Part shown: in pieces, positions 1-64,000 of the stretch
How the letters are laid out: each line of letters begins with the position of its first letter
Numbering within the stretch: the stretch's first letter is position 1
Source: Fervidicoccaceae archaeon
Lineage (GTDB): Archaea; Thermoproteota; Thermoprotei_A; Sulfolobales; Fervidicoccaceae
Assembly (NCBI GenBank): GCA_038878695.1
Contig: JAVZVD010000001.1
Span: forward strand, 310,001-374,000
Direction: 5' to 3'
Length of the DNA: 64,000 nt
The notes under the pieces: model-generated
Told to the model about the DNA's origin: nothing
Seen by the model: the letters and a program-made list of their open reading frames with translations, nothing else
Databases searched by the model: none
Made by a program: the position numbers and the translations under genes

Positions 1-978
1 TACATGCTTCGTGATCTCCTGCAGATCCAAGCTATATCCCGTGGGGAGCTTGGCTTCTATCATTGAGGCGAGGAGAGGCTTGACGAGCACCTCTATGCAC
101 CTCGCTCTCATTACTTCGACACTCGCCGGGTTTCTCTTGTGAGGCATGATACTGCTAGTCTGGACGTGGTGACTCGGGAGTTCGATGAGAGATAGTGCGG
201 GATTGCTCCATAGATAGAAGTCCGTGGCTACTCTGCTATAGAGCACGGCTAGAGAAGCTAGGTCATGAAGGATCCTCAACACGAAGCCACGCGAGCTCGT
301 GGAGTAAAGCGTGTTATCGATCACGCCTTCGAAGCCGAGCGAGCTAGCGAGCGCATCCCTTTCTATCGGTACAGAGGTTCCAGCGCCAGCTGCGGCTCCC
401 AAGGGGCTCCTCAAGACGTACTTTAAATCGATTAGCGCTAACTCGCTGAGATCTCTCAGCTCCTCCTCGAGTGCGAGGAGATAATGCCCGTACGTCGAGA
501 TCTGCGCTGGTTGGAAGTGAGTATGAAGAGGGAACGGTGTGTCGAGGAATCTTTCGGAAGTCCTCACCAACGTCTCACGCAACGAGAGTACACGGCGAAG
601 GAGCTTCAACGTCCTCTTGGCTAGTCTGAGTCTCAGAGCTGCTGCTACGTGGTCGTTCCTGCTCCTCCCGAGAGGGGCGTAGCCCGCCGCTTCTCTCACC
701 TTCTCTCCGAGGAGAACCTCGAGAGCCTCGTGTACATCCTCAACTATCATGTTCTCAAGTCTCAGCCTGTTCGGGTCTTCGAGCAACTCTAGGAGAGCGG
801 ACACCAATCTCCTGCCAGGGTCGATCGGGATCAGTCCGAGCTCTATCAAGTGTATGACGTGAGCTAGCATGATCTGCACGACTTCTTCGCGAATTTCCTC
901 GTCGACGACCACGCTGCTCGTGTACTTAGTGACAAATTCATCGCCCAAGCCGAGCGCAGCTTCTCTATACCTCCTCAT
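1..978 (-). CDS. argH: argininosuccinate lyase, C-terminus cut by window edge
   Basis: Last step of arginine synthesis: splits argininosuccinate into arginine and fumarate in the cytoplasm. Reading the minus strand from ATG at 978 gives an open frame to the window edge with the fumarase/aspartase superfamily signature SSIMPHKRNP, plus the upstream LGRSRNDHVA substrate loop and the THFQPAQ segment typical of ArgH. About 326 residues are visible; the family usually has 430-480, so the C-terminal part is missing. The ATG overlaps the argG stop codon as ATGA, so the two genes are translationally coupled. Confidence 0.93.
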   Translation of the reverse strand, partial: MRRYREAALGLGDEFVTKYTSSVVVDEEIREEVVQIMLAHVIHLIELGLIPIDPGRRLVSALLELLEDPNRLRLENMIVEDVHEALEVLLGEKVREAAGYAPLGRSRNDHVAAALRLRLAKRTLKLLRRVLSLRETLVRTSERFLDTPFPLHTHFQPAQISTYGHYLLALEEELRDLSELALIDLKYVLRSPLGAAAGAGTSVPIERDALASSLGFEGVIDNTLYSTSSRGFVLRILHDLASLAVLYSRVATDFYLWSNPALSLIELPSHHVQTSSIMPHKRNPASVEVMRARCIEVLVKPLLASMIEAKLPTGYSLDLQEITKHV

Positions 979-2171
979 AGGCCGACAGCTCTCCTCTTGA
1001 GGTAGGCGTCGATGCTGTGCATGCCCCAGATTTTTATGAAGCCTACGGCCTCCTCCTCCGACGGGAACCATCCCCTCTCGTAGTCCGCCTTGGTCTTCGA
1101 GTAAAGCGAGTAGGGACTCTCTCTCCCCACCACGGAGAGGGCCCCCTTATAGGCCCTGAGACTGACTCGCCCCGTGACGTAGGAGTTCATTTCCTCCGCC
1201 ATCTTTTGTATAACAGAGCGTGCTGGCTCGTACCACAGACCCTGATATACTAGGTCGCTCCACTCGAAGTCCAGCGTCCTCTTGAGCCTGTACTCACGAG
1301 GCGTCAGGACAAGCTTCTCGAGTTCTTTGTGCGCCGTGAGTAATACTGTTGCGGCGGGAGCCTCGTAGATCTCCCTCGATTTGAGTCCCACGAGCCTATT
1401 CTCTATCATATCGATCCTACCTATGGCGTGGCGCCCGGCTTCGAAGTTTAGACGAGCTATTAGCTCGTGTAGCGCGAGCCTCTCGCCGTTTAGCGCGATG
1501 GGTCTTCCTTGCGCGAATTCGAGCTCAATAGCGAGAGGGTCGTTTGGCGCCTTCTCGGGAGATATCGTCCACTCGAAGGCGTCCTCCGGTGGAGGGAGAG
1601 ACTCGTCGTCTATGGGCCCGCCCTCTACGCTCCTCGACCATAGATTTTCATCGACGCTGTACTTCTTGCTTGGATCGACCTTAATGGGCAAACCTCTCTT
1701 CTTAGCATACTCTATTTCCCAATCACGCGTTAATCTCCACATCCTAACGGGAGTTAGTATCTTAGCTCCAGGGGCTTCCACCATGAGCGTTAAGTCAAAT
1801 CTGACCTGATCGTTTCCCTTGCTGGTGGAACCGTGCGCGACCGCGTCGGCCCCCTCAAGTCTAGCAACCTCGGCTAATACCTTAGCTATGAATGGGCGAG
1901 CGAGCGCCGTGCCGAGGGGATACTTCTCCTCGTAGCAGCAGTTCAGCATTATACAGGGCAAGATGTATTTCTCCGCGAACTCGGCTACCCCATCGATCGT
2001 GTAATGCTTCGAAGCCCCGGCCGCATACGCTCTGCTCTCTATCTCGTGGAAGTCCTCTCTCTGCCCCACGTTTACCGTGACGGTTATCACCTCGGCTTCG
2101 AGCCTCTCTCTGAGCAGAGCCACGGATACGGTTGTATCGAGTCCTCCGCTGTACGCAAGGACGACCCTCAC
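975..2171 (-). CDS. argG: argininosuccinate synthase
   Basis: Joins citrulline and aspartate using ATP to give argininosuccinate. The 398-residue product has the usual length. Near the N-terminus is the ATP-pyrophosphatase P-loop AYSGGLDTTV (residues 6-15), and around 113-126 the HGSTSKGNDQVRFD motif that binds citrulline and aspartate. The start is GTG at 2171, preceded by a GGGAG-like ribosome site. It ends in an ATGA overlap with argH, so argG-argH form one operon. A weak TATA-like CTTAAC lies about 40 nt upstream. Identification is by motifs I recognise, with no ambiguity. Confidence 0.96.
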   Translation of the reverse strand: MRVVLAYSGGLDTTVSVALLRERLEAEVITVTVNVGQREDFHEIESRAYAAGASKHYTIDGVAEFAEKYILPCIMLNCCYEEKYPLGTALARPFIAKVLAEVARLEGADAVAHGSTSKGNDQVRFDLTLMVEAPGAKILTPVRMWRLTRDWEIEYAKKRGLPIKVDPSKKYSVDENLWSRSVEGGPIDDESLPPPEDAFEWTISPEKAPNDPLAIELEFAQGRPIALNGERLALHELIARLNFEAGRHAIGRIDMIENRLVGLKSREIYEAPAATVLLTAHKELEKLVLTPREYRLKRTLDFEWSDLVYQGLWYEPARSVIQKMAEEMNSYVTGRVSLRAYKGALSVVGRESPYSLYSKTKADYERGWFPSEEEAVGFIKIWGMHSIDAYLKRRAVGL

Positions 2172-2323
2172 AGGAGCTCCCGTTGAGGGTGAGCGCCGAA
2201 GGCCTTTTGAGCGTTAAGTTCGAGAGAGAGCGCTCGGAGAAATCCTAGTCGCCGCGGCGACTCCTGCTTCTCGCCATTTTAAAGGCGTGCTATTCGAAAT
2301 CATTTAAATAATGATGAGGAGAG

Positions 2324-2824
2324 ATGCTCGGCGCGTCAGGATCATCGACGAGAACACTCGCTCCTCCTCCACCCATCAAAGTGCTTGAGGCGCTCTCGGC
2401 CATAGCCGATGGAAGAGTCAAGATCATTGACGAGAAGCGAGCCAGGGTCTCATCTTCCGATGGAACGAGGATCTACGAGATATATTTGGACCTGGAACAG
2501 GGCCTCGCTTACTCCACCGACAACGGCACGCTCCTCCGAGGCTACGTGGGCTACCCGTTGATAGCGTTCATGATGCTCAGAGGGATCCTCCCCTTCGATG
2601 AGGAGGTGGCCGAGAAGCTTTCCGGCATCAAATGGCGCGAGCTCAATGAGAAGTACAAGCGATATTACATCGTAGAGAAGATTGTCAAGGAAGCATACGA
2701 ATCACGAGGTGGAGACCTCGAAGCACTAGAGAGGCTGAGGCGGGAGGCTATGCTGCGGATCAAGAGCTTAAAGCTCAGGCTGGCCGAGAAGGCACCCCAA
2801 GAGAGCGCTCCCGGTGAAGACTAG
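2324..2824 (+). CDS. conserved crenarchaeal protein of unknown function
   Basis: Product of 166 residues that I cannot assign to a function. Residues 1-17 are Pro/Ser-rich and probably disordered; the middle holds a pattern of alternating strands (DGRVKIID, TRIYEIYLDLE, LRGYVGYPLIAFMM); the C-terminal third is charged and helical with a likely coiled coil. No signal peptide or membrane span. The TATA-like TTTTAAAG at 2277-2284 would start transcription near 2306 and leave a short leader with GAGGAG before ATG 2324. A second AT-rich box at 2302-2310 would place the start inside the ORF, so a later GTG start at 2381 is possible. Confidence 0.75.
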   Translation: MLGASGSSTRTLAPPPPIKVLEALSAIADGRVKIIDEKRARVSSSDGTRIYEIYLDLEQGLAYSTDNGTLLRGYVGYPLIAFMMLRGILPFDEEVAEKLSGIKWRELNEKYKRYYIVEKIVKEAYESRGGDLEALERLRREAMLRIKSLKLRLAEKAPQESAPGED

Positions 2825-2872
2825 CGCGGCGACGTAGCGAGACAATGAAGTGATACACTACGATAAAAACTG

Positions 2873-4171
2873 CTAAAATAGCTGAACGCTCCCCTCCACG
2901 ATCATCTTGGTGTACTTTGCGATATTATCCAACTCCTCGAGCATTATCGCTTCGGCAGCAGACCTTACCTCGTTGCTAATCGAGCCGGGCGATGTCAGGA
3001 ACTTCACGGCTGCGATCAGAGGCCTGTTAATAGGTCTCCCTATTTGGCTCAAAATTTGAACCAGCACGCCCCAACGCTCTCCCGTCTCTTCGTAGATTTT
3101 CTTGCTCGCGTTCTGAGCCAGCACGTTATAGATCTTGCCCACGTGGTTCACGGGATTCTTTCCTGCGGCAGCCTCGAGGCTCATCGGTCTCAGCGGTGTA
3201 TTGAGGCCGTTTACTCTATTTCCTCGACCGGTGGCCCCATCGTCTCCGTGCTCGGCGCTAGTCCCCGTCACCGTCAAGTAGACTATGCCGCGTTCTATGA
3301 TATCTCCGGTGTTCATATAGACCTCTACATCGTAGTCTCCAGCAAGCTTAGCGGCTAGATCGAGCACCGAGCTGACAACTTGCTCCTTCACGCTGATGTA
3401 GTGCTGAATATCGTCGACTAGGAGGCTTATGAGAGCACCAGCTATGGTGAGCTTTATTTTACGCCCGCGCCTGAGGCCCATGACTTTCACGTCTTCGCCC
3501 AGCTCTGGGATCTTCTGCTTGAAGCTCCTACTGTTCAACATGCGCTCAGTCTCGTAAACTAGTCTCTCCAGCGTTGTCAGAGGATAGAAGCCGGAGCCGA
3601 AGCTTGTGTCGTTGGCTAGCGGGATCGAATCTCCCGCCTCGAATATTCCGCGCAAGTCGGCGCTTCCTCTCCCGACTTTGTAATCAACGATCACGTGCTC
3701 TTCGGGATCGAGGAATCGCATGTTTCTACTGATCCAATCTTTAACGGCTCTCAATATGAGCGGCCCCACGGGCACCTGCTCGCGCCCAGTCTCTGAGATC
3801 ACCTCCGTGGTGGCTCTGCCAGCCACGATGATGTATATCGGCTGCTTCAGCTCACCTCCGCCGAATTTCGGCTCGGATTGCCCCCCGACCACTAGGGTCT
3901 TGTCAAGGTTGTGATGCAGGATTCTCCCGTAGTTCGAGAGATAATATCTACAGAGGGCGAGGCTGGCTTCCTCCGAGGCGGAGTCCGCCATGTAGTCTGG
4001 ATGACCTAGACCCTTTCTCTCGACGAGTTCGACCTCCATTTTGTCTGGAGGAGGCCACGCGACCTCCTCAACGCTGATGAATTCCTTGGGATTCACTCCC
4101 CTCACCGCGCGTGCTTGACTTGCGCTTGCGCGGTATTGAACCGCATCAAGGCTTTGCTCTGCTCTGCTCAC
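2873..4171 (-). CDS. mat: S-adenosylmethionine synthetase, archaeal type
   Basis: Makes S-adenosylmethionine from methionine and ATP. The 432-residue protein matches the divergent archaeal MAT family: [14 protein letters not shown] (about 51-64), [12 protein letters not shown] (about 96-107), and [13 protein letters not shown] in the C-terminal half. Archaeal MATs usually have about 400 residues; here roughly 30 extra N-terminal residues precede the family start. The GTG at 4171 overlaps the SmAP stop codon as GTGA, which supports the long form, though an internal start cannot be excluded. SAM made here would feed the several methyltransferases and the polyamine enzymes in this window. Confidence 0.95.
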
Positions 4172-4473
4172 GCGGTATAATTTAAGCTGATAAATAGTAT
4201 ATTGCTCCCTCTGATAAGTATAGTTCCATGTCTGGCCTTAGGCTCATTATTGGATTCTCTGAGCTCGAGACAGTCCTTGAGTATCACGTTCATAGTGTTG
4301 TCCGAGAAGTCTAACACGCCGACGAATTCTCCCCCGTCCTTCAGCTTCACGAGGACGCTCCTGCCACGCGCATCTCTTAGGTATTTCAGAGGCGGCGCTG
4401 ATTTCTTGGAGCCTGAAGCGGCGTGCGCGGTCTCGCTCTCTTTCTCTTGGCGCTCTTTCGAGATAGACTTCAA
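4168..4473 (-). CDS. Sm-like archaeal protein (SmAP/Lsm)
   Basis: RNA-binding protein that forms Sm-fold rings. Of the 101 residues the first 28 or so are a charged tail; then comes the Sm1 motif ([23 protein letters not shown], with its Gly and Asp positions, about 40-63) and the Sm2 motif [15 protein letters not shown] (about 83-97). The core length is normal for archaeal SmAPs; the N-terminal tail is extra. A TATA-like TATTTTAAG lies about 45 nt upstream of ATG 4473. It is first in an operon with the SAM synthetase (GTGA overlap). Confidence 0.92.
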
Positions 4474-4577
4474 CCTCGCTCCCTTGCGATATCCGGATGC
4501 TGCGAAATCTCAAGTTCGCCGCTTAAAATAAGCTTTTACCCCGATCCCCATTTCCTTGCCATGAGGACTTAGGTAAG

Positions 4578-5135
4578 GTGCCCTCGGATCAGGGCGAGTC
4601 GATGATTGCCGAGTACTACGACAATTTAGCGGAGAGCTACGAGGAGCTCTACGGCGAGGAGCAGCTAGTTAAATATTTCTCGGTGGCTCGCAGAATTTCG
4701 TCGGCTTTCAGGGGCAGGTTACTTGATGCAGGCTGCGGAACGCTCCTCCTGTGGGAATTCGCTCAGAGAGCTGGTTTGAGCGAACAAATTGAGTATTACG
4801 TCGGAGCAGACCTCAGCGAGAAGATGCTCCTAAAGGGCTTAGAGCGATCTATTTCCTCCTGGAAGGCCGACGTAGTTAGAGCCAGCATATCGGCTCTCCC
4901 CTTCAGGCCGGCGTGTTTTGACTCCTCTTTCGCGCTGACGGTATTGTTGGGTTCGCACATCGAAGAGCAGGTCGCGAATGCCGTGAAAAGACTCGCCGAG
5001 GTCTCGCGAGAGGTCGTGATCTCGGTGGTCGAGGAGGCCTCGATAGAGAGGAGCTTCCTCGAGAGGATCAAGTGTGACTATTGGCGCGTGGGGCGCGAGC
5101 TCTTCTACAGGATCGAGACTTCTACCTTGACTTAA
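4578..5135 (+). CDS. class I SAM-dependent methyltransferase, substrate unknown
   Basis: The 185-residue protein has a Rossmann methyltransferase fold: an N-terminal YYDNLAESYEELYG cap helix as in UbiE-like enzymes, motif I LLDAGCG (48-54), the acidic motif II strand VGADLSEKML (about 79-88), and post-motif ASISALPF. The C-terminal part after motif IV is short for the family. The substrate cannot be told from sequence. I used GTG 4578; ATG 4602 is equally plausible because homology starts near there. It is divergent from the SmAP-mat operon and shares its AT-rich promoter region (4514-4535). Confidence 0.82.
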   Translation: MPSDQGESMIAEYYDNLAESYEELYGEEQLVKYFSVARRISSAFRGRLLDAGCGTLLLWEFAQRAGLSEQIEYYVGADLSEKMLLKGLERSISSWKADVVRASISALPFRPACFDSSFALTVLLGSHIEEQVANAVKRLAEVSREVVISVVEEASIERSFLERIKCDYWRVGRELFYRIETSTLT

Positions 5136-5168
5136 GCTTTGTGATGGCAGGGCTCGAGTAGCTCGAAT

Positions 5169-6077
5169 TCACCTTCTGCGAGCTTTTATCAGCTCCTCTA
5201 TGAGCTTAGCTGCCGGGTTATAGCCGAGAATCTTGGCGCCTTTCCAATTGGGCGAAGCATTTACCTCTAATACGAAGCTCCCCTCGCTCGTTTCCATTAT
5301 ATCGACTCCGGCGTAGAATAGGCCGAGCGCTTTCGCCGCTCTGATCGCCAACTCGCCTAAGTCTCCAAAGCTTGACCCAGCGGGCTCGATCTTCGCGCCC
5401 TGCGCTACGTTAGTCTTAAAGCTCCCCTCTCTCGCAACCCTGTAGTACGCCACATAAGGCTCTCCATTTATAACCAGGACACGAAGATCCCTGTTGCCGA
5501 TTTTCTCGTAGTACTTCTGGAGCATTAGAGGTTGAGACCACGTGAGGAGCTGTCTGAAGACAGCATACGCGATGTCGGGATCCCTGAGCAAAATCACGCC
5601 GCGCCCCATGCTTCCTATTACGGGCTTCACTACGACGCTGCCCCACTTCTCCACGAATCTCAGAGCGAGCGGGAGACTTTCCGTGATCAGAGTGGGGGGA
5701 ACGGGGACCCCGGCTTCTCTCAATTTGAGCAGAGCAAGAAATTTGTTCCTCGCGAGCTCTATGGAGAGGCTGCTATTCGTCACCAGCGTTCCTTGTAACT
5801 CGATGTGCCTCAGTAAGCTTAATCTGTAGGCTAACTGCTCGACACTGAGAGGATGCCCGAGCCCTCTAACGAGCAGCACATCGAGGCGAAGAAGCTCCCC
5901 CCTCCTAATTAAGGAAGGCTCCTCGCCAGAGACGCACGCAGCCAGCTCCTGCGGCCTCATGTAGAAGGCTCTGAGCCCGAGCCTCCTCGCCTCCTCGAGT
6001 AGGTCCCTCGCGGAAGGCGGAGGCACAGAGCTTTGATGCATCACTCCTAGGGTCTCTCGTGAGCTGGCTCGACTCAA
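5169..6077 (-). CDS. RimK-family ATP-grasp ligase
   Basis: ATP-grasp enzyme of the RimK/LysX/MptN group, which ligates an amino acid such as glutamate to a carboxylate. Visible: nucleotide-binding VVVKPVIGSMGRGV (about 148-161), the DLRVLVINGEP strand, and the metal-binding FVLEVNASPNW near residue 267. The C-terminal motif fits MptN/RimK-like ligases better than LysX/ArgX, but the acceptor is unknown. The 302-residue form starts at TTG 6077, backed by a strong GAGGAGGGAG ribosome site 5 nt upstream; an ATG follows 12 codons later. Single gene, convergent with the methyltransferase. Confidence 0.85.
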   Translation of the reverse strand: MSRASSRETLGVMHQSSVPPPSARDLLEEARRLGLRAFYMRPQELAACVSGEEPSLIRRGELLRLDVLLVRGLGHPLSVEQLAYRLSLLRHIELQGTLVTNSSLSIELARNKFLALLKLREAGVPVPPTLITESLPLALRFVEKWGSVVVKPVIGSMGRGVILLRDPDIAYAVFRQLLTWSQPLMLQKYYEKIGNRDLRVLVINGEPYVAYYRVAREGSFKTNVAQGAKIEPAGSSFGDLGELAIRAAKALGLFYAGVDIMETSEGSFVLEVNASPNWKGAKILGYNPAAKLIEELIKARRR

Positions 6078-6144
6078 TAGAACTCCCTCCTCAGCTCAAC
6101 TCGGGCTACGCAAACTCATATTAGCTAGCGAGATGAAACTCTTT

Positions 6145-6210
6145 TTGGATGATGTAGTGGGCAGCCCTTGACCTCCAGAGGAATGATGAGCCTAGCATCA
6201 CTCTGATTTT
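6145..6210 (+). ncRNA. C/D box sRNA candidate, guide to 23S A-loop (U2552)
   Basis: Between rimK and the 6258 gene lies a full box set with textbook spacing: box C ATGATGT (6149-6155, one mismatch), 12-nt guide AGTGGGCAGCCC (6156-6167), D' TTGA (6168-6171), 11-nt spacer, perfect C' ATGATGA (6183-6189), 13-nt guide, perfect D CTGA (6203-6206). The D' guide pairs with 23S at 53648-53658 over 11 consecutive bases, one of them G-U. The fifth base upstream of D' faces T53652, the equivalent of E. coli U2552. A TATA-like CATATTAGC (6117-6125) is about 26 nt upstream. I found no target for the second guide. Confidence 0.75.
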
Positions 6211-6257
6211 ACTGCTCTCTACTCGGGGGACCTGATAAGAGCAACCCGGGGGCTCAT

Positions 6258-6722
6258 TTGGTGTCGAGGAGAAGCAGATCAATAAACGAAAGCGCGTCTC
6301 TGGTCCAAGGCACGATAGTAGTACTAGATTTAGATAAATTCGAGGAGCTTACCAAGAAGTTCGGACTTGATCCCTATAAGCCAAACTTCATAACCGGTGA
6401 ACTCACGGAACTAATTGAGAGACTTGCTCGGAACTACGGCGGTGTGGTGATCTACGGCCTCGACCCCGAGCGCGGCACCGAAGAAGCGCTGTTAGAGTTT
6501 CCTTTCGTGAAGCCGCGCGAACTATTGCCGGCACTGGAGGAGATCCGCGAGGCGATCTCCCGCTTGGGAGCGAGCATCAGCATAGTTGCTATTGAGGGCA
6601 TGGTATCCTGCGCGGTGGCGAGGACTCGGAGGGAACTCGTTTCGACTCCTTGGCGAGCTCTCGCGTACAAAGAGCTACGAGCGCTGAAGAGGAGAGGCGG
6701 AGGCAGGGTCCTCGTTACTTAG
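6258..6722 (+). CDS. small protein, possible palm/GGDEF-like fold, unknown function
   Basis: Product of 154 residues upstream of tbp. The pattern resembles a minimal nucleotidyl-cyclase/GGDEF palm domain: strand TIVVLDLDKF with two Asp (D24, D26) where such enzymes hold metal, a helix, a strand pair GGVVIYGLD and EALLEFPF, then LEEIREAISRLG and the strand SISIVAIEG. There is no GGDEF sequence, so this is a fold-level guess. No signal peptide or membrane span. TTG 6258 is followed directly by GTG 6261, and either may be the start. It may be cotranscribed with tbp, although tbp has its own promoter. Confidence 0.7.
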   Translation: MVSRRSRSINESASLVQGTIVVLDLDKFEELTKKFGLDPYKPNFITGELTELIERLARNYGGVVIYGLDPERGTEEALLEFPFVKPRELLPALEEIREAISRLGASISIVAIEGMVSCAVARTRRELVSTPWRALAYKELRALKRRGGGRVLVT

Positions 6723-6781
6723 ATCTCGAGTTGGAAGAGCACTTGACGAAGAGAAGATACAAATATCTCTTCTCTGAACTC

Positions 6782-6804
6782 TCTTTTAAACTCCGTAGGA
6801 GGTA
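6782..6804 (+). promoter_or_regulatory. tbp promoter and ribosome site
   Basis: CTTTTAAAC at 6783-6791 is a good TATA box, and AGGAGGT at 6798-6804 is a strong ribosome site 6 nt before GTG 6811. The box would place the transcript start almost at the GTG, which would exclude the ribosome site. A second AT-rich box, TACAAATATC (6757-6766), fits a leader that includes it. Both leadered and leaderless mRNAs are possible. Confidence 0.5.
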
Positions 6805-6810
6805 CCGTTT

Positions 6811-7419
6811 GTGGGAGTTCTCCGCGATGCTCACGGTCCTACAGCTAACATAGAAAACATAGTAGCGACGGTGACGCTGGAGCACCCACTGGATCTACAC
6901 GAGATAGAGCGCGAGGTGCCTGGAATAGAGTACAATCCCGATCAGTTCCCCGGGCTGGTCTTCAGATTAAATAGGCCTAAAGTAACTGCTCTCATATTTA
7001 AATCTGGAAAAATGGTCGTAACTGGAGCTAAAAATACTCAAGAATTAATTAGAGCAGTCAAAAAGATAATAAAAGTTTTATATGATCATGGAATAAAGAT
7101 CAGAGGTAAACCGAAGATACAGATCCAGAATATAGTCGCCTCGGCTAACTTGGGAGTCGAAGTTAATTTGGAAGAAGCCGCCTACAAGCTCGAAAACAAC
7201 ATGTACGAACCCGAGCAGTTTCCCGGACTGATATACCGTATGAGAGACCCACACGTCGTGCTTCTGATATTTAGCAGCGGGAAGATGGTGATCACCGGAG
7301 CCAAGAGAGAGGGGGAAGTCTTCGAGGCAGTGGAGAAAGTATACGATAGACTCCGAGAGTTAGGATGCATCATAGAGAGGGGCTCTTCGCTGGGGAGAGA
7401 AGAGATAGAATTCTTCTGA
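6811..7419 (+). CDS. tbp: TATA-box binding protein
   Basis: General transcription factor that binds the TATA box and recruits TFB and RNA polymerase. The 202 residues contain the two pseudo-symmetric repeats that make the saddle: repeat 1 about 13-92 ([41 protein letters not shown]) and repeat 2 about 104-183 ([38 protein letters not shown]). The C-terminal tail is slightly acidic, as in many archaeal TBPs. Bases 6985-7095 are strikingly AT-rich with A/T-ending codons, unlike the rest of the gene. Confidence 0.97.
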
Positions 7420-7531
7420 GAGATCAGGTCTGCGGGGTGGCAGGCGCTTTTGAGGCTCCCATCGAACGAGTATAGCCGATGCCGCCTTCAAGAAGATTTA
7501 AAATTCTCTGACCTTAGAGGGCGGAGATGGT

Positions 7532-7608
<77 letters not shown>

Positions 7609-7697
7609 TTCTGAAGCCTTAATGATGTATCGAGAGCCCATTCTAGCGCGGAGAAAGCGCTAGCTAGAGCTTTTCGCAGAAAGCTCTTTTGCCCGAG

Positions 7698-8441
7698 ATG
7701 GAGAAAAACGAAAAACATGGGAGAGGGGCCTCTTTGAGTTCTCGAGAGTACGTAGTGGCTCGATACGAGGTCGGGGGCAAGCGGTTCGAGGTGCTGGTGG
7801 ACCCGGAACGAGCCATGGAATTTAGAGAGCGCGGGCTGCCCAGCGCAAAGGAAGTGTTGGTTGGGGACTTCGTTTACAAAGATGCTAAGAAGGGCCTAAA
7901 GGCCAGTCCAGATGAATTGAAGAAGGTCTTTGGCACCGATGACCCCGTAGCCGTGGCCGAGGTAATTCTTCGGCGGGGAGAACTCCAGCTCACCGCTGAG
8001 CAGAGGAGGAAGATGCTCGAGGCGAAGCGCAAGCTCGTGGTGACATACATTTCGCGCAATGCCATAGATCCTAGGACCAAGACCCCTATACCGCCTCAGC
8101 GCATTGAGGCAGCTATGGAAGAGGCGAAGGTCAGCGTGGACCTATTCAAGCCGGTCGAGGAACAGGCGCTGGCCATAGTAAAGGTGCTAAGTCGAGTGAT
8201 GCCCATAAAGCTCGCCAGAGCACTCTTGAGAGTCAGAATACCTCAAGCCCACGCGAGCAGAGCCTACCCGCGCGTCAAGAACCTAGGAGATGTTAAGAGA
8301 GTAGAGTGGTCTAAAGACGGAGCTCTGCTGCTAGAGCTCGAGATACCGGCCGGCATGCAGACCGAAGTCTTGGACAAATTAAACAATTTATGTCGGGGAG
8401 AGGCCACGGTGGAGATAATCGGGACAACGCATTTACAGTAA
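7698..8441 (+). CDS. ribosome maturation protein SBDS
   Basis: Archaeal homologue of the Shwachman-Bodian-Diamond protein, which with an EF-2-like GTPase releases aIF6 from the large subunit. The product (247 residues from ATG 7698; 250 from TTG 7689) has the three-domain layout: the N-terminal FYSH domain with [18 protein letters not shown] and [12 protein letters not shown], a central helical domain with the conserved [21 protein letters not shown], and a C-terminal ferredoxin-like domain. It heads the exosome gene cluster, as in many archaea. The start is uncertain because neither codon has a clear ribosome site. Confidence 0.95.
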
Positions 8442-8602
8442 AACGCTGAGCCGACCCAACCATCTTCGCGACGATTAACACGACCTTAACGGCATCGCGA
8501 ATGGCCGGAGAGATCCCGCGAAGGCGAGAAAAGCTCGCTGCGATTTGAAAGAAACGCCAAATAAGGGGGGCAACGCGCAGGGTCAAGTGGTAAGTCGGAG
8601 AA
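8442..8602. other. intergenic region before the exosome genes
   Basis: The 161 nt between SBDS and rrp4 have no coding frame that I can support. They contain two TCGCGA copies about 30 nt apart, a weak CCTTAACGG box near 8483 that could be a promoter, and a short GCGAG-AAAAG-CTCGC hairpin near 8535. No C/D boxes were found on either strand. Confidence 0.5.
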
Positions 8603-9304
8603 ATGGAATACTTAGTTCAGCAGCGCGATGTCGTGGCTCCAGGCGATCCCATAGCTAGGTATGTAAAGAAGGACTTCGAGGTCCCCTCGCCATACCTCTA
8701 TATAGAAAACGAAACGCTCTACGCGGCCGTAGCGGGCGTAGTAGAGATCAGAGGAGATAAGATATGGTTCACGCCACTTCAGCTCTATTATATCCCCAGG
8801 CCGGGCGACTTGGTGATAGGATTAGTCAAAGACGTGGGAACGTCGTACTGGAGCGTCGACATTAACGGACCCTACGAGGCCCAGCTCCCTCTGAGCGAGA
8901 CGCTATTCAGGCAGGCTCACGTGGATAGCCTCAGAAAATACATAGACGTAGGGGAGTATTTGTTGGCTCGCGTGATCGCTTTCGATAGAAATAGGGTCCC
9001 GCTTCTCACGCTGAAGGGCAAAGAGCTGGGGAAGATAGTCGAAGGTAAGGTAGTCGAAGTGAGTATGGTGACGACCATAAGACTCCTGAGCAGGAGGACG
9101 CTTTTGAATGTGCTGAGTGAGGAGACCCAGACGAAGCTCGTTTTAGGTAACAATGCGAGAGCGTGGGTGAAGGGATCGGACTCCAAGAGTGAGGATATAG
9201 CTGTGCTGACGTTGAAAATGCTGGACGCGCGCTCTATGCAGCCGCCAAAGCCCCAAGAGCTCGCGAGCTACATCAGAGCCCAGAAGGAGGGGATTCTCGC
9301 TTGA
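8603..9304 (+). CDS. rrp4: exosome RNA-binding subunit Rrp4
   Basis: Cap subunit of the archaeal exosome that feeds RNA into the Rrp41/Rrp42 ring. In its 233 residues: an N-terminal domain ([11 protein letters not shown]), an S1 RNA-binding domain at about 65-140 ([25 protein letters not shown]), and a C-terminal KH-like domain ([28 protein letters not shown] in two parts). Length is typical. ATG 8603 follows a CGGAG site. The stop TGA overlaps the rrp41 TTG start. Confidence 0.96.
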
Positions 9305-10041
9305 GCAAAGCCGAGGTGACGCTCTTCGACGAAAAGACGGGTCTCAGGCATGATGGTAGGAGACCCGATGAGATGAGACCGGTCAGAATGGCTCTGGGAG
9401 TCATACCTAAGGCTCAAGGCTCGGCTCTCGTAGAATATGGCAAGACCAGAGTGGTGGCGGCAGTTTATGGGCCTAGAGAAGCTCTCCCGAGACACCTCAT
9501 GATGCCCGACAGAGCTCTCATACGTCTCAGATACCACATGGCTCCTTTCAGCACGTTAGAGAGAAGGAGCCCCGCACCTACTAGACGGGAAATCGAGCTC
9601 TCCAAGGTCATGCGCGAGGCCCTTGAAGCAGCGGTACTAACTGAGTTCTATCCGAGGACAGTGATAGACGTATTCGTTGAAGTCCTCCAAGCCGACGGAG
9701 GCACGAGAACCGCTGGCGTGACCGCGGCCTCGCTGGCTCTCGCTGATGCGGGCATACCGATGCGTGATCTCGTAGCCGGAGTGGCCATCGGAAAGATCGC
9801 GGGGAAACTGGTCGTGGACGTGGACGAGATCGAGGACAGCGCGGGAGAGGCCGACATGCCCGTGGCTATGATGCCGGGATTGGGGAAGATAGTACTGTTT
9901 CAGCTCAACGGGGTGCTCACGCGGAGCGAGTTAAGCGAGGCTCTGAATCTAGCTATCAAGGCCATCAAGGAGATCTATATCATCCAGAAGCAGGTTCTTA
10001 GAGAGAAGGTATCGAAGCTCGCCGAAGTGGGAGGCGGGTGA
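9301..10041 (+). CDS. rrp41: exosome catalytic subunit Rrp41
   Basis: RNase PH-fold phosphorolytic 3'-5' exoribonuclease, the active subunit of the hexameric ring. The 246 residues include [30 protein letters not shown], and the acidic catalytic segment [18 protein letters not shown] near 160-177 that carries the active-site Asp residues. It starts at TTG 9301 in a TTGA overlap with rrp4 and is 7 nt from rrp42, so the three subunits are made from one operon in fixed order. Confidence 0.96.
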
Positions 10042-10048
10042 AGGAAAC

Positions 10049-10909
10049 ATGTCCATAACTCCGACACAGCTCCCGCTCGTTCCCAAAATGAAGAAGGACT
10101 TAATGCTCTCTCTGCTCGCGGAGGGCCGCAGGATAGATAATAGGAAACTCGATGAGCCGAGGAAAATAGAGATAGTTACTAACTACGCGGAGCGCGCTAA
10201 TGGGTCAGCTCTAGTAAAGCTGGGCGAGACTCTAGTCCTCGCTGGGATAAAACTCGAGTTAGGCGCGCCGTTCCCCGATACGCCCGATGAGGGAGTTCTA
10301 ATAGTCAACGCGGAGTTCGTCCCCATAGCCTCTCCGTTTTTCGAACCAGGCCCTCCAGACGAGAACGCGGCCGAGCTCGCTCGTGTCATCGATAGGTCGC
10401 TCCGGGCGGGAAAGACGCTAGACCTAAAGGCCCTCGCTCTCATCCCCGGGAGCAGGGTTCTAGTGGTCTGGTGCGACCTCTATATCATGAGTCACGCGGG
10501 AAATCTTATAGATGCCGCATCCTTGGCGGCCATGTCAGCCTTAGCGACGACGAGGTTGCCTAAGCTCGAGATGTCGGGCAACTCCGTTAAGTTGATCCGC
10601 GGGTCTCGAGATAAATGTCTCGAGATAAAGAACTGGGTCGTCACTTCGACAGTAGCTAAGATAGGGGACTACTTCGTCGCAGATCCCAACGATGAGGAGG
10701 AGGCCGTAGCCGATGTAAGATTCACGATAGCTTTCAATAAAAGCGGCGAGGTGGTCGGCGCACAGAAAGCGGGTTTCGGCGCGCTCACGCTGAGAGAGAT
10801 CGATGAAGCCCTAGATCTAGCTTGGAAGACCGCTGTGAAGTACTTCGCACAACTGGAGTCTTCGCTCGATACGCAGAAGTGCACCTCCGGGGACGCGGTG
10901 GCTGGTTAG
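10049..10909 (+). CDS. rrp42: exosome structural subunit Rrp42
   Basis: Second RNase PH-fold subunit of the exosome ring. It alternates with Rrp41 and is not itself catalytic but helps bind RNA. The 286 residues include GRRIDNRKLDEPR, GSALVKLGETLVLAGIKLE and LIPGSRVLVVWCDLYIMSH. The acidic active-site motif of Rrp41 is replaced by VVTSTVAKIGDYFVADPNDEEE, as expected of the inactive partner. ATG 10049 is preceded by a GTGAAGG site. Confidence 0.96.
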   Translation: MSITPTQLPLVPKMKKDLMLSLLAEGRRIDNRKLDEPRKIEIVTNYAERANGSALVKLGETLVLAGIKLELGAPFPDTPDEGVLIVNAEFVPIASPFFEPGPPDENAAELARVIDRSLRAGKTLDLKALALIPGSRVLVVWCDLYIMSHAGNLIDAASLAAMSALATTRLPKLEMSGNSVKLIRGSRDKCLEIKNWVVTSTVAKIGDYFVADPNDEEEAVADVRFTIAFNKSGEVVGAQKAGFGALTLREIDEALDLAWKTAVKYFAQLESSLDTQKCTSGDAVAG

Positions 10910-10935
10910 TTGCAACACCGCGATATCGAAGGCGG

Positions 10936-10950
10936 CTTAAACTATATAAC
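10936..10950 (+). promoter_or_regulatory. TATA box for L37Ae gene
   Basis: CTTAAACTATATAAC is the best TATA-like stretch between rrp42 and the L37Ae gene. Transcription from about 10970 would leave a leader near 100 nt, long for an archaeon. I see no structured element or C/D boxes in that leader. Confidence 0.45.
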
Positions 10951-11070
10951 GCTCGACGTGTCGAAGAACCAGAAACAGTTACGCTAGAAGAATAGCGAAA
11001 ACGTCGGGGTAGGATCGGTAGGGTGAGATAAGGACGAAATAGAGGAACGGCGAGATCCGAGGCGGAGAGT

Positions 11071-11310
11071 ATGGGCAAGACTAAGAGCGTAGGAATTGCT
11101 GGTAGATTCGGGGCTAGGTACGGTTCTACTCTGCGGAAGAGATGGAAGGAAGTAATGGAAAGGAGGTACGCTCCGCACGCGTGCCCGGCATGTGGGGTCG
11201 TCGGGAAGACGACCAGAGAAGCAATTGGAATATGGCGATGCGAGAAGTGTGGTGCTAAGTGGGCAGGAGGGGCTTATGTCCCGAAAACCGGCTTGTCGAA
11301 GCAGTTCTAA
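11071..11310 (+). CDS. rpl37ae: ribosomal protein L37Ae (eL43)
   Basis: Large-subunit protein with a C2-C2 zinc ribbon. In the 79 residues the pairs are CPAC and CEKC near positions 38-41 and 57-60, after the basic N-terminal segment GIAGRFGARYGSTLRKRWKE that contacts rRNA. Length is normal. In other archaea rpoP usually follows this gene; here the next gene is on the opposite strand and no rpoP is visible. Confidence 0.95.
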   Translation: MGKTKSVGIAGRFGARYGSTLRKRWKEVMERRYAPHACPACGVVGKTTREAIGIWRCEKCGAKWAGGAYVPKTGLSKQF

Positions 11311-11315
11311 GGGGG

Positions 11316-12371
11316 CTACAATTTCTCTCTTCTTTCTTCTATGTTAGAGTCTTTCTCGAGAGCTTTAATTACGGAGTCAGCCAATTTTCTGCTCAATAGG
11401 GGCAGCTCCCTCTTCGAGTAAGATTTAGCTAGTTTGAAGACCCCGGCACGCAGGTGACCAAACCACTTGCTTCCCAGGAGAATCTCGAGTTCCTTCAATA
11501 TGTTGCGCGTTGCTTCCTCCGTGACTCTCTCGGAGAACCTATAGATCACGATCGTGCTCTCCTCCTTCGACGAGCAGACCAATGCAACGTCGGCTCCGAG
11601 ACCTATGATCGAGGAGGCGGTTTGCCCCTCGTAACTCCCCACGTGCGTGGCCACGACTATTAAATCCCCCTCTCTCCTAACGACAGCCCGTTGCAGCGCC
11701 TTCAATTTGGCTACGCGCTCCGACAGCTCCGATCGGGCAACGGCGAGCTCCGAGATCGGCTGACCGCAAGATTCGTAGAGCTCGTAGGACGCTAGGAAAG
11801 TCAAGGGCGAAGCCCGAGAATAGCGCCCTGTGTCGGCTATTATCCCGGCCATGAGAAGACACGAGGCCTCCTTGCTGCGAGCCCTTTCTGGAAGCACTAG
11901 GGCAACGATTTCGGACGAGGAGGCGCATCTCGGCTCGTGCAGCGATGCATCGACTGCACGGAGGAGCTCGTTTCGCTGGTGGTGGTCTATGAGGAGCTTG
12001 AGAGCGCGCGCGCTCCCGGAGAGCGCGCGAGAGAAGTCGCCCAGATGCTGCTCAGAGGCCGCATCAACTACAATGACGCAGTCGTATTCGCCCTCCTCGT
12101 AACGCTCGAGCCACCTCTCCGAAGAGCCCCACCTCGCGCACGCCTCGCGAGCAGCCACCGAGGGCCCTCCCTGCGATGCGAGATCCACCGTCACATTGCC
12201 GTCGAGTACCGAAAGGAGATATTGCTTGAGCACAGTGCAGGCTGCGGCGGCGTCTATGTCGGCATTAATGTGTGTTACAAGGAGTATTTTTCTAGGAGCT
12301 CTCTCCAGTAGAAGCCTCTCTAGTAGCCTCCACGACTCTCTCAGGCTCTCGAGCAAGCTTCCCGAGCTCAT
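11316..12371 (-). CDS. DHH-family phosphoesterase
   Basis: Metal-dependent phosphoesterase or nanoRNase-like protein of 351 residues. DHH-family motifs: THINADIDAAAA (motif I, Asp cluster), VIVVDAAS (motif II), LIDHHQRN (motif III, the name-giving DHH), and AGIIADTGRYSRA (motif IV). The C-terminal DHHA1-like domain is divergent. Its place behind DUF3194 and prefoldin beta is conserved in crenarchaea; the substrate is unknown. ATG 12371 gives an 80-nt overlap with DUF3194. TTG 12356 would shorten it, but no start avoids the overlap because conserved sequence begins near residue 26. Confidence 0.9.
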   Translation of the reverse strand: MSSGSLLESLRESWRLLERLLLERAPRKILLVTHINADIDAAAACTVLKQYLLSVLDGNVTVDLASQGGPSVAAREACARWGSSERWLERYEEGEYDCVIVVDAASEQHLGDFSRALSGSARALKLLIDHHQRNELLRAVDASLHEPRCASSSEIVALVLPERARSKEASCLLMAGIIADTGRYSRASPLTFLASYELYESCGQPISELAVARSELSERVAKLKALQRAVVRREGDLIVVATHVGSYEGQTASSIIGLGADVALVCSSKEESTIVIYRFSERVTEEATRNILKELEILLGSKWFGHLRAGVFKLAKSYSKRELPLLSRKLADSVIKALEKDSNIEERREKL

Positions 12372-12657
12372 TCGAGATCGCCTCCCGGATCTCTCTGATC
12401 GCGATCAAGGCCTCTCTATCTATAGCCTCTCTCGGCGTGACCTCGTCTCCTCTCGCGAGCACCTCGACCCCTACCGAGAGGGTGCCGTCTTCCCCCAAGT
12501 CTAGGCGCACTACGCTGAGCTCAATGCGCGAGCCCCGCTCCCTGCTTAGGCGATCCACGACCTCGTCTACCGAGGCCACCAAGCGGAGCAGGTCTTCTTG
12601 GCTTAACCGGAGACCGCTGCGTGACGCGCGGGACTTACGAGGCAGATTGCTTCTCAA
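12292..12657 (-). CDS. DUF3194 family protein
   Basis: Small archaeal protein of unknown function (121 residues) that usually lies between prefoldin beta and the DHH gene, as here. It has an N-terminal basic tail, then LSQEDLLRLVASVDEVVDRLSRE (helix), a strand pair ELSVVRLDLGEDGTLSVGVEV, and a C-terminal helix. I assign the family from context and overall pattern, not from a catalytic motif. It overlaps prefoldin beta by 23 nt and DHH by up to 80 nt. Confidence 0.8.
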   Translation of the reverse strand: MRSNLPRKSRASRSGLRLSQEDLLRLVASVDEVVDRLSRERGSRIELSVVRLDLGEDGTLSVGVEVLARGDEVTPREAIDREALIAIREIREAISNELGKLAREPERVVEATREASTGESS

Positions 12658-13021
12658 TTCTGGCTGCCCGCTGATAGTGTTGTGCTACCTTAATTCTAAG
12701 GGACTCTTGGAGCTCCTGTAGCTGTCTCTTCAGCCTCTCCTCCTCTCTTCTAAATCTTTCTAATAACAAATCATTTGTTTCTTTCTTTTCTTTAAGAGAC
12801 TCTATGAGTTTAGTTTTATTTTGTTCAAATAATACATTACCAATGAGTCTATAGACTTTAGAGTTCTCCTCGAGTTCGCTGAGAGCCTCTAATACTCGCT
12901 CTATCTCCTTGTTCTCGTTCTCGATGATTATTCTCTGATTGACTATCGCGATGTATCTCTCTTGAGCTCTATCGAGCTCTTGTGCAAGCTCTTGTATCTC
13001 GGGCGGAAGCTGCTCGGCCAG
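12635..13021 (-). CDS. pfdB: prefoldin subunit beta, apparent CTG start
   Basis: Beta subunit of the prefoldin chaperone jellyfish that holds unfolded proteins. From CTG 13021 the frame encodes 128 residues: LAEQLPPEIQELAQELD, two long coiled-coil helices, and the central hairpin strand region SKVYRLIGNVLFEQ followed by LIESLKEKKE, all typical of beta prefoldin. The frame is closed by TGA five codons upstream and has no ATG, GTG or TTG before the conserved core. GGTGAG (13027-13032) sits 5 nt from the CTG. The coiled-coil part (about 12755-12865) is AT-rich. It lies between Pcc1 and DUF3194, the conserved order. Confidence 0.88.
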   Translation of the reverse strand: MAEQLPPEIQELAQELDRAQERYIAIVNQRIIIENENKEIERVLEALSELEENSKVYRLIGNVLFEQNKTKLIESLKEKKETNDLLLERFRREEERLKRQLQELQESLRIKVAQHYQRAARIEKQSAS

Positions 13022-13057
13022 AGCTTCTCACCTAAGCAGCCTGAGGCGCTAGGCCAA

Positions 13058-13366
13058 TTAATTATTCTCCTCCCTCTCTCGGCCGCGAGCTCCACCGCGA
13101 CGACTTCTCTCGAGCGACTCGAGGGCGGCGTAGACCATATATATCACGGAGTTAAGGAGCGCTCTCAGCGAGCCGACGTCCTTCGCATAGATCTCGACGA
13201 GCAGCCTTGCTCCCTCGCGGTGCACTTCAACGGTCCCCCTCTTATCAGAGGGGGCGCTAAGCGACTCGGGCTTCAATGCTTTAAGTAGAGTCTCCGCCTC
13301 TCGCTCGTCGGAGAGTTCGAGCTCCAACTTCGCTTCAAATTCTCGCGTGAACTTCGCGCTCGACAA
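13058..13366 (-). CDS. KEOPS complex subunit Pcc1
   Basis: Dimerising subunit of KEOPS, which makes t6A37 in tRNA with Kae1, Bud32 and Cgi121. The core is a short alpha-beta fold: FEAKLELELSDEREAETLLKALKPES, then TVEVHREGARLLVEIYAKDVGSLRA in two stretches, then a helix NSVIYMVYAALESLERS. An ATG at 13411 would give 117 residues but 77 nt overlap with Brix. TTG 13366 gives 102 residues, nearer the usual 75-95, and is used here. Start uncertain, identity likely. Confidence 0.82.
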   Translation of the reverse strand: MSSAKFTREFEAKLELELSDEREAETLLKALKPESLSAPSDKRGTVEVHREGARLLVEIYAKDVGSLRALLNSVIYMVYAALESLERSRRGGARGREREENN

Positions 13367-13937
13367 GCCTGGCTTCCCCGACCCTGAGCACGGGACCGAT
13401 GCGTACTTCACGGTCGAGGAACGTTGTGAAATACACTTCGGTGCACTTCTCTATGTCACGTACGTGTATGTAAAGCACGCCCTGCTCTCGTCTACCAGTT
13501 TGAGGTCTCGCGTCGTAGACCTCGCCCAAAGCTAGCGCGGTTAATCTTGACCTCTCGTCATTGATAGGGGCTTCTATAACGAGCTCAGCCTTCTCGAGCG
13601 CCCCCACGCTCTTGAGACTTCCCCCCTCGCGTGAGAGCTTCACGCCAACGAGGAACAGGCTGTACCGATGGAAAGCGCCACTCAGCAGATCCGCGCCCAC
13701 ATTATAGATCCTTAGGAGGCTCGGGTTAGCCCTCTTCTCGTTCACCACACAGAGAATTGAGGCTCCGCTTGCCATGGCCGCTTCGAAGAGCTCCGGGAGA
13801 GTCCTCTTGCCTCGGTTCAAAAGGATCACGCGCCGAGAGAGCAGGGCGAGCTCTTTGGTCAGACTCCTCGTCCTCCTAGAGGGCTCTCGCGATGTGGTGA
13901 TGATCGCTCTGACGTTGGGCACGCTCGCGAAACCCAT
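13335..13937 (-). CDS. Brix domain ribosome biogenesis protein
   Basis: Archaeal Imp4/Brix-like protein acting in pre-rRNA processing or assembly. The conserved start AIITTSREPSRRTRSLTKELA follows ATG 13937, and the mid-domain repeats the strand pattern RVILLNRGKRTLPELFEAA. From ATG 13937 there are 200 residues, close to archaeal family length. The open frame runs further upstream to 14198, but that part overlaps EF-2 and has no family similarity. It is first in the Brix-Pcc1-pfdB-DUF3194-DHH operon. Confidence 0.88.
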   Translation of the reverse strand: MGFASVPNVRAIITTSREPSRRTRSLTKELALLSRRVILLNRGKRTLPELFEAAMASGASILCVVNEKRANPSLLRIYNVGADLLSGAFHRYSLFLVGVKLSREGGSLKSVGALEKAELVIEAPINDERSRLTALALGEVYDARPQTGRREQGVLYIHVRDIEKCTEVYFTTFLDREVRIGPVLRVGEARLVEREVHARI

Positions 13938-14011
13938 CGAGTTCGCAAGTTCGCGAGGTCTCGGATATGCGTTGCGGGTGAGGAGAGATTGGGCCGGCCG
14001 CCCTCTCAACC

Positions 14012-14032
14012 TAATCGTTATAAATTCTCGAG
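14012..14032. promoter_or_regulatory. shared divergent promoter of Brix operon and EF-2
   Basis: The AT-rich core CGTTATAAATTCTCG (14017-14031) reads as a TATA-like box on both strands. On plus it would start transcription near 14048 for EF-2; on minus near 13996 for the Brix operon. No other good box lies in the 143 nt between the genes. Confidence 0.5.
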
Positions 14033-14080
14033 GGGAGACCTCGTTGAGAAGCGGGGGAGTAGAACCGCAGACACGTCTCG

Positions 14081-16303
14081 GTGGCGGACATGCCCAAGTA
14101 TAAGATGGTATCCGAGATAGCGAAGATGATGGGAAATCTGGAGCAGGTAAGGAACATAGGAATAATTGCTCACGTAGACCACGGAAAGACCACCACAACA
14201 GATTCTTTGTTAGCGGCGGCTGGCATAATCTCGTTCAAGGTAGCTGGCGAGGCTCTAGCCACGGACTATCTGGAGGTGGAACAGAAGAGAGGGATCACCG
14301 TCAAGGCCGCTAACATAAGCCTCTATCACGAGTACAAGGGCAGACCCTACATAATCAACCTCATCGACACGCCTGGTCACGTGGACTTTACCGGTAAAGT
14401 CACGAGGAGCCTCAGGGTACTCGACGGTTCGATAGTAGTGGTAGACGCAGTTGAGGGCGTTATGACGCAGACCGAGACGGTCCTAAGGCAATCACTCGAA
14501 GAGAGGGTACGCCCCTTACTATTTATTAACAAAGTAGACAGACTAATAAAAGAGCTAAAATATTCTTCTACTCAAATACAACATAGATTCGTTGAAATAA
14601 TAAAAGAAGTCAATTCAATAATAAGCAATAATGCAGATCCGGAATTTCGCGATAAGTGGTTACTCGATCCGGCCAAGGGTATGGTAGCCTTTGGGTCGGC
14701 GAGAGACAAGTGGGGCCTCACTGTGCCCACCGCAGCTAGCAAGGGCCTCAAGATAAGTGATGTGGTAGATGCTTACTCGCGCGGCGGAGAGAACTCTGTG
14801 GAGGAGTTGGCCCAAACCGCTCCACTTTACGAAGCTTTGCTCGACATGGTGGTCAAGTTTGTGCCAAACCCGAGAGAGGCGCAGAAGTACAGGCTGCCCA
14901 AGATTTGGAAAGGCGACATGAACTCCGAGCTCGGCAAGGCAATGCTCGAAGCAGATCCCAACGGGCCCCCTGTCATGCTGGTCAACGACATACGTGTCGA
15001 TAGACACGCTGGCATAGTGGCTACGGGCAGACTTTTTAGTGGGACCATCGAGGCTGGCACCGAGGTGTGGTTGGTCAACGCGCGCACCGCTCAGAGAGTG
15101 CTTCAGACGAGCATCTACATGGGTCCCGTCAGAGAGATTGTTGAGAGAGTCTCAGCTGGCAACATACTGGCGGTTCTAGGAGTCGATAGAGCTAAGGCGG
15201 GCGAGACTCTAGTGGACGTAAGGTACAAAGAGATAGCCTCGCCCTTCGAAAGGCTCAAGTACGTCAGCGAGCCCGTCGTCACGATAGCAGTGGAGCCTCT
15301 CTCCGCAAAAGACCTACCTAAAGTGGTCGACGCATTGCATAAGTTAACCATAGAGGACCCAAACCTGATTTTGAGGATCAACGAAGAGACGGGCGAATAT
15401 CTGCTCTCAGGTATGGGACCGCTTCATCTCGAAATAGCCCTCACATTTCTCAAGGAGAATTACGATGTAGAAGTAAAGACCTCGCCCCCCATCATCGTGT
15501 ATCGTGAAAGCATCAGAGCGGCAAGCCAAGTCTTCGAGGGTAAGAGTCCCAACAAGCATAACAAGTTCTATCTCAGCGTGGAGCCTCTGAACGAAGAGAC
15601 CATAGCTCTTCTTCAAGAGGGAATGGTTACGGAAGACCAGGACGCTAGAGAGAGGGCCAAGATCTTGCGCGAGAAGGCGGGCTGGGAGACCGACGAGGCT
15701 AGAAGGATCTGGGCCATCGACGAGAACCTCAACATATTCGTTGATAGGACCGTCGGCGTGCAGTATCTACGCGAGGTCCACGACACCATAGTACAGGCTT
15801 TCAGGCTGGCGATGCGCAACGGCCCGCTGGCCATGGAGCCCATCCGAGGAGTCAAGGTGATCTTACATGACGCCATAATACATGAGGACCCAGCTCACAG
15901 AGGCCCCGCCCAGATATATCCGGCCGTGAGAAATGCGATCTTCGCCGGATTCCTCTCTGCCAAGCCGACCCTCTTAGAGCCACTCCAAAAGCTCGATATC
16001 AGAATGCCTCTACAATATATGAGCGCCGTGACGGCAGTCCTAACGAAGAAGCGGGGGAAGATTTACGACGTCACTCAGGTCGGAGATCTGACAAGGATAA
16101 TCTGCGAGCTACCCGTCTCGGAGACCTTCGACTTAGCCACAGAGATACGGAGCGCGACGTCTGGTAGAGCCTTCTGGGGTATGGAATTCAGTCGATGGGC
16201 CCCAGTCCCGGAGTCGCTTCTGCCGGAGCTCATTAGGAAGATACGAGAGAGGAAGGGATTATCGCTAGAGCCCCCGAAGGTCCAGGACTTCCTATCACCT
16301 TGA
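14081..16303 (+). CDS. fusA: translation elongation factor 2
   Basis: GTPase that moves tRNA and mRNA through the ribosome. The 740 residues carry G1 AHVDHGKTT (30-38), G3 DTPGHVDF (about 96-103) and G4 NKVD (about 150), then the EF-2 domain series to the C-terminus. AHRGPAQ near residue 604 holds the histidine expected to become diphthamide. GTG 14081 and ATG 14090 are both possible. Bases 14515-14645 switch abruptly to AT-rich codons inside the G domain. The neighbouring gene array also encodes SBDS, its partner in ribosome maturation in related systems. Confidence 0.97.
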
Positions 16304-16343
16304 GCTTCATCCTAAGCAATCTCTGCGTTGCAGGGGATGCCGG

Positions 16344-17447
16344 TTGAGTGGGACCTCGCTCGGGGAGCTCTTCGCGGATCTGAAGAGGCTATCCGAGATA
16401 GGAGGACCCAGCGGTTATGAGGATGAAGTAAGAGAAGCCATCGTAGAGCTTCTGAAGGATCACGCCGATGAGTTATACGTTGACGCGCTCGGAAACGTAG
16501 TAGCCATCAAAAGAGGAACCGGGAAGAGACGCCTCATGTTGGCAGCCCACATGGACGAGATCGGCTTAATGGTCAGACACATAGACGATAACGGCTTCAT
16601 CTTCTTCTCTCCTATAGGAGGATGGAATGAGAGGATCCTGCCCGGCACTAGAGTTAAAGTGCGGACTCTCGATGGGAGGTGGATACCGGGTGTAGTAGGC
16701 TCCAAGCCCCCGCACCTCATGAAGGAGGAGGAGAGGAAGCAGGTCGTAGAAATTGAGAAGCTCTACATAGACGTCGGCGCGAGAAGCCGCAGTGACGCCG
16801 AGAGCCTGGGAATCGCGAAAGGCTCGATCGTTGTTGTGGACGCACCTGTCGAGAGACTCGCCGGCACGAGGGTCACAGGAAAGGCTTTCGACGATAGAGC
16901 TGGACTCGTCGTGCTCGCTCGCGTCTTCCGCGAGATCGAGCCGAGAGAGGTCGATGTAGTTGCGGTGGCCACGGTTCAGGAGGAGGTTGGCTTGAAAGGC
17001 GCCAGAACAAGCGCCTTTTGGGTGGAGCCTCACGTAGCGCTCGCTGTCGATGTCACGGCAGCTAACGACCTGCCAGGCGTGGAGCCTCAGGACGCAGTAG
17101 CGAAGCTCGGCCAAGGTCCAGCGATCAAGATAATGGATGGGCGAGCTGGCAGCGGCCTGATATCAAACCCTAAGCTGGTGGAGCTGCTAAGGAAGACGGC
17201 CAAGGAGCGCGGCATACCCCACCAGCCCGAGGTCCTCCCGGGAGGAACAACCGATGCTACTGCTATACAGCTCAATAGGGAAGGGGTGCCGGCCACCACC
17301 GTGAGCATACCAACTAGATACATTCACAGCCCTGTTGAGGTTCTAGATCTCGAGGATCTAGTCAATGCCATAGAACTTGTTAAAGCATTTTATGAAAATC
17401 TAACTATAGATTTGATAGATAGGATAAGAGGTTATAGAATTAAATAA
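16344..17447 (+). CDS. M42 family metallo-aminopeptidase
   Basis: Dinuclear metal aminopeptidase of the M42 (TET/PepA-like) family that degrades peptides in the cytoplasm, usually as a dodecamer. In 367 residues: metal His in LAAHMDEIGLM (about 64-74), the bridging Asp in GKAFDDRAGLVVL, the catalytic Glu pair in VATVQEEVGLKGA, and the later metal site VDVTAAND. Exact specificity is unknown. Start TTG 16344. The last 25 codons (17370-17447) turn AT-rich. It is convergent with DUF106, 6 nt apart. Confidence 0.92.
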   Translation: MSGTSLGELFADLKRLSEIGGPSGYEDEVREAIVELLKDHADELYVDALGNVVAIKRGTGKRRLMLAAHMDEIGLMVRHIDDNGFIFFSPIGGWNERILPGTRVKVRTLDGRWIPGVVGSKPPHLMKEEERKQVVEIEKLYIDVGARSRSDAESLGIAKGSIVVVDAPVERLAGTRVTGKAFDDRAGLVVLARVFREIEPREVDVVAVATVQEEVGLKGARTSAFWVEPHVALAVDVTAANDLPGVEPQDAVAKLGQGPAIKIMDGRAGSGLISNPKLVELLRKTAKERGIPHQPEVLPGGTTDATAIQLNREGVPATTVSIPTRYIHSPVEVLDLEDLVNAIELVKAFYENLTIDLIDRIRGYRIK

Positions 17448-17453
17448 TTATTG

Positions 17454-17915
17454 TTAAGATTGTTCAACAATTCGTTGAGTCAGAGGGGACAAGACGAATA
17501 AGACAAAGATGTAGAGGAAAAGCGTCGGTATGTAGGGCCCGCCCTCGGCAATCCCTGTTAACATTGGAATGTGCACTGGCGAGCTCACCACAGGAGGCAA
17601 AAACATTATCGCTATTACGAAGCCGAGGACGTAGACGCCAGCCACGAGGAAAGCCCTCTTCATCGCTAGATTGAAGTGCCTCCTCCTAAGCAACGACAAC
17701 TGACTCTGTAGCTTTCTGGCCTTCTTGTCGAGCTTCGGGAAGAGAGCCCTATCTCGCTTAGAGGGCATCTGACTCGAGAGAGCCTCGATCTCTTCCCTGA
17801 GCCTCCTCATTTCAGTTGGATTACCAAAATACCTCACGACGTAGCCCGTTAACAGCGAGCAGGAGGCTCCTAGCGTATACGAGCCGACCACTGCTACGAG
17901 ATCTTCCGAGAGCAA
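17454..17915 (-). CDS. DUF106 membrane protein (EMC3/Oxa1-like insertase)
   Basis: Integral membrane protein of 153 residues from the DUF106 group, related to EMC3/TMCO1/Oxa1 insertases. Three membrane spans: about 10-28, 91-107 and 128-145. Between the first two is a charged helical hairpin (MRRLREEIEALSSQ, KLDKKARKLQSQLSLLRRRH) typical of the cytosolic coiled coil that meets the ribosome. It ends the ribosomal array after SecY and adenylate kinase, the conserved archaeal order. Confidence 0.88.
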   Translation of the reverse strand: MLSEDLVAVVGSYTLGASCSLLTGYVVRYFGNPTEMRRLREEIEALSSQMPSKRDRALFPKLDKKARKLQSQLSLLRRRHFNLAMKRAFLVAGVYVLGFVIAIMFLPPVVSSPVHIPMLTGIAEGGPYIPTLFLYIFVLFVLSPLTQRIVEQS

Positions 17916-17927
17916 GCCTCGCCACGC

Positions 17928-18545
17928 TCACAGAGAAGCCACGAGCTCGAGAATCTTAGCGGCCGCCTCCTCGGGCCTACCTTGGGGGTTCACTACTATG
18001 AAGACGCTCGAGGCAGTCAGGACGGCGCTGGACATGGCGGCAACTCTGGCCATGTGCATAAGCTCTCTCAATGCCTCGGGAGAGCTCCCTACATCTGAGC
18101 GACGGCGAGAAGCATCGCTCTCCCGCCTCGCAAGTATCTCCTCTGGGTCGGCTTCTATCAACACAATGCTATCGGGGTTCAGCGCACTCACAACGTGCTC
18201 GGGCAGACCCGGCCAATAGCCCGAGGAGGTCTTGACGACGCTATGCGTGTCAACCACTAATACGCCTCCCTGACCGAGCCTCTTTGCCGCGTCGCTCACT
18301 ATTTCCCGCGCGGCAAGCTCCTGAAGATCGAGTTGGACTCTATGAGGAAGTCGCCTCATTTCGTCCCGACTCTCGACTAGGCCTCTCGCGACGGCTACTT
18401 TCAACATGTAATCGCCGAAGTTAGCCACAACAAGGTCTACGCCGCTCTCTTGAGCGAGCCTCTTGAGCTCGCTCAGGACGGTGGTCTTACCCACCCCCGG
18501 CACGCCCGTGACCACTACCGTCTTGAAGGGGTTCCTAGGAGGCAA
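17928..18545 (-). CDS. adkA: adenylate kinase, archaeal type
   Basis: Interconverts ATP, AMP and ADP. The 205 residues start with the Walker A motif VTGVPGVGKTT (12-22). NFGDYMLKVA and a DTHSVVKTSSGYWPGLP segment mark the archaeal AdkA family, which differs from bacterial Adk. LIEADPEEILARRESD is the lid-like segment. Position directly behind secY is the usual one in archaea. Confidence 0.95.
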   Translation of the reverse strand: MPPRNPFKTVVVTGVPGVGKTTVLSELKRLAQESGVDLVVANFGDYMLKVAVARGLVESRDEMRRLPHRVQLDLQELAAREIVSDAAKRLGQGGVLVVDTHSVVKTSSGYWPGLPEHVVSALNPDSIVLIEADPEEILARRESDASRRRSDVGSSPEALRELMHMARVAAMSSAVLTASSVFIVVNPQGRPEEAAAKILELVASL

Positions 18546-18615
18546 GAACCTTCACCCGTCCCGCGGCATCTCGTGCATCGCTCTCAGAGGAGAGCGCGCA
18601 TCGAGCCTTTAAGCC

Positions 18616-20004
18616 TCATTCCTCACCTAGGACTCTCCTGAGGAGCGGGTAGGCCTCTAGAGCTCTTTCTCTCGATATTATCGCGTAGTACTGATAGATT
18701 ATCCCGATGCTTAATAGGATCCCAGTGCCGCTTCCATAGGCTCCGAATATGTCCGAGACCACGGCGATTAACACCACTATGGCGCTGCTAATCAATGTGA
18801 GCGGGTAGATGTACTTCGCGAGAAGCCTCTCCAAGGCCTTCGGGTTCCTCCTGATGCCCGGGATATCGAGGCCTCCCTTGATGATATTATCGGCCTGCGC
18901 TCTCGGGTTCAGCCCAGCTATCTCAACCCACATGTAGCCGAAGAGAATACCGAGAATCAACCACGAGAGAACGAAAATAGCTACTCTCAGAGGATCCTCG
19001 ATGGCGTTGGCCAGCCCCCTCGGGGGGCTCATGTAGTGGACAAGCCAATCTAGGACCTTATAACCGAGGTTTCCGCTCCCGGCTACGGAGGCTAGAGCGT
19101 TCCTGAAGAGTTGGAAGTCTGCGACCACGATCCCCACGAGGAGAACAGGAATGTTAGTTACATATATGAAGCTCAGAGGTATTTTGCTTCTGATTCCTCG
19201 GAACCTCTGGCTAGTTATCGGTATCTCTACTCTTATTCCTTGCAGGTAAACTAGCACTATTATCGCAACGAGAGTAGCAGCGAAGCCTACTAAGTCGGGG
19301 AGCCCTCTTCTCAATACTACAGCATTGAAGTTGCCGCTCGATATCGATTGTATCAGGAAGGGGATGAAGCCGACGTGTTGACCGTAATAGGGAGTGTAGC
19401 CCAGGAGATCCCAGAACATTGTTTTGGCGACGCCAGCCAATATGAAGAGGCTGATGGCGCTTCCGATGCCCCAGCCCTTCTGCAGCATCTCGTCGAAGAG
19501 CACCACTAGGTATGTGGCAGCGGTCAATTGGAGAAGCACGGCAGCTCTAACGGCCCAGGATGCTTCCGAGCCCGTGATAGGGTTTCCCACGTAGGGCCAG
19601 TACCTGCTGGCCAGCACGTAGATCAGGGCTTCGAAGAACCCGAAGAATAGCGCCAGACTCTTTTGGGCAGCCGTGAACTTCCTCCTCTCATCTGGCACGG
19701 AGAGGTCGAGCTTAACGATCTTGGCCCCAACGAGTATCTGCAAAATCAGACCGGCCGTGACTATAGGCCCTACCCCTAACTCCATCAAGGTTCCCGCGTT
19801 CGACGCAAAGATTATATTGAACAAGTAGATCTGCGCCTGCCCGGTTCTCTCGACTCCGTAGAGAGGAATATCGCTCATGATTAAGTATAATATGAGGATG
19901 AGGCCCGTCAGGGCGAGCCTCCTGGTTAACGTGGGCCTCTTGGCAGGCCTCCTGACGCTGGGCAGAAAACTGGAAAGCTTCGAGAAGAACTCTATGAGAA
20001 CCAT
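18616..20004 (-). CDS. secY: preprotein translocase subunit SecY
   Basis: Channel-forming subunit of the Sec translocon. The 462 residues hold about ten membrane spans, beginning with RRLALTGLILILYLIMSDIPL; the plug region GVERTG follows. IEIPITSQRFRGIRSKIPLSF is split across the conserved cytosolic loop, and the family LNPRAQADNIIKGG loop lies near residue 370. Length is typical for archaea. It follows L15 after a 64-nt gap in the spc-like cluster. Confidence 0.97.
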   Translation of the reverse strand: MVLIEFFSKLSSFLPSVRRPAKRPTLTRRLALTGLILILYLIMSDIPLYGVERTGQAQIYLFNIIFASNAGTLMELGVGPIVTAGLILQILVGAKIVKLDLSVPDERRKFTAAQKSLALFFGFFEALIYVLASRYWPYVGNPITGSEASWAVRAAVLLQLTAATYLVVLFDEMLQKGWGIGSAISLFILAGVAKTMFWDLLGYTPYYGQHVGFIPFLIQSISSGNFNAVVLRRGLPDLVGFAATLVAIIVLVYLQGIRVEIPITSQRFRGIRSKIPLSFIYVTNIPVLLVGIVVADFQLFRNALASVAGSGNLGYKVLDWLVHYMSPPRGLANAIEDPLRVAIFVLSWLILGILFGYMWVEIAGLNPRAQADNIIKGGLDIPGIRRNPKALERLLAKYIYPLTLISSAIVVLIAVVSDIFGAYGSGTGILLSIGIIYQYYAIISRERALEAYPLLRRVLGEE

Positions 20005-20068
20005 CGCTCTTGCTCCCGGGCTGCTTTTTGCATCGCGTTACGTGCTTGATTTAGGGGACCCGATGCCT

Positions 20069-20527
20069 CTATCCGCTCCTCTCGCGTGTTAAAATGACTT
20101 CTCCGCCCGAGCTACGAATCTTCTCCACAGCTCTCTTGGTGGCGTTCGGCACCAGCACCTTGACTCTGACGCTCACGTCGCCGCTTCCCAACAGCTTCGT
20201 GTAGCCCGCTTTCGCTAGATCTAAAACAAGAAGCCCGTCTTCCTCGCGCACTGAACCGAGGTTTCTCAGCTCCTCGAGCTTTTCGACGAGCTCTCCGACG
20301 TTGATCGTTTTCGGCTCACTCGACAGCGGCTGAGGCCTCGTGAAGCCGTGCTTGCCGTACCAATCGGGAGCGTACTTGACCGTCCAGCTCCACTTATGCT
20401 TATGAAAACCGACAGCTCCGCGCCCTCCTCGCGAACCGCTTTTTCTGTGCTGTCCTATCCTCCCCCATCCCATGGTCCTAGTTCTGCCTCTGAGCTTCCT
20501 ACTCTTCTTCCTCCTTCGGGCTACCAT
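20069..20527 (-). CDS. rpl15: ribosomal protein L15 (uL15)
   Basis: Large-subunit protein; 152 residues. The basic N-terminus RRRKKSRKLRGRTRTMGWGR and the Gly-rich stretch HRKSGSRGGRGAVGFHKHKW thread into rRNA; the C-terminal globular part (VLVPNATKRAVEKIRSSGG) is that of archaeal/eukaryotic L15. ATG 20527 leaves a 34-nt gap after L30. Followed by secY. Confidence 0.95.
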   Translation of the reverse strand: MVARRRKKSRKLRGRTRTMGWGRIGQHRKSGSRGGRGAVGFHKHKWSWTVKYAPDWYGKHGFTRPQPLSSEPKTINVGELVEKLEELRNLGSVREEDGLLVLDLAKAGYTKLLGSGDVSVRVKVLVPNATKRAVEKIRSSGGEVILTRERSG

Positions 20528-20561
20528 GCCCCCGACCCCTCTTCGCTACGATCTGAGGACA

Positions 20562-21086
20562 CTACAGCATTCTCAATATGAGCTCGTTGATGCGGTTCCC
20601 CCGATAGCCTGTCTCACCGCCGGAACTTATCGGTTTTTTAATCGTCCTTTTGAATCCTCCGCGCGGAGGAGAGAGTCTGAAAACTGGCTTTACGTATGCT
20701 TCAAGCTTGTGGAGCTCTAGCTCGCTAGATAAGAGCTTATCCGCCAGCTCTTCGATGCCCGAGAGCCCGAGCCGACTCTTCACGTATTCGTCGGTGAGCC
20801 TCGCTCCGCCAGGAACCCTGCCGCGCCTTCTAAGAACCTCGATTAGAACCTCTCTGTTGATTTCTCCCCATGTTATCCAACTAGACGCCACTCTGAGCAT
20901 GCCTTCGAGACCAGGCTTGTCGGCGGGGAATATGACCATTGAGTATCTCCTTGTCAATCTGAGATGTCGCAGAGCCCTCTCCACCTCCGGTCTAACGTTT
21001 ACACTTCCTCGGATCCTCACTATAGCCAGTAGCGCTTTCTCAGCGCTCGCAGGTCTCGTCTTCTCCACCTCCACTAGAATCACCAC
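20562..21086 (-). CDS. rpl30: ribosomal protein L30 (uL30)
   Basis: Large-subunit protein of the long archaeal L7/L30 type, 174 residues. [26 protein letters not shown] is the family opening (residues about 20-45), and [18 protein letters not shown] follows. The C-terminal third ([17 protein letters not shown]) is the archaeal extension. Overlaps the S5 stop by 7 nt. Confidence 0.94.
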
Positions 21087-21742
21087 GCTCTCCAGTCCTC
21101 GACCGTCACCAGAGCATACGTCCTTCTGAGCGCATCGTAAACCGCTCTAGCGAAGTTGTACGTGGTCCTCGTGTTACCGAGCGTTTTGGACCACACGTCC
21201 AAGATGCCGGCCAACCTTAGGACGACTTTGCCCGCGTCCCCGATCACTAAGCCCGTGCCGCGCGGAGCCGGATAGAGAGTGACGCGAACACTTCCGCACT
21301 TACCTATTACCCTAAAGGGGAGGCTATGGGGTCTACCGCAGGTGCATTCCCAGCTACCGCAACCTCTCCTCACCGGTATGATATTCAGCTTGGCATCGAC
21401 TATTGCCTTCTCTATGGCGTCGCGAAGTTGCTTGGCCTTGCCGCTTCCCACGCCGACCAGGCCGCCCTCATCGCCTACTACTACCGTCACACGAAACCTC
21501 GACACCTCGCCGGCGTCTGTCTGTCTTTGGACTATCTTGATATCGATAACTTCGTTCTTCAGGTTAGGCACGAGATAATCTATTATCTCTGGTTCCAGTA
21601 TCGGTAAATTCATTTCAAATAATTCTTGAATAGTTGTAATTCTCCCCTCTTTAACTAATCTACCAACTTTAGTCCTAGGCACCCACTCTTCTCGAGAGAA
21701 TTCCGCGCGCCTCTCAAGGACGTCGCCACTCAAGAGATTCAC
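21080..21742 (-). CDS. rps5: ribosomal protein S5 (uS5)
   Basis: Small-subunit protein; 220 residues. Visible: an archaeal N-terminal extension with [16 protein letters not shown], the double-stranded RNA-binding part ([21 protein letters not shown]) and the S5 C-terminal domain with [13 protein letters not shown]. Four-nt overlap with L18. Bases 21600-21665 are AT-rich compared with the rest. Confidence 0.95.
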
Positions 21743-22377
21743 CTCGCTGCCTCTGCGCTCGCGGCTTGAGCCTTGGCGGCCGCGGCCCCCTCTTCCTCGG
21801 CTATCCTTCTCAGTGTCTCATCGAAGTGCTTCGGGTAATCTTTTGGATGAAAGCCGCGGGCCAGCAGCAACGAGAACCTGACTTTCAAAGCCTCGGGGTT
21901 CTCGCGCTCGAGGAGCTCGGCGTAAGCTGCTACGTGCTCCCCTCTTATTCTCTCCGGACTCGGGAGGACCTGCTCTGAGGCTGGCACGCTTAATCCTGCG
22001 TCGCGAGACCCCTTTATCACGGCGAACACTCTTGCGCCGGGCACAGGCCTGTGTAACCCTATGTCGGGGACGGCTTCTTTCACGCCACAGCGAAGGGCCC
22101 TCAGCCCAACGAGGTATCCAACTAAGTAGGCGGCGGGCGTAGATGAGGTACTCCCCTTCCAGCCGAATTTTTTGACGAGTTCTATACTGTGAGCGGCTAC
22201 GAGCACCTCATCTCCTTGAGGCTTACTTTTAACTATTTTCGCTTCGATATATTTATTGCTTCTTCTTATTACTAATCTCGGTTTCCCAGATAAGATAATG
22301 ATGTACCTCTTTCTATAGTTCGTCTTACCCTCTCTCCTTCTCCTCCTGGGCACCTTATATTTGGGGCCTTTAGCCAT
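21739..22377 (-). CDS. rpl18: ribosomal protein L18 (uL18)
   Basis: 5S-rRNA-binding large-subunit protein, archaeal/eukaryotic L18p/L5e form, 212 residues. The N-terminus [22 protein letters not shown] is family-typical; [15 protein letters not shown] and the [14 protein letters not shown] helix follow. The C-terminus is an Ala-rich tail. An AT-rich patch covers about 22200-22320. Confidence 0.94.
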
Positions 22378-22394
22378 TAGAAGATCTCACCTCA

Positions 22395-22853
22395 TCATTT
22401 CCTAGAGACTTCTTTCTCGAGAGAAAGTCTCAGAGCGGCTAAGCTAGAGAACTTCCCGCCTTTGACAAGCATGTAATACTTTCTATATGTTTTTCTATCT
22501 ATGTGACCTTTATCTCTCAAATATTTCAAATATTTTCTCATTTTCCTAGCTCTCATGATCCAAGCTCTCTTCTCGTCGCTCCTGGCTGTGGCTTTGCCTT
22601 TACGCTTGCCGGGCCCTCTGCTTCTGCCCTCTCTTCTCCTTTCTCTATTCTCTCTCGCTCTTCCCCGACTGTTCGACTTCTCAGGCTCAACGCGAATTAA
22701 ACCTCTCTCGAGGAGCCTCCTTACGTCGTCTCGCGTGATGGCTCCCTCTAATGCTTCGCGGTCATCGTCTGACTCGATCTTCACCTTAATCCTCGAAATA
22801 CCTACTCCCAAGATCTCGGCAGCTAACCTCTTCTGTAGCGTGTAGTCGGTCAA
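22395..22853 (-). CDS. rpl19e: ribosomal protein L19e (eL19)
   Basis: Large-subunit protein found in archaea and eukaryotes, 152 residues. The globular N-terminus LQKRLAAEILGVGISRIKV is followed by the basic linker SRGRARENRERRREGRSRGP and a long C-terminal helix (RKMRKYLKYLRDKGHIDRKTY). Overlaps the L32e stop by 4 nt. Confidence 0.95.
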   Translation of the reverse strand: MTDYTLQKRLAAEILGVGISRIKVKIESDDDREALEGAITRDDVRRLLERGLIRVEPEKSNSRGRARENRERRREGRSRGPGKRKGKATARSDEKRAWIMRARKMRKYLKYLRDKGHIDRKTYRKYYMLVKGGKFSSLAALRLSLEKEVSRK

Positions 22854-23260
22854 GACACTCCCCTCTCATTCGCTATCCTGAAGCCTCTCTCCTTGAGTAC
22901 CCTCTCGAGCTCGACCCTCTTCCTCAAGCCGACCGTTGACGATATGTAGATTACATGCTTATCGGGGCTCAGGCTCTCCGCATCTTTAAGGTTTGCGATG
23001 ACAACGGGGATGAGCCCGGAAGGGTGAAGACCACGGATCAGCCTAGCGCTCCTATATCCTTCTTTTACTATAGGCGGATAGCCTTTCAACTGCAGCCTCA
23101 TCTTATTGTCGTTACCCTTCGGCTTCCTCCACGAGTCCCTTCGCTCGAACTTCTTTAATGAGTTGTGGAGTCTCCTCTTGAACTCAGGAGTTCTTCTCCT
23201 CAGCCTTTTTAGCAGTCTTTTTAGTGTGCGCCGCGTCTTGGCTCGCTCTGAGAGGCTCAA
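22850..23260 (-). CDS. rpl32e: ribosomal protein L32e (eL32)
   Basis: Large-subunit protein, 136 residues. Family core FKRRLHNSLKKFERRDSWRKP, the NKMRLQLKGYPPIVKEGYRS segment and the C-terminal strand HVIYISSTVGLRKR are clear. It lies between L6 and L19e with 4-nt overlaps on both sides. Confidence 0.95.
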   Translation of the reverse strand: MSLSERAKTRRTLKRLLKRLRRRTPEFKRRLHNSLKKFERRDSWRKPKGNDNKMRLQLKGYPPIVKEGYRSARLIRGLHPSGLIPVVIANLKDAESLSPDKHVIYISSTVGLRKRVELERVLKERGFRIANERGVS

Positions 23261-23826
23261 CTCGCGAATCCCCTCTCGTACAGATATATCCCGTCCATGA
23301 AGACTCTCCTATCTTTGTCCCGGATTTTACAGGCAGACTCAATGTTAGCGGCCGTCTGCCCAACCCTCTCAACATCGATGCCCTCTAAGATCAGGTCTTG
23401 CCCATCTACCCACACCCGCACTCCTTCCTCCACCCTAGCCCTACGCGGCGCCTTCTCACCGAGGAAGTTCTTTATCAGAACCTCGTCTTTCGCGACTTCA
23501 ATTAATATAGGGAAGTGCGTGCTGATTATCTTCATCTTATATCTGAAGCCTCTAGTAACTCCCAAGATCATGTTTTTTATGTGAGCGGCAACGGAGCCAA
23601 CCAAAGCCTTCTCCTTTCGTCCAGCAAAGTGCGTCTCGACGATTATCTTATCCTCGTTGAGTGTGATAGAGACTTTGCGAGCGTGACTGAAGTCGCGCGT
23701 GAGCACTCCCTTGGGTCCCCGGACGGTGACCCTTTTGCCTTGCACTTCTACGTAAACTCCGCTGGGAATGTCTATTGCGCGGCTCTCTCGGAGGCTCCGC
23801 ATAACATACAACACCTCGCGCGTCAA
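23257..23826 (-). CDS. rpl6: ribosomal protein L6 (uL6)
   Basis: Large-subunit protein near the sarcin-ricin loop, 189 residues with two repeated alpha-beta domains. The family strand VYVEVQGKRVTVRGPKGVLTRDF opens domain 1 (split here), and VRVWVDGQDLILEGIDVERVGQTAA marks the domain 2 end. Overlaps S8 by 4 nt at its start. Confidence 0.95.
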   Translation of the reverse strand: MTREVLYVMRSLRESRAIDIPSGVYVEVQGKRVTVRGPKGVLTRDFSHARKVSITLNEDKIIVETHFAGRKEKALVGSVAAHIKNMILGVTRGFRYKMKIISTHFPILIEVAKDEVLIKNFLGEKAPRRARVEEGVRVWVDGQDLILEGIDVERVGQTAANIESACKIRDKDRRVFMDGIYLYERGFAS

Positions 23827-24224
23827 TAAACGTAGGCCACGAGCACTCCGCCCGTCCTTCTCTCGAGGGCCTCTCTGTGACTCATAATGCCTGAGGGGGT
23901 CGAGAGGACCAGGAGGCCCATATCCCTAGCAGGTAGATACCTCCTTAGCCACTGGGGCATCTCGACCAATTCGGCGAGCTTAACACTGTGCCTCGGCTTC
24001 ACTGCTCCGGCTTTGTTTATTCTCCCGAGCAGTTGGACTTTAACTTTGCCTTGCCTCCCGTCGTCAATGTACTCGATTTCGCCAATGTAACCTGCTCGCT
24101 GCAACGTTCTCAGAACCTCTATGAGCAACCTCGAGGCGGGATAGACTACGACCTCTCTCTTCGCCCTGGCCTCGGCGTTCGTTATAGCGGTCAACGCGTT
24201 AGCGAGCGTATCAATGGCTACCAA
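23823..24224 (-). CDS. rps8: ribosomal protein S8 (uS8)
   Basis: Small-subunit protein that binds the central domain of 16S, 133 residues. IDTLANALTAITNAEARAKRE opens the protein as in all S8, and the C-terminal STPSGIMSHREALERRTGGVL carries the S8 signature. Lies between S14 and L6. Confidence 0.95.
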   Translation of the reverse strand: MVAIDTLANALTAITNAEARAKREVVVYPASRLLIEVLRTLQRAGYIGEIEYIDDGRQGKVKVQLLGRINKAGAVKPRHSVKLAELVEMPQWLRRYLPARDMGLLVLSTPSGIMSHREALERRTGGVLVAYVY

Positions 24225-24239
24225 ACACTCTCACCCGCG

Positions 24240-24404
24240 CTACATGTATTTCCTAAAGCCCATCTCGAAGGCTACTTCCCTGAAGCACTGCCTGCACAAG
24301 TAGATGCCGTATCTACGAATTACGCTGTCGTGAGAACCGCACCTCCTACACTTAACGGCTCCGCGCCCGTAGATCCTGGGCTTGGGAGGTCTGATTTTAC
24401 CCAT
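24240..24404 (-). CDS. rps14: ribosomal protein S14, zinc form (uS14)
   Basis: A 54-residue small-subunit protein. The minus-strand frame from ATG 24404 to TAG 24240 encodes [19 protein letters not shown], with zinc pairs CRRC and CRQC, and ends in the conserved [14 protein letters not shown]. Length is exactly that of the zinc-binding archaeal form. It fills the gap between L5 and S8, the standard position. Confidence 0.95.
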
Positions 24405-24415
24405 GGACTCTCATC

Positions 24416-25024
24416 TCATGGGACTATTTTCACTCCGAGTTCCTCGGCGAGAAGCGCAGCCGCCTCCTCTCTGGAGACTCTATGCCTCTTGGGGATTCTG
24501 GTACGCCTTCTTCTCCGCCTAGCCACTCTATAGCCGGCTCTCTCCACTGTGATGCACACATCCATACCGAACATCCCCACGTTCGGATCGTAGACTGCGC
24601 CGGGGATGCTGACGTACTCGGCTATGCCAAAGCTCACGTTGCCGTGCTCGTCGAAGCTCGAGAACTTTAATCTATTGCCTACGGCACTGAGGGCCTTTTT
24701 GAGAAAGCTCAGAGCCTTCTCTCCTCTGAGTGTTACGGCTGCGGCTATGGGCTCCCCGCGTTTTATTCCAAACTCGCGTATAGTTCTCTTAGCTCTTCTG
24801 AGCTTCGGCTCTTGGCCTGTCAACTTCTTAAGCATCTCGGCGACTTTGAGAAGCCTCTCGCCACTCTCGCCTAGACACACGTTCACAGTGACTTTGGCTA
24901 TCCTAGGTCTGAGCATTGGATTGCGTCGCCACCTCTCTCTGACCCTTGCTAGGACTTCCTCGAAGCTAACCATCGCGGATCCGGACTTCAGCTCTGGCGT
25001 CAACAAGGGATCCCACCACCTCAC
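24416..25024 (-). CDS. rpl5: ribosomal protein L5 (uL5)
   Basis: 5S-rRNA-binding large-subunit protein. The frame from GTG 25024 gives 202 residues in a GTGA overlap with S4e. ATG at about 24973 (MVSFEEVLARVRERW) would match usual family length better, so the first 17 residues may be leader. Core signatures: MLRPRIAKVTVNVCLGESG and IREFGIKRGEPIAAAVTLRG. Confidence 0.93.
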   Translation of the reverse strand: MRWWDPLLTPELKSGSAMVSFEEVLARVRERWRRNPMLRPRIAKVTVNVCLGESGERLLKVAEMLKKLTGQEPKLRRAKRTIREFGIKRGEPIAAAVTLRGEKALSFLKKALSAVGNRLKFSSFDEHGNVSFGIAEYVSIPGAVYDPNVGMFGMDVCITVERAGYRVARRRRRRTRIPKRHRVSREEAAALLAEELGVKIVP

Positions 25025-25764
25025 AGCGTCACTAGAGGCCTCTCTCTCCCGACGACCAGAACGTAGTCTATGAGAGACCTCAGGGTGGTGTTCTTGTCGT
25101 CAACTAGGGTGACTTCTCCTCCCTTCCTCTTCTCGAGGCGTCTTATTTCGGCTATCCTACCGTGCTTACCTACGTTTCTACCAGCCATGATCAATCCGTA
25201 GTTGTTTACCTGGAGCGGAATGTAGTCCACGATCTCCTGCGAGGGCAATTTGATCACTAACGTCCCTCTAGTCTCGTAGACGTCCTCCACGGGCTTTCTA
25301 GGATCCGAGACGCGAATTAGGACGTTTCTACCGTCCATTAGGTGCAGCTGGATGTGTCCTCCCTTCACGGTGGTCTTGTCGACTATCTTGAGGGGTTTTA
25401 TTGACGCCTCGTCTTCTCCCACCTCTACTATTTTCAAGAACTTGGTAGGATCGGGGATCACTCTGTAGAATCTGTGCTCGGGCACCACTTGGATCACATC
25501 CATCGGACCAACGGGGAATTTGTAATCTTTCCTGGCAACTCCATCGACTCGGATAAGACCGCTCGAGATAATTCTCCTGGCCTCCCTAGCTGAAGTAGCA
25601 TAACCCAGGAGGTCTCTCACCACTAATAACAGAGGGATCGATGAGTTAGCGGAGTGAGGACCGGGCGACGGTTTGACGGTCCAGGGCCTCTCCTTCACGG
25701 GGATAGGCCAAAAGCTCGGAGCCGCATATGGCTTCAGATGTCTGGTTCCGCCCATCCTGGCCAT
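25021..25764 (-). CDS. rps4e: ribosomal protein S4e (eS4)
   Basis: Small-subunit protein of archaea and eukaryotes, 247 residues. HLKPYAAPSFWPIPVKERPW marks the N-terminus. An S4 RNA-binding domain (REARRIISSGLIRVDGVARKDY) follows, and a C-terminal KOW region (GRNVGKHGRIAEIRRLEKRKG) ends it. The conserved L24-S4e-L5 order is kept, with a GTGA junction to L5. Confidence 0.96.
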   Translation of the reverse strand: MARMGGTRHLKPYAAPSFWPIPVKERPWTVKPSPGPHSANSSIPLLLVVRDLLGYATSAREARRIISSGLIRVDGVARKDYKFPVGPMDVIQVVPEHRFYRVIPDPTKFLKIVEVGEDEASIKPLKIVDKTTVKGGHIQLHLMDGRNVLIRVSDPRKPVEDVYETRGTLVIKLPSQEIVDYIPLQVNNYGLIMAGRNVGKHGRIAEIRRLEKRKGGEVTLVDDKNTTLRSLIDYVLVVGRERPLVTL

Positions 25765-25766
25765 AG

Positions 25767-26153
25767 TTACTCGACCTCGCCTGCTCTCTTGCCCAGCCTC
25801 TCGACGAGTTTTCTTCGAGCCTTGTCAGATAGTTCGAGCTTAATTATTTCGACTTTGCTCGGGTGGATCGGAACCATGATGGGGGTCCCATCGCTCCTCT
25901 CTCTAGTCACCCCCTCGACGTATATCCGCAAGTCCTCTAAATCGACCCTAGCTACTCTGCCCTCTCTCCCAATGAAGGATCCTCGCACTATCCTCACGAT
26001 GTCTCCCACTCGGACCGGGATCCTCTTTATTCCGTACTTCTCGCGCAGCTCCTTAGAGAGAGGGGCCACCATGAGCTTGCGCCTTCGGTGAAGTGGCGCC
26101 TCGTAAAGAGCTTTGCGTTGCTTTCTAGGTTGTGATGACTTCGTGAAAGACAA
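25767..26153 (-). CDS. rpl24: ribosomal protein L24 (uL24)
   Basis: Assembly-initiating large-subunit protein, 128 residues. The N-terminal [20 protein letters not shown] is the archaeal/eukaryotic L26-type opening, and [19 protein letters not shown] is the KOW motif at about 46-64. It ends 2 nt before S4e starts. Confidence 0.95.
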
Positions 26154-26172
26154 GTTCTATCACCGCGACAGC

Positions 26173-26583
26173 TTAGATTATCAGAGTAGCCAGAGCGGCT
26201 ATCTTAGGCCATCTCTCTGCCGCCTCCTTCGCCACGGGCCCGCGTATCTCCGTTCCCTTGGGCGTTCCCTCGGGCGTCATTATCACTACGGCGTTTTCTT
26301 CAAACCTCACCCACGTGCCATCCTTCCGCCTGAAAGGTCTCTTCTGTCTCACAACCACTGCTGGGAAGATCTGCTTCCTCATCTCCGGGATGCCTTTCTT
26401 GACGCTAACGATGACCAAATCGCCTACCCCAGCGCTGGGCACCCTTCTAAGTCTTCCCTTGTAGCCCGGAACGCCGATCACCATGACCTCGTGTGCTCCG
26501 CTATTATCGGCAACCTTGACTCTGCTTCCCACTTGTAGCCCGACCGCGACTCTCGTCCTCTGATAAGAGAGTTTTTTTGGCAT
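26173..26583 (-). CDS. rpl14: ribosomal protein L14 (uL14)
   Basis: Large-subunit protein at the subunit interface, 136 residues. [20 protein letters not shown] (about 18-37) and [21 protein letters not shown] contain the L14 signature. The archaeal C-terminus [18 protein letters not shown] is present. Between S17 and L24. Confidence 0.96.
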
Positions 26584-26609
26584 TTGAAACCACCGCGATT
26601 CCCCGCTTC

Positions 26610-26951
26610 CTACCTCTTAACAGCCAGCACGACGAACGAGACGGTCTTCGACAACGGCCGGACTTCTCCCACGATTACGACATCCCCTTCCTTGGCATTT
26701 ATGCAGGGCGGATTATGAGCGTGTAGTATGCTCTTTCTCCGCTCGTATCTCCTGTATTTTTCATCGTAGTGGAGGTAATCGCGTCGCACCACCACGGTCC
26801 TCTCCATCTTGGATTTCACTACCACTCCCTCGAGAATCAGCCCTCTCACTTTCAGAGAGCCATGGAAGGGGCAATTCTCGTCGTCGCACGTCGTCTTAGG
26901 GAGCTCTACTCCTGGGACCCCGGGATCTCTCAAAGCCTTCTTCTTAGGCAA
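26610..26951 (-). CDS. rps17: ribosomal protein S17 (uS17)
   Basis: Small-subunit protein with an OB fold, 113 residues. [22 protein letters not shown] is the family core (split here), and the archaeal N-terminal extension has a CPFHG segment. [20 protein letters not shown] closes the domain. Overlaps Rpp29 by 8 nt. Confidence 0.95.
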
Positions 26952-27240
26952 AACTTCTCCCCCGCTTCCAATACTTACGTTTCAATCTGTCATGCGGTCT
27001 TCCCGCGAGCTCCCACGCGTATAATTTCTTACAACGCTCATTCTCACGTTCGCACACGTTCATACTCATCAGAGAAGTTTTCAACAAAGTCTTGGGTCCT
27101 CTAGCGGTGCTCAACACCACAGTCTTGGCAGTCTCATTGTGTAATACGCCGGAGAGGCCCACTAAACCGTCGTCGAGAGCATGAGCGACGACGAGCCATT
27201 TACCAAAGAGGTCTTTGTATGTAGGGACACGACGCTTCAT
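26944..27240 (-). CDS. RNase P protein subunit Rpp29 (Pop4)
   Basis: Protein subunit of archaeal RNase P, which cuts the 5' leader from pre-tRNA. The 98 residues contain an Sm-like barrel: LSGVLHNETAKTVVLST (about 28-44) and the C-terminal basic helix [17 protein letters not shown]. Length is normal for archaeal Rpp29. It lies between L29 and S17, as in most archaea. Confidence 0.92.
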   Translation of the reverse strand: MKRRVPTYKDLFGKWLVVAHALDDGLVGLSGVLHNETAKTVVLSTARGPKTLLKTSLMSMNVCERENERCKKLYAWELAGRPHDRLKRKYWKRGRSFA

Positions 27241-27476
27241 ACCCGCGAGCCCCTCCCCTCTCTACTCGCTCCCACGGAGCTCTCTCTTCCTCTCTCTTCT
27301 TCGCGCAAAATTGTCGAGATCCTCGCTATCGTCCTCCTCAGAGCGCGGAGCTTTCCAGGATTCGAAAGGGTGCCTAGGTCGGCCTGCATCCTCAATTTGA
27401 GGAGCTCTCGTCTGATTTCGGTTAGCCTAGCTCTCTTATCTTCCGTGCTTAATTTTCTAAGCTCATCGGGTTTCAC
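27237..27476 (-). CDS. rpl29: ribosomal protein L29 (uL29)
   Basis: Small helical large-subunit protein next to the peptide exit, 79 residues. Two helices, LRKLSTEDKRARLTEIRREL and GKLRALRRTIARISTILREE, match the family. The C-terminal SSVGASREGRGSRV tail is extra. Overlaps S3 by 14 nt and Rpp29 by 4 nt. Confidence 0.93.
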   Translation of the reverse strand: MKPDELRKLSTEDKRARLTEIRRELLKLRMQADLGTLSNPGKLRALRRTIARISTILREEERGRESSVGASREGRGSRV

Positions 27477-28113
27477 GCTCGCTCACCTCCGCCTCCGTAG
27501 CGCTGAGGCTCGCCCCCTCGGGGGCTCTCAAAGCCATATAGTCTTCCGGCTTGAGAGGCTTCACTATAACTACTTTAACTCCATATATTCCAGGCTTGAG
27601 GAGCGCGTGAGCTACTGCCTTCTCCGTCGTCAGGGTGGCCTGGCTCCCAGTTTTGTATATTTTACCAGCCCTGAACTTCTCGTGTCTAGCTCTCTCGCTC
27701 GTGAGCTTCCCGGCAATCGTTATCTCCGCTCCCACGGCTCCCGCAGCCATTATCCTTTTGAGAGCGGCGTTGGCGACTCGCCTGAAGTGATAGCCTCTCT
27801 CTAATGCCGTGACGATCCTGAACGCCACCACGCGAGCATTGAGATCGGGATTCTCGATGGGCATAATCGTGAGCTGGGGATTCTCGAGCCCGAAGTGTCT
27901 CTCGAAGAAGGCTCCGAGGGTTCTTATGGTCTGCCCTCTTCTCCCTATGATGAAGGCCGGCCTCTCGGCATATATGACCAGTCTCGTGCCGAGAGGGGTC
28001 TTGTAAATATCAACTCCAACGTACCCAGCTCTGTAGAAGTGCTTTGCCATGTACTCGTCGATCTTCACCTTCGTTAGTCCTCTCTCAATGAAGTACCTCT
28101 TCACGTTGACCAA
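27463..28113 (-). CDS. rps3: ribosomal protein S3 (uS3)
   Basis: Small-subunit protein at the mRNA entry site, 216 residues. An N-terminal KH-2 domain with ERPAFIIGRRGQTIRTLG (about 50-67) and a C-terminal S3 domain with GAEITIAGKLTSERARHEKF. Both are complete. Seventeen nt separate it from L22. Confidence 0.96.
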   Translation of the reverse strand: MVNVKRYFIERGLTKVKIDEYMAKHFYRAGYVGVDIYKTPLGTRLVIYAERPAFIIGRRGQTIRTLGAFFERHFGLENPQLTIMPIENPDLNARVVAFRIVTALERGYHFRRVANAALKRIMAAGAVGAEITIAGKLTSERARHEKFRAGKIYKTGSQATLTTEKAVAHALLKPGIYGVKVVIVKPLKPEDYMALRAPEGASLSATEAEVSERETR

Positions 28114-28130
28114 ATCGCTCTACCTCAACC

Positions 28131-28601
28131 TCACGCCTCTACTGCCACAATTTCTACGTGAGAGTGTCGTTTGTACTTTGGCGTGGATCTGCCGAAGGCC
28201 CTGGGCATGTATCTCTTCAGCGTATAACTCTTATGGACGCCCACGTGAATTATCCTTAACCTGGAGAGGTCGAGGTCCTTGTTCTCAGCGTTAGCCTCAA
28301 GATTCCTCAGCAGCTTCAACAGAAGCCTCGCGGCCTTAACCGGATATTTGGCCTGGGGGACCCCCCACCTCTCAGAGACGCCCCTGTGGTGAGCCGTCTT
28401 CCCTTTATATCTCCAATGCGGGACGGGCTGCTTACCAGCGGCCACCAACTCTAAGAAGCTTCTAGCTTCCTCGAGCCTCATTCCCTTTATGGCCCTTGCT
28501 AGGTTGACGAGCCTCTTCACGGATAGAGGTAAATCCCTCGCCACGGCCTTTGCGACGAGCGCCTCATCGGCCAGCTGAATGCTATAGGACCACCTCTTCA
28601 C
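28131..28601 (-). CDS. rpl22: ribosomal protein L22 (uL22)
   Basis: Large-subunit protein that lines the exit tunnel, 156 residues. LPLSVKRLVNLARAIKGMRL and GVPQAKYPVKAARLLLKLL are family motifs, and the C-terminal strand HVGVHKSYTLKRYMPRAFGR reaches the tunnel. Start GTG 28601 with a GAGGTCGAC site. A TATA-like CTTAATTAAGG near 28670 may give it a second promoter besides that of S19. Confidence 0.95.
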   Translation of the reverse strand: MKRWSYSIQLADEALVAKAVARDLPLSVKRLVNLARAIKGMRLEEARSFLELVAAGKQPVPHWRYKGKTAHHRGVSERWGVPQAKYPVKAARLLLKLLRNLEANAENKDLDLSRLRIIHVGVHKSYTLKRYMPRAFGRSTPKYKRHSHVEIVAVEA

Positions 28602-28708
28602 GTCGACCTCTTCCTCCCGCGAGCGTGAATTCTATGAGCAAGGCTTTGCGGTTAACGTTCCTCCTTAATTAAGATCTTCTTTGTCCGAGGACTCCAGGAG
28701 AGCGTCGC

Positions 28709-29125
28709 TTACTTCATGGCGACGAACATTGAGCTCCTGGTCGCTTTGAGGCCTGGCTCTCCGTGATGAACTATCTTCGTTGTTGGACTGAATTCGCCCA
28801 GCCGTCTACCTATCATTTCTGGGACTATTTTCACGTGAACGAACTCCTTACCGTTGTAGACGGCTACCGTCATGCCGACGAACTCGGGCAAAATTATAGC
28901 GTCTCTCGCGTGAGTTTTAACGACAGCCTTCCCTCTTTTCTTCGCCTTTCTCAGGTTTTGTAGCAACTTCACCTGCGCCGGTGTGAACCCTCTGAGGAGA
29001 GATCTTCTTTGTCTCGAAGGTAGAAGCTTTACGAGATCGTCCATCGGCATGGTGAGTAGCTCCTCTAGGCTCTTCCCTCGATACCTGAACCTCCTCCATT
29101 CTACGGGGATCTCGAGCTCGCTCAT
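28709..29125 (-). CDS. rps19: ribosomal protein S19 (uS19)
   Basis: Small-subunit head protein, 138 residues from ATG 29125. Family motif [20 protein letters not shown] sits near the C-terminus, after [23 protein letters not shown]. The open frame continues 80 codons upstream, but that part has no similarity and crosses the promoter, so ATG 29125 is chosen. TATA-like AAATTTAAG (29177-29187) is about 55 nt upstream. It heads the array; L2, L23, L4 and L3 are not upstream. Confidence 0.94.
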
Positions 29126-29307
29126 CGCCCGCGAGTCCTCGTTGTCCTCTGACGAATTGAGATAGCGATAAGGGCTCTTAAATTTAGCTCGAGCAATGCA
29201 AGGCGCCGGAGAACTGTTAGCTTCTCTCGGGACAGACCTCGGCACGCGCTTATAATATCCTATTTCGTCACTCCATTCGGTCTCATGAAGCTCCGAGGGG
29301 AAGAAAA

Positions 29308-29556
29308 TTGTCTGTGGGCAGAGCACGCGGGATAAACGCCATGGGCCATTTGGGCTGGGTGACAAAGAAGTGCGCCGTGTGCTCGATCAAACTCGACATA
29401 TCGAAGAGGCTCGTTTACTATTGCGATAAATGTAGCAAGACGCTGAACGCGTTTTTCTGCGAGGCCGACGCGAAGAGGCTGCGCTACAGATGCCCCTACT
29501 GTGGCGAGAAGCTTGCAACCTACTTCGAGATCGAGCGCGTCGAGAGCAGAGGCTGA
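29308..29556 (+). CDS. small multi-cysteine zinc ribbon protein
   Basis: Product of 82 residues with three Cys pairs, CAVC (about 22-25), CDKC (about 39-42) and CPYC (about 62-65), plus a single Cys at 51, consistent with one or two zinc ribbons. Function unknown. TTG 29308 follows GAGGGGAAG; ATG 29341 would give a 71-residue form. A TATA box CTTATAATAT (about 29251-29260) points to a transcript start near 29281. Divergent from S19; the next gene begins 7 nt after its stop. Confidence 0.7.
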
Positions 29557-29563
29557 AGATTTC

Positions 29564-29932
29564 GTGCAATCGAAGAACGACATCGAGCTGAGGGAGCACT
29601 GGCCGCGAGAACACGAGAGAGTCCTCGAAGTGTGTGACGAGCTTGAGTGCTTCTACTCCATCGATGTCTTCTTAATACGCTGCGAGCGTTTGCCGCGCGA
29701 GCCAAGTCGCTCGTTGAGTGTCGGGGAGACCTCGCTTCTCTACGTCGATGCTAGTGGACTTATCGAGTTCAGCTCGGGTAAGGTAGAGTTCGTCTTTTTG
29801 AACGTAGGGAAGGGGATCTTGCAACTCATCAATATAAGAGTCATCACGTCCGAGCCCATTGCTCCAGAGGAGATGACTCAACTAAGGGAAAAGGCGCTAA
29901 AAGCTCTCTCGAGCATTTGCGCGCGAGAGTGA
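29564..29932 (+). CDS. unknown protein upstream of geranylgeranyl reductase
   Basis: I do not recognise this 122-residue protein. It has a charged N-terminal helix (REHWPREHERVLEVCDELE), a run of strands (FYSIDVFLIRCERLPRE, SLLYVDASGLIEFSSGKVEFVFL) and a C-terminal helix; no membrane span. GTG 29564 is used because the longer frame from 29501 overlaps the zinc ribbon gene by 56 nt. Its stop overlaps the next GTG as GTGA, so it is probably cotranscribed with the reductase. Confidence 0.65.
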   Translation: MQSKNDIELREHWPREHERVLEVCDELECFYSIDVFLIRCERLPREPSRSLSVGETSLLYVDASGLIEFSSGKVEFVFLNVGKGILQLINIRVITSEPIAPEEMTQLREKALKALSSICARE

Positions 29933-31305
29933 GGACATTGGGCTCTCTCCGCTACGACGTGGTCGTGGTGGGGGCGGGGCCGGCAGGCTCCGCTCTAGCT
30001 TATTTTCTCACCAGAGGATCCGAGTACAGCATAGCAGTCGTAGAGTCTAAGTCCTGGGAAGAGGTCTGGAGCAAACCTTGCGGCAACGCGCTCGGAGCCC
30101 ATCACGTAGAGAGGCTGGGCCTGCCCGAGCCCTCCGGCCCCTCGCTGATGCAGAGCGTGCGATCCGTGAGGGTGTTCTCGCCGAGCTCCAGGAACTACGT
30201 TGAGGTGCGGGGCAGGGGCTACATAATAGACAGGAAATCCTACGGACAGCTCCTCCTAAGAGAAGCCGAGAGGAAAGGCGCGGAGCTTCTGCTAGAGACG
30301 AGAGTCCTCGAGCCATTGCTCGACTCCGATGGTGTGGTTGGGATAAGGGCCTCGGCTCGCGGGGGCACGTTCGAAATCCGCTCAGAGCTAGTAGTAGACG
30401 CGAGCGGCGTCGCGGCGATCGTTAGGAGGAAGTTGCCACGGGAGTGGCCCCTAGCGGAGCAGCTAGATGCGAGAGACTCCAATATAGCTTATAGGATTCT
30501 AGCAGAAGTCGAGGAGGTCGAAGAGCCCGAGGTCCTCAGAATATACTTGGATCAAGAAGCGGCTCCGGGAGGCTATTGGTGGCTCTTCCCCCACGGCGGT
30601 GATCTCGTGAACATAGGCCTAGGCGTGCAGGGAGGGCGTAATCTAAGTCCAGCATCGCTGCTTGAGAGTCTGCTCTCAAGGAGGAGTATTATCAAGATTA
30701 AGAGACACGTGGCAAGCGGGGGGGCGCAGGTTCCGACGAGAAGACCACTGGACACGCTCGTGTGGAAAGGAATAGCGGCAGTGGGAGACTCGGCCTTCCA
30801 CGTGAACCCCTTACATGGTGGAGGAATAGGTTACGCTATGACTTCGGCTTATTGTCTCTCCGAGGCTCTGAGAAGCGCTGCCGAGAGAGGGCTACCGACC
30901 TCGCTGGAGTCGTTGTGGGCAGCCAACATCTGCTATATGCACGAGCTCGGCGCTAGGCAGGCCGCGCTGGACCTAGTCAGGATGTTCTTGCAACGCCTTG
31001 AAAACGAGGACCTGGAATTCCTAATAGAAAGAGGCGTGGTGAGCGGCGAGGACGTAGACGTTCTGGGTAAGAGAGCCGAGATAAGAGACAGTGTACTTAA
31101 TCGCGTGAGCTCAGAGCTTTCTGTCCTCCTAAAAATGGCCAAGAGGCCTAAGTTACTCTTGAGTCTGGGCCTTCTATCTTCGAGCGTGAAGAGGATAAAG
31201 AAGATCTACGAGGAGTACCCACTCAGACCGGAGGAGTTACCCACGTGGTCTACACGGGTTCGTCGAGAGATGGCAGTGTTCGAGAAAGAATTGGAAAAAT
31301 ATTAA
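29929..31305 (+). CDS. geranylgeranyl reductase family FAD enzyme
   Basis: FAD-dependent reductase that likely saturates the isoprenoid chains of archaeal ether lipids (digeranylgeranylglycerophospholipid reductase type). About 458 residues: dinucleotide fold VVVVGAGPAGSALAYFL near the N-terminus, PCGNALGAHHVERLG, the YWWLFPHGGDLVNIGLG sheet segment, and the second FAD motif AVGDSAFHVNPLHGGGIGYA. GTG 29929 forms a GTGA overlap with the gene before; TTG 29917 is possible. The product is slightly longer at the C-terminus than the family norm. Confidence 0.9.
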   Translation: MRTLGSLRYDVVVVGAGPAGSALAYFLTRGSEYSIAVVESKSWEEVWSKPCGNALGAHHVERLGLPEPSGPSLMQSVRSVRVFSPSSRNYVEVRGRGYIIDRKSYGQLLLREAERKGAELLLETRVLEPLLDSDGVVGIRASARGGTFEIRSELVVDASGVAAIVRRKLPREWPLAEQLDARDSNIAYRILAEVEEVEEPEVLRIYLDQEAAPGGYWWLFPHGGDLVNIGLGVQGGRNLSPASLLESLLSRRSIIKIKRHVASGGAQVPTRRPLDTLVWKGIAAVGDSAFHVNPLHGGGIGYAMTSAYCLSEALRSAAERGLPTSLESLWAANICYMHELGARQAALDLVRMFLQRLENEDLEFLIERGVVSGEDVDVLGKRAEIRDSVLNRVSSELSVLLKMAKRPKLLLSLGLLSSSVKRIKKIYEEYPLRPEELPTWSTRVRREMAVFEKELEKY

Positions 31306-32195
31306 TAAAGACATTAAAGATAGAACTTATCTTTTCTTCTAAAGAGAAACTGACTCTCTCCATTCTATTACTTCTGTTTTCGCTCATAGCGTTAACATAC
31401 CTTGGAGCGTTGGCCGGAGCGCTGGAGAGCTCCGCGGAGATCCGATGCGACGAGCGCCCTCTTGCCCGCGTCGCCTACGCCAGCTACGGTATAAGTCTGA
31501 AGATCGATGGGAGAGAGCTCTCCGAGGTCCCCTGTAACACGACTCTAGTTGCCAATGCAGTGGAGATCGCAGCTCAGGGCGTGAAGGCGAAGATTATCGC
31601 TGATGGAAGCGAGGCCCCCCTCGTGATAAGGGTCAGTCCTCTAAACATCACAATATTCGGGGCGGCTGCTCTACTCGTAAAGACTGTCGCTTGCGATGAG
31701 CCCTGGCGTGGCAGATATTATGTTGAGATGCTGACAGGAGAGTTAGGTAGACCGTCGGAGATAAGGCTCGTAATACTCGAGGGAGGCTCCGCGCGCAGCT
31801 ACACTTATGCGGGTGGACTGCTCGAGCGCGCGCTGAAGAACGAGACGCTGAGCGTGCCTCCGGCTCAATGCTACGCCCCGCCTCTCGAGCTGCCGAGCGT
31901 CGAGGTGGCAGCGATTCTGCTCGTCGAGTGGTCTAACGTTAAAGCGGCGCTGGTCCTGCTCCCCCAGCTTGCTCCTCAGCCTGAGCTTTACTTCGAATCG
32001 ACAATTAGCCCCTCTACCATCTTTACTCCGACCGAGCTCCCTCCCATAGCCACGGTGAGACCCAATAAGGCTCGCGAAGTTCCCGCGGGGGAGGATCTAA
32101 TTGCGAGAGCGCTTTACGCATCGTCTATACTTGCGGGCGCGCTTGTCACGCTGATGGCTTGCAGACGGAATAGAGAGCTAAAGTCTAACCGATGA
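31245..32195 (+). CDS. membrane-anchored protein, unknown function
   Basis: Unknown 316-residue protein with one membrane span near residues 38-61, a large external domain rich in strands (62-280) that contains five Cys, and a second span near 286-305 followed by a basic tail. The topology places the middle domain outside the cell. GTG 31245 overlaps the reductase gene by 61 nt; GTG 31278 is the alternative. Coupling to a lipid reductase hints at the cell envelope, but nothing more can be said. Its first 130 bases are AT-rich. Confidence 0.65.
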   Translation: MVYTGSSRDGSVRERIGKILIKTLKIELIFSSKEKLTLSILLLLFSLIALTYLGALAGALESSAEIRCDERPLARVAYASYGISLKIDGRELSEVPCNTTLVANAVEIAAQGVKAKIIADGSEAPLVIRVSPLNITIFGAAALLVKTVACDEPWRGRYYVEMLTGELGRPSEIRLVILEGGSARSYTYAGGLLERALKNETLSVPPAQCYAPPLELPSVEVAAILLVEWSNVKAALVLLPQLAPQPELYFESTISPSTIFTPTELPPIATVRPNKAREVPAGEDLIARALYASSILAGALVTLMACRRNRELKSNR

Positions 32196-32222
32196 GAACG
32201 ATAACGAGAGTCGCCTGCTCTC

Positions 32223-33131
32223 TCACCTGGTTACTACTATCGCCTCGTTCTTTAAGATCACAACGGTTTCCTCCGCCTGAGAGACCTGATGGCCCGTCGC
32301 TTCTATCAATACGGGATACTCGGTCAGGTACTTCTTCTTGCGGAGATCGGCGAGGCCTTTTCTGAAGCTCGCAAGATCGCCGAGCCTGGCATACCATCGC
32401 TCGGTGAACGGCAGAGTTGATCTCTGTGAGTAAATATTTGCGAAAATATCATCTCGCCCCCCATCTTTCGCCTTAACGTAGGGCTTAGTAAAGGAGAAGA
32501 TCGTGACGGCGTCGCCATTGACCACATAACCGATCCCCGTCGTGGCGAAGGGCTCCAAAGCTACTATGGTCCCCGGCCCTAAGGAGCCTGACCCCCCGCT
32601 ACTCGTGTTCGGAATGCTGAGTCCCGCGTGAAGCCTGTATCTCGACATAGTGTGACCGGCTAGGTTCCTCACGGGCTTCACGCCATATCGCTTTAGCGTA
32701 TGCTCGATAACCTCACCGATAATTTTCACCTTGACACCGGGCCCGACCACCTCGAGAGCCCTCTCCAGAGCCTCCTCAACGGCTTGGATCAACAGTTGAT
32801 TCTCGCCCGAGAGGTCTACGCTGAAGGCAGCGTCAACGGGGTAGCCGTCTATATGCACTCCAACGTCCACCTTCATTATTCCCTCGGGAGGCACAGTCCT
32901 CGTATCGTCGAGGAGAGGAGAGTAGTGAGCAGCCTCGCTCCCCCAACTCAGATTGCAAGGAAAGGCCGGCTCGCCTCCAAGCTCCCTTATGCGGCTCTCT
33001 ATCTTCTCAGCTATCTCGAGATAGCTGCGGTGAGGCTTGATGAGCCCTCTAGCCTCTCTCTTGACTGTAGCGAGGATTTTACCAGCCAACGCAATCTTCT
33101 TCAAGACTTCTTCATCTATAATTTCCACCAA
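32223..33131 (-). CDS. map: methionine aminopeptidase, type II
   Basis: Removes the initiator methionine. All five metal ligands are visible: Asp in VDVGVHIDGYPVDAAF (two Asp), His in NLAGHTM, Glu in VALEPFA, Glu in the C-terminal QAEETVVIL. The insertion between the third and fourth ligands marks type II, as in archaea and eukaryotes. 302 residues is normal. TTG 33131 is directly followed by GTG 33128; either may start. Confidence 0.96.
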   Translation of the reverse strand: MVEIIDEEVLKKIALAGKILATVKREARGLIKPHRSYLEIAEKIESRIRELGGEPAFPCNLSWGSEAAHYSPLLDDTRTVPPEGIMKVDVGVHIDGYPVDAAFSVDLSGENQLLIQAVEEALERALEVVGPGVKVKIIGEVIEHTLKRYGVKPVRNLAGHTMSRYRLHAGLSIPNTSSGGSGSLGPGTIVALEPFATTGIGYVVNGDAVTIFSFTKPYVKAKDGGRDDIFANIYSQRSTLPFTERWYARLGDLASFRKGLADLRKKKYLTEYPVLIEATGHQVSQAEETVVILKNEAIVVTR

Positions 33132-33224
33132 TGTGTGGAAGCCCCTCGCGTCCTCAGGAGCCGCTGCACTTTAAGTTGTCGCCGGACTCTTAGCCTTTAG
33201 ACTGCGGGGGGGCCCGAGCCGGGA

Positions 33225-34346
33225 TTGACTATCTCGACTAAAGCCATAGCAGCGCTTCTGGTCAGCTCGCTCACGGTTGTAACCGCGTATGTTATCTTCT
33301 CGCTGGCGTTGCGCGTAAATCCGCTCGAAGCGCTCTCCGAGGTGGGAATCTTCGGAGCCGCTTCGGTCTTCGCGGGACTGACGGTGGGCGAGCTCGTTAG
33401 AGCGTTAAGGTTATATCTTTTGGTGCACTTCGTCGGAGCCCGCGCATCCCTCTCGAGCGCGCTAACGGCGAGGCTGCTTGGCAACCTCTCCGGCCTCTTG
33501 AGCCCTGGCAGTATAGCGGCCGAGCCGACCAGAGTCGCGGTTTTGATCTCGCTTAATAGGATCGAGGTGGAAAAGGCGTTCGCGGCTGGACTGCTGGAGT
33601 CGTTCTATGATGCGGTCGTTCTCTCGGCGCTCACGTTAGCGGTAGGAGTGATCATGCTCCCCAAGACCGCGTTTGCCGTGCTAGTCTCCGCTCTACTGCT
33701 CATTGTGTGGGTAGCAGGCCTCGTGGCGACTGCGCGCGAGGAGAGCCCGATGCTCAGGCTACTCGAAAGACTCGCAAGGAGATTCCCCCGCATCAGCGGG
33801 GAGCTCTCGCGGAGATACGCTTACTTTGCAAGGGTTCTCTCGAGAACCATGGGACTGAGTTTGCACGCGGCCGCTTTCTTCACCACCCTCTTGGCCCAGT
33901 ATGCCCAGGCGCTGGGATTGGCCGCGTTGCTCAAGTACTCGCCCGGAGAGGGGCCACCTGCGGAGCCTTCTTCTCTGGTGCTGCTAGTTGGGGCTTTGTC
34001 GTCGACCTACGTGATGAGCGTCATGCCAACGCCCGGGGGCAGCGGCTTCTTTGAGTTAGGCCTAGCCGCTTTTCTGGGGGAAAGGATCACGGTGACTTGG
34101 AGAGCCCTCTTTCTCTTATTTACGGTTAGCGGAGCCCTCGCGTCCTCCTTCCCCTTATTCAGAGCTAGGAGGGACCTGCTAAGGAGGGCCCTCGAGTCGC
34201 TCTATCTCGCGGAGAAGCCCGCGGGCTCAACCGAGAGAGACCCGAGAGGAACAAGAAAACTTCGCGCCTCCCTTAGACCGACTAAGAGAGCGTATGCTCC
34301 ATCATGGCACTCAAATAATTTGCCCGCAGCTCGACAGGAGGGGTAG
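33225..34346 (+). CDS. LPG-synthase-TM/UPF0104 flippase-like membrane protein
   Basis: Polytopic membrane protein of 373 residues in the AglD/MprF-transmembrane group. About eight spans; family motifs ARLLGNLSGLLSPGSIAAEPTRV (about 82-104, split) and MPTPGGSGFFELG (about 264-276). Such proteins act in lipid or glycan transfer or flipping. After the last span comes a basic, Ser/Arg-rich tail of about 45 residues, unusual for the family, and its last 145 bases are antisense to the end of the 34202 gene. TTG 33225 is the chosen start. Confidence 0.82.
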   Translation: MTISTKAIAALLVSSLTVVTAYVIFSLALRVNPLEALSEVGIFGAASVFAGLTVGELVRALRLYLLVHFVGARASLSSALTARLLGNLSGLLSPGSIAAEPTRVAVLISLNRIEVEKAFAAGLLESFYDAVVLSALTLAVGVIMLPKTAFAVLVSALLLIVWVAGLVATAREESPMLRLLERLARRFPRISGELSRRYAYFARVLSRTMGLSLHAAAFFTTLLAQYAQALGLAALLKYSPGEGPPAEPSSLVLLVGALSSTYVMSVMPTPGGSGFFELGLAAFLGERITVTWRALFLLFTVSGALASSFPLFRARRDLLRRALESLYLAEKPAGSTERDPRGTRKLRASLRPTKRAYAPSWHSNNLPAARQEG

Positions 34347-35269
34347 AGGTCCGGGATCGAGGCGTAGAGCGACTCGAAGGAGATCACCTTGATTCCTCCT
34401 CGCCTCGAGCTTATAGCGCGCGGTGCTCGCAGGACCTCGAGCACTCTGCCCTCGAGTATGTGAGGGAAGTAATGGTGCTGGCAGCCCAGCGGCTCGAACT
34501 CGATTAATAGCTCGGCCTCACCGAGATAATTGCAACCAATCAGTGGAGCCGCGCGACGAGGCCTCGGCTCAACGTAGAGGATCGATACGAGCATACCATC
34601 GAGAGAACCGCGTCGCGCTTTATCATAGAGCATAACAGCTGAGGTGGGGGGCAACCCCGTTCTACGGGAGGCCCGCAGCGACCACTCAAGAAGATCGCGA
34701 CCGCGGAGAGGCTCCAGCGGCTCTACCTCGCGGATCGCCCCAGCGTATGAACAATCGTAGACGATGAGGTCAACGTCGCTGACCCCCAACTTCTGCGTCC
34801 CCAAGAGCAGGCTCCCGGTAACGCCGAGAGCGTTGCTTGGAACTCCGGCAAGCGAATGTAACCGGTCTACCGCTTCTAGCGCGCGCATCTCGAGCACGTC
34901 TCGAGCACGTTTAATGAGCCTCTCGAGGCCGAGCTCTGGCAATAAATGCGCGCGCACGCTTGACGTCGAAAGCACAGGGAAGGGGGCTTTCAGCTCGAGG
35001 TCCCAGTAAACTCGTTGACTGGAACTCATTACCGATGGCTCACAAACCTCAAATTCTCGCTTAAGCCCTGCGCCGCCTAGTTTCCAGGGCCAAGCAGTTG
35101 AAGGGGGAGCCAGCGAGTATTTCTTGACGGCTAGCACCGCACCGGGCGGATGAAAATTACCCAGTACAACATATATGTCAAATTTGTTATCTATTATTAT
35201 ATCGTAATCGAAGAATGCTCTCATCCGTCTCTCGGAACGCGTGATCTCCCCGCTACTTCCATTTACCAT
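34202..35269 (-). CDS. predicted nucleotidyltransferase (COG1665-like)
   Basis: Archaeal protein of 355 residues. The middle holds a nucleotidyltransferase-fold motif, GVTGSLLLGTQKLGVSDVDLIVYD near residue 150 (split), with the Gly-Ser pair and the two Asp of the DxD site. The flanking parts (DNKFDIYVVLGNFHPPGA at the start; CNYLGEAELLIEFEPLG later) are conserved-looking but unassigned. Substrate unknown; I match it to COG1665 from memory. The C-terminus overlaps the 33225 gene by 145 nt convergently. Confidence 0.75.
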   Translation of the reverse strand: MVNGSSGEITRSERRMRAFFDYDIIIDNKFDIYVVLGNFHPPGAVLAVKKYSLAPPSTAWPWKLGGAGLKREFEVCEPSVMSSSQRVYWDLELKAPFPVLSTSSVRAHLLPELGLERLIKRARDVLEMRALEAVDRLHSLAGVPSNALGVTGSLLLGTQKLGVSDVDLIVYDCSYAGAIREVEPLEPLRGRDLLEWSLRASRRTGLPPTSAVMLYDKARRGSLDGMLVSILYVEPRPRRAAPLIGCNYLGEAELLIEFEPLGCQHHYFPHILEGRVLEVLRAPRAISSRRGGIKVISFESLYASIPDLYPSCRAAGKLFECHDGAYALLVGLREARSFLVPLGSLSVEPAGFSAR

Positions 35270-35399
35270 GAGAGTCGCCCGCGTTATGTGCGCAGTCGGG
35301 CCATTGATACTCGCATTATCCGGCGAGTTTCAACTATCTAGTCTATGAGGCTATGTTTAAATTTCACGGGGTTCTCGCTTTAACCCCGGTGCTCGAGAG

Positions 35400-35810
35400 G
35401 TGGAGGGAGCCCGCACTGCGGCGAGGACTGTGACAGGAAGGGCTCTCGAGACGCAACACAGAGCGCCGAGGGTTTACGGTAAGCACGTTTACGGGAGCGC
35501 CTACAATTGCGACGTCAAAAAGCTCATGGACAGCGTCTTCTTAGAGAACGTAGTGCGTGAGGCTGTGAAGATAGGCAATATGAGGCTCCTCGACGTGAAA
35601 GCGTGGAAGATAGGGCTAGGCGCCTCTGTAGTGGCGATAATACTAGAAAGCCACATCTCGGTCCACACCTGGCCGGAGCACGCTTTCGCGACCATCGACG
35701 TCTACAGCTGTGGCGCGCACACGAGACCCGAGCACGCATTCGACTACATAGTCAGCATGTTAGAGCCGGAATACGTCGAGCGTAACATCGTTGAGCGAAC
35801 TCTAGTATAG
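35400..35810 (+). CDS. speD: SpeD-family pyruvoyl decarboxylase (AdoMet or arginine decarboxylase)
   Basis: Self-cleaving pyruvoyl enzyme. The key segment is LESHISVHTWPEHAFATID: cleavage before the Ser of ESHIS makes the pyruvoyl group. Near the start is VYGKHVYGSAYNCD. In crenarchaea close paralogues decarboxylate S-adenosylmethionine or arginine, both for polyamines; this single copy cannot be assigned to one. GTG 35400 gives 136 residues; GTG 35430, with a GCGAGGAC site, fits family length better. TATA-like GTTTAAATTT at about 35355. Spermidine synthase is at 57737. Confidence 0.9.
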   Translation: MEGARTAARTVTGRALETQHRAPRVYGKHVYGSAYNCDVKKLMDSVFLENVVREAVKIGNMRLLDVKAWKIGLGASVVAIILESHISVHTWPEHAFATIDVYSCGAHTRPEHAFDYIVSMLEPEYVERNIVERTLV

Positions 35811-35874
35811 TATCCGGCGAGCTGGGACTCGGCTGACTCGCCGACACGACTATAGCCGGCGAGATGAGCTAGCC

Positions 35875-36609
35875 GTGATTAGTGGCGACGCTCAGAGGAC
35901 CCGACTTCGGCCCGACTCAATAGTCTCTTGGGCGCCCGATATCCTCACGCTTTCGACAGGCCCCCTAGCCGTCATCGCGCTGATCTTTGCCATGGAGGGG
36001 AAAACGGAGCTAGCGTGTCGACTCGTGATGGTCTGCTTATCTGTAGATGCCCTAGACGGCTATCTCGCCAGGAGGCTGGGAACTACCAGCGAACGTGGCG
36101 AGCTGCTTGATCGCGTATTCGATAGATTACACCAAATCGTGACCCCTTCCGTGATCTATTACACGTTTCTCCACGACGCGCTCGCGACGATGTATGCCGC
36201 TTCGATAATTACAATTTCATATTGGAGATTAGTGCGCAGAGTACCCTCGCGCGAGTACTTCGCCGGCCTACCTTTGAATGTGCACACGATCTTAATGATA
36301 GCGAGCATCTACTCCGGGTGCCCAATGGATCCGGCTATTCTCCTTCTCCTAGCGCTTCTCAGCGCGTCTCCGTTGAAGTATTACAGGAGGAGGAGAACAT
36401 CACGTATGCGCGATGGGGGGAGCCTCTGGTTCGCCAGATTCGCGGTCCCGCTAGCCATAGCGTCTTTCCCTCGTCCTTTGGAGACGCTGGGCCCGCTCTT
36501 TCTGCTTCTCGAATTCGCAGCTCTCGCGTACGCGGCGCTTGGCTGGCTCCCATTCGCTATGGAGGGGAGGGGCTCGCTAATTGCTCGCGTTCTCCACAGG
36601 GGCTCCTAG
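35875..36609 (+). CDS. CDP-alcohol phosphatidyltransferase family protein
   Basis: Integral membrane enzyme of 244 residues that moves a CDP-activated lipid onto an alcohol to make polar head groups. The signature D-G-x2-A-R-x8-G-x3-D-x3-D is complete in DALDGYLARRLGTTSERGEL followed by LDRVFD (about 58-84). About six spans. It could be an archaetidylserine or archaetidylinositol-phosphate synthase; sequence does not decide. GTG 35875 start. Its TAG stop shares a CTAG with the stop of the opposite gene. Confidence 0.86.
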   Translation: MISGDAQRTRLRPDSIVSWAPDILTLSTGPLAVIALIFAMEGKTELACRLVMVCLSVDALDGYLARRLGTTSERGELLDRVFDRLHQIVTPSVIYYTFLHDALATMYAASIITISYWRLVRRVPSREYFAGLPLNVHTILMIASIYSGCPMDPAILLLLALLSASPLKYYRRRRTSRMRDGGSLWFARFAVPLAIASFPRPLETLGPLFLLLEFAALAYAALGWLPFAMEGRGSLIARVLHRGS

Positions 36610-37511
36610 CCCGAGCCTCCTCCGGGCTTCCGTGCTCGAAAATCTACGACTACCTGGAGCATTCTAGGACCTACGCTCCTAACAATTCGACCGCCCAAAT
36701 AGTCCAATTCAACGTTTAAGTGCCTCACTATCTCACGTATTCTCTCGAAGGCCCTGAGAGGGGCCTCTCGCTTACTCTCGCCGCGTCTCAGTTTGACAAA
36801 CTCGTATGCATGTATTATCCCTCCTTCTTCTCGTAGAGCCTCGATGGCATGCTCGTAAAAACTCGCAGAAAAGCTCGGGAGAGGCATTAAGACGCGGTCG
36901 GCCTCTCCTCGCAATCTCTCTCTGATTATTTCCCTACAGTCGCCTAATAGCGGCACGACTACTCCCTCGACCGAGTTGAGCTTGACGTTCTCCACCATTA
37001 GGGAGTAAGCCAGCGGACTCTTATCGATAGAGTAGACGACCTTTGGTCTCGAGAGCTTAGCTATCAGCACGCTGAAGAGCCCCGTCCCGGCGAACATATT
37101 CACAACTACTTCGCCGGCTCGCACTAGCTCGGCCACCCTTCTACGTTCAAAGCTGAGTCTCGGAGTCACGAAGGTTCTCTCCACGTCTACTACGAAGGAG
37201 CAGCCGTGCTCACGGTAGATCGTGAGCGTCCTTCTCTCTCCAGCCAAGTAGATGAGCTTCCTCGTCCTGTACTCACCCTCAATAGGCGTCGACGCTAGGT
37301 GGACCGATTTGACGTAGGGGAGCCTGGCCAAGAGCCTCTCCGCAACGCATTTTGCCGCTTCGCCGAGCCTCTCCTCTAAGGAGAGGGGATCTCTGAGAGG
37401 GATTAGCGGCCTGAGAATTATTATGTCCCCTACTAGATCGAATGACGTTGAGATGAGGTCTGCGGCTCCGCATTCCGACGATAATAATTTAAGTAATTTA
37501 GTCCTAACCAT
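36606..37511 (-). CDS. tRNA (guanine37-N1)-methyltransferase, Trm5/Taw22 family
   Basis: Methylates G37 of tRNA, with SAM. The 301 residues show the Trm5 layout: D1-like start DLVGDIIILRP, then TFVTPRLSFERRRVAEL, SAM motif VVNMFAGTGLFSVLIAK (about 136-152), YSIDKSPLAYSLMVENVKLN, and LMPLPSFSASFYEHA, a variant of the usual NLP site. Taw22-type enzymes also methylate an intermediate of wyosine synthesis; Taw1 at 44555 fits that pathway. Start ATG 37511. Confidence 0.9.
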   Translation of the reverse strand: MVRTKLLKLLSSECGAADLISTSFDLVGDIIILRPLIPLRDPLSLEERLGEAAKCVAERLLARLPYVKSVHLASTPIEGEYRTRKLIYLAGERRTLTIYREHGCSFVVDVERTFVTPRLSFERRRVAELVRAGEVVVNMFAGTGLFSVLIAKLSRPKVVYSIDKSPLAYSLMVENVKLNSVEGVVVPLLGDCREIIRERLRGEADRVLMPLPSFSASFYEHAIEALREEGGIIHAYEFVKLRRGESKREAPLRAFERIREIVRHLNVELDYLGGRIVRSVGPRMLQVVVDFRARKPGGGSG

Positions 37512-37592
37512 GAGAAGACTACTACCTCTCCGTTGCGGTTGGACCTTTAGAGGAGAGTGGGATCTATTTCATTTATTACGAAAAGAGAAAAA

Positions 37593-37826
37593 TTATTTTG
37601 ATATTATAAACTTTATTGTTTTGTCTGAGTAAACTATCAGTATATTCTGATCTGACATTTTATAGTTACAGGCTACACATTTGTAGTATGACGATATCTT
37701 ACGCGAGGCCCCGTTCACGCGCTCGGACTCCATCTTGTATTCCATACTCGATCCACAGCGCGGACACTTCAAGCCCTTTCCACCTCTTCCGTAGAGCGGA
37801 TCGTTGAGCACCTCTCGGCGGGACAT
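37593..37826 (-). CDS. small zinc finger protein
   Basis: Hypothetical 77-residue protein with Cys pairs CPRC (about 21-24) and CVAC (about 50-53), a likely zinc ribbon, and a basic N-terminus. The C-terminus NILIVYSDKTIKFIISK is encoded by a strongly AT-rich stretch (37560-37640). No partner gene; function unknown. ATG 37826. Confidence 0.6.
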   Translation of the reverse strand: MSRREVLNDPLYGRGGKGLKCPRCGSSMEYKMESERVNGASRKISSYYKCVACNYKMSDQNILIVYSDKTIKFIISK

Positions 37827-37891
37827 CGTCCGGTTAAAACGTAGAGCGAAGGCTACGGCCTATTTAATAGACCGATACCCCTCTATTAAGC

Positions 37892-39061
37892 GTGACGTCG
37901 CGGTGCAAGGCCGTGGAAGGTGCTCGTGAGCCGATCCTCTTAAAGAATCTATCTGCCCTCGTGGGATCGATCAATGATAGGCTGAGCGTTCTCCGAGCAG
38001 AATCCGCTCTCTTGGATGCATGGGGCCTGAGGGTGGGGGAAAAGGACAAGAGCGGTCTCGTAATAGACTGCGGCGGCGGAGTGGCGGCGCAAGCTCCCTT
38101 CGACGCCTTCACCGCCAGCGTCCCGGGGGACGATCTCTGCCCACGGACCACGATTGGCCCCCTCGACGTTGAGCTCCTAGCTAGGTGGAACTTGACGTGG
38201 CACTTAGCTCTGGGCTTCACCGGCCTCTCTATGGCGGTTCCGACTGGCATCGTGACTCTCACGAGCTCGGCAGCGCGAGCCCTGGAGAGGCATCCTCTCG
38301 CGCACGATAGGACTCTTGTCTGTCTCTCAGAGACCGAGCTATTGCGAGAAGAGCGAGCATCTCTAGATGAGGTGGAAAAGATAGTCGAGGAGAGAAGAGC
38401 TCTCACTCTCTTAGCAGGGCTCAGCCGCTATACTACGTTGAAGTTCATCGAGGTCTTCGGTCGCTCTCCTCTCGACTACATTGTGGCAAAGTTGGGAGAG
38501 GCCTTAGACCTCCTCGTGGTAGTTACTAGCGGCTGGCTCACGTCACGCGACCTAGAGCTTGCGAAGAAAAGGCGAGAAATCCGCCTCGTGCATTGTCCTC
38601 ATCTCTCGGCGTGGAGAGGGCGGGGAGGCGAGCTTCCGTTGGATGAGCTCGTTTATGCCATGCGGGGCAGAATCTTCTTGGGATTATGCGAGCCAGGCTT
38701 CCTCACACCTTACACGAACTCTTGGCAGCCCCTTCTCTTAGAGCGCTCACTCGTAGCCTATACGCGTTGGAGAGAGATAGAGGTGGGAGACCTCGCATCA
38801 ATGATGTTCTCAGGCTGGAGTTTAGTTGACGAATCAAAGTCTCAGATAGGACGTGGGTACTCGCCCGATCTTCTCATCTACGAGCGCCCCAGATCGCTGG
38901 GCCCAGGCTCATCGCTTCTCCTGGAGCTCAGCTCGCTCAAGCCAAAGTTGGCACTAATCGATGGACTTCCAATCGATTTGAGAAGATTTGAGGAGGAGTC
39001 GGAGAAGCTCTACACTAATTTCCGAGAGACCTCGACGCTTAAGCCTCATCGGGACGCTTAA
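37892..39061 (+). CDS. divergent amidohydrolase-like protein
   Basis: Protein of 389 residues that resembles the amidohydrolase superfamily in outline: an N-terminal sheet ending in LVIDCGGGVAAQAPFDAF, a barrel-like middle, and the C-terminal composite-domain phrase GRGYSPDLLIYE. The HxH metal motif expected after the first sheet is missing, and only an HCPHL segment remains. It may be inactive or work differently. GTG 37892 lies about 26 nt after the TATA box CTATTTAATAG, so the mRNA is probably leaderless. Confidence 0.65.
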   Translation: MTSRCKAVEGAREPILLKNLSALVGSINDRLSVLRAESALLDAWGLRVGEKDKSGLVIDCGGGVAAQAPFDAFTASVPGDDLCPRTTIGPLDVELLARWNLTWHLALGFTGLSMAVPTGIVTLTSSAARALERHPLAHDRTLVCLSETELLREERASLDEVEKIVEERRALTLLAGLSRYTTLKFIEVFGRSPLDYIVAKLGEALDLLVVVTSGWLTSRDLELAKKRREIRLVHCPHLSAWRGRGGELPLDELVYAMRGRIFLGLCEPGFLTPYTNSWQPLLLERSLVAYTRWREIEVGDLASMMFSGWSLVDESKSQIGRGYSPDLLIYERPRSLGPGSSLLLELSSLKPKLALIDGLPIDLRRFEEESEKLYTNFRETSTLKPHRDA

Positions 39062-39128
39062 TGCACTTAAAGAGGAGGACGAGATAGCGAGTATCAGATC
39101 GGAGAGGAGATAAAGGTAGAGGGGACAG

Positions 39129-39959
39129 ATGCGCGAGAGAGAAAAAGCAGAATATAAGGGCACGGAGCTCGTCCCGACAGAGCAGCTAGCCGAGCTATCT
39201 CTGCTCACCGACAACCAGTGGATTTTCGACGTGGCCGTCGAGCGTCTCGATAGGATACGCGAAGAAATTGAGGGGCCCTATTGGATTCGCTCTGCCGTGG
39301 GGACTTTCCGCGGAGCGAGTGTGGTCGTGACGCGTTACGGCGCCTCTCTCCTACCGGTACTACTCGAGGAGCTCCTCAGGAAAGGGGCGAGGGTTCTCGT
39401 CAAAATAGGCTTGGGTGTGTACTTAGTCCAGGGCCGACCCCAGCTCGTGCTCTGTGTCGGGGCCGCGAGATTTGATAGATCGCTGGACGCGTACTACTCA
39501 CCTGAAGCTCCGGCAATCGCGAGCTTTAAGCTCGCGATCGAGGTGGCAGAGTCCTTGGAGGCGCTTGGTGTCGACTATGAGGAGGAGGTAGTCCTCAGTG
39601 TAGGAGCTCCGATTAGAAATCTCGAGGAGATTTGTAGAACCTCGGCTTCGACCGTGATAAGGAGATTAGGCATCACGACAATAGACGTGGACACGGCCGC
39701 GCTCTATTTGACGGTCAGAGCCAAGAAAGCCAAGGCCGTCTCCCTAGTCATACCGGCTTTCTCAATAGGCGAGGTGAGCGCGATCGGTCTATGGACCAAC
39801 GCGAGACCCGACGAAAAAGATGAAAGGTACGTGGAGAGCGTCGTTGAGGGCGCGCTCGAGGGTTTGCGTAGGTTCAAAGAGAGAGCTCTCGTGGGGGTAA
39901 GGCTCAAGAGGTTGAGTACGCCCAGAGAGAACAATATTGAGGAGGAAAATGAAAGATAA
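39129..39959 (+). CDS. nucleoside phosphorylase family protein
   Basis: Phosphorylase of the PNP/UDP group (276 residues) for nucleoside salvage. The fold is seen in VGTFRGASVVVTRYGASLL, ARVLVKIGLGVYLVQ, and the nucleoside-binding IDVDTAALYLTVRAKKAK (about 198-215), where the family usually has an ExE. Specificity unknown. The C-terminal SIGEVSAIGLWTNARP is variant. It starts ATG 39129 after a GAGG-rich leader and is followed by the C/D sRNA at 40004. Confidence 0.82.
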   Translation: MREREKAEYKGTELVPTEQLAELSLLTDNQWIFDVAVERLDRIREEIEGPYWIRSAVGTFRGASVVVTRYGASLLPVLLEELLRKGARVLVKIGLGVYLVQGRPQLVLCVGAARFDRSLDAYYSPEAPAIASFKLAIEVAESLEALGVDYEEEVVLSVGAPIRNLEEICRTSASTVIRRLGITTIDVDTAALYLTVRAKKAKAVSLVIPAFSIGEVSAIGLWTNARPDEKDERYVESVVEGALEGLRRFKERALVGVRLKRLSTPRENNIEEENER

Positions 39960-39997
39960 GAGTGTACGTAGCCAAGTAAAAACTAAGAACAAAAAAG

Positions 39998-40060
39998 CTA
40001 AACATGATGAGACAACAAAACCGAGCCGCGCGATGAGGAAGTGGAGCGACTCTGATGATT
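39998..40060 (+). ncRNA. C/D box sRNA candidate, guide to 16S helix 44
   Basis: Box C ATGATGA (40004-40010) is perfect; a CCGA at 40021-40024 could be D'; GCGATGA (40030-40036) a C' with one mismatch; box D CTGA at 40052-40055 is perfect. The guide before D ends GTGGAGCGAC (40041-40050), an exact 10-base complement of 16S 50506-50515 in the decoding-site helix. The base next to D does not pair. The D+5 rule points to G50509, about E. coli 1408. It lies 38 nt behind the phosphorylase stop and may be cut from that transcript. Confidence 0.55.
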
Positions 40061-40124
40061 CCTTCCTGCGCATTCCCCACATTTACATGAGATGATTTCA
40101 AGCGAAAAACGCGCGAAAACTTAC

Positions 40125-42884
40125 TCAGCCCCTCGTCTTCGCCTTCAGCGACGCGTGAGCCGCAGCAAGCCTCGCGACGAGCACTCTAGAGGGCGAAGCG
40201 CTGACGTAATCTAGCCCGACGTTGAGGAAGAATTCTATCGAAGCGGGGTCGCCCCCATGCTCACCGCATACCCCTATTTCTAGATCCGGTCTTGTTCTCC
40301 GTCCGCGCTCTACGCCTATCCTCACAAGCTCCCCCACGCCTATCGAATCTATCGTTTCGAAGGGGTTGCTCCTCAAGATACCGTGCTCCAGGTATTGCGG
40401 TAGGAACTTGCTTTCTACATCATCTCTACTGAAGCTAAATGTAGCCTGTGTGAGATCGTTCGTCCCAAAGCTGAAGAATTCTACTTCCTCAGCTATTCGA
40501 TCGGCGGTTAAGCACGCTCTGACGGTCTCTATCATTGTTCCGATCTTGAACGGGACCCTGATCCCCTTCTCTCTCTCGATAGCCGACGCTACCGGCTCTA
40601 TCGCGAATCTCTTCACGAACCTGATCTCCTCTACGTCAGAGACCTGAGGTATCATTATTTCAACGATGGGTCTCTTACCCTCGAGCAAGAGCTCCGCAGC
40701 CGCCTCTAGTATGGCCCTAGCTAGTCCTCTGTAAATTTCGGGGAAGGTGATGCCCACGCGTACACCTCTGTGACCCATCATTGGGTTGGCTTCGTAGAGT
40801 GCGGCCACTCTCTTGTAAAACCTCTCTCTCTCGGCGATTAGCTCGGCGCTTGCTCCCTGTAATTTGAGCTCGTAGACTTCTCTTAGAACCTCTTCCGGCT
40901 TTGGTAGGAACTCGTGTAGAGGTGGGTCTATCAATCTCACGACGACTGGGAGCCCGTCCATGATCTCGAAGATCCTCTTGAACTCCTCTTTGACGAGTTC
41001 AGCGAGCCTCCTCATTAGAGCCTCGCGTTCCTCACTTTTCTCGGAGAGGATCACCTGTCGCAGAAGAGCCAGCCTCTCGGGCTTGCGGAACATTCTCTCG
41101 ATGCGTAGGAGCCCTATGCCCTCGGCGCCATACTCCTTCGCCATGATCGCGTCCTCGACCACGTCGGCGTTCGCCCTGACTCCGATCCTCCTAAAGGAGT
41201 CGGCCCACTCCATGAGGATTTTGAGTTCTCGTCCTATCTCCGGCTGCTGAGTCGGCACCACTCCGAGGTAAATAGCGCCTGTGCTGCCATCGATGGTTAT
41301 CCAGTCTCCTTTCCTGACCACGTGCCCATCTACTCGGAAGAGGCTCTCCTCGTAGCTTATCTTGATGGCCTCGGCTCCAACAACGGCGGGTTTCCCTATC
41401 CCTCTGGCTACCACCGCCGCGTGAGAAGTCATGCCGCCGCGGCTAGTCAAGATGCCGCGAGCAGCGTAGAAGCCGTGCACATCGTCGGGCTTCGTCTCGA
41501 CGCGGACTAATATTACCTGCTTACCTTGTCTCGCCCATTCGACTGCTTCGTCGGGGTCGAAGACTACTTGGCCGCTCACCGCTCCTGGGGAGGCCGCTAG
41601 GCCCCTCGCGATCGGTTTGACACCAGCTCGCTCGTCGATCCTGGGGTAGAGAAGTTGAATCACGTGCTCCGGTCTCACCTTGAGCACAGCCTCCTCCTTG
41701 GTGATTATTCCGTCCATGGCCATGTCGACTGCAGTCTTCACGCGCGCGAGGGGGGTCATCTTCGCATCTCGCGTCTGGAGGAAGAAGAGCTTGCCTCGCT
41801 CGACAGTGAACTCTATGTCTTGAACTTCCCTAGCGATGACTTCCAGCATTTTACTCTTCTCGTAAAGCTCCCTATAGAGCTCGGGGAACGCGTCCTTGAG
41901 CTTGGAAATGGGCAGAGGAGTCCTCACGCCCGCTACTACGTCCTCTCCTTGCGCGTTGGGCAAATACTCACCGTAAAGCTCGTTCTCCCCCGTGGCGACG
42001 TTTCGCGTGAAGACTACGCCCGTACCAGAGTCGATGCCCATATTACCGAAGACCATGGATTGTATATTGACGGCGGTGCACTCGGCGACATCGCTTCTTA
42101 TCTTATTGGCCAACCGGTAGAAGATGGCGCGAGGGTTCATCCAAGACCTGAAAACGGCCTTGATCGCCAGCTCTAATTGAGAGTAGGGATCCGCGACGAG
42201 GCTTCCTCGCTCCTCAACGATGACCCGCTTGTGCTCCTCAACGAGCTCTTTCAGGCCCTCGAGCGGTATTTCCACATCGTATTTAGCACCATATTTCGCC
42301 TTGATCCTCTCTAAGTTCTCGGAGAACCTCTTCTCGTCGACGCCCAATACGATCTTACCGAACATTTGGAGGAACCTTCTGTAGGAGTCATAGGCGAACC
42401 TCTCGTCTCCGGTCATCGAAGCTAGGCCTTCTACCGTCTCGTCGTTAAGGCCCAGGTTGAGGACCGTGTCAAGCATCCCAGGCATGGAGACGGGAGCTCC
42501 CGACCTCACCGAGACGAGCAGAGGCCTCCTCGGGTCTCCAAAGCGCAGACCGCGCTCTCTCTCGAGCCATGCCATGTACTCGCGGACCTCATCCATCAAG
42601 CCGGCGGGGAGATCGAGCGCGTCTATCATCGACCAGAGCTCTTTGATGATCTTGTCCCGCACCGCCGGGGGAGGGTCACGCTCCAATTCCTTCAGGAGAG
42701 ACTCCATCTCAATTTTTATTGGGGCGTAGAAGTCCTTGCACGCATCCGTCGTTATTATGAAACCAGGAGGCACCGGGAGCCCGGCCCGGCTCATCAGAGC
42801 GAGGCCAGCGCCTTTGCCACCATACTTCTTCTTATCGCTCGGGTCCGCCTCGAGGAAGCTGTAGACGTACTTTTTGTTGACCAA
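40125..42884 (-). CDS. ppdK: pyruvate, phosphate dikinase
   Basis: Interconverts pyruvate + ATP + phosphate and phosphoenolpyruvate + AMP + pyrophosphate. The 919 residues hold the ATP-grasp part (GGKGAGLALMSRAGLPVPPGF; VSVRSGAPVSMPGMLDTVLN in pieces), the swivelling domain with catalytic His in LTSRGGMTSHAAVVARG, and the C-terminal PEP/pyruvate barrel with VCGEHGGDPASIEFF. These motifs separate it from PEP synthase. TATA GTTTAAAAC (42936-42944). Divergent from pyruvate kinase. Confidence 0.96.
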   Translation of the reverse strand: MVNKKYVYSFLEADPSDKKKYGGKGAGLALMSRAGLPVPPGFIITTDACKDFYAPIKIEMESLLKELERDPPPAVRDKIIKELWSMIDALDLPAGLMDEVREYMAWLERERGLRFGDPRRPLLVSVRSGAPVSMPGMLDTVLNLGLNDETVEGLASMTGDERFAYDSYRRFLQMFGKIVLGVDEKRFSENLERIKAKYGAKYDVEIPLEGLKELVEEHKRVIVEERGSLVADPYSQLELAIKAVFRSWMNPRAIFYRLANKIRSDVAECTAVNIQSMVFGNMGIDSGTGVVFTRNVATGENELYGEYLPNAQGEDVVAGVRTPLPISKLKDAFPELYRELYEKSKMLEVIAREVQDIEFTVERGKLFFLQTRDAKMTPLARVKTAVDMAMDGIITKEEAVLKVRPEHVIQLLYPRIDERAGVKPIARGLAASPGAVSGQVVFDPDEAVEWARQGKQVILVRVETKPDDVHGFYAARGILTSRGGMTSHAAVVARGIGKPAVVGAEAIKISYEESLFRVDGHVVRKGDWITIDGSTGAIYLGVVPTQQPEIGRELKILMEWADSFRRIGVRANADVVEDAIMAKEYGAEGIGLLRIERMFRKPERLALLRQVILSEKSEEREALMRRLAELVKEEFKRIFEIMDGLPVVVRLIDPPLHEFLPKPEEVLREVYELKLQGASAELIAERERFYKRVAALYEANPMMGHRGVRVGITFPEIYRGLARAILEAAAELLLEGKRPIVEIMIPQVSDVEEIRFVKRFAIEPVASAIEREKGIRVPFKIGTMIETVRACLTADRIAEEVEFFSFGTNDLTQATFSFSRDDVESKFLPQYLEHGILRSNPFETIDSIGVGELVRIGVERGRRTRPDLEIGVCGEHGGDPASIEFFLNVGLDYVSASPSRVLVARLAAAHASLKAKTRG

Positions 42885-43028
42885 AGAGATCCCCTGCGCC
42901 CGCGTCGTAACTCAACACACAAGACGCGGAAGAGAGTTTTAAACGTAAACGCGTGAAAATTCGTGCGGGAGCTCTTGCTTAAAACGTATCCTAAGCCGCT
43001 CGGTGGTTGAGTGCCGCCTTTGTGCTGG

Positions 43029-43037
43029 TTTTTAAAT
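43029..43037 (+). promoter_or_regulatory. pyruvate kinase TATA box overlapping upstream ATG
   Basis: TTTTTAAAT at 43029-43037 is the best TATA box before pyruvate kinase and covers the in-frame ATG 43036. Transcription would start near 43057, so the ATG 43036 could not be in the mRNA. This favours ATG 43090. Confidence 0.5.
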
Positions 43038-43089
43038 GGCGGGCGATCATCTGGAACGAGTGCAGAGTCGCGGCTTGGTGCCTTTGCCC

Positions 43090-44469
43090 ATGAGGAACAC
43101 GAAAATCATCGCTACCCTGGGGCCGGCGAGCAAAAGCGCGGAGGTCGTCGTCGAGATGGCTAAGGAGGGTGCTGAAGTCTTCCGCATTAACTTCAGTCAC
43201 GGAACCGCCGAGGAGTGGGATGAGTATGTTCGAGGGATTCGAGAGGCGGAGACCGAGAGGGGACCTCTTTCTCTTGCGGGCGACCTCCAAGGGCCTAACG
43301 CTAGGTTGGGCTACATCCCCAGCAGGTTGATCGAGGTGGGCGAGAGCTTGTTGCTCGAGCCGGGCGATTCTACGTTAGAGAGAGACCGATTACCGATCCC
43401 CCACGAAGAAGTCTTCGACGTGCTCGAGGTCGGAGATTTGTTGCTAATAGGCGACGGGGTGCCGATGTTGAAGATAGAGGAAGTCCAAAGGCGCAGAGCG
43501 CGAGCCATCGTCGTTAAGGCTGGGCGCATATCGAGTCGCGCTTCGGTAGCTGTGCTCGGTAAGAGAATCCCTCTTCCTCTCTTCACGAAGAAAGATAAGC
43601 GAGACCTCGAGTACGCCGTGAAGCGAGGCTTCTCGCACTTAATGGTCAGCTTTGTTGATAGCCCCAAGCAGCTAATCGAGGTGAGGAGAGAGCTTGAATC
43701 GCTGGGGGCGGGTGACGTTGCCGTTTTTGCGAAGATCGAGACGAGAGAAGGTGTTCGGAACCTGGATGAGATACTACGCGTGTCTGACGGTATCGTGATC
43801 GCGCGAGGCGACTTGGGTAAGCACTTTGGCCTCGAGGAGCTTCCGTCACTACAGCGATCGCTAATAGTAAGCGCGAGATCCGCGAGGAAGCCCGTCTACG
43901 TGGCTACGCAACTTTTGACTTCTATGCTCAACTCCCCTGTGCCAACTAGGAGCGAGGTCGTTGACGTATACAATGCGGTCCTCGAGGGAGTCGACGGCCT
44001 AATGTTGACGGCAGAGACGGCCGTGGGAGCTTATCCCGTGGAGGCCGTAGCTTGGTTGGCGAGAATATCGACCGAGGCCGAGAAGCTCGCTTCGACCACG
44101 CGTCCGCCGGCGACTCCTATCGAGGGGGACCTCTACTTCAAGGTACTCGAAGTCGTGAGAGATCTAGCTGCCAAGATAGTGGGCGAGGTCGTAGTTTACT
44201 CCTTCACGGGCAGGACCGCCGAGGCGCTCTCGAGCCTCAGGCCACACGGGGGATTCTATGTGGGTGTCCCTAACGATAGAGTCGCCAGGAGGGTGAGAGC
44301 GTTATGGGGAGCTCGCCCCATCGTATTGGAGGCGCGTGACCATAAAGAGGGAATAGAAGGCTTAACGCACTCACTAATAAAGAGATCCATAGCGAGAAGC
44401 GGTAGTTCCATTATTAGAGTTTACTCGGAGAAGAGCAAAATCTTCATAGAAGTGCTCAGCATAGAATAG
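43090..44469 (+). CDS. pyk: pyruvate kinase
   Basis: Makes pyruvate and ATP from phosphoenolpyruvate. RNTKIIATLGPAS opens the family; then VFRINFSHGTAEEW, GDLQGPNARLG, VFAKIETREGVRNLDEIL, the active-site loop DGIVIARGDLG and MLTAETAVGAYPVEAV. ATG 43090 gives 459 residues. An in-frame ATG at 43036 lies inside the TATA box and adds 18 residues with no similarity. The last 100 bases are AT-rich. The opposite-running PPDK next door could reverse its reaction. Confidence 0.95.
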   Translation: MRNTKIIATLGPASKSAEVVVEMAKEGAEVFRINFSHGTAEEWDEYVRGIREAETERGPLSLAGDLQGPNARLGYIPSRLIEVGESLLLEPGDSTLERDRLPIPHEEVFDVLEVGDLLLIGDGVPMLKIEEVQRRRARAIVVKAGRISSRASVAVLGKRIPLPLFTKKDKRDLEYAVKRGFSHLMVSFVDSPKQLIEVRRELESLGAGDVAVFAKIETREGVRNLDEILRVSDGIVIARGDLGKHFGLEELPSLQRSLIVSARSARKPVYVATQLLTSMLNSPVPTRSEVVDVYNAVLEGVDGLMLTAETAVGAYPVEAVAWLARISTEAEKLASTTRPPATPIEGDLYFKVLEVVRDLAAKIVGEVVVYSFTGRTAEALSSLRPHGGFYVGVPNDRVARRVRALWGARPIVLEARDHKEGIEGLTHSLIKRSIARSGSSIIRVYSEKSKIFIEVLSIE

Positions 44470-44554
44470 GTTAATTATAGAATAGAATAATGAATTAATC
44501 TTTCCACCTCTATTTCTCATTCTCAGCTTAAGGGCAGCGCTCAGCGAAGCCTCC

Positions 44555-45568
44555 CTATCGACAACCTTCGCCATATTTGGGGAAAGAATCACGCATCGAT
44601 AGCACGACCACTCTACTCTCCCTACTCTCATTGGCCACTCCATAGCCCGTCCTCCTTGACAGGGACTCGGCAAATTTCTTCACCTCCTCGTGCGATGGCA
44701 TGGCGATCCTGGGGAGCCTGAGCGTGCTCGCCCCCACGTGCATGTACGCTTTAACCTCTACGAAAGTTGGTTGCATCTTATCGACAAACCAACTGAAGCC
44801 TTCGACGGCTTTCTCGTCCAAGTTGATGCCTCGCATCACGGTAAGCCTCAGCACGGTGGGCGTCCCGAAGTCTCTCAACACTTCTACACTCTGGAGGGTG
44901 AGCTCCCAGGCCCTCGGGACCGCTGGCTTGTTCACGCTCTCGTACATCTCTTTGGTATAAGACTCCACGCTCAAGTATACCTGCGTGGGCGGCTCTTCAT
45001 CGCGCAGCCTCTCGAGAACGTCCGGCCTCACGCCGCGCGTCACGAGAAAGGTCGTCATGCCCCTACGGTGGAAGGCCCTCACGAGCTCGAGCAGCTTTGG
45101 ATAAAGGGTGGGCTCTCCGGCTAAGCTTATCGCCACGTGCTTTGGCCTCATTGCCTCCTCGGCCAACTTTCTATTGGCGCGCGGATTCCCGAGAAATCCC
45201 GATAGAAGTCTCCTCTGGGCATCGATAACCGCGTCAGCGAGCTTCTCCGCGTCATCTTCGTAGCTCTCCATAGAGACTTCGAACCACTCAAAGCCCAGAT
45301 CTTGAGCTCTCGCGCGCCAGCAGTGAACGCACATATTCCAGCACCACAGCACTGCCGGCGACATCTGTATACAACGATGGCTCTCTATTCCGTAGAACTT
45401 ACACTTATAGCAGAAGATCCCTCTCGTTATCGCGCTCTTAGTCCAATTGCAAGTCTTAACGGCTGTATGTTTATTGACAAAGTGATAATGTTGCTTCCTA
45501 AGAATGCGTCTGAGCATCTCTAGCGGCTCCGCTCTCTTCTCGAGTTCTGCGGCGCTCTCCACGTTCAC
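44555..45568 (-). CDS. taw1: tRNA 4-demethylwyosine synthase Taw1
   Basis: Radical SAM enzyme that builds the tricyclic wyosine base at G37 of tRNA-Phe from m1G and pyruvate. Radical SAM cluster CWNMCVHC; a second cluster is likely from Cys in KTCNWTKSAITRGIFCYKC and SHRC. HVAISLAGEPTLYPKLLELV and LSVESYTKEMYESVNKP are family motifs. 337 residues, complete. The Trm5-like enzyme at 36606 would supply the m1G37 substrate. Confidence 0.95.
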   Translation of the reverse strand: MNVESAAELEKRAEPLEMLRRILRKQHYHFVNKHTAVKTCNWTKSAITRGIFCYKCKFYGIESHRCIQMSPAVLWCWNMCVHCWRARAQDLGFEWFEVSMESYEDDAEKLADAVIDAQRRLLSGFLGNPRANRKLAEEAMRPKHVAISLAGEPTLYPKLLELVRAFHRRGMTTFLVTRGVRPDVLERLRDEEPPTQVYLSVESYTKEMYESVNKPAVPRAWELTLQSVEVLRDFGTPTVLRLTVMRGINLDEKAVEGFSWFVDKMQPTFVEVKAYMHVGASTLRLPRIAMPSHEEVKKFAESLSRRTGYGVANESRESRVVVLSMRDSFPKYGEGCR

Positions 45569-45632
45569 GCTCGCTTCGCCTTTGAGTTCTCTAGGCTCTT
45601 ATCTTTAGAGCGTAAGACGGAATAAGCATTGT

Positions 45633-45753
45633 TGGCGCCGGGGGCGGGATTCGAACCCGCGCGCCCCGCAGAGGGCAGTGGGTCTCCCTCTTTAGTGAAG
45701 AGCCGGGAACAGGGTCTCGAGCCCACCGCCTTGGTCCGCTCGGCCACCCCGGC
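45633..45753 (-). tRNA. tRNA-Ser (CGA) with 32-nt intron
   Basis: Class II tRNA. Acceptor GCCGGGG/CCCCGGC, D-stem GCC/GGC, anticodon stem GTGGG/CCCAC, loop CTCGAGA with anticodon CGA, long variable arm closed by GCCC/GGGC, T-arm GCGGG-TTCGAAT-CCCGC, discriminator G, encoded CCA. The intron lies at 45684-45715, between positions 37 and 38, the canonical archaeal site; the GAGACCC repeat at both ends leaves a small boundary ambiguity. Box ATTTTAGCGG about 25 nt upstream. Confidence 0.93.
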
Positions 45754-45897
45754 GCTGAGCTAACACGGCTCGCCCGCTAAAATCTCCGAGCCCCCGCTTT
45801 AATAACAGCTCTCCTCGCGCGAGCCCGAGAGATCATCTTTCAACTCTAGGCTAATTTTTTATAGACAGTAGCAGTAGCGTCTCCCAAGGGATCTTTC

Positions 45898-47055
45898 TTG
45901 CGACCCGTGGCTATCATAGGCGCCGGGATGACGCGTTTCGGTAAGCACGAGGGTAGAAGTCTTTTGAACCTAATGATCGAGGCGTCCCTCGAAGCTCTCC
46001 GCTCCTCACGTGTCGAAAAGCTCGACGGGCTCGTCGTGGGCGCTATGAGCCCGGAGAACTACGAAGGAAGACTAGGCGTAGCTAACACTCTAGCCGGTTA
46101 CTTGGGACTCGAGGGGGCTCTCGTGATGAGGACTGAGAACACCAGCGGTAGCGGAGGCAGTGCGCTCTGTGCTGGCTGGCTAATGGTGGCGAGCGGCATG
46201 GCGGAACTCGTCATGGTCGTGGGCGGTGAGAAGATGACGCACCTCTCCACTCAAGAGAACGCTACGATAATAGCGGGCCTGACCCACGACTACGAGCGCA
46301 GGGTTGGGGTGACTCTCCCCAGCTACGCCGCGCTCCTAGCCAGGTACTATTTGCACGTGCATAAAGCCCCGAGGGAGGCTCTGGCCTACGTGGCTATAAA
46401 AAATCACTACAATGGCAGCCTCAACCCAAAGGCCCACTTTCAGAAGCGCATCACGCTCGAGGAGTACTTCTCCTCAAAGATCGTGGCCGACCCTCTGAGA
46501 GTAATGGATTATACTCCCATAAGCGACGGCGCAGCGGCTGTAATATTGGCCCCCCTCGAGCTGGCTCTTAGCTACACGAGCAAGCCCGTCGTGGTGAAGT
46601 CGGTCGCCGGGGCTACGGACACGCATGTTGTACACGAGAGAGAGGATCTCTTAGACCTGAGAGCGGTCAGGCTCTCCACGGAGCTTGCCCTCAGGAGAGC
46701 TGGTCTCTCTCTCAGAGACGTGGGGCTTGTTGAGCTCCACGACATGGCCACGATACTGGAGCTCGTCGAGCTCGAGAGCATGGGCTTCTTCCCTCGGGGC
46801 GAGTCTTGGAAAGCCACCATGGAGGGCGTCACGGCTCTCGACGGCGATCTGCCCATTAACTCGAGCGGAGGGCTCAAGAGCAAGGGACACCCCATAGGCG
46901 CCACTGGTGTTGCTCAGGCCTACGAGATATTCCTCCAATTGAGGCGCGAGGCCGGCGAAAGACAGGTGAAGAGAGATGTCGAAGTGGCCATATCCATGAG
47001 CATGGGAGGCTTCGGTAACAACGCCTATACGTTGGTCTACGAGGTGGGTTGGTGA
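45898..47055 (+). CDS. thiolase (acetyl-CoA C-acetyltransferase type)
   Basis: Thiolase-fold enzyme of 385 residues. Catalytic Cys in SGSGGSALCAGWLM (about 82-95), conserved ELHDMATILELVELE, GGLKSKGHPIGATGVAQ with the His, and the terminal SMSMGGFGNNAY. In archaea this thiolase forms a complex with the DUF35 protein that follows and with HMG-CoA synthase, starting the mevalonate pathway. Start TTG 45898 with an AAGGGA site; TATA TTTTTATAG about 40 nt upstream. Confidence 0.93.
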   Translation: MRPVAIIGAGMTRFGKHEGRSLLNLMIEASLEALRSSRVEKLDGLVVGAMSPENYEGRLGVANTLAGYLGLEGALVMRTENTSGSGGSALCAGWLMVASGMAELVMVVGGEKMTHLSTQENATIIAGLTHDYERRVGVTLPSYAALLARYYLHVHKAPREALAYVAIKNHYNGSLNPKAHFQKRITLEEYFSSKIVADPLRVMDYTPISDGAAAVILAPLELALSYTSKPVVVKSVAGATDTHVVHEREDLLDLRAVRLSTELALRRAGLSLRDVGLVELHDMATILELVELESMGFFPRGESWKATMEGVTALDGDLPINSSGGLKSKGHPIGATGVAQAYEIFLQLRREAGERQVKRDVEVAISMSMGGFGNNAYTLVYEVGW

Positions 47056-47405
47056 TGAGCTCTGAGCTCATTGTGCAGATGTGTCGCAACTGCGGTAAGC
47101 GCTACTATCCCCACAAGGCCAGATGCAGCTGCGGCTCTATAGACTTTCTTTACGAAAAGCTTGGAAACTGTCGAGGAAGGATCCTCACGTACACGACGAT
47201 ATACGTGCCTCCCATAGGCTTCACGCCTCCGCTCAGAGTAGCCATAGCGGATGTGGGAGGGCTGAAGCTGCTCGGCAGGCTGAAGAGCAACAGAGACCCC
47301 GAGATAGGCGAGGAAGTGGACGTGACCCTCGAGGATGGCATCGCGGTCTTCGTGCCAATGGCCGATAGAATTCAGGAAGACTCGGAGAGCACGCCGAATT
47401 CTTAA
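47055..47405 (+). CDS. DUF35 OB-fold zinc ribbon protein, thiolase partner
   Basis: Product of 116 residues with an N-terminal zinc ribbon (CRNC and CSCG pairs near 10-30) and an OB-fold (GRILTYTTIYVPPIGFTPPLRV). DUF35 proteins bridge thiolase and HMG-CoA synthase so that acetoacetyl-CoA is passed on. ATG 47055 overlaps the thiolase stop as TGATG; TTG 47049 is upstream in frame. Its last bases overlap the TATA box of tRNA-Ala. Confidence 0.92.
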   Translation: MSSELIVQMCRNCGKRYYPHKARCSCGSIDFLYEKLGNCRGRILTYTTIYVPPIGFTPPLRVAIADVGGLKLLGRLKSNRDPEIGEEVDVTLEDGIAVFVPMADRIQEDSESTPNS

Positions 47406-47430
47406 AACCTGTTTCGAGAAGTTATCGGCG

Positions 47431-47507
47431 GGGCCGGTAGCTCAGCCTGGAAGAGCGCTCGGCTTGCACCCGAGAGGTCCCGGGTTCGAGTCCCGGCCGG
47501 TCCACCA
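47431..47507 (+). tRNA. tRNA-Ala (TGC)
   Basis: Acceptor GGGCCGG/CCGGTCC with the G3-U70 pair that marks tRNA-Ala, D-stem GCTC/GAGC, anticodon stem CTCGG/CCGAG, loop CTTGCAC (anticodon TGC), T-arm CCGGG-TTCGAGT-CCCGG, discriminator A, encoded CCA. No intron. Box TTCTTAAAACC about 25 nt upstream overlaps the end of the DUF35 gene. Confidence 0.97.
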
Positions 47508-47532
47508 ATCGCTCATCCAGGGCTACACGCGC

Positions 47533-48513
47533 TCAAGCTCGCGAGGCCCTCGTTAAGCCTCGAACGAACTCATAGGCGCTACGAGCCGCAATGGCTCCTT
47601 GCGCTGCCGCCACGAGCACCTGTCTGAAGCCCTTCCACTTGGTTGTACAGTCCCCCGCCGCGAATATGCCAGGCTTGCTGGTCTCCATCCACTCGTTGAC
47701 TACGATGTAGCCCTCATCGTCCGTCTCGAGACCCAGCCTCCTCGCGAACTCTACGTCAGGCTCGAAGCCTATTTCTATGAACACGCCATCGACCTCTAAG
47801 ACTTTGCTCTCACCCGTCCTGACGTTGTGGAGTTCCACGGCTCTCACTCTTTCGTCTCCGATTATTCTCACGACCCTACTCTCGAGAACCATTTCGATGT
47901 TGCCTGCTTCTCTCAACGCTCTCGCGTAGATCGGCTGAGCCCTCAGGGAGTCTCTCCTGTGCACTAGAGAGACTTTCTCGACCAATCGACTCAATAGGAG
48001 AGCGCTCTCGGCTGCGCTGTCTCCCCCACCCACTACTACGACGTGCTTGGCCCCTTTATAGAGGGGGGCATCGCAAATCCCACAGTAACTGACGCCTCTG
48101 CCCACGAACTCAGCCTCGCCCGGCACTCCGAGCCTTCTCCTCTTGGCGCCGATCGCCACGATGACCGCTCTGGCCTTGGCTTCGGTTCCCCTGGAGCCTG
48201 AGACCCCGAAGCTCCCGCCTTCGCCCTCCACGCTTACTACTCTATCGAGCACTATAGTCGCTCCAGCCTTCTCCGCTTGCTGCCTCATCCTGAGCGCGAG
48301 CTCCGCGCCCCTAAGTCCAGGAATGCCTGGGTAATTCTCTACAAGCGGGGAGAGAGAAAGCTGCCCCCCTATGGTTTCTGTGATCACCAGGGTGCTGAGC
48401 TCAAACCTCCTCAAATAAAGTGCTGCCGCGAGACCAGCGGGGCCTCCTCCCACCACGACCACGTCGACGTCGTATCTGTAGCGCCCGAGCTCGCGTCCTA
48501 ACCTCAAGCTCAA
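47533..48513 (-). CDS. trxB: thioredoxin reductase-like flavoprotein
   Basis: Pyridine nucleotide-disulfide enzyme of 326 residues that reduces thioredoxin-like proteins. FAD fold DVVVVGGGPAGLAAALYL near the N-terminus, redox pair CGIC in SYCGICDAPLYKGAKH (about 142), NADPH fold VVVVGGGDSAAESALLL, and the final FAD motif PGIFAAGDCTTKWKGFRQV. The TATA box ATTTAAGG (48538-48546) is 25-33 nt from ATG 48513, so the mRNA is probably leaderless. Confidence 0.93.
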   Translation of the reverse strand: MSLRLGRELGRYRYDVDVVVVGGGPAGLAAALYLRRFELSTLVITETIGGQLSLSPLVENYPGIPGLRGAELALRMRQQAEKAGATIVLDRVVSVEGEGGSFGVSGSRGTEAKARAVIVAIGAKRRRLGVPGEAEFVGRGVSYCGICDAPLYKGAKHVVVVGGGDSAAESALLLSRLVEKVSLVHRRDSLRAQPIYARALREAGNIEMVLESRVVRIIGDERVRAVELHNVRTGESKVLEVDGVFIEIGFEPDVEFARRLGLETDDEGYIVVNEWMETSKPGIFAAGDCTTKWKGFRQVLVAAAQGAIAARSAYEFVRGLTRASRA

Positions 48514-48567
48514 AGTCCTCGCGCCTCCGCGCGAAACCTTAAATCTACGTCAGATTATAATATCCAA

Positions 48568-48655
48568 TGCCCGAGGTCCGGCGGTGCAGCCGCGACGCGG
48601 AGCCTGCGGGCTCCAGGCGTGAGCGGCTAGCCTCCATCCTCGGGCACAGGAGCGC
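48568..48655 (+). ncRNA. possible small structured RNA upstream of rRNA (H/ACA-like)
   Basis: GCCCGAGG (48570-48577) and CCTCGGGC (48637-48644) form a perfect lower stem directly followed by ACA. Above an internal loop lies AGCCGC/GCGGCT, a GA/TGA step and the hairpin GGAGCC-TGCG-GGCTCC. This looks like an H/ACA guide. The ACA is 17-18 nt below the upper stem, slightly long for the family, and no clear rRNA target was found. CCTTAAAT (48538-48545) on the plus strand would start transcription near 48567. Confidence 0.25.
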
Positions 48656-48680
48656 CGCGGTAACGCTTAATAGACCGCGG
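48655..48680 (+). promoter_or_regulatory. dyad around a TATA-like box, likely rRNA promoter region
   Basis: CCGCGGT (48655-48661) and ACCGCGG (48674-48680) are exact inverted repeats around AACGCTTAATAG, whose TTAA is TATA-like. A second AT-rich box, GATAATAATA, lies at 48690-48699. One or both probably drive the rRNA operon. Confidence 0.4.
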
Positions 48681-48723
48681 CTTCCCGTAGATAATAATAG
48701 GAGGATGGAATCTCAACGCGTGA

Positions 48724-48777
48724 GGGCTCGAGGACCCTCCATCCCTCTGGTCGGAGGGATGGAGCAAACTCGAGCCC
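48724..48777 (+). other. strong two-part hairpin in the rRNA leader
   Basis: Outer stem GGGCTCGAG (48724-48732) with CTCGAGCCC (48769-48777), inner perfect 11-bp stem 48737-48747 with 48754-48764 and a six-base loop TGGTCG. It lies just before the 16S processing stem, so it should be in the pre-rRNA leader. Function unknown. Confidence 0.6.
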
Positions 48778-48779
48778 GA

Positions 48780-48844
48780 GAGAGGCCGGCGCCGCTGCGA
48801 GCTCGAGCCGCTCGACGCGCCCTCTGGCGCTGTCGACGCGCCCC
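48780..48844 (+). other. 16S processing stem, 5' half with BHB strand
   Basis: 48780-48824 is the exact inverted complement of 50678-50722 (45 bp). Inside, the helix continues as TG/CA, then GCGC (48827-48830) with GCGC (50668-50671), flanked by 3-nt bulges TGT (48831-48833) and AGA (50672-50674) on opposite strands, then CGACGCGCCCC with GGGGCGCGTCG. This is a complete bulge-helix-bulge, the substrate of the archaeal splicing endonuclease for 16S release. Confidence 0.92.
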
Positions 48845-49165
48845 GTGTTTCACTACATTCGCCCCGCCGATCTTGCGGCCGTAACTCCGGTTGATCCTGC
48901 CGGACCCGACCGCTATCGGGGTGGCGCTAAGCCATGGGAGTCGTACGCCCCGCCGCTGCGGGGCGTGGCGCACGGCTGAGTAACACGTGGCTAACCTACC
49001 CTCGGGAGGGGGACAACTCCGGGAAACTGGAGCTAATCCCCCATAGGTGGGGGGCGCCTGGAAGGGTCCTCCACCGAAAGGGCTCGCCGGGGGTTATCGC
49101 CGGCGCGCCGCCCGAGGATGGGGCTGCGGCCCATCAGGTAGTTGGCGGGGTAACGGCCCGCCAAG

Positions 49166-49204
<39 letters not shown>

Positions 49205-49211
49205 ATGGGCC

Positions 49212-49250
<39 letters not shown>

Positions 49251-49358
49251 GGAAACCTCCGCAATGCGGGCAACCGTGACGGGGTCACCCCGAGTGCTCC
49301 CTTCTGGGGGAGCTTTTCCCCGCTGTAAAAAGGCGGGGGCAATAAGCGGGGGGCAAGT

Positions 49359-49406
<48 letters not shown>

Positions 49407-49588
49407 GTTATTGGGCCTAAAGCGCCCGTAGCCGGCCCGGCAAGTCCTCGCGCAAATCCTCGGGCTCAACCCGAGGGCCTGCGGGGATACTGCCGGGCTA
49501 GGGGGCGGGAGAGGCCGGGGGTACTGCCGGGGTAGGGGCGAAATCCTATAATCCCGGCAGGACGACCAGTGGCGAAGGCGCCCGGCTG

Positions 49589-49650
<62 letters not shown>

Positions 49651-49850
49651 GCGGCACGGCTGGGAGCGCATTAGCTGTTTTTCGCTGGGACGGGAACCGC
49701 CGCTCTCCGTTGTATAACGGAAGAGTCGGAGAGCGCCTCGAAGCGGGGCCCCGCGCCAGATCTACGCTCATACGCATCGTACACGTCAACCCGGAGCTCT
49801 CGATCTCTCATCTTCGATCGCAGACCGCCCCAGCCGGCCGCCCCGGAGAG
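49651..49850 (+). other. 200-nt insertion (probable intron) in 16S, E. coli about 803
   Basis: The universal sequence GGATTAGATACCCGGGTAG-TCCCGGCTGTAAACG is broken between GTAG and TCC. The insert's ends pair: GGCTGGG (49659-49665 region) with CCCAGCC and GGCGGC with GCCGCC, so the exons are brought together. It has no open frame for a homing endonuclease. The junction is uncertain by 2 nt because AG repeats at both ends. This is how archaeal rRNA introns look. Confidence 0.85.
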
Positions 49851-49954
49851 TCCCGGCTGTAAACGATGCGGGCTAGGTGTTGGGCGGGCTTAGAGCCCGC
49901 CCAGTGCCGCAGGGAAGCCGTTAAGCCCGCCGCCTGGGGAGTACGGCCGCAAGG

Positions 49955-49985
<31 letters not shown>

Positions 49986-50112
49986 ACAAGGGGTGGAGCC
50001 TGCGGCTTAATTGGAGTCAACGCCGGGAAACTTACCGGGGGCGACAGCAGGATGACGGCCAGGTTGAAGACCTTGCCCGACGCGCTGAGAGGAGGTGCAT
50101 GGCCGTCGCCAG

Positions 50113-50161
50113 ACACGCCCGTGGCGTCTCATACCCTATCGGGCGCCACGGCGTGGGCGAA
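50113..50161 (+). other. 49-nt insertion (probable mini-intron) in 16S, E. coli about 1068
   Basis: The conserved GCATGGCCGTCGCCAG-CTCGTGCCGTGAGGTG is split after CAG. The insert is a hairpin: CACGCCCGTGGCG with CGCCACGGCGTG, 12 pairs with one bulged base, closed by a 17-nt loop. Its small size fits the mini-introns known from Thermoproteota 16S genes. Whether it is spliced or kept as a longer helix is not visible from DNA. Confidence 0.8.
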
Positions 50162-50418
50162 CTCGTGCCGTGAGGTGTCCGGTTAAGTCCGGTAACGAGC
50201 GAGATCCCCGCCCCTAGTTGCTATCCGGCCCTCCGGGGCCGGAGCACACTAGGGGGACTGCCGCCGTTCAAGGCGGAGGAAGGAGGGGGCCACGGCAGGT
50301 CAGCATGCCCCGAAACCCCCGGGCTGCACGCGGGCTACAATGGCCGGGACAGCGGGTACCGACCCCGAAAGGGGGAGGCAATCCCTCAAACCCGGCCGCA
50401 GTAGGGATCGAGGGCTGT

Positions 50419-50455
<37 letters not shown>

Positions 50456-50463
50456 GCGTCAAC

Positions 50464-50522
<59 letters not shown>

Positions 50523-50573
50523 GGGAAGGGGTGAGGCCTGGCTCCGCGAGGGGTCGGGTCGAACCTCTTCCCT

Positions 50574-50633
<60 letters not shown>

Positions 50634-50677
50634 AGTCGCGGTCCAAGACCGGCGGCGGGGCGCGTCGGCGCAGACAT

Positions 50678-50722
50678 GAGGGCGCGTCGAGCGGCTCGAG
50701 CTCGCAGCGGCGCCGGCCTCTC
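50678..50722 (+). other. 16S processing stem, 3' half
   Basis: Exact inverted complement of 48780-48824, closing the 16S precursor stem. The opposite BHB strand (50657-50677) precedes it. The rest of the 16S-23S spacer (50723-50804) holds two small hairpins (CTCGGGAGC-TCTT-GCTCCCGAG and TCGGCGCT/AGCGCCGA) and no tRNA. Confidence 0.92.
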
Positions 50723-50804
50723 TTCATGCAACTCGGGAGCTCTTGCTCCCGAGTGAAGGGCCTAGTCGGCGCTAGGGCGATGAGAGTCTTTAAGCGCCGA
50801 CCAT

Positions 50805-50880
50805 GAGGCCAGGTAAAGGAGCGCTCGCTCAGACCAGCCTAGCTCGGGGCGCTCCGCGCGGAGGGCTCGATAAGGTAGGT
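50805..50880 (+). other. 23S processing stem, 5' half with BHB strand
   Basis: 50805-50861 is the exact inverted complement of 54096-54152 (57 bp). Then GGG/CCC, CTCGA (50866-50870) with TCGAG (54085-54089), and GGTAGGT (50874-50880) with ACCTACC (54078-54084). Three-nt bulges TAA (50871-50873) and CAT (54090-54092) lie on opposite sides of the 5-bp helix: a bulge-helix-bulge for 23S release. Confidence 0.9.
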
Positions 50881-50885
50881 TCCCC

Positions 50886-54031
<3,146 letters not shown>

Positions 54032-54095
54032 CTCACCCTGGGATGGCTGCGCTCATTCGTTCGCGGCCGTCCCTGGGACCTACCTCGAGCATCCC

Positions 54096-54152
54096 CCGCG
54101 CGGAGCGCCCCGAGCTAGGCTGGTCTGAGCGAGCGCTCCTTTACCTGGCCTC
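54096..54152 (+). other. 23S processing stem, 3' half
   Basis: Exact inverted complement of 50805-50861. It ends 9 nt before the stop codon of the ASCH gene on the opposite strand, so no separate terminator or 5S gene fits between. Confidence 0.92.
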
Positions 54153-54160
54153 GCCTCGAT

Positions 54161-54628
54161 TTAGAGAATGGACTCCATAGCCCTTCTCACGAAGAAAACC
54201 ACAAAGGGGTCGGTCGGCGACAGCTTGACGTAGCTTAGCGGAGGACTCCACGAGGGGAAGAGAGAACGTATCTCAGCTAGCGTCGGTCTCAGCGAGAAGG
54301 CCCTCGGCCTCACCACTTCTATTGCCACGGCCCTCGAGCTCCCTTCTATATATCTCTTGGCGTCTCTCCCGACGCCGCTATCTCTCTTAGACGAGACGTA
54401 TCTCCAGACCTCCTCAGGGGATCCTCTGAATACGGAGCCTATCTCGAAGCAACCGAAGAGCCTCTTGATCCTCCCGCTCACGTAGACCACGGCCAGGTCG
54501 CCGCGTTTTAGGTCCGACCCGGCGCCCCGCCTGAGTTCGTACTTCTTGAGACCGGAGAAGAGGGCTTTGGCGTACTCAGGCCTTAGCGAGAAGAGGAAGA
54601 GGTCACGCTCCGGTCGGAGCACGCTCAT
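54161..54628 (-). CDS. ASCH domain protein
   Basis: Small PUA-like ASCH protein, possibly RNA-binding. LFLFSLRPEYAKALFSGLKKYELRR (about 10-34, split here) is the defining motif, followed by DLAVVYVSGRIKRLFGCFEI and a C-terminal helix-strand part. ATG 54628 gives 155 residues and overlaps the transporter ATPase stop as ATGA; the open frame reaches 54670, but this junction makes the shorter start better. Its link to the metal transporter is only by position. Confidence 0.83.
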   Translation of the reverse strand: MSVLRPERDLFLFSLRPEYAKALFSGLKKYELRRGAGSDLKRGDLAVVYVSGRIKRLFGCFEIGSVFRGSPEEVWRYVSSKRDSGVGRDAKRYIEGSSRAVAIEVVRPRAFSLRPTLAEIRSLFPSWSPPLSYVKLSPTDPFVVFFVRRAMESIL

Positions 54629-55401
54629 CGCCTCACGCACGTGCCGATCGGTGCCAGAGCGCCTCGCCACGGGGAACCGAAGAAACTCTCGAGAACTTCA
54701 TCTCTCCAGACGGCGTGGGGAGGACCCCTCACGTAACGTTCCCGCTTGAGGAGCAGCAGATATGTGGCGTGCTCGAGCAGGTGCTCGACGTCGTGCGAGG
54801 TCACGACAACGATCTTGGTGCGCGCGAGGTCAGCCAGTAGCTCGGCTAGGAGAGGCCTACTGCCGGGGTCGACGGGCCCGAGAGGCTCGTCGAGAAGCAA
54901 TATCGGCGGGTCGTGGGCCAGAGCCCTCGCTATGAAGACTCTCTGCCTCTCGCCTCCGCTGAGCGTATTGATGGGGTTCGACCAAGCCTCTCTCCTCAAT
55001 CCCACGGCTTCGAGTAACCTCGCAGCCTCCTCGCGAGCTCTCCCAGAATTGAGGCGGGGCCAGCGGCGCCTCCTCGCCAGCCACTCGAAGGAGACGAGCT
55101 CCAGGGGGGTCATGGGAAACTCCGTGGTGAGCGGATACTGAGGCACGTATCCTGCTAGCTTCCCGGCCAGCGAGGGCCTCCCAGTCACGTCCTCACCGCA
55201 TAATATGACGCGGCCAGACGAAGGTTTTATGAGACCTAATATAGTGCGCAGGAGCGTAGTCTTGCCCCCGCCGTTGGGGCCGACAACTAGAACCAGGCCC
55301 GGGCCTCCTACCTTGAGCTCGAGATTCTGCAGAATCCGTTCGCCGTTTAAAGTAACTGTGAGGCTTTGTGCCTCGAGTGAGTAGTCCTCGCACCTCGTCA
55401 A
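54625..55401 (-). CDS. metal ABC transporter ATP-binding protein (ZnuC-like)
   Basis: ATPase of a zinc/manganese-type ABC importer, 258 residues. Walker A VVGPNGGGKTTLL (about 36-48), Q-loop PQYPLTTEFPM, signature LSGGERQRVFIARAL, Walker B ILLLDEPLG, and the His switch VVTSHDVEHLLEHA. TTG 55401 lies about 26 nt from a TATA box (AAATTAAAAT), so the mRNA is probably leaderless. It is divergent from the binding protein and permease and shares their operator. Confidence 0.92.
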   Translation of the reverse strand: MTRCEDYSLEAQSLTVTLNGERILQNLELKVGGPGLVLVVGPNGGGKTTLLRTILGLIKPSSGRVILCGEDVTGRPSLAGKLAGYVPQYPLTTEFPMTPLELVSFEWLARRRRWPRLNSGRAREEAARLLEAVGLRREAWSNPINTLSGGERQRVFIARALAHDPPILLLDEPLGPVDPGSRPLLAELLADLARTKIVVVTSHDVEHLLEHATYLLLLKRERYVRGPPHAVWRDEVLESFFGSPWRGALAPIGTCVRR

Positions 55402-55420
55402 GTCTCCATCGACGCAGATT

Positions 55421-55440
55421 TTAATTTGTGCACAACTTAA
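55421..55440. promoter_or_regulatory. 20-bp dyad between divergent transporter promoters
   Basis: TTAATTTGTGCACAACTTAA reads as TTAA-N-TTGTGCACAA-N-TTAA. The inner 10 bp are a perfect palindrome, and the outer TTAA arms are the cores of the two TATA boxes. A dimeric repressor bound here would block both directions at once. The ribbon-helix-helix regulator at 57346 is the obvious candidate. Confidence 0.7.
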
Positions 55441-55461
55441 AGGTTATCCCTCCGAGGAGGC

Positions 55462-56490
55462 GTGCACATCAAAATGATAAGAAGACCCTTCCGGGTCGTG
55501 CTCGTGGCGCTTCTGTTGGTCGCGCTTTCTAAGTGCACAGCGGAGGCCGAGGAGAAGCTGACGGTGGTCGTTACGATGGATCCTCTGGTCGGCGATTTGC
55601 TCGAGCTCGTTGACGATAGAGCTCGCGTGGTATCGGTAGCGAGCGGAGCCCCTGATCCTCACGAATACGCTCTTAAGCCGAGCGACGTCGAGCTCCTGAG
55701 GAGAGCCGACGTGATTATTACGACGCTTCACGCACCCTTCGAGTTAAGGATCCAAGAGCTCGTCGAGCGCGGGGAGCTGAGGCCGAGAGCTTACGTCGTG
55801 GTACACGAAGTGCCTGGAATCAAGCTTCTGAGAAATCCGGCGACGAGCCAACTTAATCTACACGGAGTCTTGTATCTCCCGGAAAATCTCAAGAGCTTCG
55901 TGACGTTCGTGGCATCTCTATTAAGCGAGCTCGACCCGGAGGGTCGAGATCTCTACCTAGAGAAGGCGCGAGACATGTTGATCAGGATAGAAGAGTTGGA
56001 GACGAGGGCAGCGGAGGCTCCGAGGCTAAGGGGGGTGATATCATCCCCGCTCGTCCAATACGCGGCCGTATTTCTGAATGTAGAACCGTCGCTCGTGTTG
56101 ACGATAGAGCCGGACGTCCCGCCCTCTCCCGATATCGCGGAGGAGGCCCTCGAGGCCCTCAGAACGAAGAGAGTTGACGTGGTCGTGGTCTGCGGGCGGA
56201 TCTTCGGCGGCACGGTGGAATACTGTGACCAAGCCGACGAGATTTTGGCGAGGTCTGCTCTAAAGTGGGGCGTGCCGCCAATCGTCGTGCCGCCCCCGAT
56301 GACTGGGCCAGGCTTTCTCGAGCACCTCGAGCTTGCTCTCGAGAGCTATGAGAGCGCTCGAGACCTCCTCGGGTTGACTGGTGGTGAGAGGCGGGAGAGA
56401 GAGATCTTCCTAGCGTCCGCGGTAGCAGCGGCAATCGCCATCTCGATGGCGCTCATTTACTCGGAGGGGAGGGAACTTGAGCCAGACTAA
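55462..56490 (+). CDS. metal ABC transporter binding protein (ZnuA-like)
   Basis: Extracytoplasmic metal-binding protein of 342 residues. N-terminal hydrophobic signal (about 12-25) followed by a Cys-containing stretch, then the ZnuA/TroA fold: metal-ligand His in PDPHEYALKPSD and LNLHGVLYLPENL, and the DVVVVCGRIFGG strand. A hydrophobic segment at the C-terminus (about 312-328) would anchor it in the membrane. GTG 55462 or ATG 55474 may start; GAGGAGG is at 55453-55459. Zn, Mn or Ni cannot be told apart. Confidence 0.87.
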   Translation: MHIKMIRRPFRVVLVALLLVALSKCTAEAEEKLTVVVTMDPLVGDLLELVDDRARVVSVASGAPDPHEYALKPSDVELLRRADVIITTLHAPFELRIQELVERGELRPRAYVVVHEVPGIKLLRNPATSQLNLHGVLYLPENLKSFVTFVASLLSELDPEGRDLYLEKARDMLIRIEELETRAAEAPRLRGVISSPLVQYAAVFLNVEPSLVLTIEPDVPPSPDIAEEALEALRTKRVDVVVVCGRIFGGTVEYCDQADEILARSALKWGVPPIVVPPPMTGPGFLEHLELALESYESARDLLGLTGGERREREIFLASAVAAAIAISMALIYSEGRELEPD

Positions 56491-57349
56491 AGTATTCCCG
56501 CTAATCGCGGCTTTAAGCTCTGCCGCCGTTCTGAGCTTCGCGGCGCTCAAGCCCGTCTCTCTCTCGTGGTTGGCTGCCACGATAGGAGCGTGCTTAGCAT
56601 TCGGCTCGCTCAGCCCGCTCCTCGTAGCTAGAAGGATGCTGTTCCTAGGCGGCGCACTGCCGCACGCCGCTCTGCTAGCGAGCGCCGTAGGCTACATCTC
56701 CTCTATCGCTCTCGACTTTAACTACTTCGCCGCCGCCGCGATCGCCGGAGCCCTGATGAGCGCCGCAATAGGGTTAGCGGCGTCTCGATCTGCAGACCCC
56801 GACCGAGTGGTCGCCGCATCGATCGGGTTGACAGCCTCGCTCGGCGTCCTGACCACGTACTACGTCGCCTCCGAGTATCCAGGGACGCTACGCGTTTCGA
56901 CGCTGTTACTCGGCGATCCGCTGCTCGCGGGCGAGGCCGAGGCTCTCGGAGCCCTAGTCTTCTCGATGGTAGTGATGATTTCGGTCTCGCTCATTTACAA
57001 AGAGGTCTTGCTGATCGGCCTCCAACCGAATGAGGCGGAGCTGACGGGGCTCAGGGCGAGGCTATATGATGCCTTCTTCTATTGTCTGCTGGGGCTCGCC
57101 GTCGTAACTATGCTGAGGATCGTGGGCTACGTGATGACTCACGTGCTTCTCCTGATACCAGGGAGCGCTGGTGCCTCGGCCTCGAGCAGCTCGCGCGGAG
57201 CTCTCGCAGCTAGCGTGGCTTTCTCGATGTCGTCGGCTGCGCTATCGTTATTTGCAAGCTCGCTGCTAGACGTCTCGCCTAATGCCGTGGCGGGTCTCGT
57301 GTTGTTAGCGATTTACGTTGCCATTGCTAGCAGGGGGAGAAGGGGTTGA
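56477..57349 (+). CDS. metal ABC transporter permease (ZnuB-like)
   Basis: Membrane part of the importer, 290 residues with about eight spans. The family pattern is visible in LSPLLVARRMLFLGGALPHAALLASA (split), the central ALGALVFSMVVMI, and PGSAGASASSSSRGALAASVA near the C-terminus. Start TTG 56477 with a strong GGAGGGGAGGG site, overlapping the binding protein by 14 nt. Its TGA overlaps the regulator's TTG. Confidence 0.9.
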   Translation: MSQTKVFPLIAALSSAAVLSFAALKPVSLSWLAATIGACLAFGSLSPLLVARRMLFLGGALPHAALLASAVGYISSIALDFNYFAAAAIAGALMSAAIGLAASRSADPDRVVAASIGLTASLGVLTTYYVASEYPGTLRVSTLLLGDPLLAGEAEALGALVFSMVVMISVSLIYKEVLLIGLQPNEAELTGLRARLYDAFFYCLLGLAVVTMLRIVGYVMTHVLLLIPGSAGASASSSSRGALAASVAFSMSSAALSLFASSLLDVSPNAVAGLVLLAIYVAIASRGRRG

Positions 57350-57729
57350 GAAAGAAGCGGTTCGGCGTATCGATCGACAGCTCTCTTTGGCGCGATCTCG
57401 TTGAGCTCAGTAAGTCTAGGAGCGTGACGCGGTCGGCGATCGTAGAAGAGGCCCTGAAAGTGTTCCTAAACAACGCTAAACACGCGCATCGTAGGCACGC
57501 GTGTTGCGGCCTCGTGGTGGCAACTGCTAGGAGCGCGGAGGAGCGAGAGAAAGTGAGTCGCATCATCGAGAGCGGGCATCCGGTTATACGCGGAGTGATC
57601 CACAGCCATGTGGAGGGGCTATGCATAGCGTTACTGTACGTCGAAGGGGACTCGGACGGCGTCGCATCGGTGTCCGAGGCGTTAGCGAGCAACGGCGTGA
57701 CGAGCTATTTCATACCGCTCGACCACTAA
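57346..57729 (+). CDS. NikR-like ribbon-helix-helix metal regulator
   Basis: Protein of 127 residues with an N-terminal ribbon-helix-helix domain (KKRFGVSIDSSLWRDLVELSKSRSVTRSAIVEEALK, about 2-38, split) and a C-terminal ACT-like domain with HSHVEGLC near 85-92. The His-x-His plus Cys arrangement recalls the nickel site of NikR, though the spacing to Cys is one residue shorter and the fourth His is shifted. It is last in the transporter operon (TTGA overlap) and likely controls it through the dyad at 55421. Confidence 0.85.
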   Translation: MRKKRFGVSIDSSLWRDLVELSKSRSVTRSAIVEEALKVFLNNAKHAHRRHACCGLVVATARSAEEREKVSRIIESGHPVIRGVIHSHVEGLCIALLYVEGDSDGVASVSEALASNGVTSYFIPLDH

Positions 57730-57736
57730 CACTCGA

Positions 57737-58660
57737 TCAGTATAACGCCTCGACCGGCTCCTCGTCGCGCGAGGGCCTCCTAGGCTCGCTGAGCATCCTC
57801 CTGTAGTGCTTCGGTAGATTGAAGAGCGAAGCGTGGGTCTCCCCGTCATAAAATCTCAACTTCTCGCGCGCGCTCTCTAAGAGTTCCGTTAACTTCTTGT
57901 CAACCTCCTCGGACCTCAGAGCCTTAGGGTCTCCCGAGGCGGACCCAAGCACGAAGCCCCAGACCCCCCCGAAGCTCCTCACGCTAACTACGTAAGGTCT
58001 GACTATATCGAAGACCTCGGCTATAGTCCTGGCCACCGTAAAGTATACCTGAGGGTAGTGGTCCGGACTCGTTGCCTGAGTGACCATGATCCCTCTCTCG
58101 CCCACGAGCTTCTTCAACAGCTTGTAAAACTCAACAGTGTAGAGCTTTACCGCGGGTCCTCCCGCGAGAGGATCTACCACATCGACTACGACCACGTCGA
58201 AGCTCTCTCCTCGCGCGGCTGCTCCCTCTACGTATCTCCTACCATCCATGAATAAGACCTTAGCTCTAGGATCGTCGAAGGCTCCGTCGTGCCACTCGGG
58301 TAACAGAGTCTTGGCGAGCTCGACGACTCTTCTGTCTATGTCCACCATGATTGCCTCTTCGACGCACTTGTATCTCAGGACCTCGCGCAGAGTCGCCCCC
58401 TCACCCCCTCCGATGATGAGCACCCGCCTTGGTCTGCCGTGAGTTACCATGGCCGGATGTACCAAAGCCTCGTGGTAGACGAACTCGTCGTATAGCGAGG
58501 ACTGGACCTTACCGTCTATCACGAGCGTTTTGCCTAACCCCTCGATTTCTACTACGGCCACCTCCTGATACTCCGTGGTGACCCAAGTTTCAACCCTCTT
58601 GATCCCCCTCAATACGATCTCGCCCGGCGAGAGCTCTTCCATGAGCCAGTCCCACGACAC
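57737..58660 (-). CDS. speE: polyamine aminopropyltransferase (spermidine synthase)
   Basis: Moves an aminopropyl group from decarboxylated SAM to a polyamine. GTG 58660 gives 307 residues: FLVSWDWLMEELSPGE, the DGKVQSSLYDEFVYHEALVHP substrate gate, the SAM motif VLIIGGGEGATLREVLRY, and FDVVVVDVVDPLAGGPA. The frame is open to 58801, but the first 47 residues have no family similarity and cross the promoter. GTG 58660 has a GAGG site. SpeD (35400) would supply the substrate. Confidence 0.93.
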   Translation of the reverse strand: MSWDWLMEELSPGEIVLRGIKRVETWVTTEYQEVAVVEIEGLGKTLVIDGKVQSSLYDEFVYHEALVHPAMVTHGRPRRVLIIGGGEGATLREVLRYKCVEEAIMVDIDRRVVELAKTLLPEWHDGAFDDPRAKVLFMDGRRYVEGAAARGESFDVVVVDVVDPLAGGPAVKLYTVEFYKLLKKLVGERGIMVTQATSPDHYPQVYFTVARTIAEVFDIVRPYVVSVRSFGGVWGFVLGSASGDPKALRSEEVDKKLTELLESAREKLRFYDGETHASLFNLPKHYRRMLSEPRRPSRDEEPVEALY

Positions 58661-58808
58661 GAGAAAGCCTCGCTTTAATGCATTCCTCACGAACTCAGCC
58701 CCCCGGCGCCGGTTCGGGTCACCGCTAATTATGCATTTGTGTTTTTTAGTCAGCGGGATTCGAGAGGCGCGAAGCGTTTTAAGCCGGACCGACCGTAGCA
58801 TTTCCCGC

Positions 58809-58887
58809 GCGGCGGTCGTCTAGCCTGGACTAGGACGCCGGCCTGCCACGCCGGAAATCCCGGGTTCGAATCCCGGCCGCCGCACCA
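58809..58887 (+). tRNA. tRNA-Gly (GCC)
   Basis: Acceptor GCGGCGG/CCGCCGC, D-stem GTCT/GGAC, anticodon stem CCGGC/GCCGG, loop CTGCCAC (anticodon GCC), T-arm CCGGG-TTCGAAT-CCCGG region, discriminator A, encoded CCA. No intron. TATA-like TTTTAAGC upstream near 58780. Confidence 0.96.
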
Positions 58888-59002
58888 TAGGGGTTAAACT
58901 GCTCCGGTATCGGCTCATTCGCGATAAGCCTAGAGGGAGCTCGGGAATACCTGACTTAGAACGCAGGTCTCTGACGTATTGAGCTATTTCGCTTCGCGGA
59001 TT

Positions 59003-60649
59003 TTAAGTGGACGAGATTTTCTTGTACGTCGAGTAGACTCTGAGCGTGTCGTAGATCGCCGCGCTCATCGAGGAGACCAAGACCACAATGGTCGCGACCT
59101 TACCCAACAACGTCGCCCGCGGCTCCTCCTCGAGAGGCGTCAAAATTTGGGCGAGGAGTTGGAGCCCCAGTATCGCGAAGATTAGTGAAAAGAGCGCCGA
59201 CTCTAAGAAGAGCACCATGTCTAGAAGCGCTCTGAACTCGCGCCTCGACCCCCAGTAGCTCGCCGCTCTACTCCTCAGGATGCGCCTCGTCGCAATGCGA
59301 GTGAAGACTAGGACTAAGGCTAAGCCGAACGCGATGAGCCCGGCCCTGAGCTCGTAGCTGTGGTGAAGCGGGAGCTTGACGCACAAAAGCGTCAAGCCCG
59401 CCAACACGATCCCCAGGAGTGACAGGTACTTCAATAGAGCCCACGCGATTTCGGAGAGAGCCCCGGCCATTCTGGTGTACCTGCTCCTGAGGGGTCCCTC
59501 GACGAAGTTAACAAGAGAGGCTGGGAGAGCTCTATAGAGTCGGGGATACATGAGCTCTGCTAGAAACGCTGCCGGTTTGGAAAGGATCAGCGAAAAGATA
59601 ACTAACAGCAAGGTCACGAGTAGGTGACCGCCGGAGAGGTAACCGCTACTGACCGCGGCCCCCGCCAGCACCACTCCATATTCGCTGAGAGGAGCCATGA
59701 GGACCCCGCCGCGAAGCGACTCTCGCAGGTTGAAGCCGCTCAACCAAAGAGCCGTGGAGAACGAGAAGACTCGTACAAACACGGAAACTAGAGTCAGCAT
59801 CAGCATGGCGAGTAGCGTTGTGGCGGGGATCCAGCCGATCTTAGCGCCGATTGTCGAGAAGTAGGCCACGAGCCCCAGCTCCATCAATCCGTGAAGCCTG
59901 GAAGCTAATCGCTGCTCAGCGAATAGTCCAAAGAGGAGTCCCGCTGCTAGTCCTCCGAGGAGCGGACTCAAACCGAGAAAGCCCGCGAGAGCCGAAAAAA
60001 CTAAGACAGCTGAGAGTGCGGTCGCCACATAGACCTCGCCTTGCGAAACGAGAGAAGCGAAGACCCTCGCGCCCTTCCGTCCATACCTATAAATAATGAG
60101 GAACAGAGCCACAGCTACAAGCGAGCTCGTCGTTGGCTTAAGCCCGATGCCCCCTCCTCCGAGCATCGAAATGGCGAGGATAACGATGAAGTCCTGGAGG
60201 ATCAATGCGGTGTATATTACGTGCCTTAGCTCCCAACTCGCTCTCTCATCGGTAGAGAGAGATTTGTATACCGCCGCCGTTGAGGAGCACAGCGTGATCA
60301 GCGCGAATATTATAGCTTGAGTCACGTCGAGGCCCAGGAAATGCGACGCAGAGAGCCAGAAGGCCGTTATCACGGCCACGTCCAACATCATTAGAGCGGC
60401 TAAGGATCGGGAGACTCTCTCGAGCTGCTCGAGCCTCATCTCAACGCCTATGGCGAAGCCTACCATAGCGAGTCCGAGCTGGCCCAACAGCTCGAGAGCG
60501 GGGCCGGTGTCGGTCTTGTCCCCCAACAACCTCACGAAGAGCGCCCCGGCTAACATGTAGCCTAACACTGTCGGATAGCTCGCTCTCGAGGCCAAGGCTC
60601 CAGCTAGCGCTGATGCCCCGATCACCGCTAGCAAGGCGTAGAATTCCAT
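59003..60649 (-). CDS. CPA2-family cation/proton antiporter
   Basis: Membrane antiporter of 548 residues, Na+/H+ or K+/H+ exchanger of the CPA2 (KefB/NapA) group. About 12-13 spans; family pattern in ASYPTVLGYMLAGAL (about 28-42), LGLAMVGFAIGVEM, ITLCSSTAAVYKSL and FLGLSPLLGGLAAGLLFG. The C-terminal third adds extra spans (about 430-540) without a TrkA domain. ATG 60649; TATA-like GTTTTAAGC upstream. No neighbour tells the ion. Confidence 0.88.
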   Translation of the reverse strand: MEFYALLAVIGASALAGALASRASYPTVLGYMLAGALFVRLLGDKTDTGPALELLGQLGLAMVGFAIGVEMRLEQLERVSRSLAALMMLDVAVITAFWLSASHFLGLDVTQAIIFALITLCSSTAAVYKSLSTDERASWELRHVIYTALILQDFIVILAISMLGGGGIGLKPTTSSLVAVALFLIIYRYGRKGARVFASLVSQGEVYVATALSAVLVFSALAGFLGLSPLLGGLAAGLLFGLFAEQRLASRLHGLMELGLVAYFSTIGAKIGWIPATTLLAMLMLTLVSVFVRVFSFSTALWLSGFNLRESLRGGVLMAPLSEYGVVLAGAAVSSGYLSGGHLLVTLLLVIFSLILSKPAAFLAELMYPRLYRALPASLVNFVEGPLRSRYTRMAGALSEIAWALLKYLSLLGIVLAGLTLLCVKLPLHHSYELRAGLIAFGLALVLVFTRIATRRILRSRAASYWGSRREFRALLDMVLFLESALFSLIFAILGLQLLAQILTPLEEEPRATLLGKVATIVVLVSSMSAAIYDTLRVYSTYKKISST

Positions 60650-60719
60650 GGCACTCTGGGCGAGGACCTCGAAGATTCCGCTTAAAACTGATTACGACCG
60701 ATGTGAACGTTAGCTAGCA

Positions 60720-61859
60720 TCAACGGGAGAGCTCGAGCGAATCGTATATGAACTCGTTGCAGGCGCGCCCCTGGCAGCCCAGGTCCATCCGACCTTCTAG
60801 GCTCTTGGCTTCGGCGACTATAGACGCGGGATCCTCGGCCACCGCTCTAAGCCTATCGGCTAAGCTCAGCACGGCTCTCCGCGACTCGAGCGAACTTAGC
60901 AACTCCTCTAGAAGCTCGGTCTTTTCGCCGAGCACGCTGCCGAGGTAGGGCAAGAGGTACTCGAACGTGGCGTTGGTAGTCTCGATCGGGAGGAGCAGGC
61001 GCAATCTGGCTGAGAGCTCCAATAATATCGCGAGAGCGGTAGCGTAGCTCGCGCTTATGGTTAGAGAGAAGAGCTCATCGTGTTTCTCCCAATCTAACGT
61101 CACGACTCGTAGGCCGAGGGACTTGAGGAAGCGCACTACGTAAATGGCGTCGTCCTCGCGCCCAGGGATGGGACAGACGGCGAAGAGCATGCTCCACGGA
61201 TCGATGGCGCGAGGGCCGAACAGCGGATGGATCGTGGCGGTTTTGACCCACACAGGAAAGTCTCTGTAACTGTCGATGACGCCCCGCTTAAATGAGACGA
61301 CGTCGAAGATCATCGAGCACCCCCGCTCTCTACTCGAGAAGATCTTCTTGAGCTCGTTGAGCAGGCTTAGCGCGACGGAGCTGGGCACAGCTACCGCGAT
61401 GACGTCGCAACTATCGGCGAGCTCTTCCAGCTTGTTAAAGCGTTTTGCCTCCAAAGCGCGGGCCGCGGCATCAGCTCGCTCGGGAACCGAATCGTAGAGA
61501 CCCACCTCCAACGAGCTAGACGAAAAGATCAAAGCGAGCATGCGCCCCATTTCGCCGGCTCCGATCACGCCGACGCGCTCTGACCGCTGAGAAGTCGGGG
61601 CGCCGACCATCTCATCCCGTTGAACCTTCTTGCATTCGTTGACGATTTCTTCGAAGACGGCCGAGTATCTTGCGGCTCGCTTAAGGACCTCCACCTCGCG
61701 CTCCGCGTCCTCTATCGGTAAGCCCAGCCTCCTCTTGACGGTAGCTAGCTTCCTACAGAACTTCTCGCGCTTCTCGAGGAGCGAGATAATAGCGGAGTCC
61801 AACCTATCTATCCTCGATCTGTAGAATTCTAGAAGGAAGCTCCTCGCCAAGAGTTCCAC
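60720..61859 (-). CDS. tyrA: chorismate mutase / prephenate dehydrogenase fusion
   Basis: Two steps of tyrosine synthesis in one 379-residue chain. N-terminal AroQ-type mutase: YRSRIDRLDSAIISLLEKREKF (about 13-34, split) with the conserved Arg. C-terminal dehydrogenase from about 95: VGVIGAGEMGRMLALIF NAD fold and ATIHPLFGPRAIDPW with the catalytic His. GTG 61859 overlaps aroC by 31 nt; TTG 61850 has the better GAGGTG site and may be the true start. Last gene seen of the aroA-aroC-tyrA run. Confidence 0.92.
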   Translation of the reverse strand: MELLARSFLLEFYRSRIDRLDSAIISLLEKREKFCRKLATVKRRLGLPIEDAEREVEVLKRAARYSAVFEEIVNECKKVQRDEMVGAPTSQRSERVGVIGAGEMGRMLALIFSSSSLEVGLYDSVPERADAAARALEAKRFNKLEELADSCDVIAVAVPSSVALSLLNELKKIFSSRERGCSMIFDVVSFKRGVIDSYRDFPVWVKTATIHPLFGPRAIDPWSMLFAVCPIPGREDDAIYVVRFLKSLGLRVVTLDWEKHDELFSLTISASYATALAILLELSARLRLLLPIETTNATFEYLLPYLGSVLGEKTELLEELLSSLESRRAVLSLADRLRAVAEDPASIVAEAKSLEGRMDLGCQGRACNEFIYDSLELSR

Positions 61860-62929
61860 CTCAGGAGGTGGTCAGCCAAGATGATCGATGTGGCGGCCTC
61901 CACTGCGGCAGCCCCTCGTACCGCTACGCACGGGTCATGTCTTCCGCGACCCTCAATGATGGTCGATTGAAGGGTCCTGAGGTCTACCGTTCTCTGCGGC
62001 CTCCTTATGGTCGGGGTCGGCTTGAAGACCACGCGGAAGACGAGCGGGGATCCTGTGCTGAGTCCTCCTAGGATTCCGCCGCATTTATTCGAGGCGAGGG
62101 CCACGCGTTTCTCTCCGCCATCCTCGAGGACTGTCCACTCATCGTTAGCCTCACTGCCGCGCATCTTGGCCAACTCGAAGCCAAGGCCGAACTCCACGCC
62201 TTTCACGGCCGGTATAGCGAATAGAATCTTGGCGAGATCTCCGTCGAGTGTATCCATGGGAGGTTCTCCTAAGCCTAGGGGGAGGCCGGTTGCTATTGTC
62301 TCAACGATGCCGCCTACGCTATCTCCCTCCCGTTGCACCTCTCGGAGTAGCTCCACCATAGCCGTTGACGCTCTTGGATCGGGGCACCGCACGGGGCTCT
62401 CGAGCGCAGACCTCTCTAAGCTCTCGATATCCATAGAGGGGTCTATTGAGGCGTCCACGTGACCTATTCTCTTGACGTAGGACACCACGCGGATCCCGTG
62501 GAGCTTGAGGAGGACCTTAGCTACGGCTCCCGCCGCCACGAGACCTACCGTGATCCTCCCGGAAAAGATCCCTCCTCCCCTGTAGTCGTTGAAGCCCCTG
62601 TACCTAGCCCATGCTACGTAATCCGCGTGGCCCGGCCTGGGCTTGTATTTGACCTCCTCGTAGAATTCCGAGTCTACGTCGACGTTCCTAACGATGATCG
62701 TTATAGGAGCCCCAGTTGTTCTACCGCGGAAGACCCCGCTCAGTATCTCTGGTCTATCGGGCTCCGCTCTCGACGAGACCAGGCAGCCGCCCGGCGCGCG
62801 TTTGGAAAGCTCCTTCGCTATGATCTCCTCGTTTATCTCGAGACCGGGGGGGCACCCCTCTATGACCACTCCCACGCAAGGCCCGTGGCTCTCGCCGAAG
62901 AGAGTTATCCTAAATCTTTCCCCTAGCAC
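61829..62929 (-). CDS. aroC: chorismate synthase
   Basis: Converts EPSP to chorismate using reduced FMN. 366 residues, complete: FRITLFGESHGPCVGVVIEG at the N-terminus, then RYRGFNDYRGGGIFSGR, and the C-terminal GRHDPCVAVRGAAAVEAA. GTG 62929 has a GAGGTGATAGG site inside the end of aroA, giving a 20-nt overlap. It feeds chorismate to the TyrA fusion. Confidence 0.96.
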   Translation of the reverse strand: MLGERFRITLFGESHGPCVGVVIEGCPPGLEINEEIIAKELSKRAPGGCLVSSRAEPDRPEILSGVFRGRTTGAPITIIVRNVDVDSEFYEEVKYKPRPGHADYVAWARYRGFNDYRGGGIFSGRITVGLVAAGAVAKVLLKLHGIRVVSYVKRIGHVDASIDPSMDIESLERSALESPVRCPDPRASTAMVELLREVQREGDSVGGIVETIATGLPLGLGEPPMDTLDGDLAKILFAIPAVKGVEFGLGFELAKMRGSEANDEWTVLEDGGEKRVALASNKCGGILGGLSTGSPLVFRVVFKPTPTIRRPQRTVDLRTLQSTIIEGRGRHDPCVAVRGAAAVEAATSIILADHLLRWNSWRGASF

Positions 62930-64000
62930 GACCTATCACCTCGACGACCACTCCAAGCTTTCTGAGATCGTCTATGAAGCTCGGGTAGGACTCTCTATGT
63001 TTCTCAAAGCCCGAGATAACCACAGGACCTTCGGCCCTCGTCGCGGCGACGGCCATGGCCATGGCTATTCTGTGATCCCCGTAGGAGCTTACGGTTCCTC
63101 CGCGTACGCGCCCGCCTCGCACCACGAGCGAGCCCTCGCGAGCCTCGGCGTGCACTCCTAGTCTACGGAGATTCGAAACGAGGGATCTCAATCTATCGGA
63201 CTCTTTGTATGCCAAGTGCTCTACTCCTTTGAGAACGGTGACTCCTCTGGCGTGAGCGGCTAGAGCTGCTAAAACGGGTACGAGGTCTGGCGTATCAGAG
63301 CAGTTCACCTCCACGCCCTCGAGAGGATCGGCGCGTTCCACTTCGACGGCCGCGTCCCCCACTCTAACCTTCGCTCCCATTTCTCGGAGGATTTCGACCA
63401 CGGCTCTGTCGCCCTGCTTCGTTCGCGTGGAGAGGCCGGTGACGCGCACTCGCCCAGCGAGAGCGCCGAGAGCTAAAGGGAAAGAGGCAAGCGAGAAATC
63501 TCCTGGGACTTTCACGCGCGCCGGCCTATAACCGTCCAACGGCTCTGCTATGAAGAGGGAGCGCCCCTCTACATGCACTCTGGCCCCGAACCATGACATA
63601 ACTTCGACGGTCATATCGACGTAGGGGGAAGATTTGAGCTCGCCGACAACCTCTACCTCGAGCTCGAGCAGCGGAGCTATCAAGAGCAGGGCACTAACGA
63701 ACTGCGAGCTCTTGGAGCCATCCACGCGCACCCTAACCCCTCTCGCCAACTTCGAAGCTCTCACGGCCACGGGAGGGAAACCATCGCGAGATAAGACCTC
63801 GGCTCCCAACTCTCTCAGCGACTCGACTAGAGGGGCCATCGGCCTCCTATTTAGCGAAGAGTTTCCGTAGAGAATCGTGGGGCCTCCGACTAGTGCCGCC
63901 ACAGCCGTGGCCAATCTGATCGTGGTTCCAGAGCCTCCACAATAGACGTAAGGAGGAGCCCTCAGCCTATCGGGGGGGCGCACGAGGGCCCCCTCGATCT
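62910..64000 (-). CDS. aroA: EPSP synthase, N-terminus beyond window edge
   Basis: Makes 5-enolpyruvylshikimate 3-phosphate. Visible part (about 363 residues): YCGGSGTTIRLATAVAALV, the second-domain motif RVDGSKSSQFVSALLLIAPL, and DHRIAMAMAVAA near the C-terminus, all family motifs. The frame is open up to 64000 with no likely start, because the typical N-terminal GSKS-type shikimate site is missing, so the gene continues outside. Confidence 0.95.
   Translation of the reverse strand, partial: IEGALVRPPDRLRAPPYVYCGGSGTTIRLATAVAALVGGPTILYGNSSLNRRPMAPLVESLRELGAEVLSRDGFPPVAVRASKLARGVRVRVDGSKSSQFVSALLLIAPLLELEVEVVGELKSSPYVDMTVEVMSWFGARVHVEGRSLFIAEPLDGYRPARVKVPGDFSLASFPLALGALAGRVRVTGLSTRTKQGDRAVVEILREMGAKVRVGDAAVEVERADPLEGVEVNCSDTPDLVPVLAALAAHARGVTVLKGVEHLAYKESDRLRSLVSNLRRLGVHAEAREGSLVVRGGRVRGGTVSSYGDHRIAMAMAVAATRAEGPVVISGFEKHRESYPSFIDDLRKLGVVVEVIGRARGKI

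Follow-up and report, generated by a model that had tools for sequence, protein, structure and literature searches.

The window, i.e. the whole 64-kb stretch of DNA analysed here from a Fervidicoccaceae archaeon, carries a small RNA locus in the gap 6078-6257, between a gene for a RimK-like ATP-grasp protein on the minus strand and an ORF without an assigned family. No convincing ORF was found in this gap, in agreement with the initial annotation that had described it as gene-free; a 53-aa antisense ORF starting with TTG is the only candidate. The boxes C, D', C' and D follow one another in the canonical order and are separated by guides of about 10-14 nt (Table 1). The initial annotation had read all four boxes as textbook cases, which holds for the perfect boxes C' and D whereas C and D' each depart by one base from their consensus. 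A strict regular expression for this box architecture matched exactly once in the window, and the same pattern was never found in 40 dinucleotide shuffles of its non-rRNA part. Folding of the RNA alone was uninformative (z -0.44). Judged from its sequence, the stretch from box C through box D encodes a complete C/D box methylation-guide sRNA.

Table 1. Coordinates of the sRNA locus, of its predicted rRNA target and of the neighbouring TBP gene in the window.
Feature	Position	Strand	Basis or remark
TATA-like element ATATTAG, weak	6118-6124	+	by eye; ~25 nt upstream of the sRNA
C/D box sRNA gene, likely extent	6145-6210	+	R1 model match and blastn homologues
Core of the sRNA, box C through box D	6149-6206	+	read from the sequence
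Box C, ATGATGT	6149-6155	+	matches RTGATGA except at its last base
D' guide AGTGGGCAGCCC	6156-6167	+	pairs with 23S 53648-53658
Box D', TTGA	6168-6171	+	differs from CTGA by one base
D'-C' spacer CCTCCAGAGGA, 11 nt	6172-6182	+	potential 4-bp hairpin
Box C', ATGATGA	6183-6189	+	perfect consensus
D guide GCCTAGCATCACT	6190-6202	+	degenerate; most relatives have CCTAGTCTCAC
Box D, CTGA	6203-6206	+	perfect consensus
TATA-binding protein (TBP) gene	6811-7419	+	PF00352, 220 bits
Target in 23S rRNA helix 92 (A-loop), GGGCTGCCCGC	53648-53658	+	T53652 (E. coli U2552) is the predicted 2'-O-methyl site

Re-reading of the D' guide confirmed the 11 consecutive pairs with the 23S rRNA gene that had been reported for it, made of 10 Watson-Crick pairs and one G-U. 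This site is the best match of the 12-nt guide across the 16S and 23S genes, and the D'+5 rule points to T53652, a U within the A-loop GGCUGCCCGCC. The Rfam archaeal LSU consensus reads GGcUGUUCgCC at this loop and C53654/C53655 correspond to the CC variant at 2554/2555, a published feature of Thermoproteota (PMC9976906). The loop context, the Rfam consensus and this variant together identify T53652 as the equivalent of E. coli U2552, so the alignment proposed initially is right. The agreement between guide and functional site had also been called unlikely by chance. When random 12-mers were tried, 27 of 3000 gave a run of 11-12 bp from position +1 anywhere in 16S or 23S; the empty shuffles and the conservation across the order described below argue against a chance resemblance.

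Several other features were noted in the window. The 16S gene contains an insertion of about 200 nt at 49642-49842 after GGATTAGATA, likely an archaeal rRNA intron by its position, and further downstream, near 50128-50175, a 46-nt stretch stands where the model has 2 positions. A tRNA match of 118 bases on the minus strand (45636-45753), not reported by ARAGORN, is probably an intron-containing tRNA.

Conservation and synteny of the small RNA

Relatives of the sRNA were found by blastn in the same family (E 1.5e-9 to 1e-5). A sequence-only model, R1, was built from 15 copies, the window's own copy being one of the training rows; its positions 3-66 of 71 match exactly 6145-6210 at 57.6 bits, a score to be read as that of a training row. 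At E<1e-3, and by a hand count of rows, R1 detects orthologues in 145 of the order's 197 genomes. Outside the order, matches were obtained in three families of the same class (f45, f46 and f48, E about 1e-10 to 5e-12) and in one family elsewhere in the phylum (f29). R1 revealed no second copy of the sRNA in the organism's own genome.

The core of the D' guide, GTGGGCAGCC, is invariant in the 15 aligned members and mostly reads GYGGGCAGCC in the other members whose guide was read out; in family f8 and in some f6 genomes the first of the two closing Cs is a T. The slightly divergent box D' of the window, TTGA, is also found in 5 of 6 family relatives. In 101 of 114 distinct members, box D' (NNGA) lies exactly 5 nt 3' of the A opposite U2552. 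Conservation of the boxes in relatives, a check suggested with the initial annotation, is thereby borne out, with boxes, core and 5-nt D' distance recurring across the order and beyond.

Some members deviate at box D'. In two genomes of one genus (G048 and G055, loci L091 and L092), box D' is an ATGA one nucleotide nearer to the guide, where the +5 rule would select G2553 and not U2552, so that the target may have moved by one base. Nucleotide G2553 is methylated in Haloarcula (PMC2584109). G004, the nearest-looking relative, likewise deviates at D'.

Covariation between guide and target is not demonstrable in the order because the 23S target loop is nearly invariant there. Six genomes with the loop GGCTGCTCG (U2555) would require a G-U pair with the guide; the three guides read from such genomes (G012, G070 and G088) all keep the G that forms it, which argues neither for nor against covariation. 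From the guides of G212 (GCGGGCAGCGC) and G240 (GTGGCAGCAA), compensatory changes would be expected in the stem of the 23S A-loop, near 2548-2549 and 2558-2560.

The position of the sRNA in the genome is also conserved. We collected 80 TBP loci from named genomes of relatives (Desulfurococcales, Pyrodictiaceae, Acidilobaceae, Ignisphaera, Staphylothermus, Caldisphaera, Metallosphaera and others), and 60 of them have the sRNA within flanks of up to 3 kb. Common descent, rather than convergence, is the natural reading of this synteny. No remnant of the sRNA turned up when several TBP loci, Sulfolobaceae-type ones among them, were searched by pattern.

The second guide and the terminal stem

In 68 of 114 members the D guide, mostly CCTAGTCTCAC, has a run of 6-7 bp with 23S positions 53695-53701 and is aimed at A2598; in 21 of 114 it is aimed at A2577, through 6-10 contiguous pairs with 53674-53683. 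The two sites are close to the A-loop, within domain V. By this test, the remaining 25 members, the window copy included, fit neither. Two Sulfolobaceae-type loci of family f11 (L135 in G124 and L143 in G166) associate an A2577-type D guide (CAAAGCTCAC and CCCAGCTCAC, respectively) with a different D' guide.

In the window copy, the D guide (6190-6202) has drifted from the CCTAGTCTCAC of the order to CCTAGCATCAC. As CCTAGCATCACT, it forms just four contiguous pairs with each of the A2598 and A2577 sites, and no good rRNA site was found for GCCTAGCATCACT. Elsewhere in the organism's own genome it has no perfect complement and three sites with one mismatch, near which ARAGORN reports no tRNA and Rfam a single one, about 500 bases from one of the sites. 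In a simple fold of the RNA, the altered guide pairs with its own box C.

Outside boxes C and D, the members of the family form a terminal stem: 313 of 456 possible pairs are made, against 210.7 (sd 9.3) when partners are shuffled, a covariation that is supportive but does not translate into a probability because the relatedness of the sequences inflates the count. The pairing is found in the kink-turn register and is far lower when slid by one. In the window sRNA the stem (region 6143-6212) is down to a single G-U. Its D'-C' spacer of 11 nt is another of the features that make this copy the odd one in the family. The D half of the sRNA thus looks decayed in this organism, and since both the D-guide match and the terminal stem are lost, the RNA appears to be retained here solely for its D' guide, a point absent from the initial annotation.

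Distribution of RlmE and of the guide

In bacteria, U2552 is methylated by the protein RrmJ/RlmE, and many archaea also use a protein enzyme. The search for an RlmE homologue recommended in the initial annotation recovered none, either in the organism's own genome (98.3% complete, 5 contigs) or in the 197 genomes of the order. In the former, PF01728 gives one match, at 23.7 bits and below the cut-off, rejected as RlmE since it is a NOL1/NOP2/Sun m5C methyltransferase, and the RlmE model TIGR00438 reaches 16 bits at best. Across the order, the best PF01728 score is 54.9 bits and most matches either have the length of NSUN ORFs or proved on inspection to be other methyltransferases; FtsJ matches below 70 bits were rejected on this ground. 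The top match, L020 of G147 (G147:C32, family f6), is an FtsJ-domain protein with an N-terminal extension that covers half of the profile, and neither its length nor its score is that of RlmE. By comparison, 98 genomes of the phylum sample outside the order encode an RlmE scoring 119-201 bits on PF01728, with most or the whole of the profile covered; one of these that was checked, L064, scores 240 bits on TIGR00438 and is also recognised by PRK11188. The absence of RlmE and the conserved guide together support the earlier suggestion that the mark may be RNA-guided in this organism.

Within the same class but outside the order, all 5 genomes without a true RlmE (f45, f46 and f48) carry the sRNA, whereas none of the 10 genomes with RlmE (f44 and f47) has a full-length match to it. 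Partial matches occur in f44 and f47; the two that were read are not C/D RNAs. In the phylum sample, RlmE is also missing, at the threshold used, from families f18, f20, f22, f28, f29 and f33. R1 has no convincing match in f18, f22, f28 and f33, a weak piece of evidence in such distant lineages because R1 was built from copies within the order. The exchange between guide and enzyme is not perfectly reciprocal, as neither was recovered from these four families. Sulfolobaceae-type genomes (f11) are likewise without RlmE and most of them are also without an R1 match. Overall, the distributions of RlmE and of the sRNA are nearly complementary, which is the most interesting by-product of the analysis. 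A non-exhaustive literature search found no paper on the loss of RlmE across the order or on its linkage to a guide.

Known systems, proposed role and significance

A clear orthologue of the window sRNA is present in G023, which is probably Ignicoccus hospitalis. This species belongs to the set of archaea studied by Dennis et al. 2015 (PMC4644070), so the present sRNA lineage has probably already been seen as RNA. That work reports U2552 guides predicted in 5 of 7 archaea with RNA-seq-defined sRNAs, and agreement of the predicted guide with mass spectrometry for S. acidocaldarius. These guides share the architecture and the target nucleotide of the window sRNA; the window organism lies outside that set and differs by its degenerate D guide. 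For another C/D box sRNA, sR25 of Pyrococcus abyssi, a role in directing methylation of the nucleotide equivalent to U2552 has likewise been predicted (Gaspin et al. 2000, as cited in PMC2584109). RNA-guided methylation of U2552 is already known in archaea, and the window sRNA is very probably a further example. In yeast, the C/D snoRNA snR52 directs 2'-O-methylation of the same nucleotide (Um2921), but within a eukaryotic snoRNP and in a cell where the protein Spb1 can complete the mark, whereas no RlmE was found here. The bacterial RlmE/RrmJ/FtsJ (COG0293) and the Thermus RlmR (COG0566) yield the same product, Um2552, as stand-alone proteins. Rossmann-fold, RNA-guided and SPOUT routes to Um2552 are described in a 2025 paper in which snR52 is named as the guided case (PMC12123411).

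Very probably, the sRNA guides the 2'-O-methylation of U2552 as part of a ribonucleoprotein that would replace the missing RlmE in this organism and in its order. Following established archaeal biology, the RNA would be transcribed and L7Ae would bind its C/D and C'/D' kink-turns, on which Nop5 and fibrillarin would assemble; fibrillarin is encoded in the genome (329 bits). The D' guide would then anneal to the A-loop during maturation of the 23S rRNA, and fibrillarin would methylate the 2'-OH of U2552, which lies opposite the fifth guide position upstream of box D'. The D guide, which in most relatives can pair a few helices away with the A2598 or A2577 region, has lost its rRNA match here.

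Other readings have to be weighed against this one. The window copy could be a pseudogene in decay, derived from the U2552 guide of the order, with U2552 left unmodified or served by another guide. The degenerate D guide and terminal stem, the T at position 7 of box C and the deviation at D' in G004 as well all point that way, but all 12 nt of the D' guide are intact, boxes C' and D are perfect, box D' is the one of the family relatives and R1 finds no other copy in the genome. That the D' guide, C', D and D' are the very parts preserved is not what one would expect of drift, and we consider this explanation unlikely. It is decidedly unlikely that Um2552 is the work of a protein other than RlmE, e.g. 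a SPOUT enzyme resembling Thermus RlmR, with the sRNA redundant or kept as a backup: we know of no such enzyme in this order, and the strong conservation of the guide argues that it is needed, even though RlmR illustrates that unrelated proteins can do the work (PMC12123411) and yeast uses both snR52 and Spb1 (PMC2584109).

The RNA, whose two guides touch helices 92, 90 and 93, might also serve mainly to chaperone the folding of the A-loop and of the neighbouring peptidyl-transferase helices, with methylation secondary. Such a role has been proposed for double guides (PMC4644070), and the D guide can pair with the nearby A2598 or A2577 sites in 89 of 114 members. Nevertheless, the spacing between D' and U2552 is kept with a one-nucleotide precision that methylation needs and chaperoning does not, and the D guide is lost in the window organism, which makes a primarily chaperoning RNA very improbable. 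A fortuitous resemblance with no RNA gene behind it is practically negligible. Although a random 12-mer obtains an 11-12 bp run with rRNA about 1% of the time, the comparative data (conservation and synteny across the order), together with the 40 shuffles devoid of the architecture, refute it. RNA-guided methylation of U2552 by this sRNA is retained as the preferred reading.

A broader proposal stands, in our estimate, at even chances. Sulfolobales in the wide sense, together with the same-class and Thermoproteales-like families, would make Um2552 by an RNA guide only, through one ancient, TBP-anchored sRNA lineage; RlmE and the guide would tend to exclude each other in the phylum, and the A-loop would be fixed as CUGCCCG in the clade. 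If true, this would be a natural exchange in which an RNA guide stands in for a protein enzyme at a single nucleotide. Um2552 is a near-universal mark at an A-site position, among the most conserved nucleotides of the ribosome, made by unrelated systems in different lineages, and an order without RlmE that mostly keeps one syntenic guide is a testable case of the exchange between enzyme and guide. As a TBP-adjacent marker, the sRNA also lets the drift rate of the guides, and of the partner guide, be traced.

Follow-up and report, generated by a model that had tools for sequence, protein, structure and literature searches.

A pair of palindromic octamers as the probable operator of a NikR-like regulator at a divergent ZnuABC-type importer in Fervidicoccaceae

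Between the two divergent arms of a metal transporter in a Fervidicoccaceae archaeon lies a near-perfect inverted repeat whose inner octamer, by comparison with relatives, is one of two boxes conserved as a pair. These boxes are likely to form the operator of a NikR-derived, metal-dependent and autoregulated repressor of the ZnuABC-type importer, with zinc as the likeliest metal. The window referred to below is the whole stretch of DNA that was analysed, 64,000 nucleotides in length. Its features relevant here, with SBP denoting the substrate-binding protein, are as follows.

54625-55401, minus strand: ABC transporter ATPase, forming the minus arm (Pfam ABC_tran, 2.4e-26)
55421-55440, no strand: near-perfect 20-bp dyad TTAATTTGTGCACAACTTAA, seen in the sequence
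55427-55434, no strand: predicted operator box 1, TGTGCACA, present without mismatch in 53 of 58 gaps
55435-55443: TATA-like element adjoining box 1, CTTAAA on the plus strand and CTTTAAGT on the minus strand; TATA-like elements lie between the boxes in relatives
55461-55468, no strand: predicted operator box 2, CGTGCACA, 34 bp from box 1 and overlapping GTG 55462, a candidate start for the SBP gene
55462-56490, plus strand, start at GTG 55462 or ATG 55474: ZnuA-family metal-binding protein, the SBP (Pfam ZnuA, 2.1e-17)
56477-57349, plus strand: ABC-3 family permease (Pfam ABC-3, 2.3e-25)
57346-57729, plus strand: last gene of the plus arm, encoding a NikR-like ribbon-helix-helix regulator that belongs to a distinct subfamily (Pfam RHH_3, 1.6e-5)

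The importer parts ZnuA, ABC-3 and ABC_tran all score above the Pfam gathering thresholds, which gives the system a ZnuABC-type composition, and the importer proteins fall under the NCBIfam cut-offs of the zinc and manganese equivalogs compared. The plasmid collection yielded no match. On the plus strand the ORFs overlap: the permease begins at 56477, before the SBP ends at 56490, and the regulator begins at 57346, before the permease ends at 57349. Co-transcription is therefore probable, and would place the regulator inside its own target operon. A first-pass annotation of this DNA had placed a NikR-like ribbon-helix-helix regulator at the end of the plus arm and suggested a closed autoregulatory loop. 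The regulator is borne out by its position and its matches to NikR structures, and the loop, given the overlapping ORFs, is probable. A further minus-strand ORF at 54161-54670 overlaps the end of the ATPase gene; it is without a Pfam match and looks ASCH-like by eye.

The same annotation had described a 20-bp near-perfect inverted repeat in the divergent gap, reading it as a single dyad that could shut both arms and that included the TTAA core of both TATA boxes. The repeat is present, with nine of its ten pairs symmetric, and is flanked by the minus-strand ATPase ORF (start 55401) and the plus-strand SBP ORF (GTG 55462 or ATG 55474). Shuffling the 100-bp region 3000 times gave a dyad of equal symmetry in 10 cases; the whole window contains eight such symmetric 20-mers, against a mean of 2.8 and a largest count of 5 in 30 shuffles. 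Taken alone, the symmetry is modestly unlikely by chance; the dyad becomes significant because its inner octamer is conserved among relatives.

Relatives were sought in 147 genomes of the order, of which 101 gave regulator matches, some of them weak and comparable to those of NikR-type paralogues. Eighty of the relatives' loci were taken. A divergent ATPase/SBP gap was recognised in 57, making 58 gaps with the window, and the 23 loci without one (regulator alone, contig ends, paralogues or other layouts) were left out. The regulator lies on the SBP arm in 47 of the 57 relatives, on the ATPase arm in nine (eight from family f6, one from f10) and on neither in one (L090). All 58 gaps contain GTGCAC and 53 contain the full TGTGCACA, while the runner-up palindromic octamer is found in six. 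Across the 80 loci (773 kb) there are 79 copies of TGTGCACA, 73 of them inside 14.7 kb of gap. Relatives with the same gene order, then, retain the core of the dyad.

These boxes come in pairs. Two boxes, each with at most one mismatch, stand 32-35 bp apart in 50 of the 58 gaps, at spacings of 32 bp (23 gaps), 33 bp (20), 34 bp (5, window included) and 35 bp (2), and 20 rounds of shuffled gaps produced no pair of this kind. The other eight gaps have a two-mismatch partner box at 31-33 bp, a count without a control of its own. Box 2 of the window was absent from the first-pass annotation. The single-dyad reading was consequently rejected, since conservation is limited to the octamer and the octamer is one of two boxes about 33 bp apart. 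Information content in the relatives' gaps is 1.5-2 bits within the octamer, a figure raised in part by the selection of boxes with one mismatch or fewer, and below 0.2 bits outside it. This drop indicates that the conserved site excludes the dyad's outer arms, and the outer TTAA arms, unconserved in these gaps, were rejected as a component of it. It is very improbable that the 20-bp dyad is no more than two AT-rich core promoters that happen to be symmetric: the unconserved arms and the modest significance of the symmetry itself would suit such an origin, but relatives across the order share the inner octamer and carry it in pairs, and GTGCAC, its core, is seen again in two other families (f33 and f53). 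Across the gaps compared, chance symmetry is contradicted for the core and is true of the outer arms only.

The claim about the TATA boxes survives in part. TTAA does closely flank box 1 on both sides in the window, but the TTAA arms are unconserved, and relatives carry their TATA-like elements between the boxes. These elements occur there in both orientations, with 31 exact matches between the boxes against 2 in the 40-bp flanks. The element at 55435-55443 would be the best candidate for the minus-arm promoter, and it is possibly shared by both arms. The usual place of the plus-arm TATA element in relatives is just before box 2. The window differs, in that its spacing of 34 bp and the TTAA stretches hugging box 1 on both sides put the plus-arm promoter off that place. 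A sigma-70 promoter scan was set aside as uninformative in archaea. The location of the boxes in the divergent gap supports the earlier idea of a cis element able to serve both arms.

An exact-pair pattern was found once per genome in 38 of the 147 genomes, against one of 147 for the reversed control. The organism's own genome is not among the 38 because box 2 begins with C, so that the window pair is inexact. Within this 1.11-Mb genome, TTAATTTGTGCACAACTTAA is single-copy with up to three mismatches allowed. TTGTGCACAA has one exact copy and, at no more than one mismatch, seven sites, fewer than the 18 of its reversed control, and thus gives no sign of a dyad family. The genome search that had been proposed, for further dyads near metal genes, found none in the own genome, and at these mismatch limits there is no sign there of a regulon of many dyads.

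Of the 38 exact-pair genomes, 37 gave a regulator match; the exception is G105, whose contig breaks off inside the SBP gene. At L118, L119 and L189, whose regulator gene is at another place in the genome, the importer is nonetheless preceded by the pair. Twenty control loci around other ABC-3 permeases were also taken. Seventeen of other layouts were counted as controls, with L188 and L189 (divergent type) and L197 (partial) left out, and TGTGCACA is absent from all 17. Both divergent-type loci carry TGTGCACA, L189 as a pair.

What we regard as the strongest evidence that this regulator subfamily would read the boxes is a natural swap between families f6 and f11. In five f6 genomes with the regulator, boxes stand at the start of a different gene, encoding a membrane protein, in five of five cases: four have a 31-32-bp pair and one (G062) has one exact box. 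ABC-3 has no match in three of these genomes and a weak match only in two. The membrane protein occurs in 26 of the 147 genomes of the order, 21 in f11 and five in f6. At the loci scanned in f11, where the regulator subfamily was not found, TGTGCACA is absent at the membrane-protein gene in 21 of 21 genomes (scanned loci L201-L227; L228-L230 and weaker second copies were left out). The single-protein search gave no regulator match in f11, and the 13 f11 genomes listed with profile matches, at 6e-12 to 8e-18, score in the range of the NikR-type paralogue of the own genome (2e-16).

This membrane protein is about 300 residues long and unannotated (L121:4096-5022, L120:4113-5072 and L117:4055-4948, all on minus strands; homologues at L201-L226), and the three proteins read, those of L121, L120 and L117, share a PDEHTWP motif. 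It falls under every Pfam and NCBIfam cut-off, with sub-threshold LysE/NicO similarity only, and may be a metal importer that takes the place of the ABC system.

A different metal regulator, of the DtxR, Fur or ArsR type and encoded elsewhere, might instead bind the boxes, with the NikR-like gene a mere neighbour. Palindromes of 8 bp are compatible with other dimeric regulators, but the boxes come and go with the NikR-like subfamily, even when unlinked to it and even on a different target gene, which makes this improbable.

Outside the order, five of eight loci of family f33 (L163, L166, L170, L177, L179) carry GTGCAC pairs, spaced by 31-34 bp, between the SBP and ATPase genes, and the other three (L161, L165, L173) have no GTGCAC pair at 31-36 bp. 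The single f53 locus, L178, has a pair at 33 bp. Two pairs of 31-32 bp, with 41-42 bp between them, occur at L177:4347-4497 and L179:6979-7089, and the boxes of G277 and G302 follow a 32-41-32 spacing pattern. Two pairs in series in four f33 genomes make the pair look like the binding unit. At ten loci of family f20 (L162, L164, L167-L169, L171, L172, L174-L176) the regulator has no importer nearby and no pair was recognised; these loci count against the operator reading, as do the three f33 loci without a pair. A loose pair pattern was found in 8 of 11 f33 genomes against 7 of 11 for the reversed control, and in 1 of 14 f20 genomes against 6 of 14 for reversed controls; it is too noisy for a genome-wide judgement of either family. 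The f33 rows of four or more GTGCAC boxes would fit an arrangement with a separate pair for each divergent promoter.

The alignment profile of the regulator matches NikR structures, with 2bj1 the best (8.9e-16); the single sequence gave no phmmer match against the PDB at 0.001. An AF2 model (two sequences, mean pLDDT 76.5) contains a ribbon-helix-helix unit and a beta-alpha-beta-beta-alpha-beta domain, so that profile and model together show the NikR architecture of a ribbon-helix-helix followed by a C-terminal ferredoxin/ACT-like metal domain. In Foldseek, the top PDB matches of the model are NikR (best 3.4e-4), at a TM of about 0.45 over the whole chain, a low value that probably reflects a different orientation of the two domains. 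Among 45 chosen regulator sequences, F6, G7, S30, H51, C53, H86, H88, C93 and G101 are invariant, and R5, G7 and S9 of the DNA-facing strand are kept in 77, 78 and 73 of 79 regulators.

The metal site has been altered. E. coli NikR binds nickel through H76, H87, H89 and C95. The window regulator retains the corresponding nickel-site positions H86, H88 and C93 but has E75 at the fourth position, 11 residues before HxH, and so lacks the NikR site of three histidines and one cysteine. Glutamate or aspartate occupies this position in 61 of 79 regulators and histidine in one, L113, which is without H51 and C53. The added residues H46, H51 and C53 are present in 73, 77 and 77 of the 79. A NikR-type paralogue with histidine at the -11 position, judged by eye, is encoded in the own genome (L160:5049-5480; own genome C1:55484-55834). 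The window regulator therefore appears to be a paralogue whose metal site has changed, and the organism probably has two NikR-fold regulators.

It is unlikely that the protein is an ordinary nickel-sensing NikR and that the transporter imports nickel. The NikR fold, the three canonical ligand positions and the very weak NicO similarity of the membrane-protein target (0.23, in one of three proteins) agree with that reading, but set against them are the near-absence of histidine at -11, the new and near-invariant H46, H51 and C53, the separate protein with the NikR-type histidine and the Zn/Mn type of the transporter. The regulator also scores far under the NCBIfam NikR equivalog cut-offs (25.5 bits against 83, and 25.3 against 105).

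Six f9 regulators (L105, L107, L109, L111, L125, L126) have lost HxH...C and kept H46, H51 and C53 together with the boxes; regulators of this kind may sense something else, or sense through another site. Their box spacing is 34-35 bp in five and 33 bp in L125, while for the 47 other regulators it is 32 bp (23), 33 bp (21) or 34 bp (3). At most, this hints at co-variation between protein and operator, since L125 has the usual spacing of 33 bp and the correlation is confined to one family.

The ZnuA/ABC-3 importer family serves zinc, manganese or iron. In the binding protein, H67, H90 and H134 are present in 61, 62 and 62 of 62 aligned homologues, and this near-invariance leans toward zinc. Resting on family resemblance, we favour zinc somewhat as the sensed metal. 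The operator and regulator may be as proposed here with manganese or iron sensed instead: the best PDB match of the SBP is the manganese protein 4oxq (8.9e-8), and zinc and iron proteins are also among its matches. Manganese or iron nevertheless seems rather unlikely, as the three histidines and the His/Cys-rich regulator would fit zinc better. Nickel is less probable again, and other metals share what remains.

We envisage the proposed operator working as follows. When metal is ample, metal-loaded regulator would bind the boxes at 55427-55434 and 55461-55468, which lie about three helical turns apart. It would probably do so as a NikR-like tetramer with one ribbon-helix-helix dimer on each octamer, although the distance between paired boxes varies by 3-4 bp, a range wider than a rigid tetramer would favour. 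Bound regulator would cover the core promoters between and around the boxes and so block the loading of TBP/TFB or RNA polymerase. Both importer arms would be silenced, the ATPase in one direction and the SBP, permease and regulator in the other, the regulator's own gene included. When metal is scarce, both arms would be expressed.

Boxes of similar size are known from MetJ and CopG, in which one dimer occupies each box of roughly 8 bp with a beta-strand in the major groove, and in which adjacent boxes carry dimers in contact with each other. The present boxes are unlike these in standing three turns apart, and the regulator differs in having a C-terminal metal domain. With NikR (E. coli, H. 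pylori, P. horikoshii) it shares the ribbon-helix-helix and C-terminal metal domain, the two histidine and one cysteine positions and, by prediction, control of a metal ABC importer. It departs from NikR in having E75 in place of the fourth-ligand histidine, in its near-invariant H46, H51 and C53, and in its target, a ZnuABC-type importer. The operators also differ. That of E. coli NikR, as given in the available part of a review, is GTATGA-N16-TCATAC, with 22 bp between half-sites (PMC7055735), and delta-proteobacterial NikR sites, in the available part of another paper, are GTGTTAC-N13/14-GTAACAC (PMC545781). Set beside these two descriptions, the present operator, two palindromic TGTGCACA-type octamers 32-35 bp apart, is matched by neither. 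The available part of the latter paper also places delta-proteobacterial znuABC, where a regulator was found, under the Fur-family Zur, with znuABC-zur operons in Desulfovibrio (PMC545781). As in that arrangement, the regulator here is encoded beside a znuABC-type importer and putatively acts on its promoter; unlike Zur, it is of the ribbon-helix-helix type, with Pfam RHH_3 only, and has a different operator.

In the literature, no paper was found that links TGTGCACA to archaea, and those listed among the other papers containing it look unrelated. Searches on NikR in Thermoproteota or crenarchaea, zinc and operon found no such regulon, including in the available part of PMC2667541. In neither case is absence from print proven.

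We tentatively extend these comparisons to a bolder reading, possible rather than probable: that the NikR scaffold has been re-tooled as the zinc sensor, a functional Zur, of heat-loving Thermoproteota. It would have gained a new ligand set, and its tetramer would reach over three helical turns, one dimer per palindromic octamer, across a shared bidirectional promoter. The operator-regulator pair would have moved onto a different, unannotated importer gene where the ABC permease was lost.

NikR is described, in the available part of the review cited above, as the sole metal-regulated ribbon-helix-helix protein and as a nickel sensor (PMC7055735). If the present reading is true, metal-regulated ribbon-helix-helix proteins would have a second branch: a conserved sister subfamily whose ligands are altered and whose own operator stands on zinc-type importers. 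With the sequence rule, two octamers 32-35 bp apart, the target gene can be located in genomes that lack annotation, and among the genes so located is that of a membrane protein below every Pfam and NCBIfam cut-off. If the proposal holds, it suggests how these archaea control zinc uptake.
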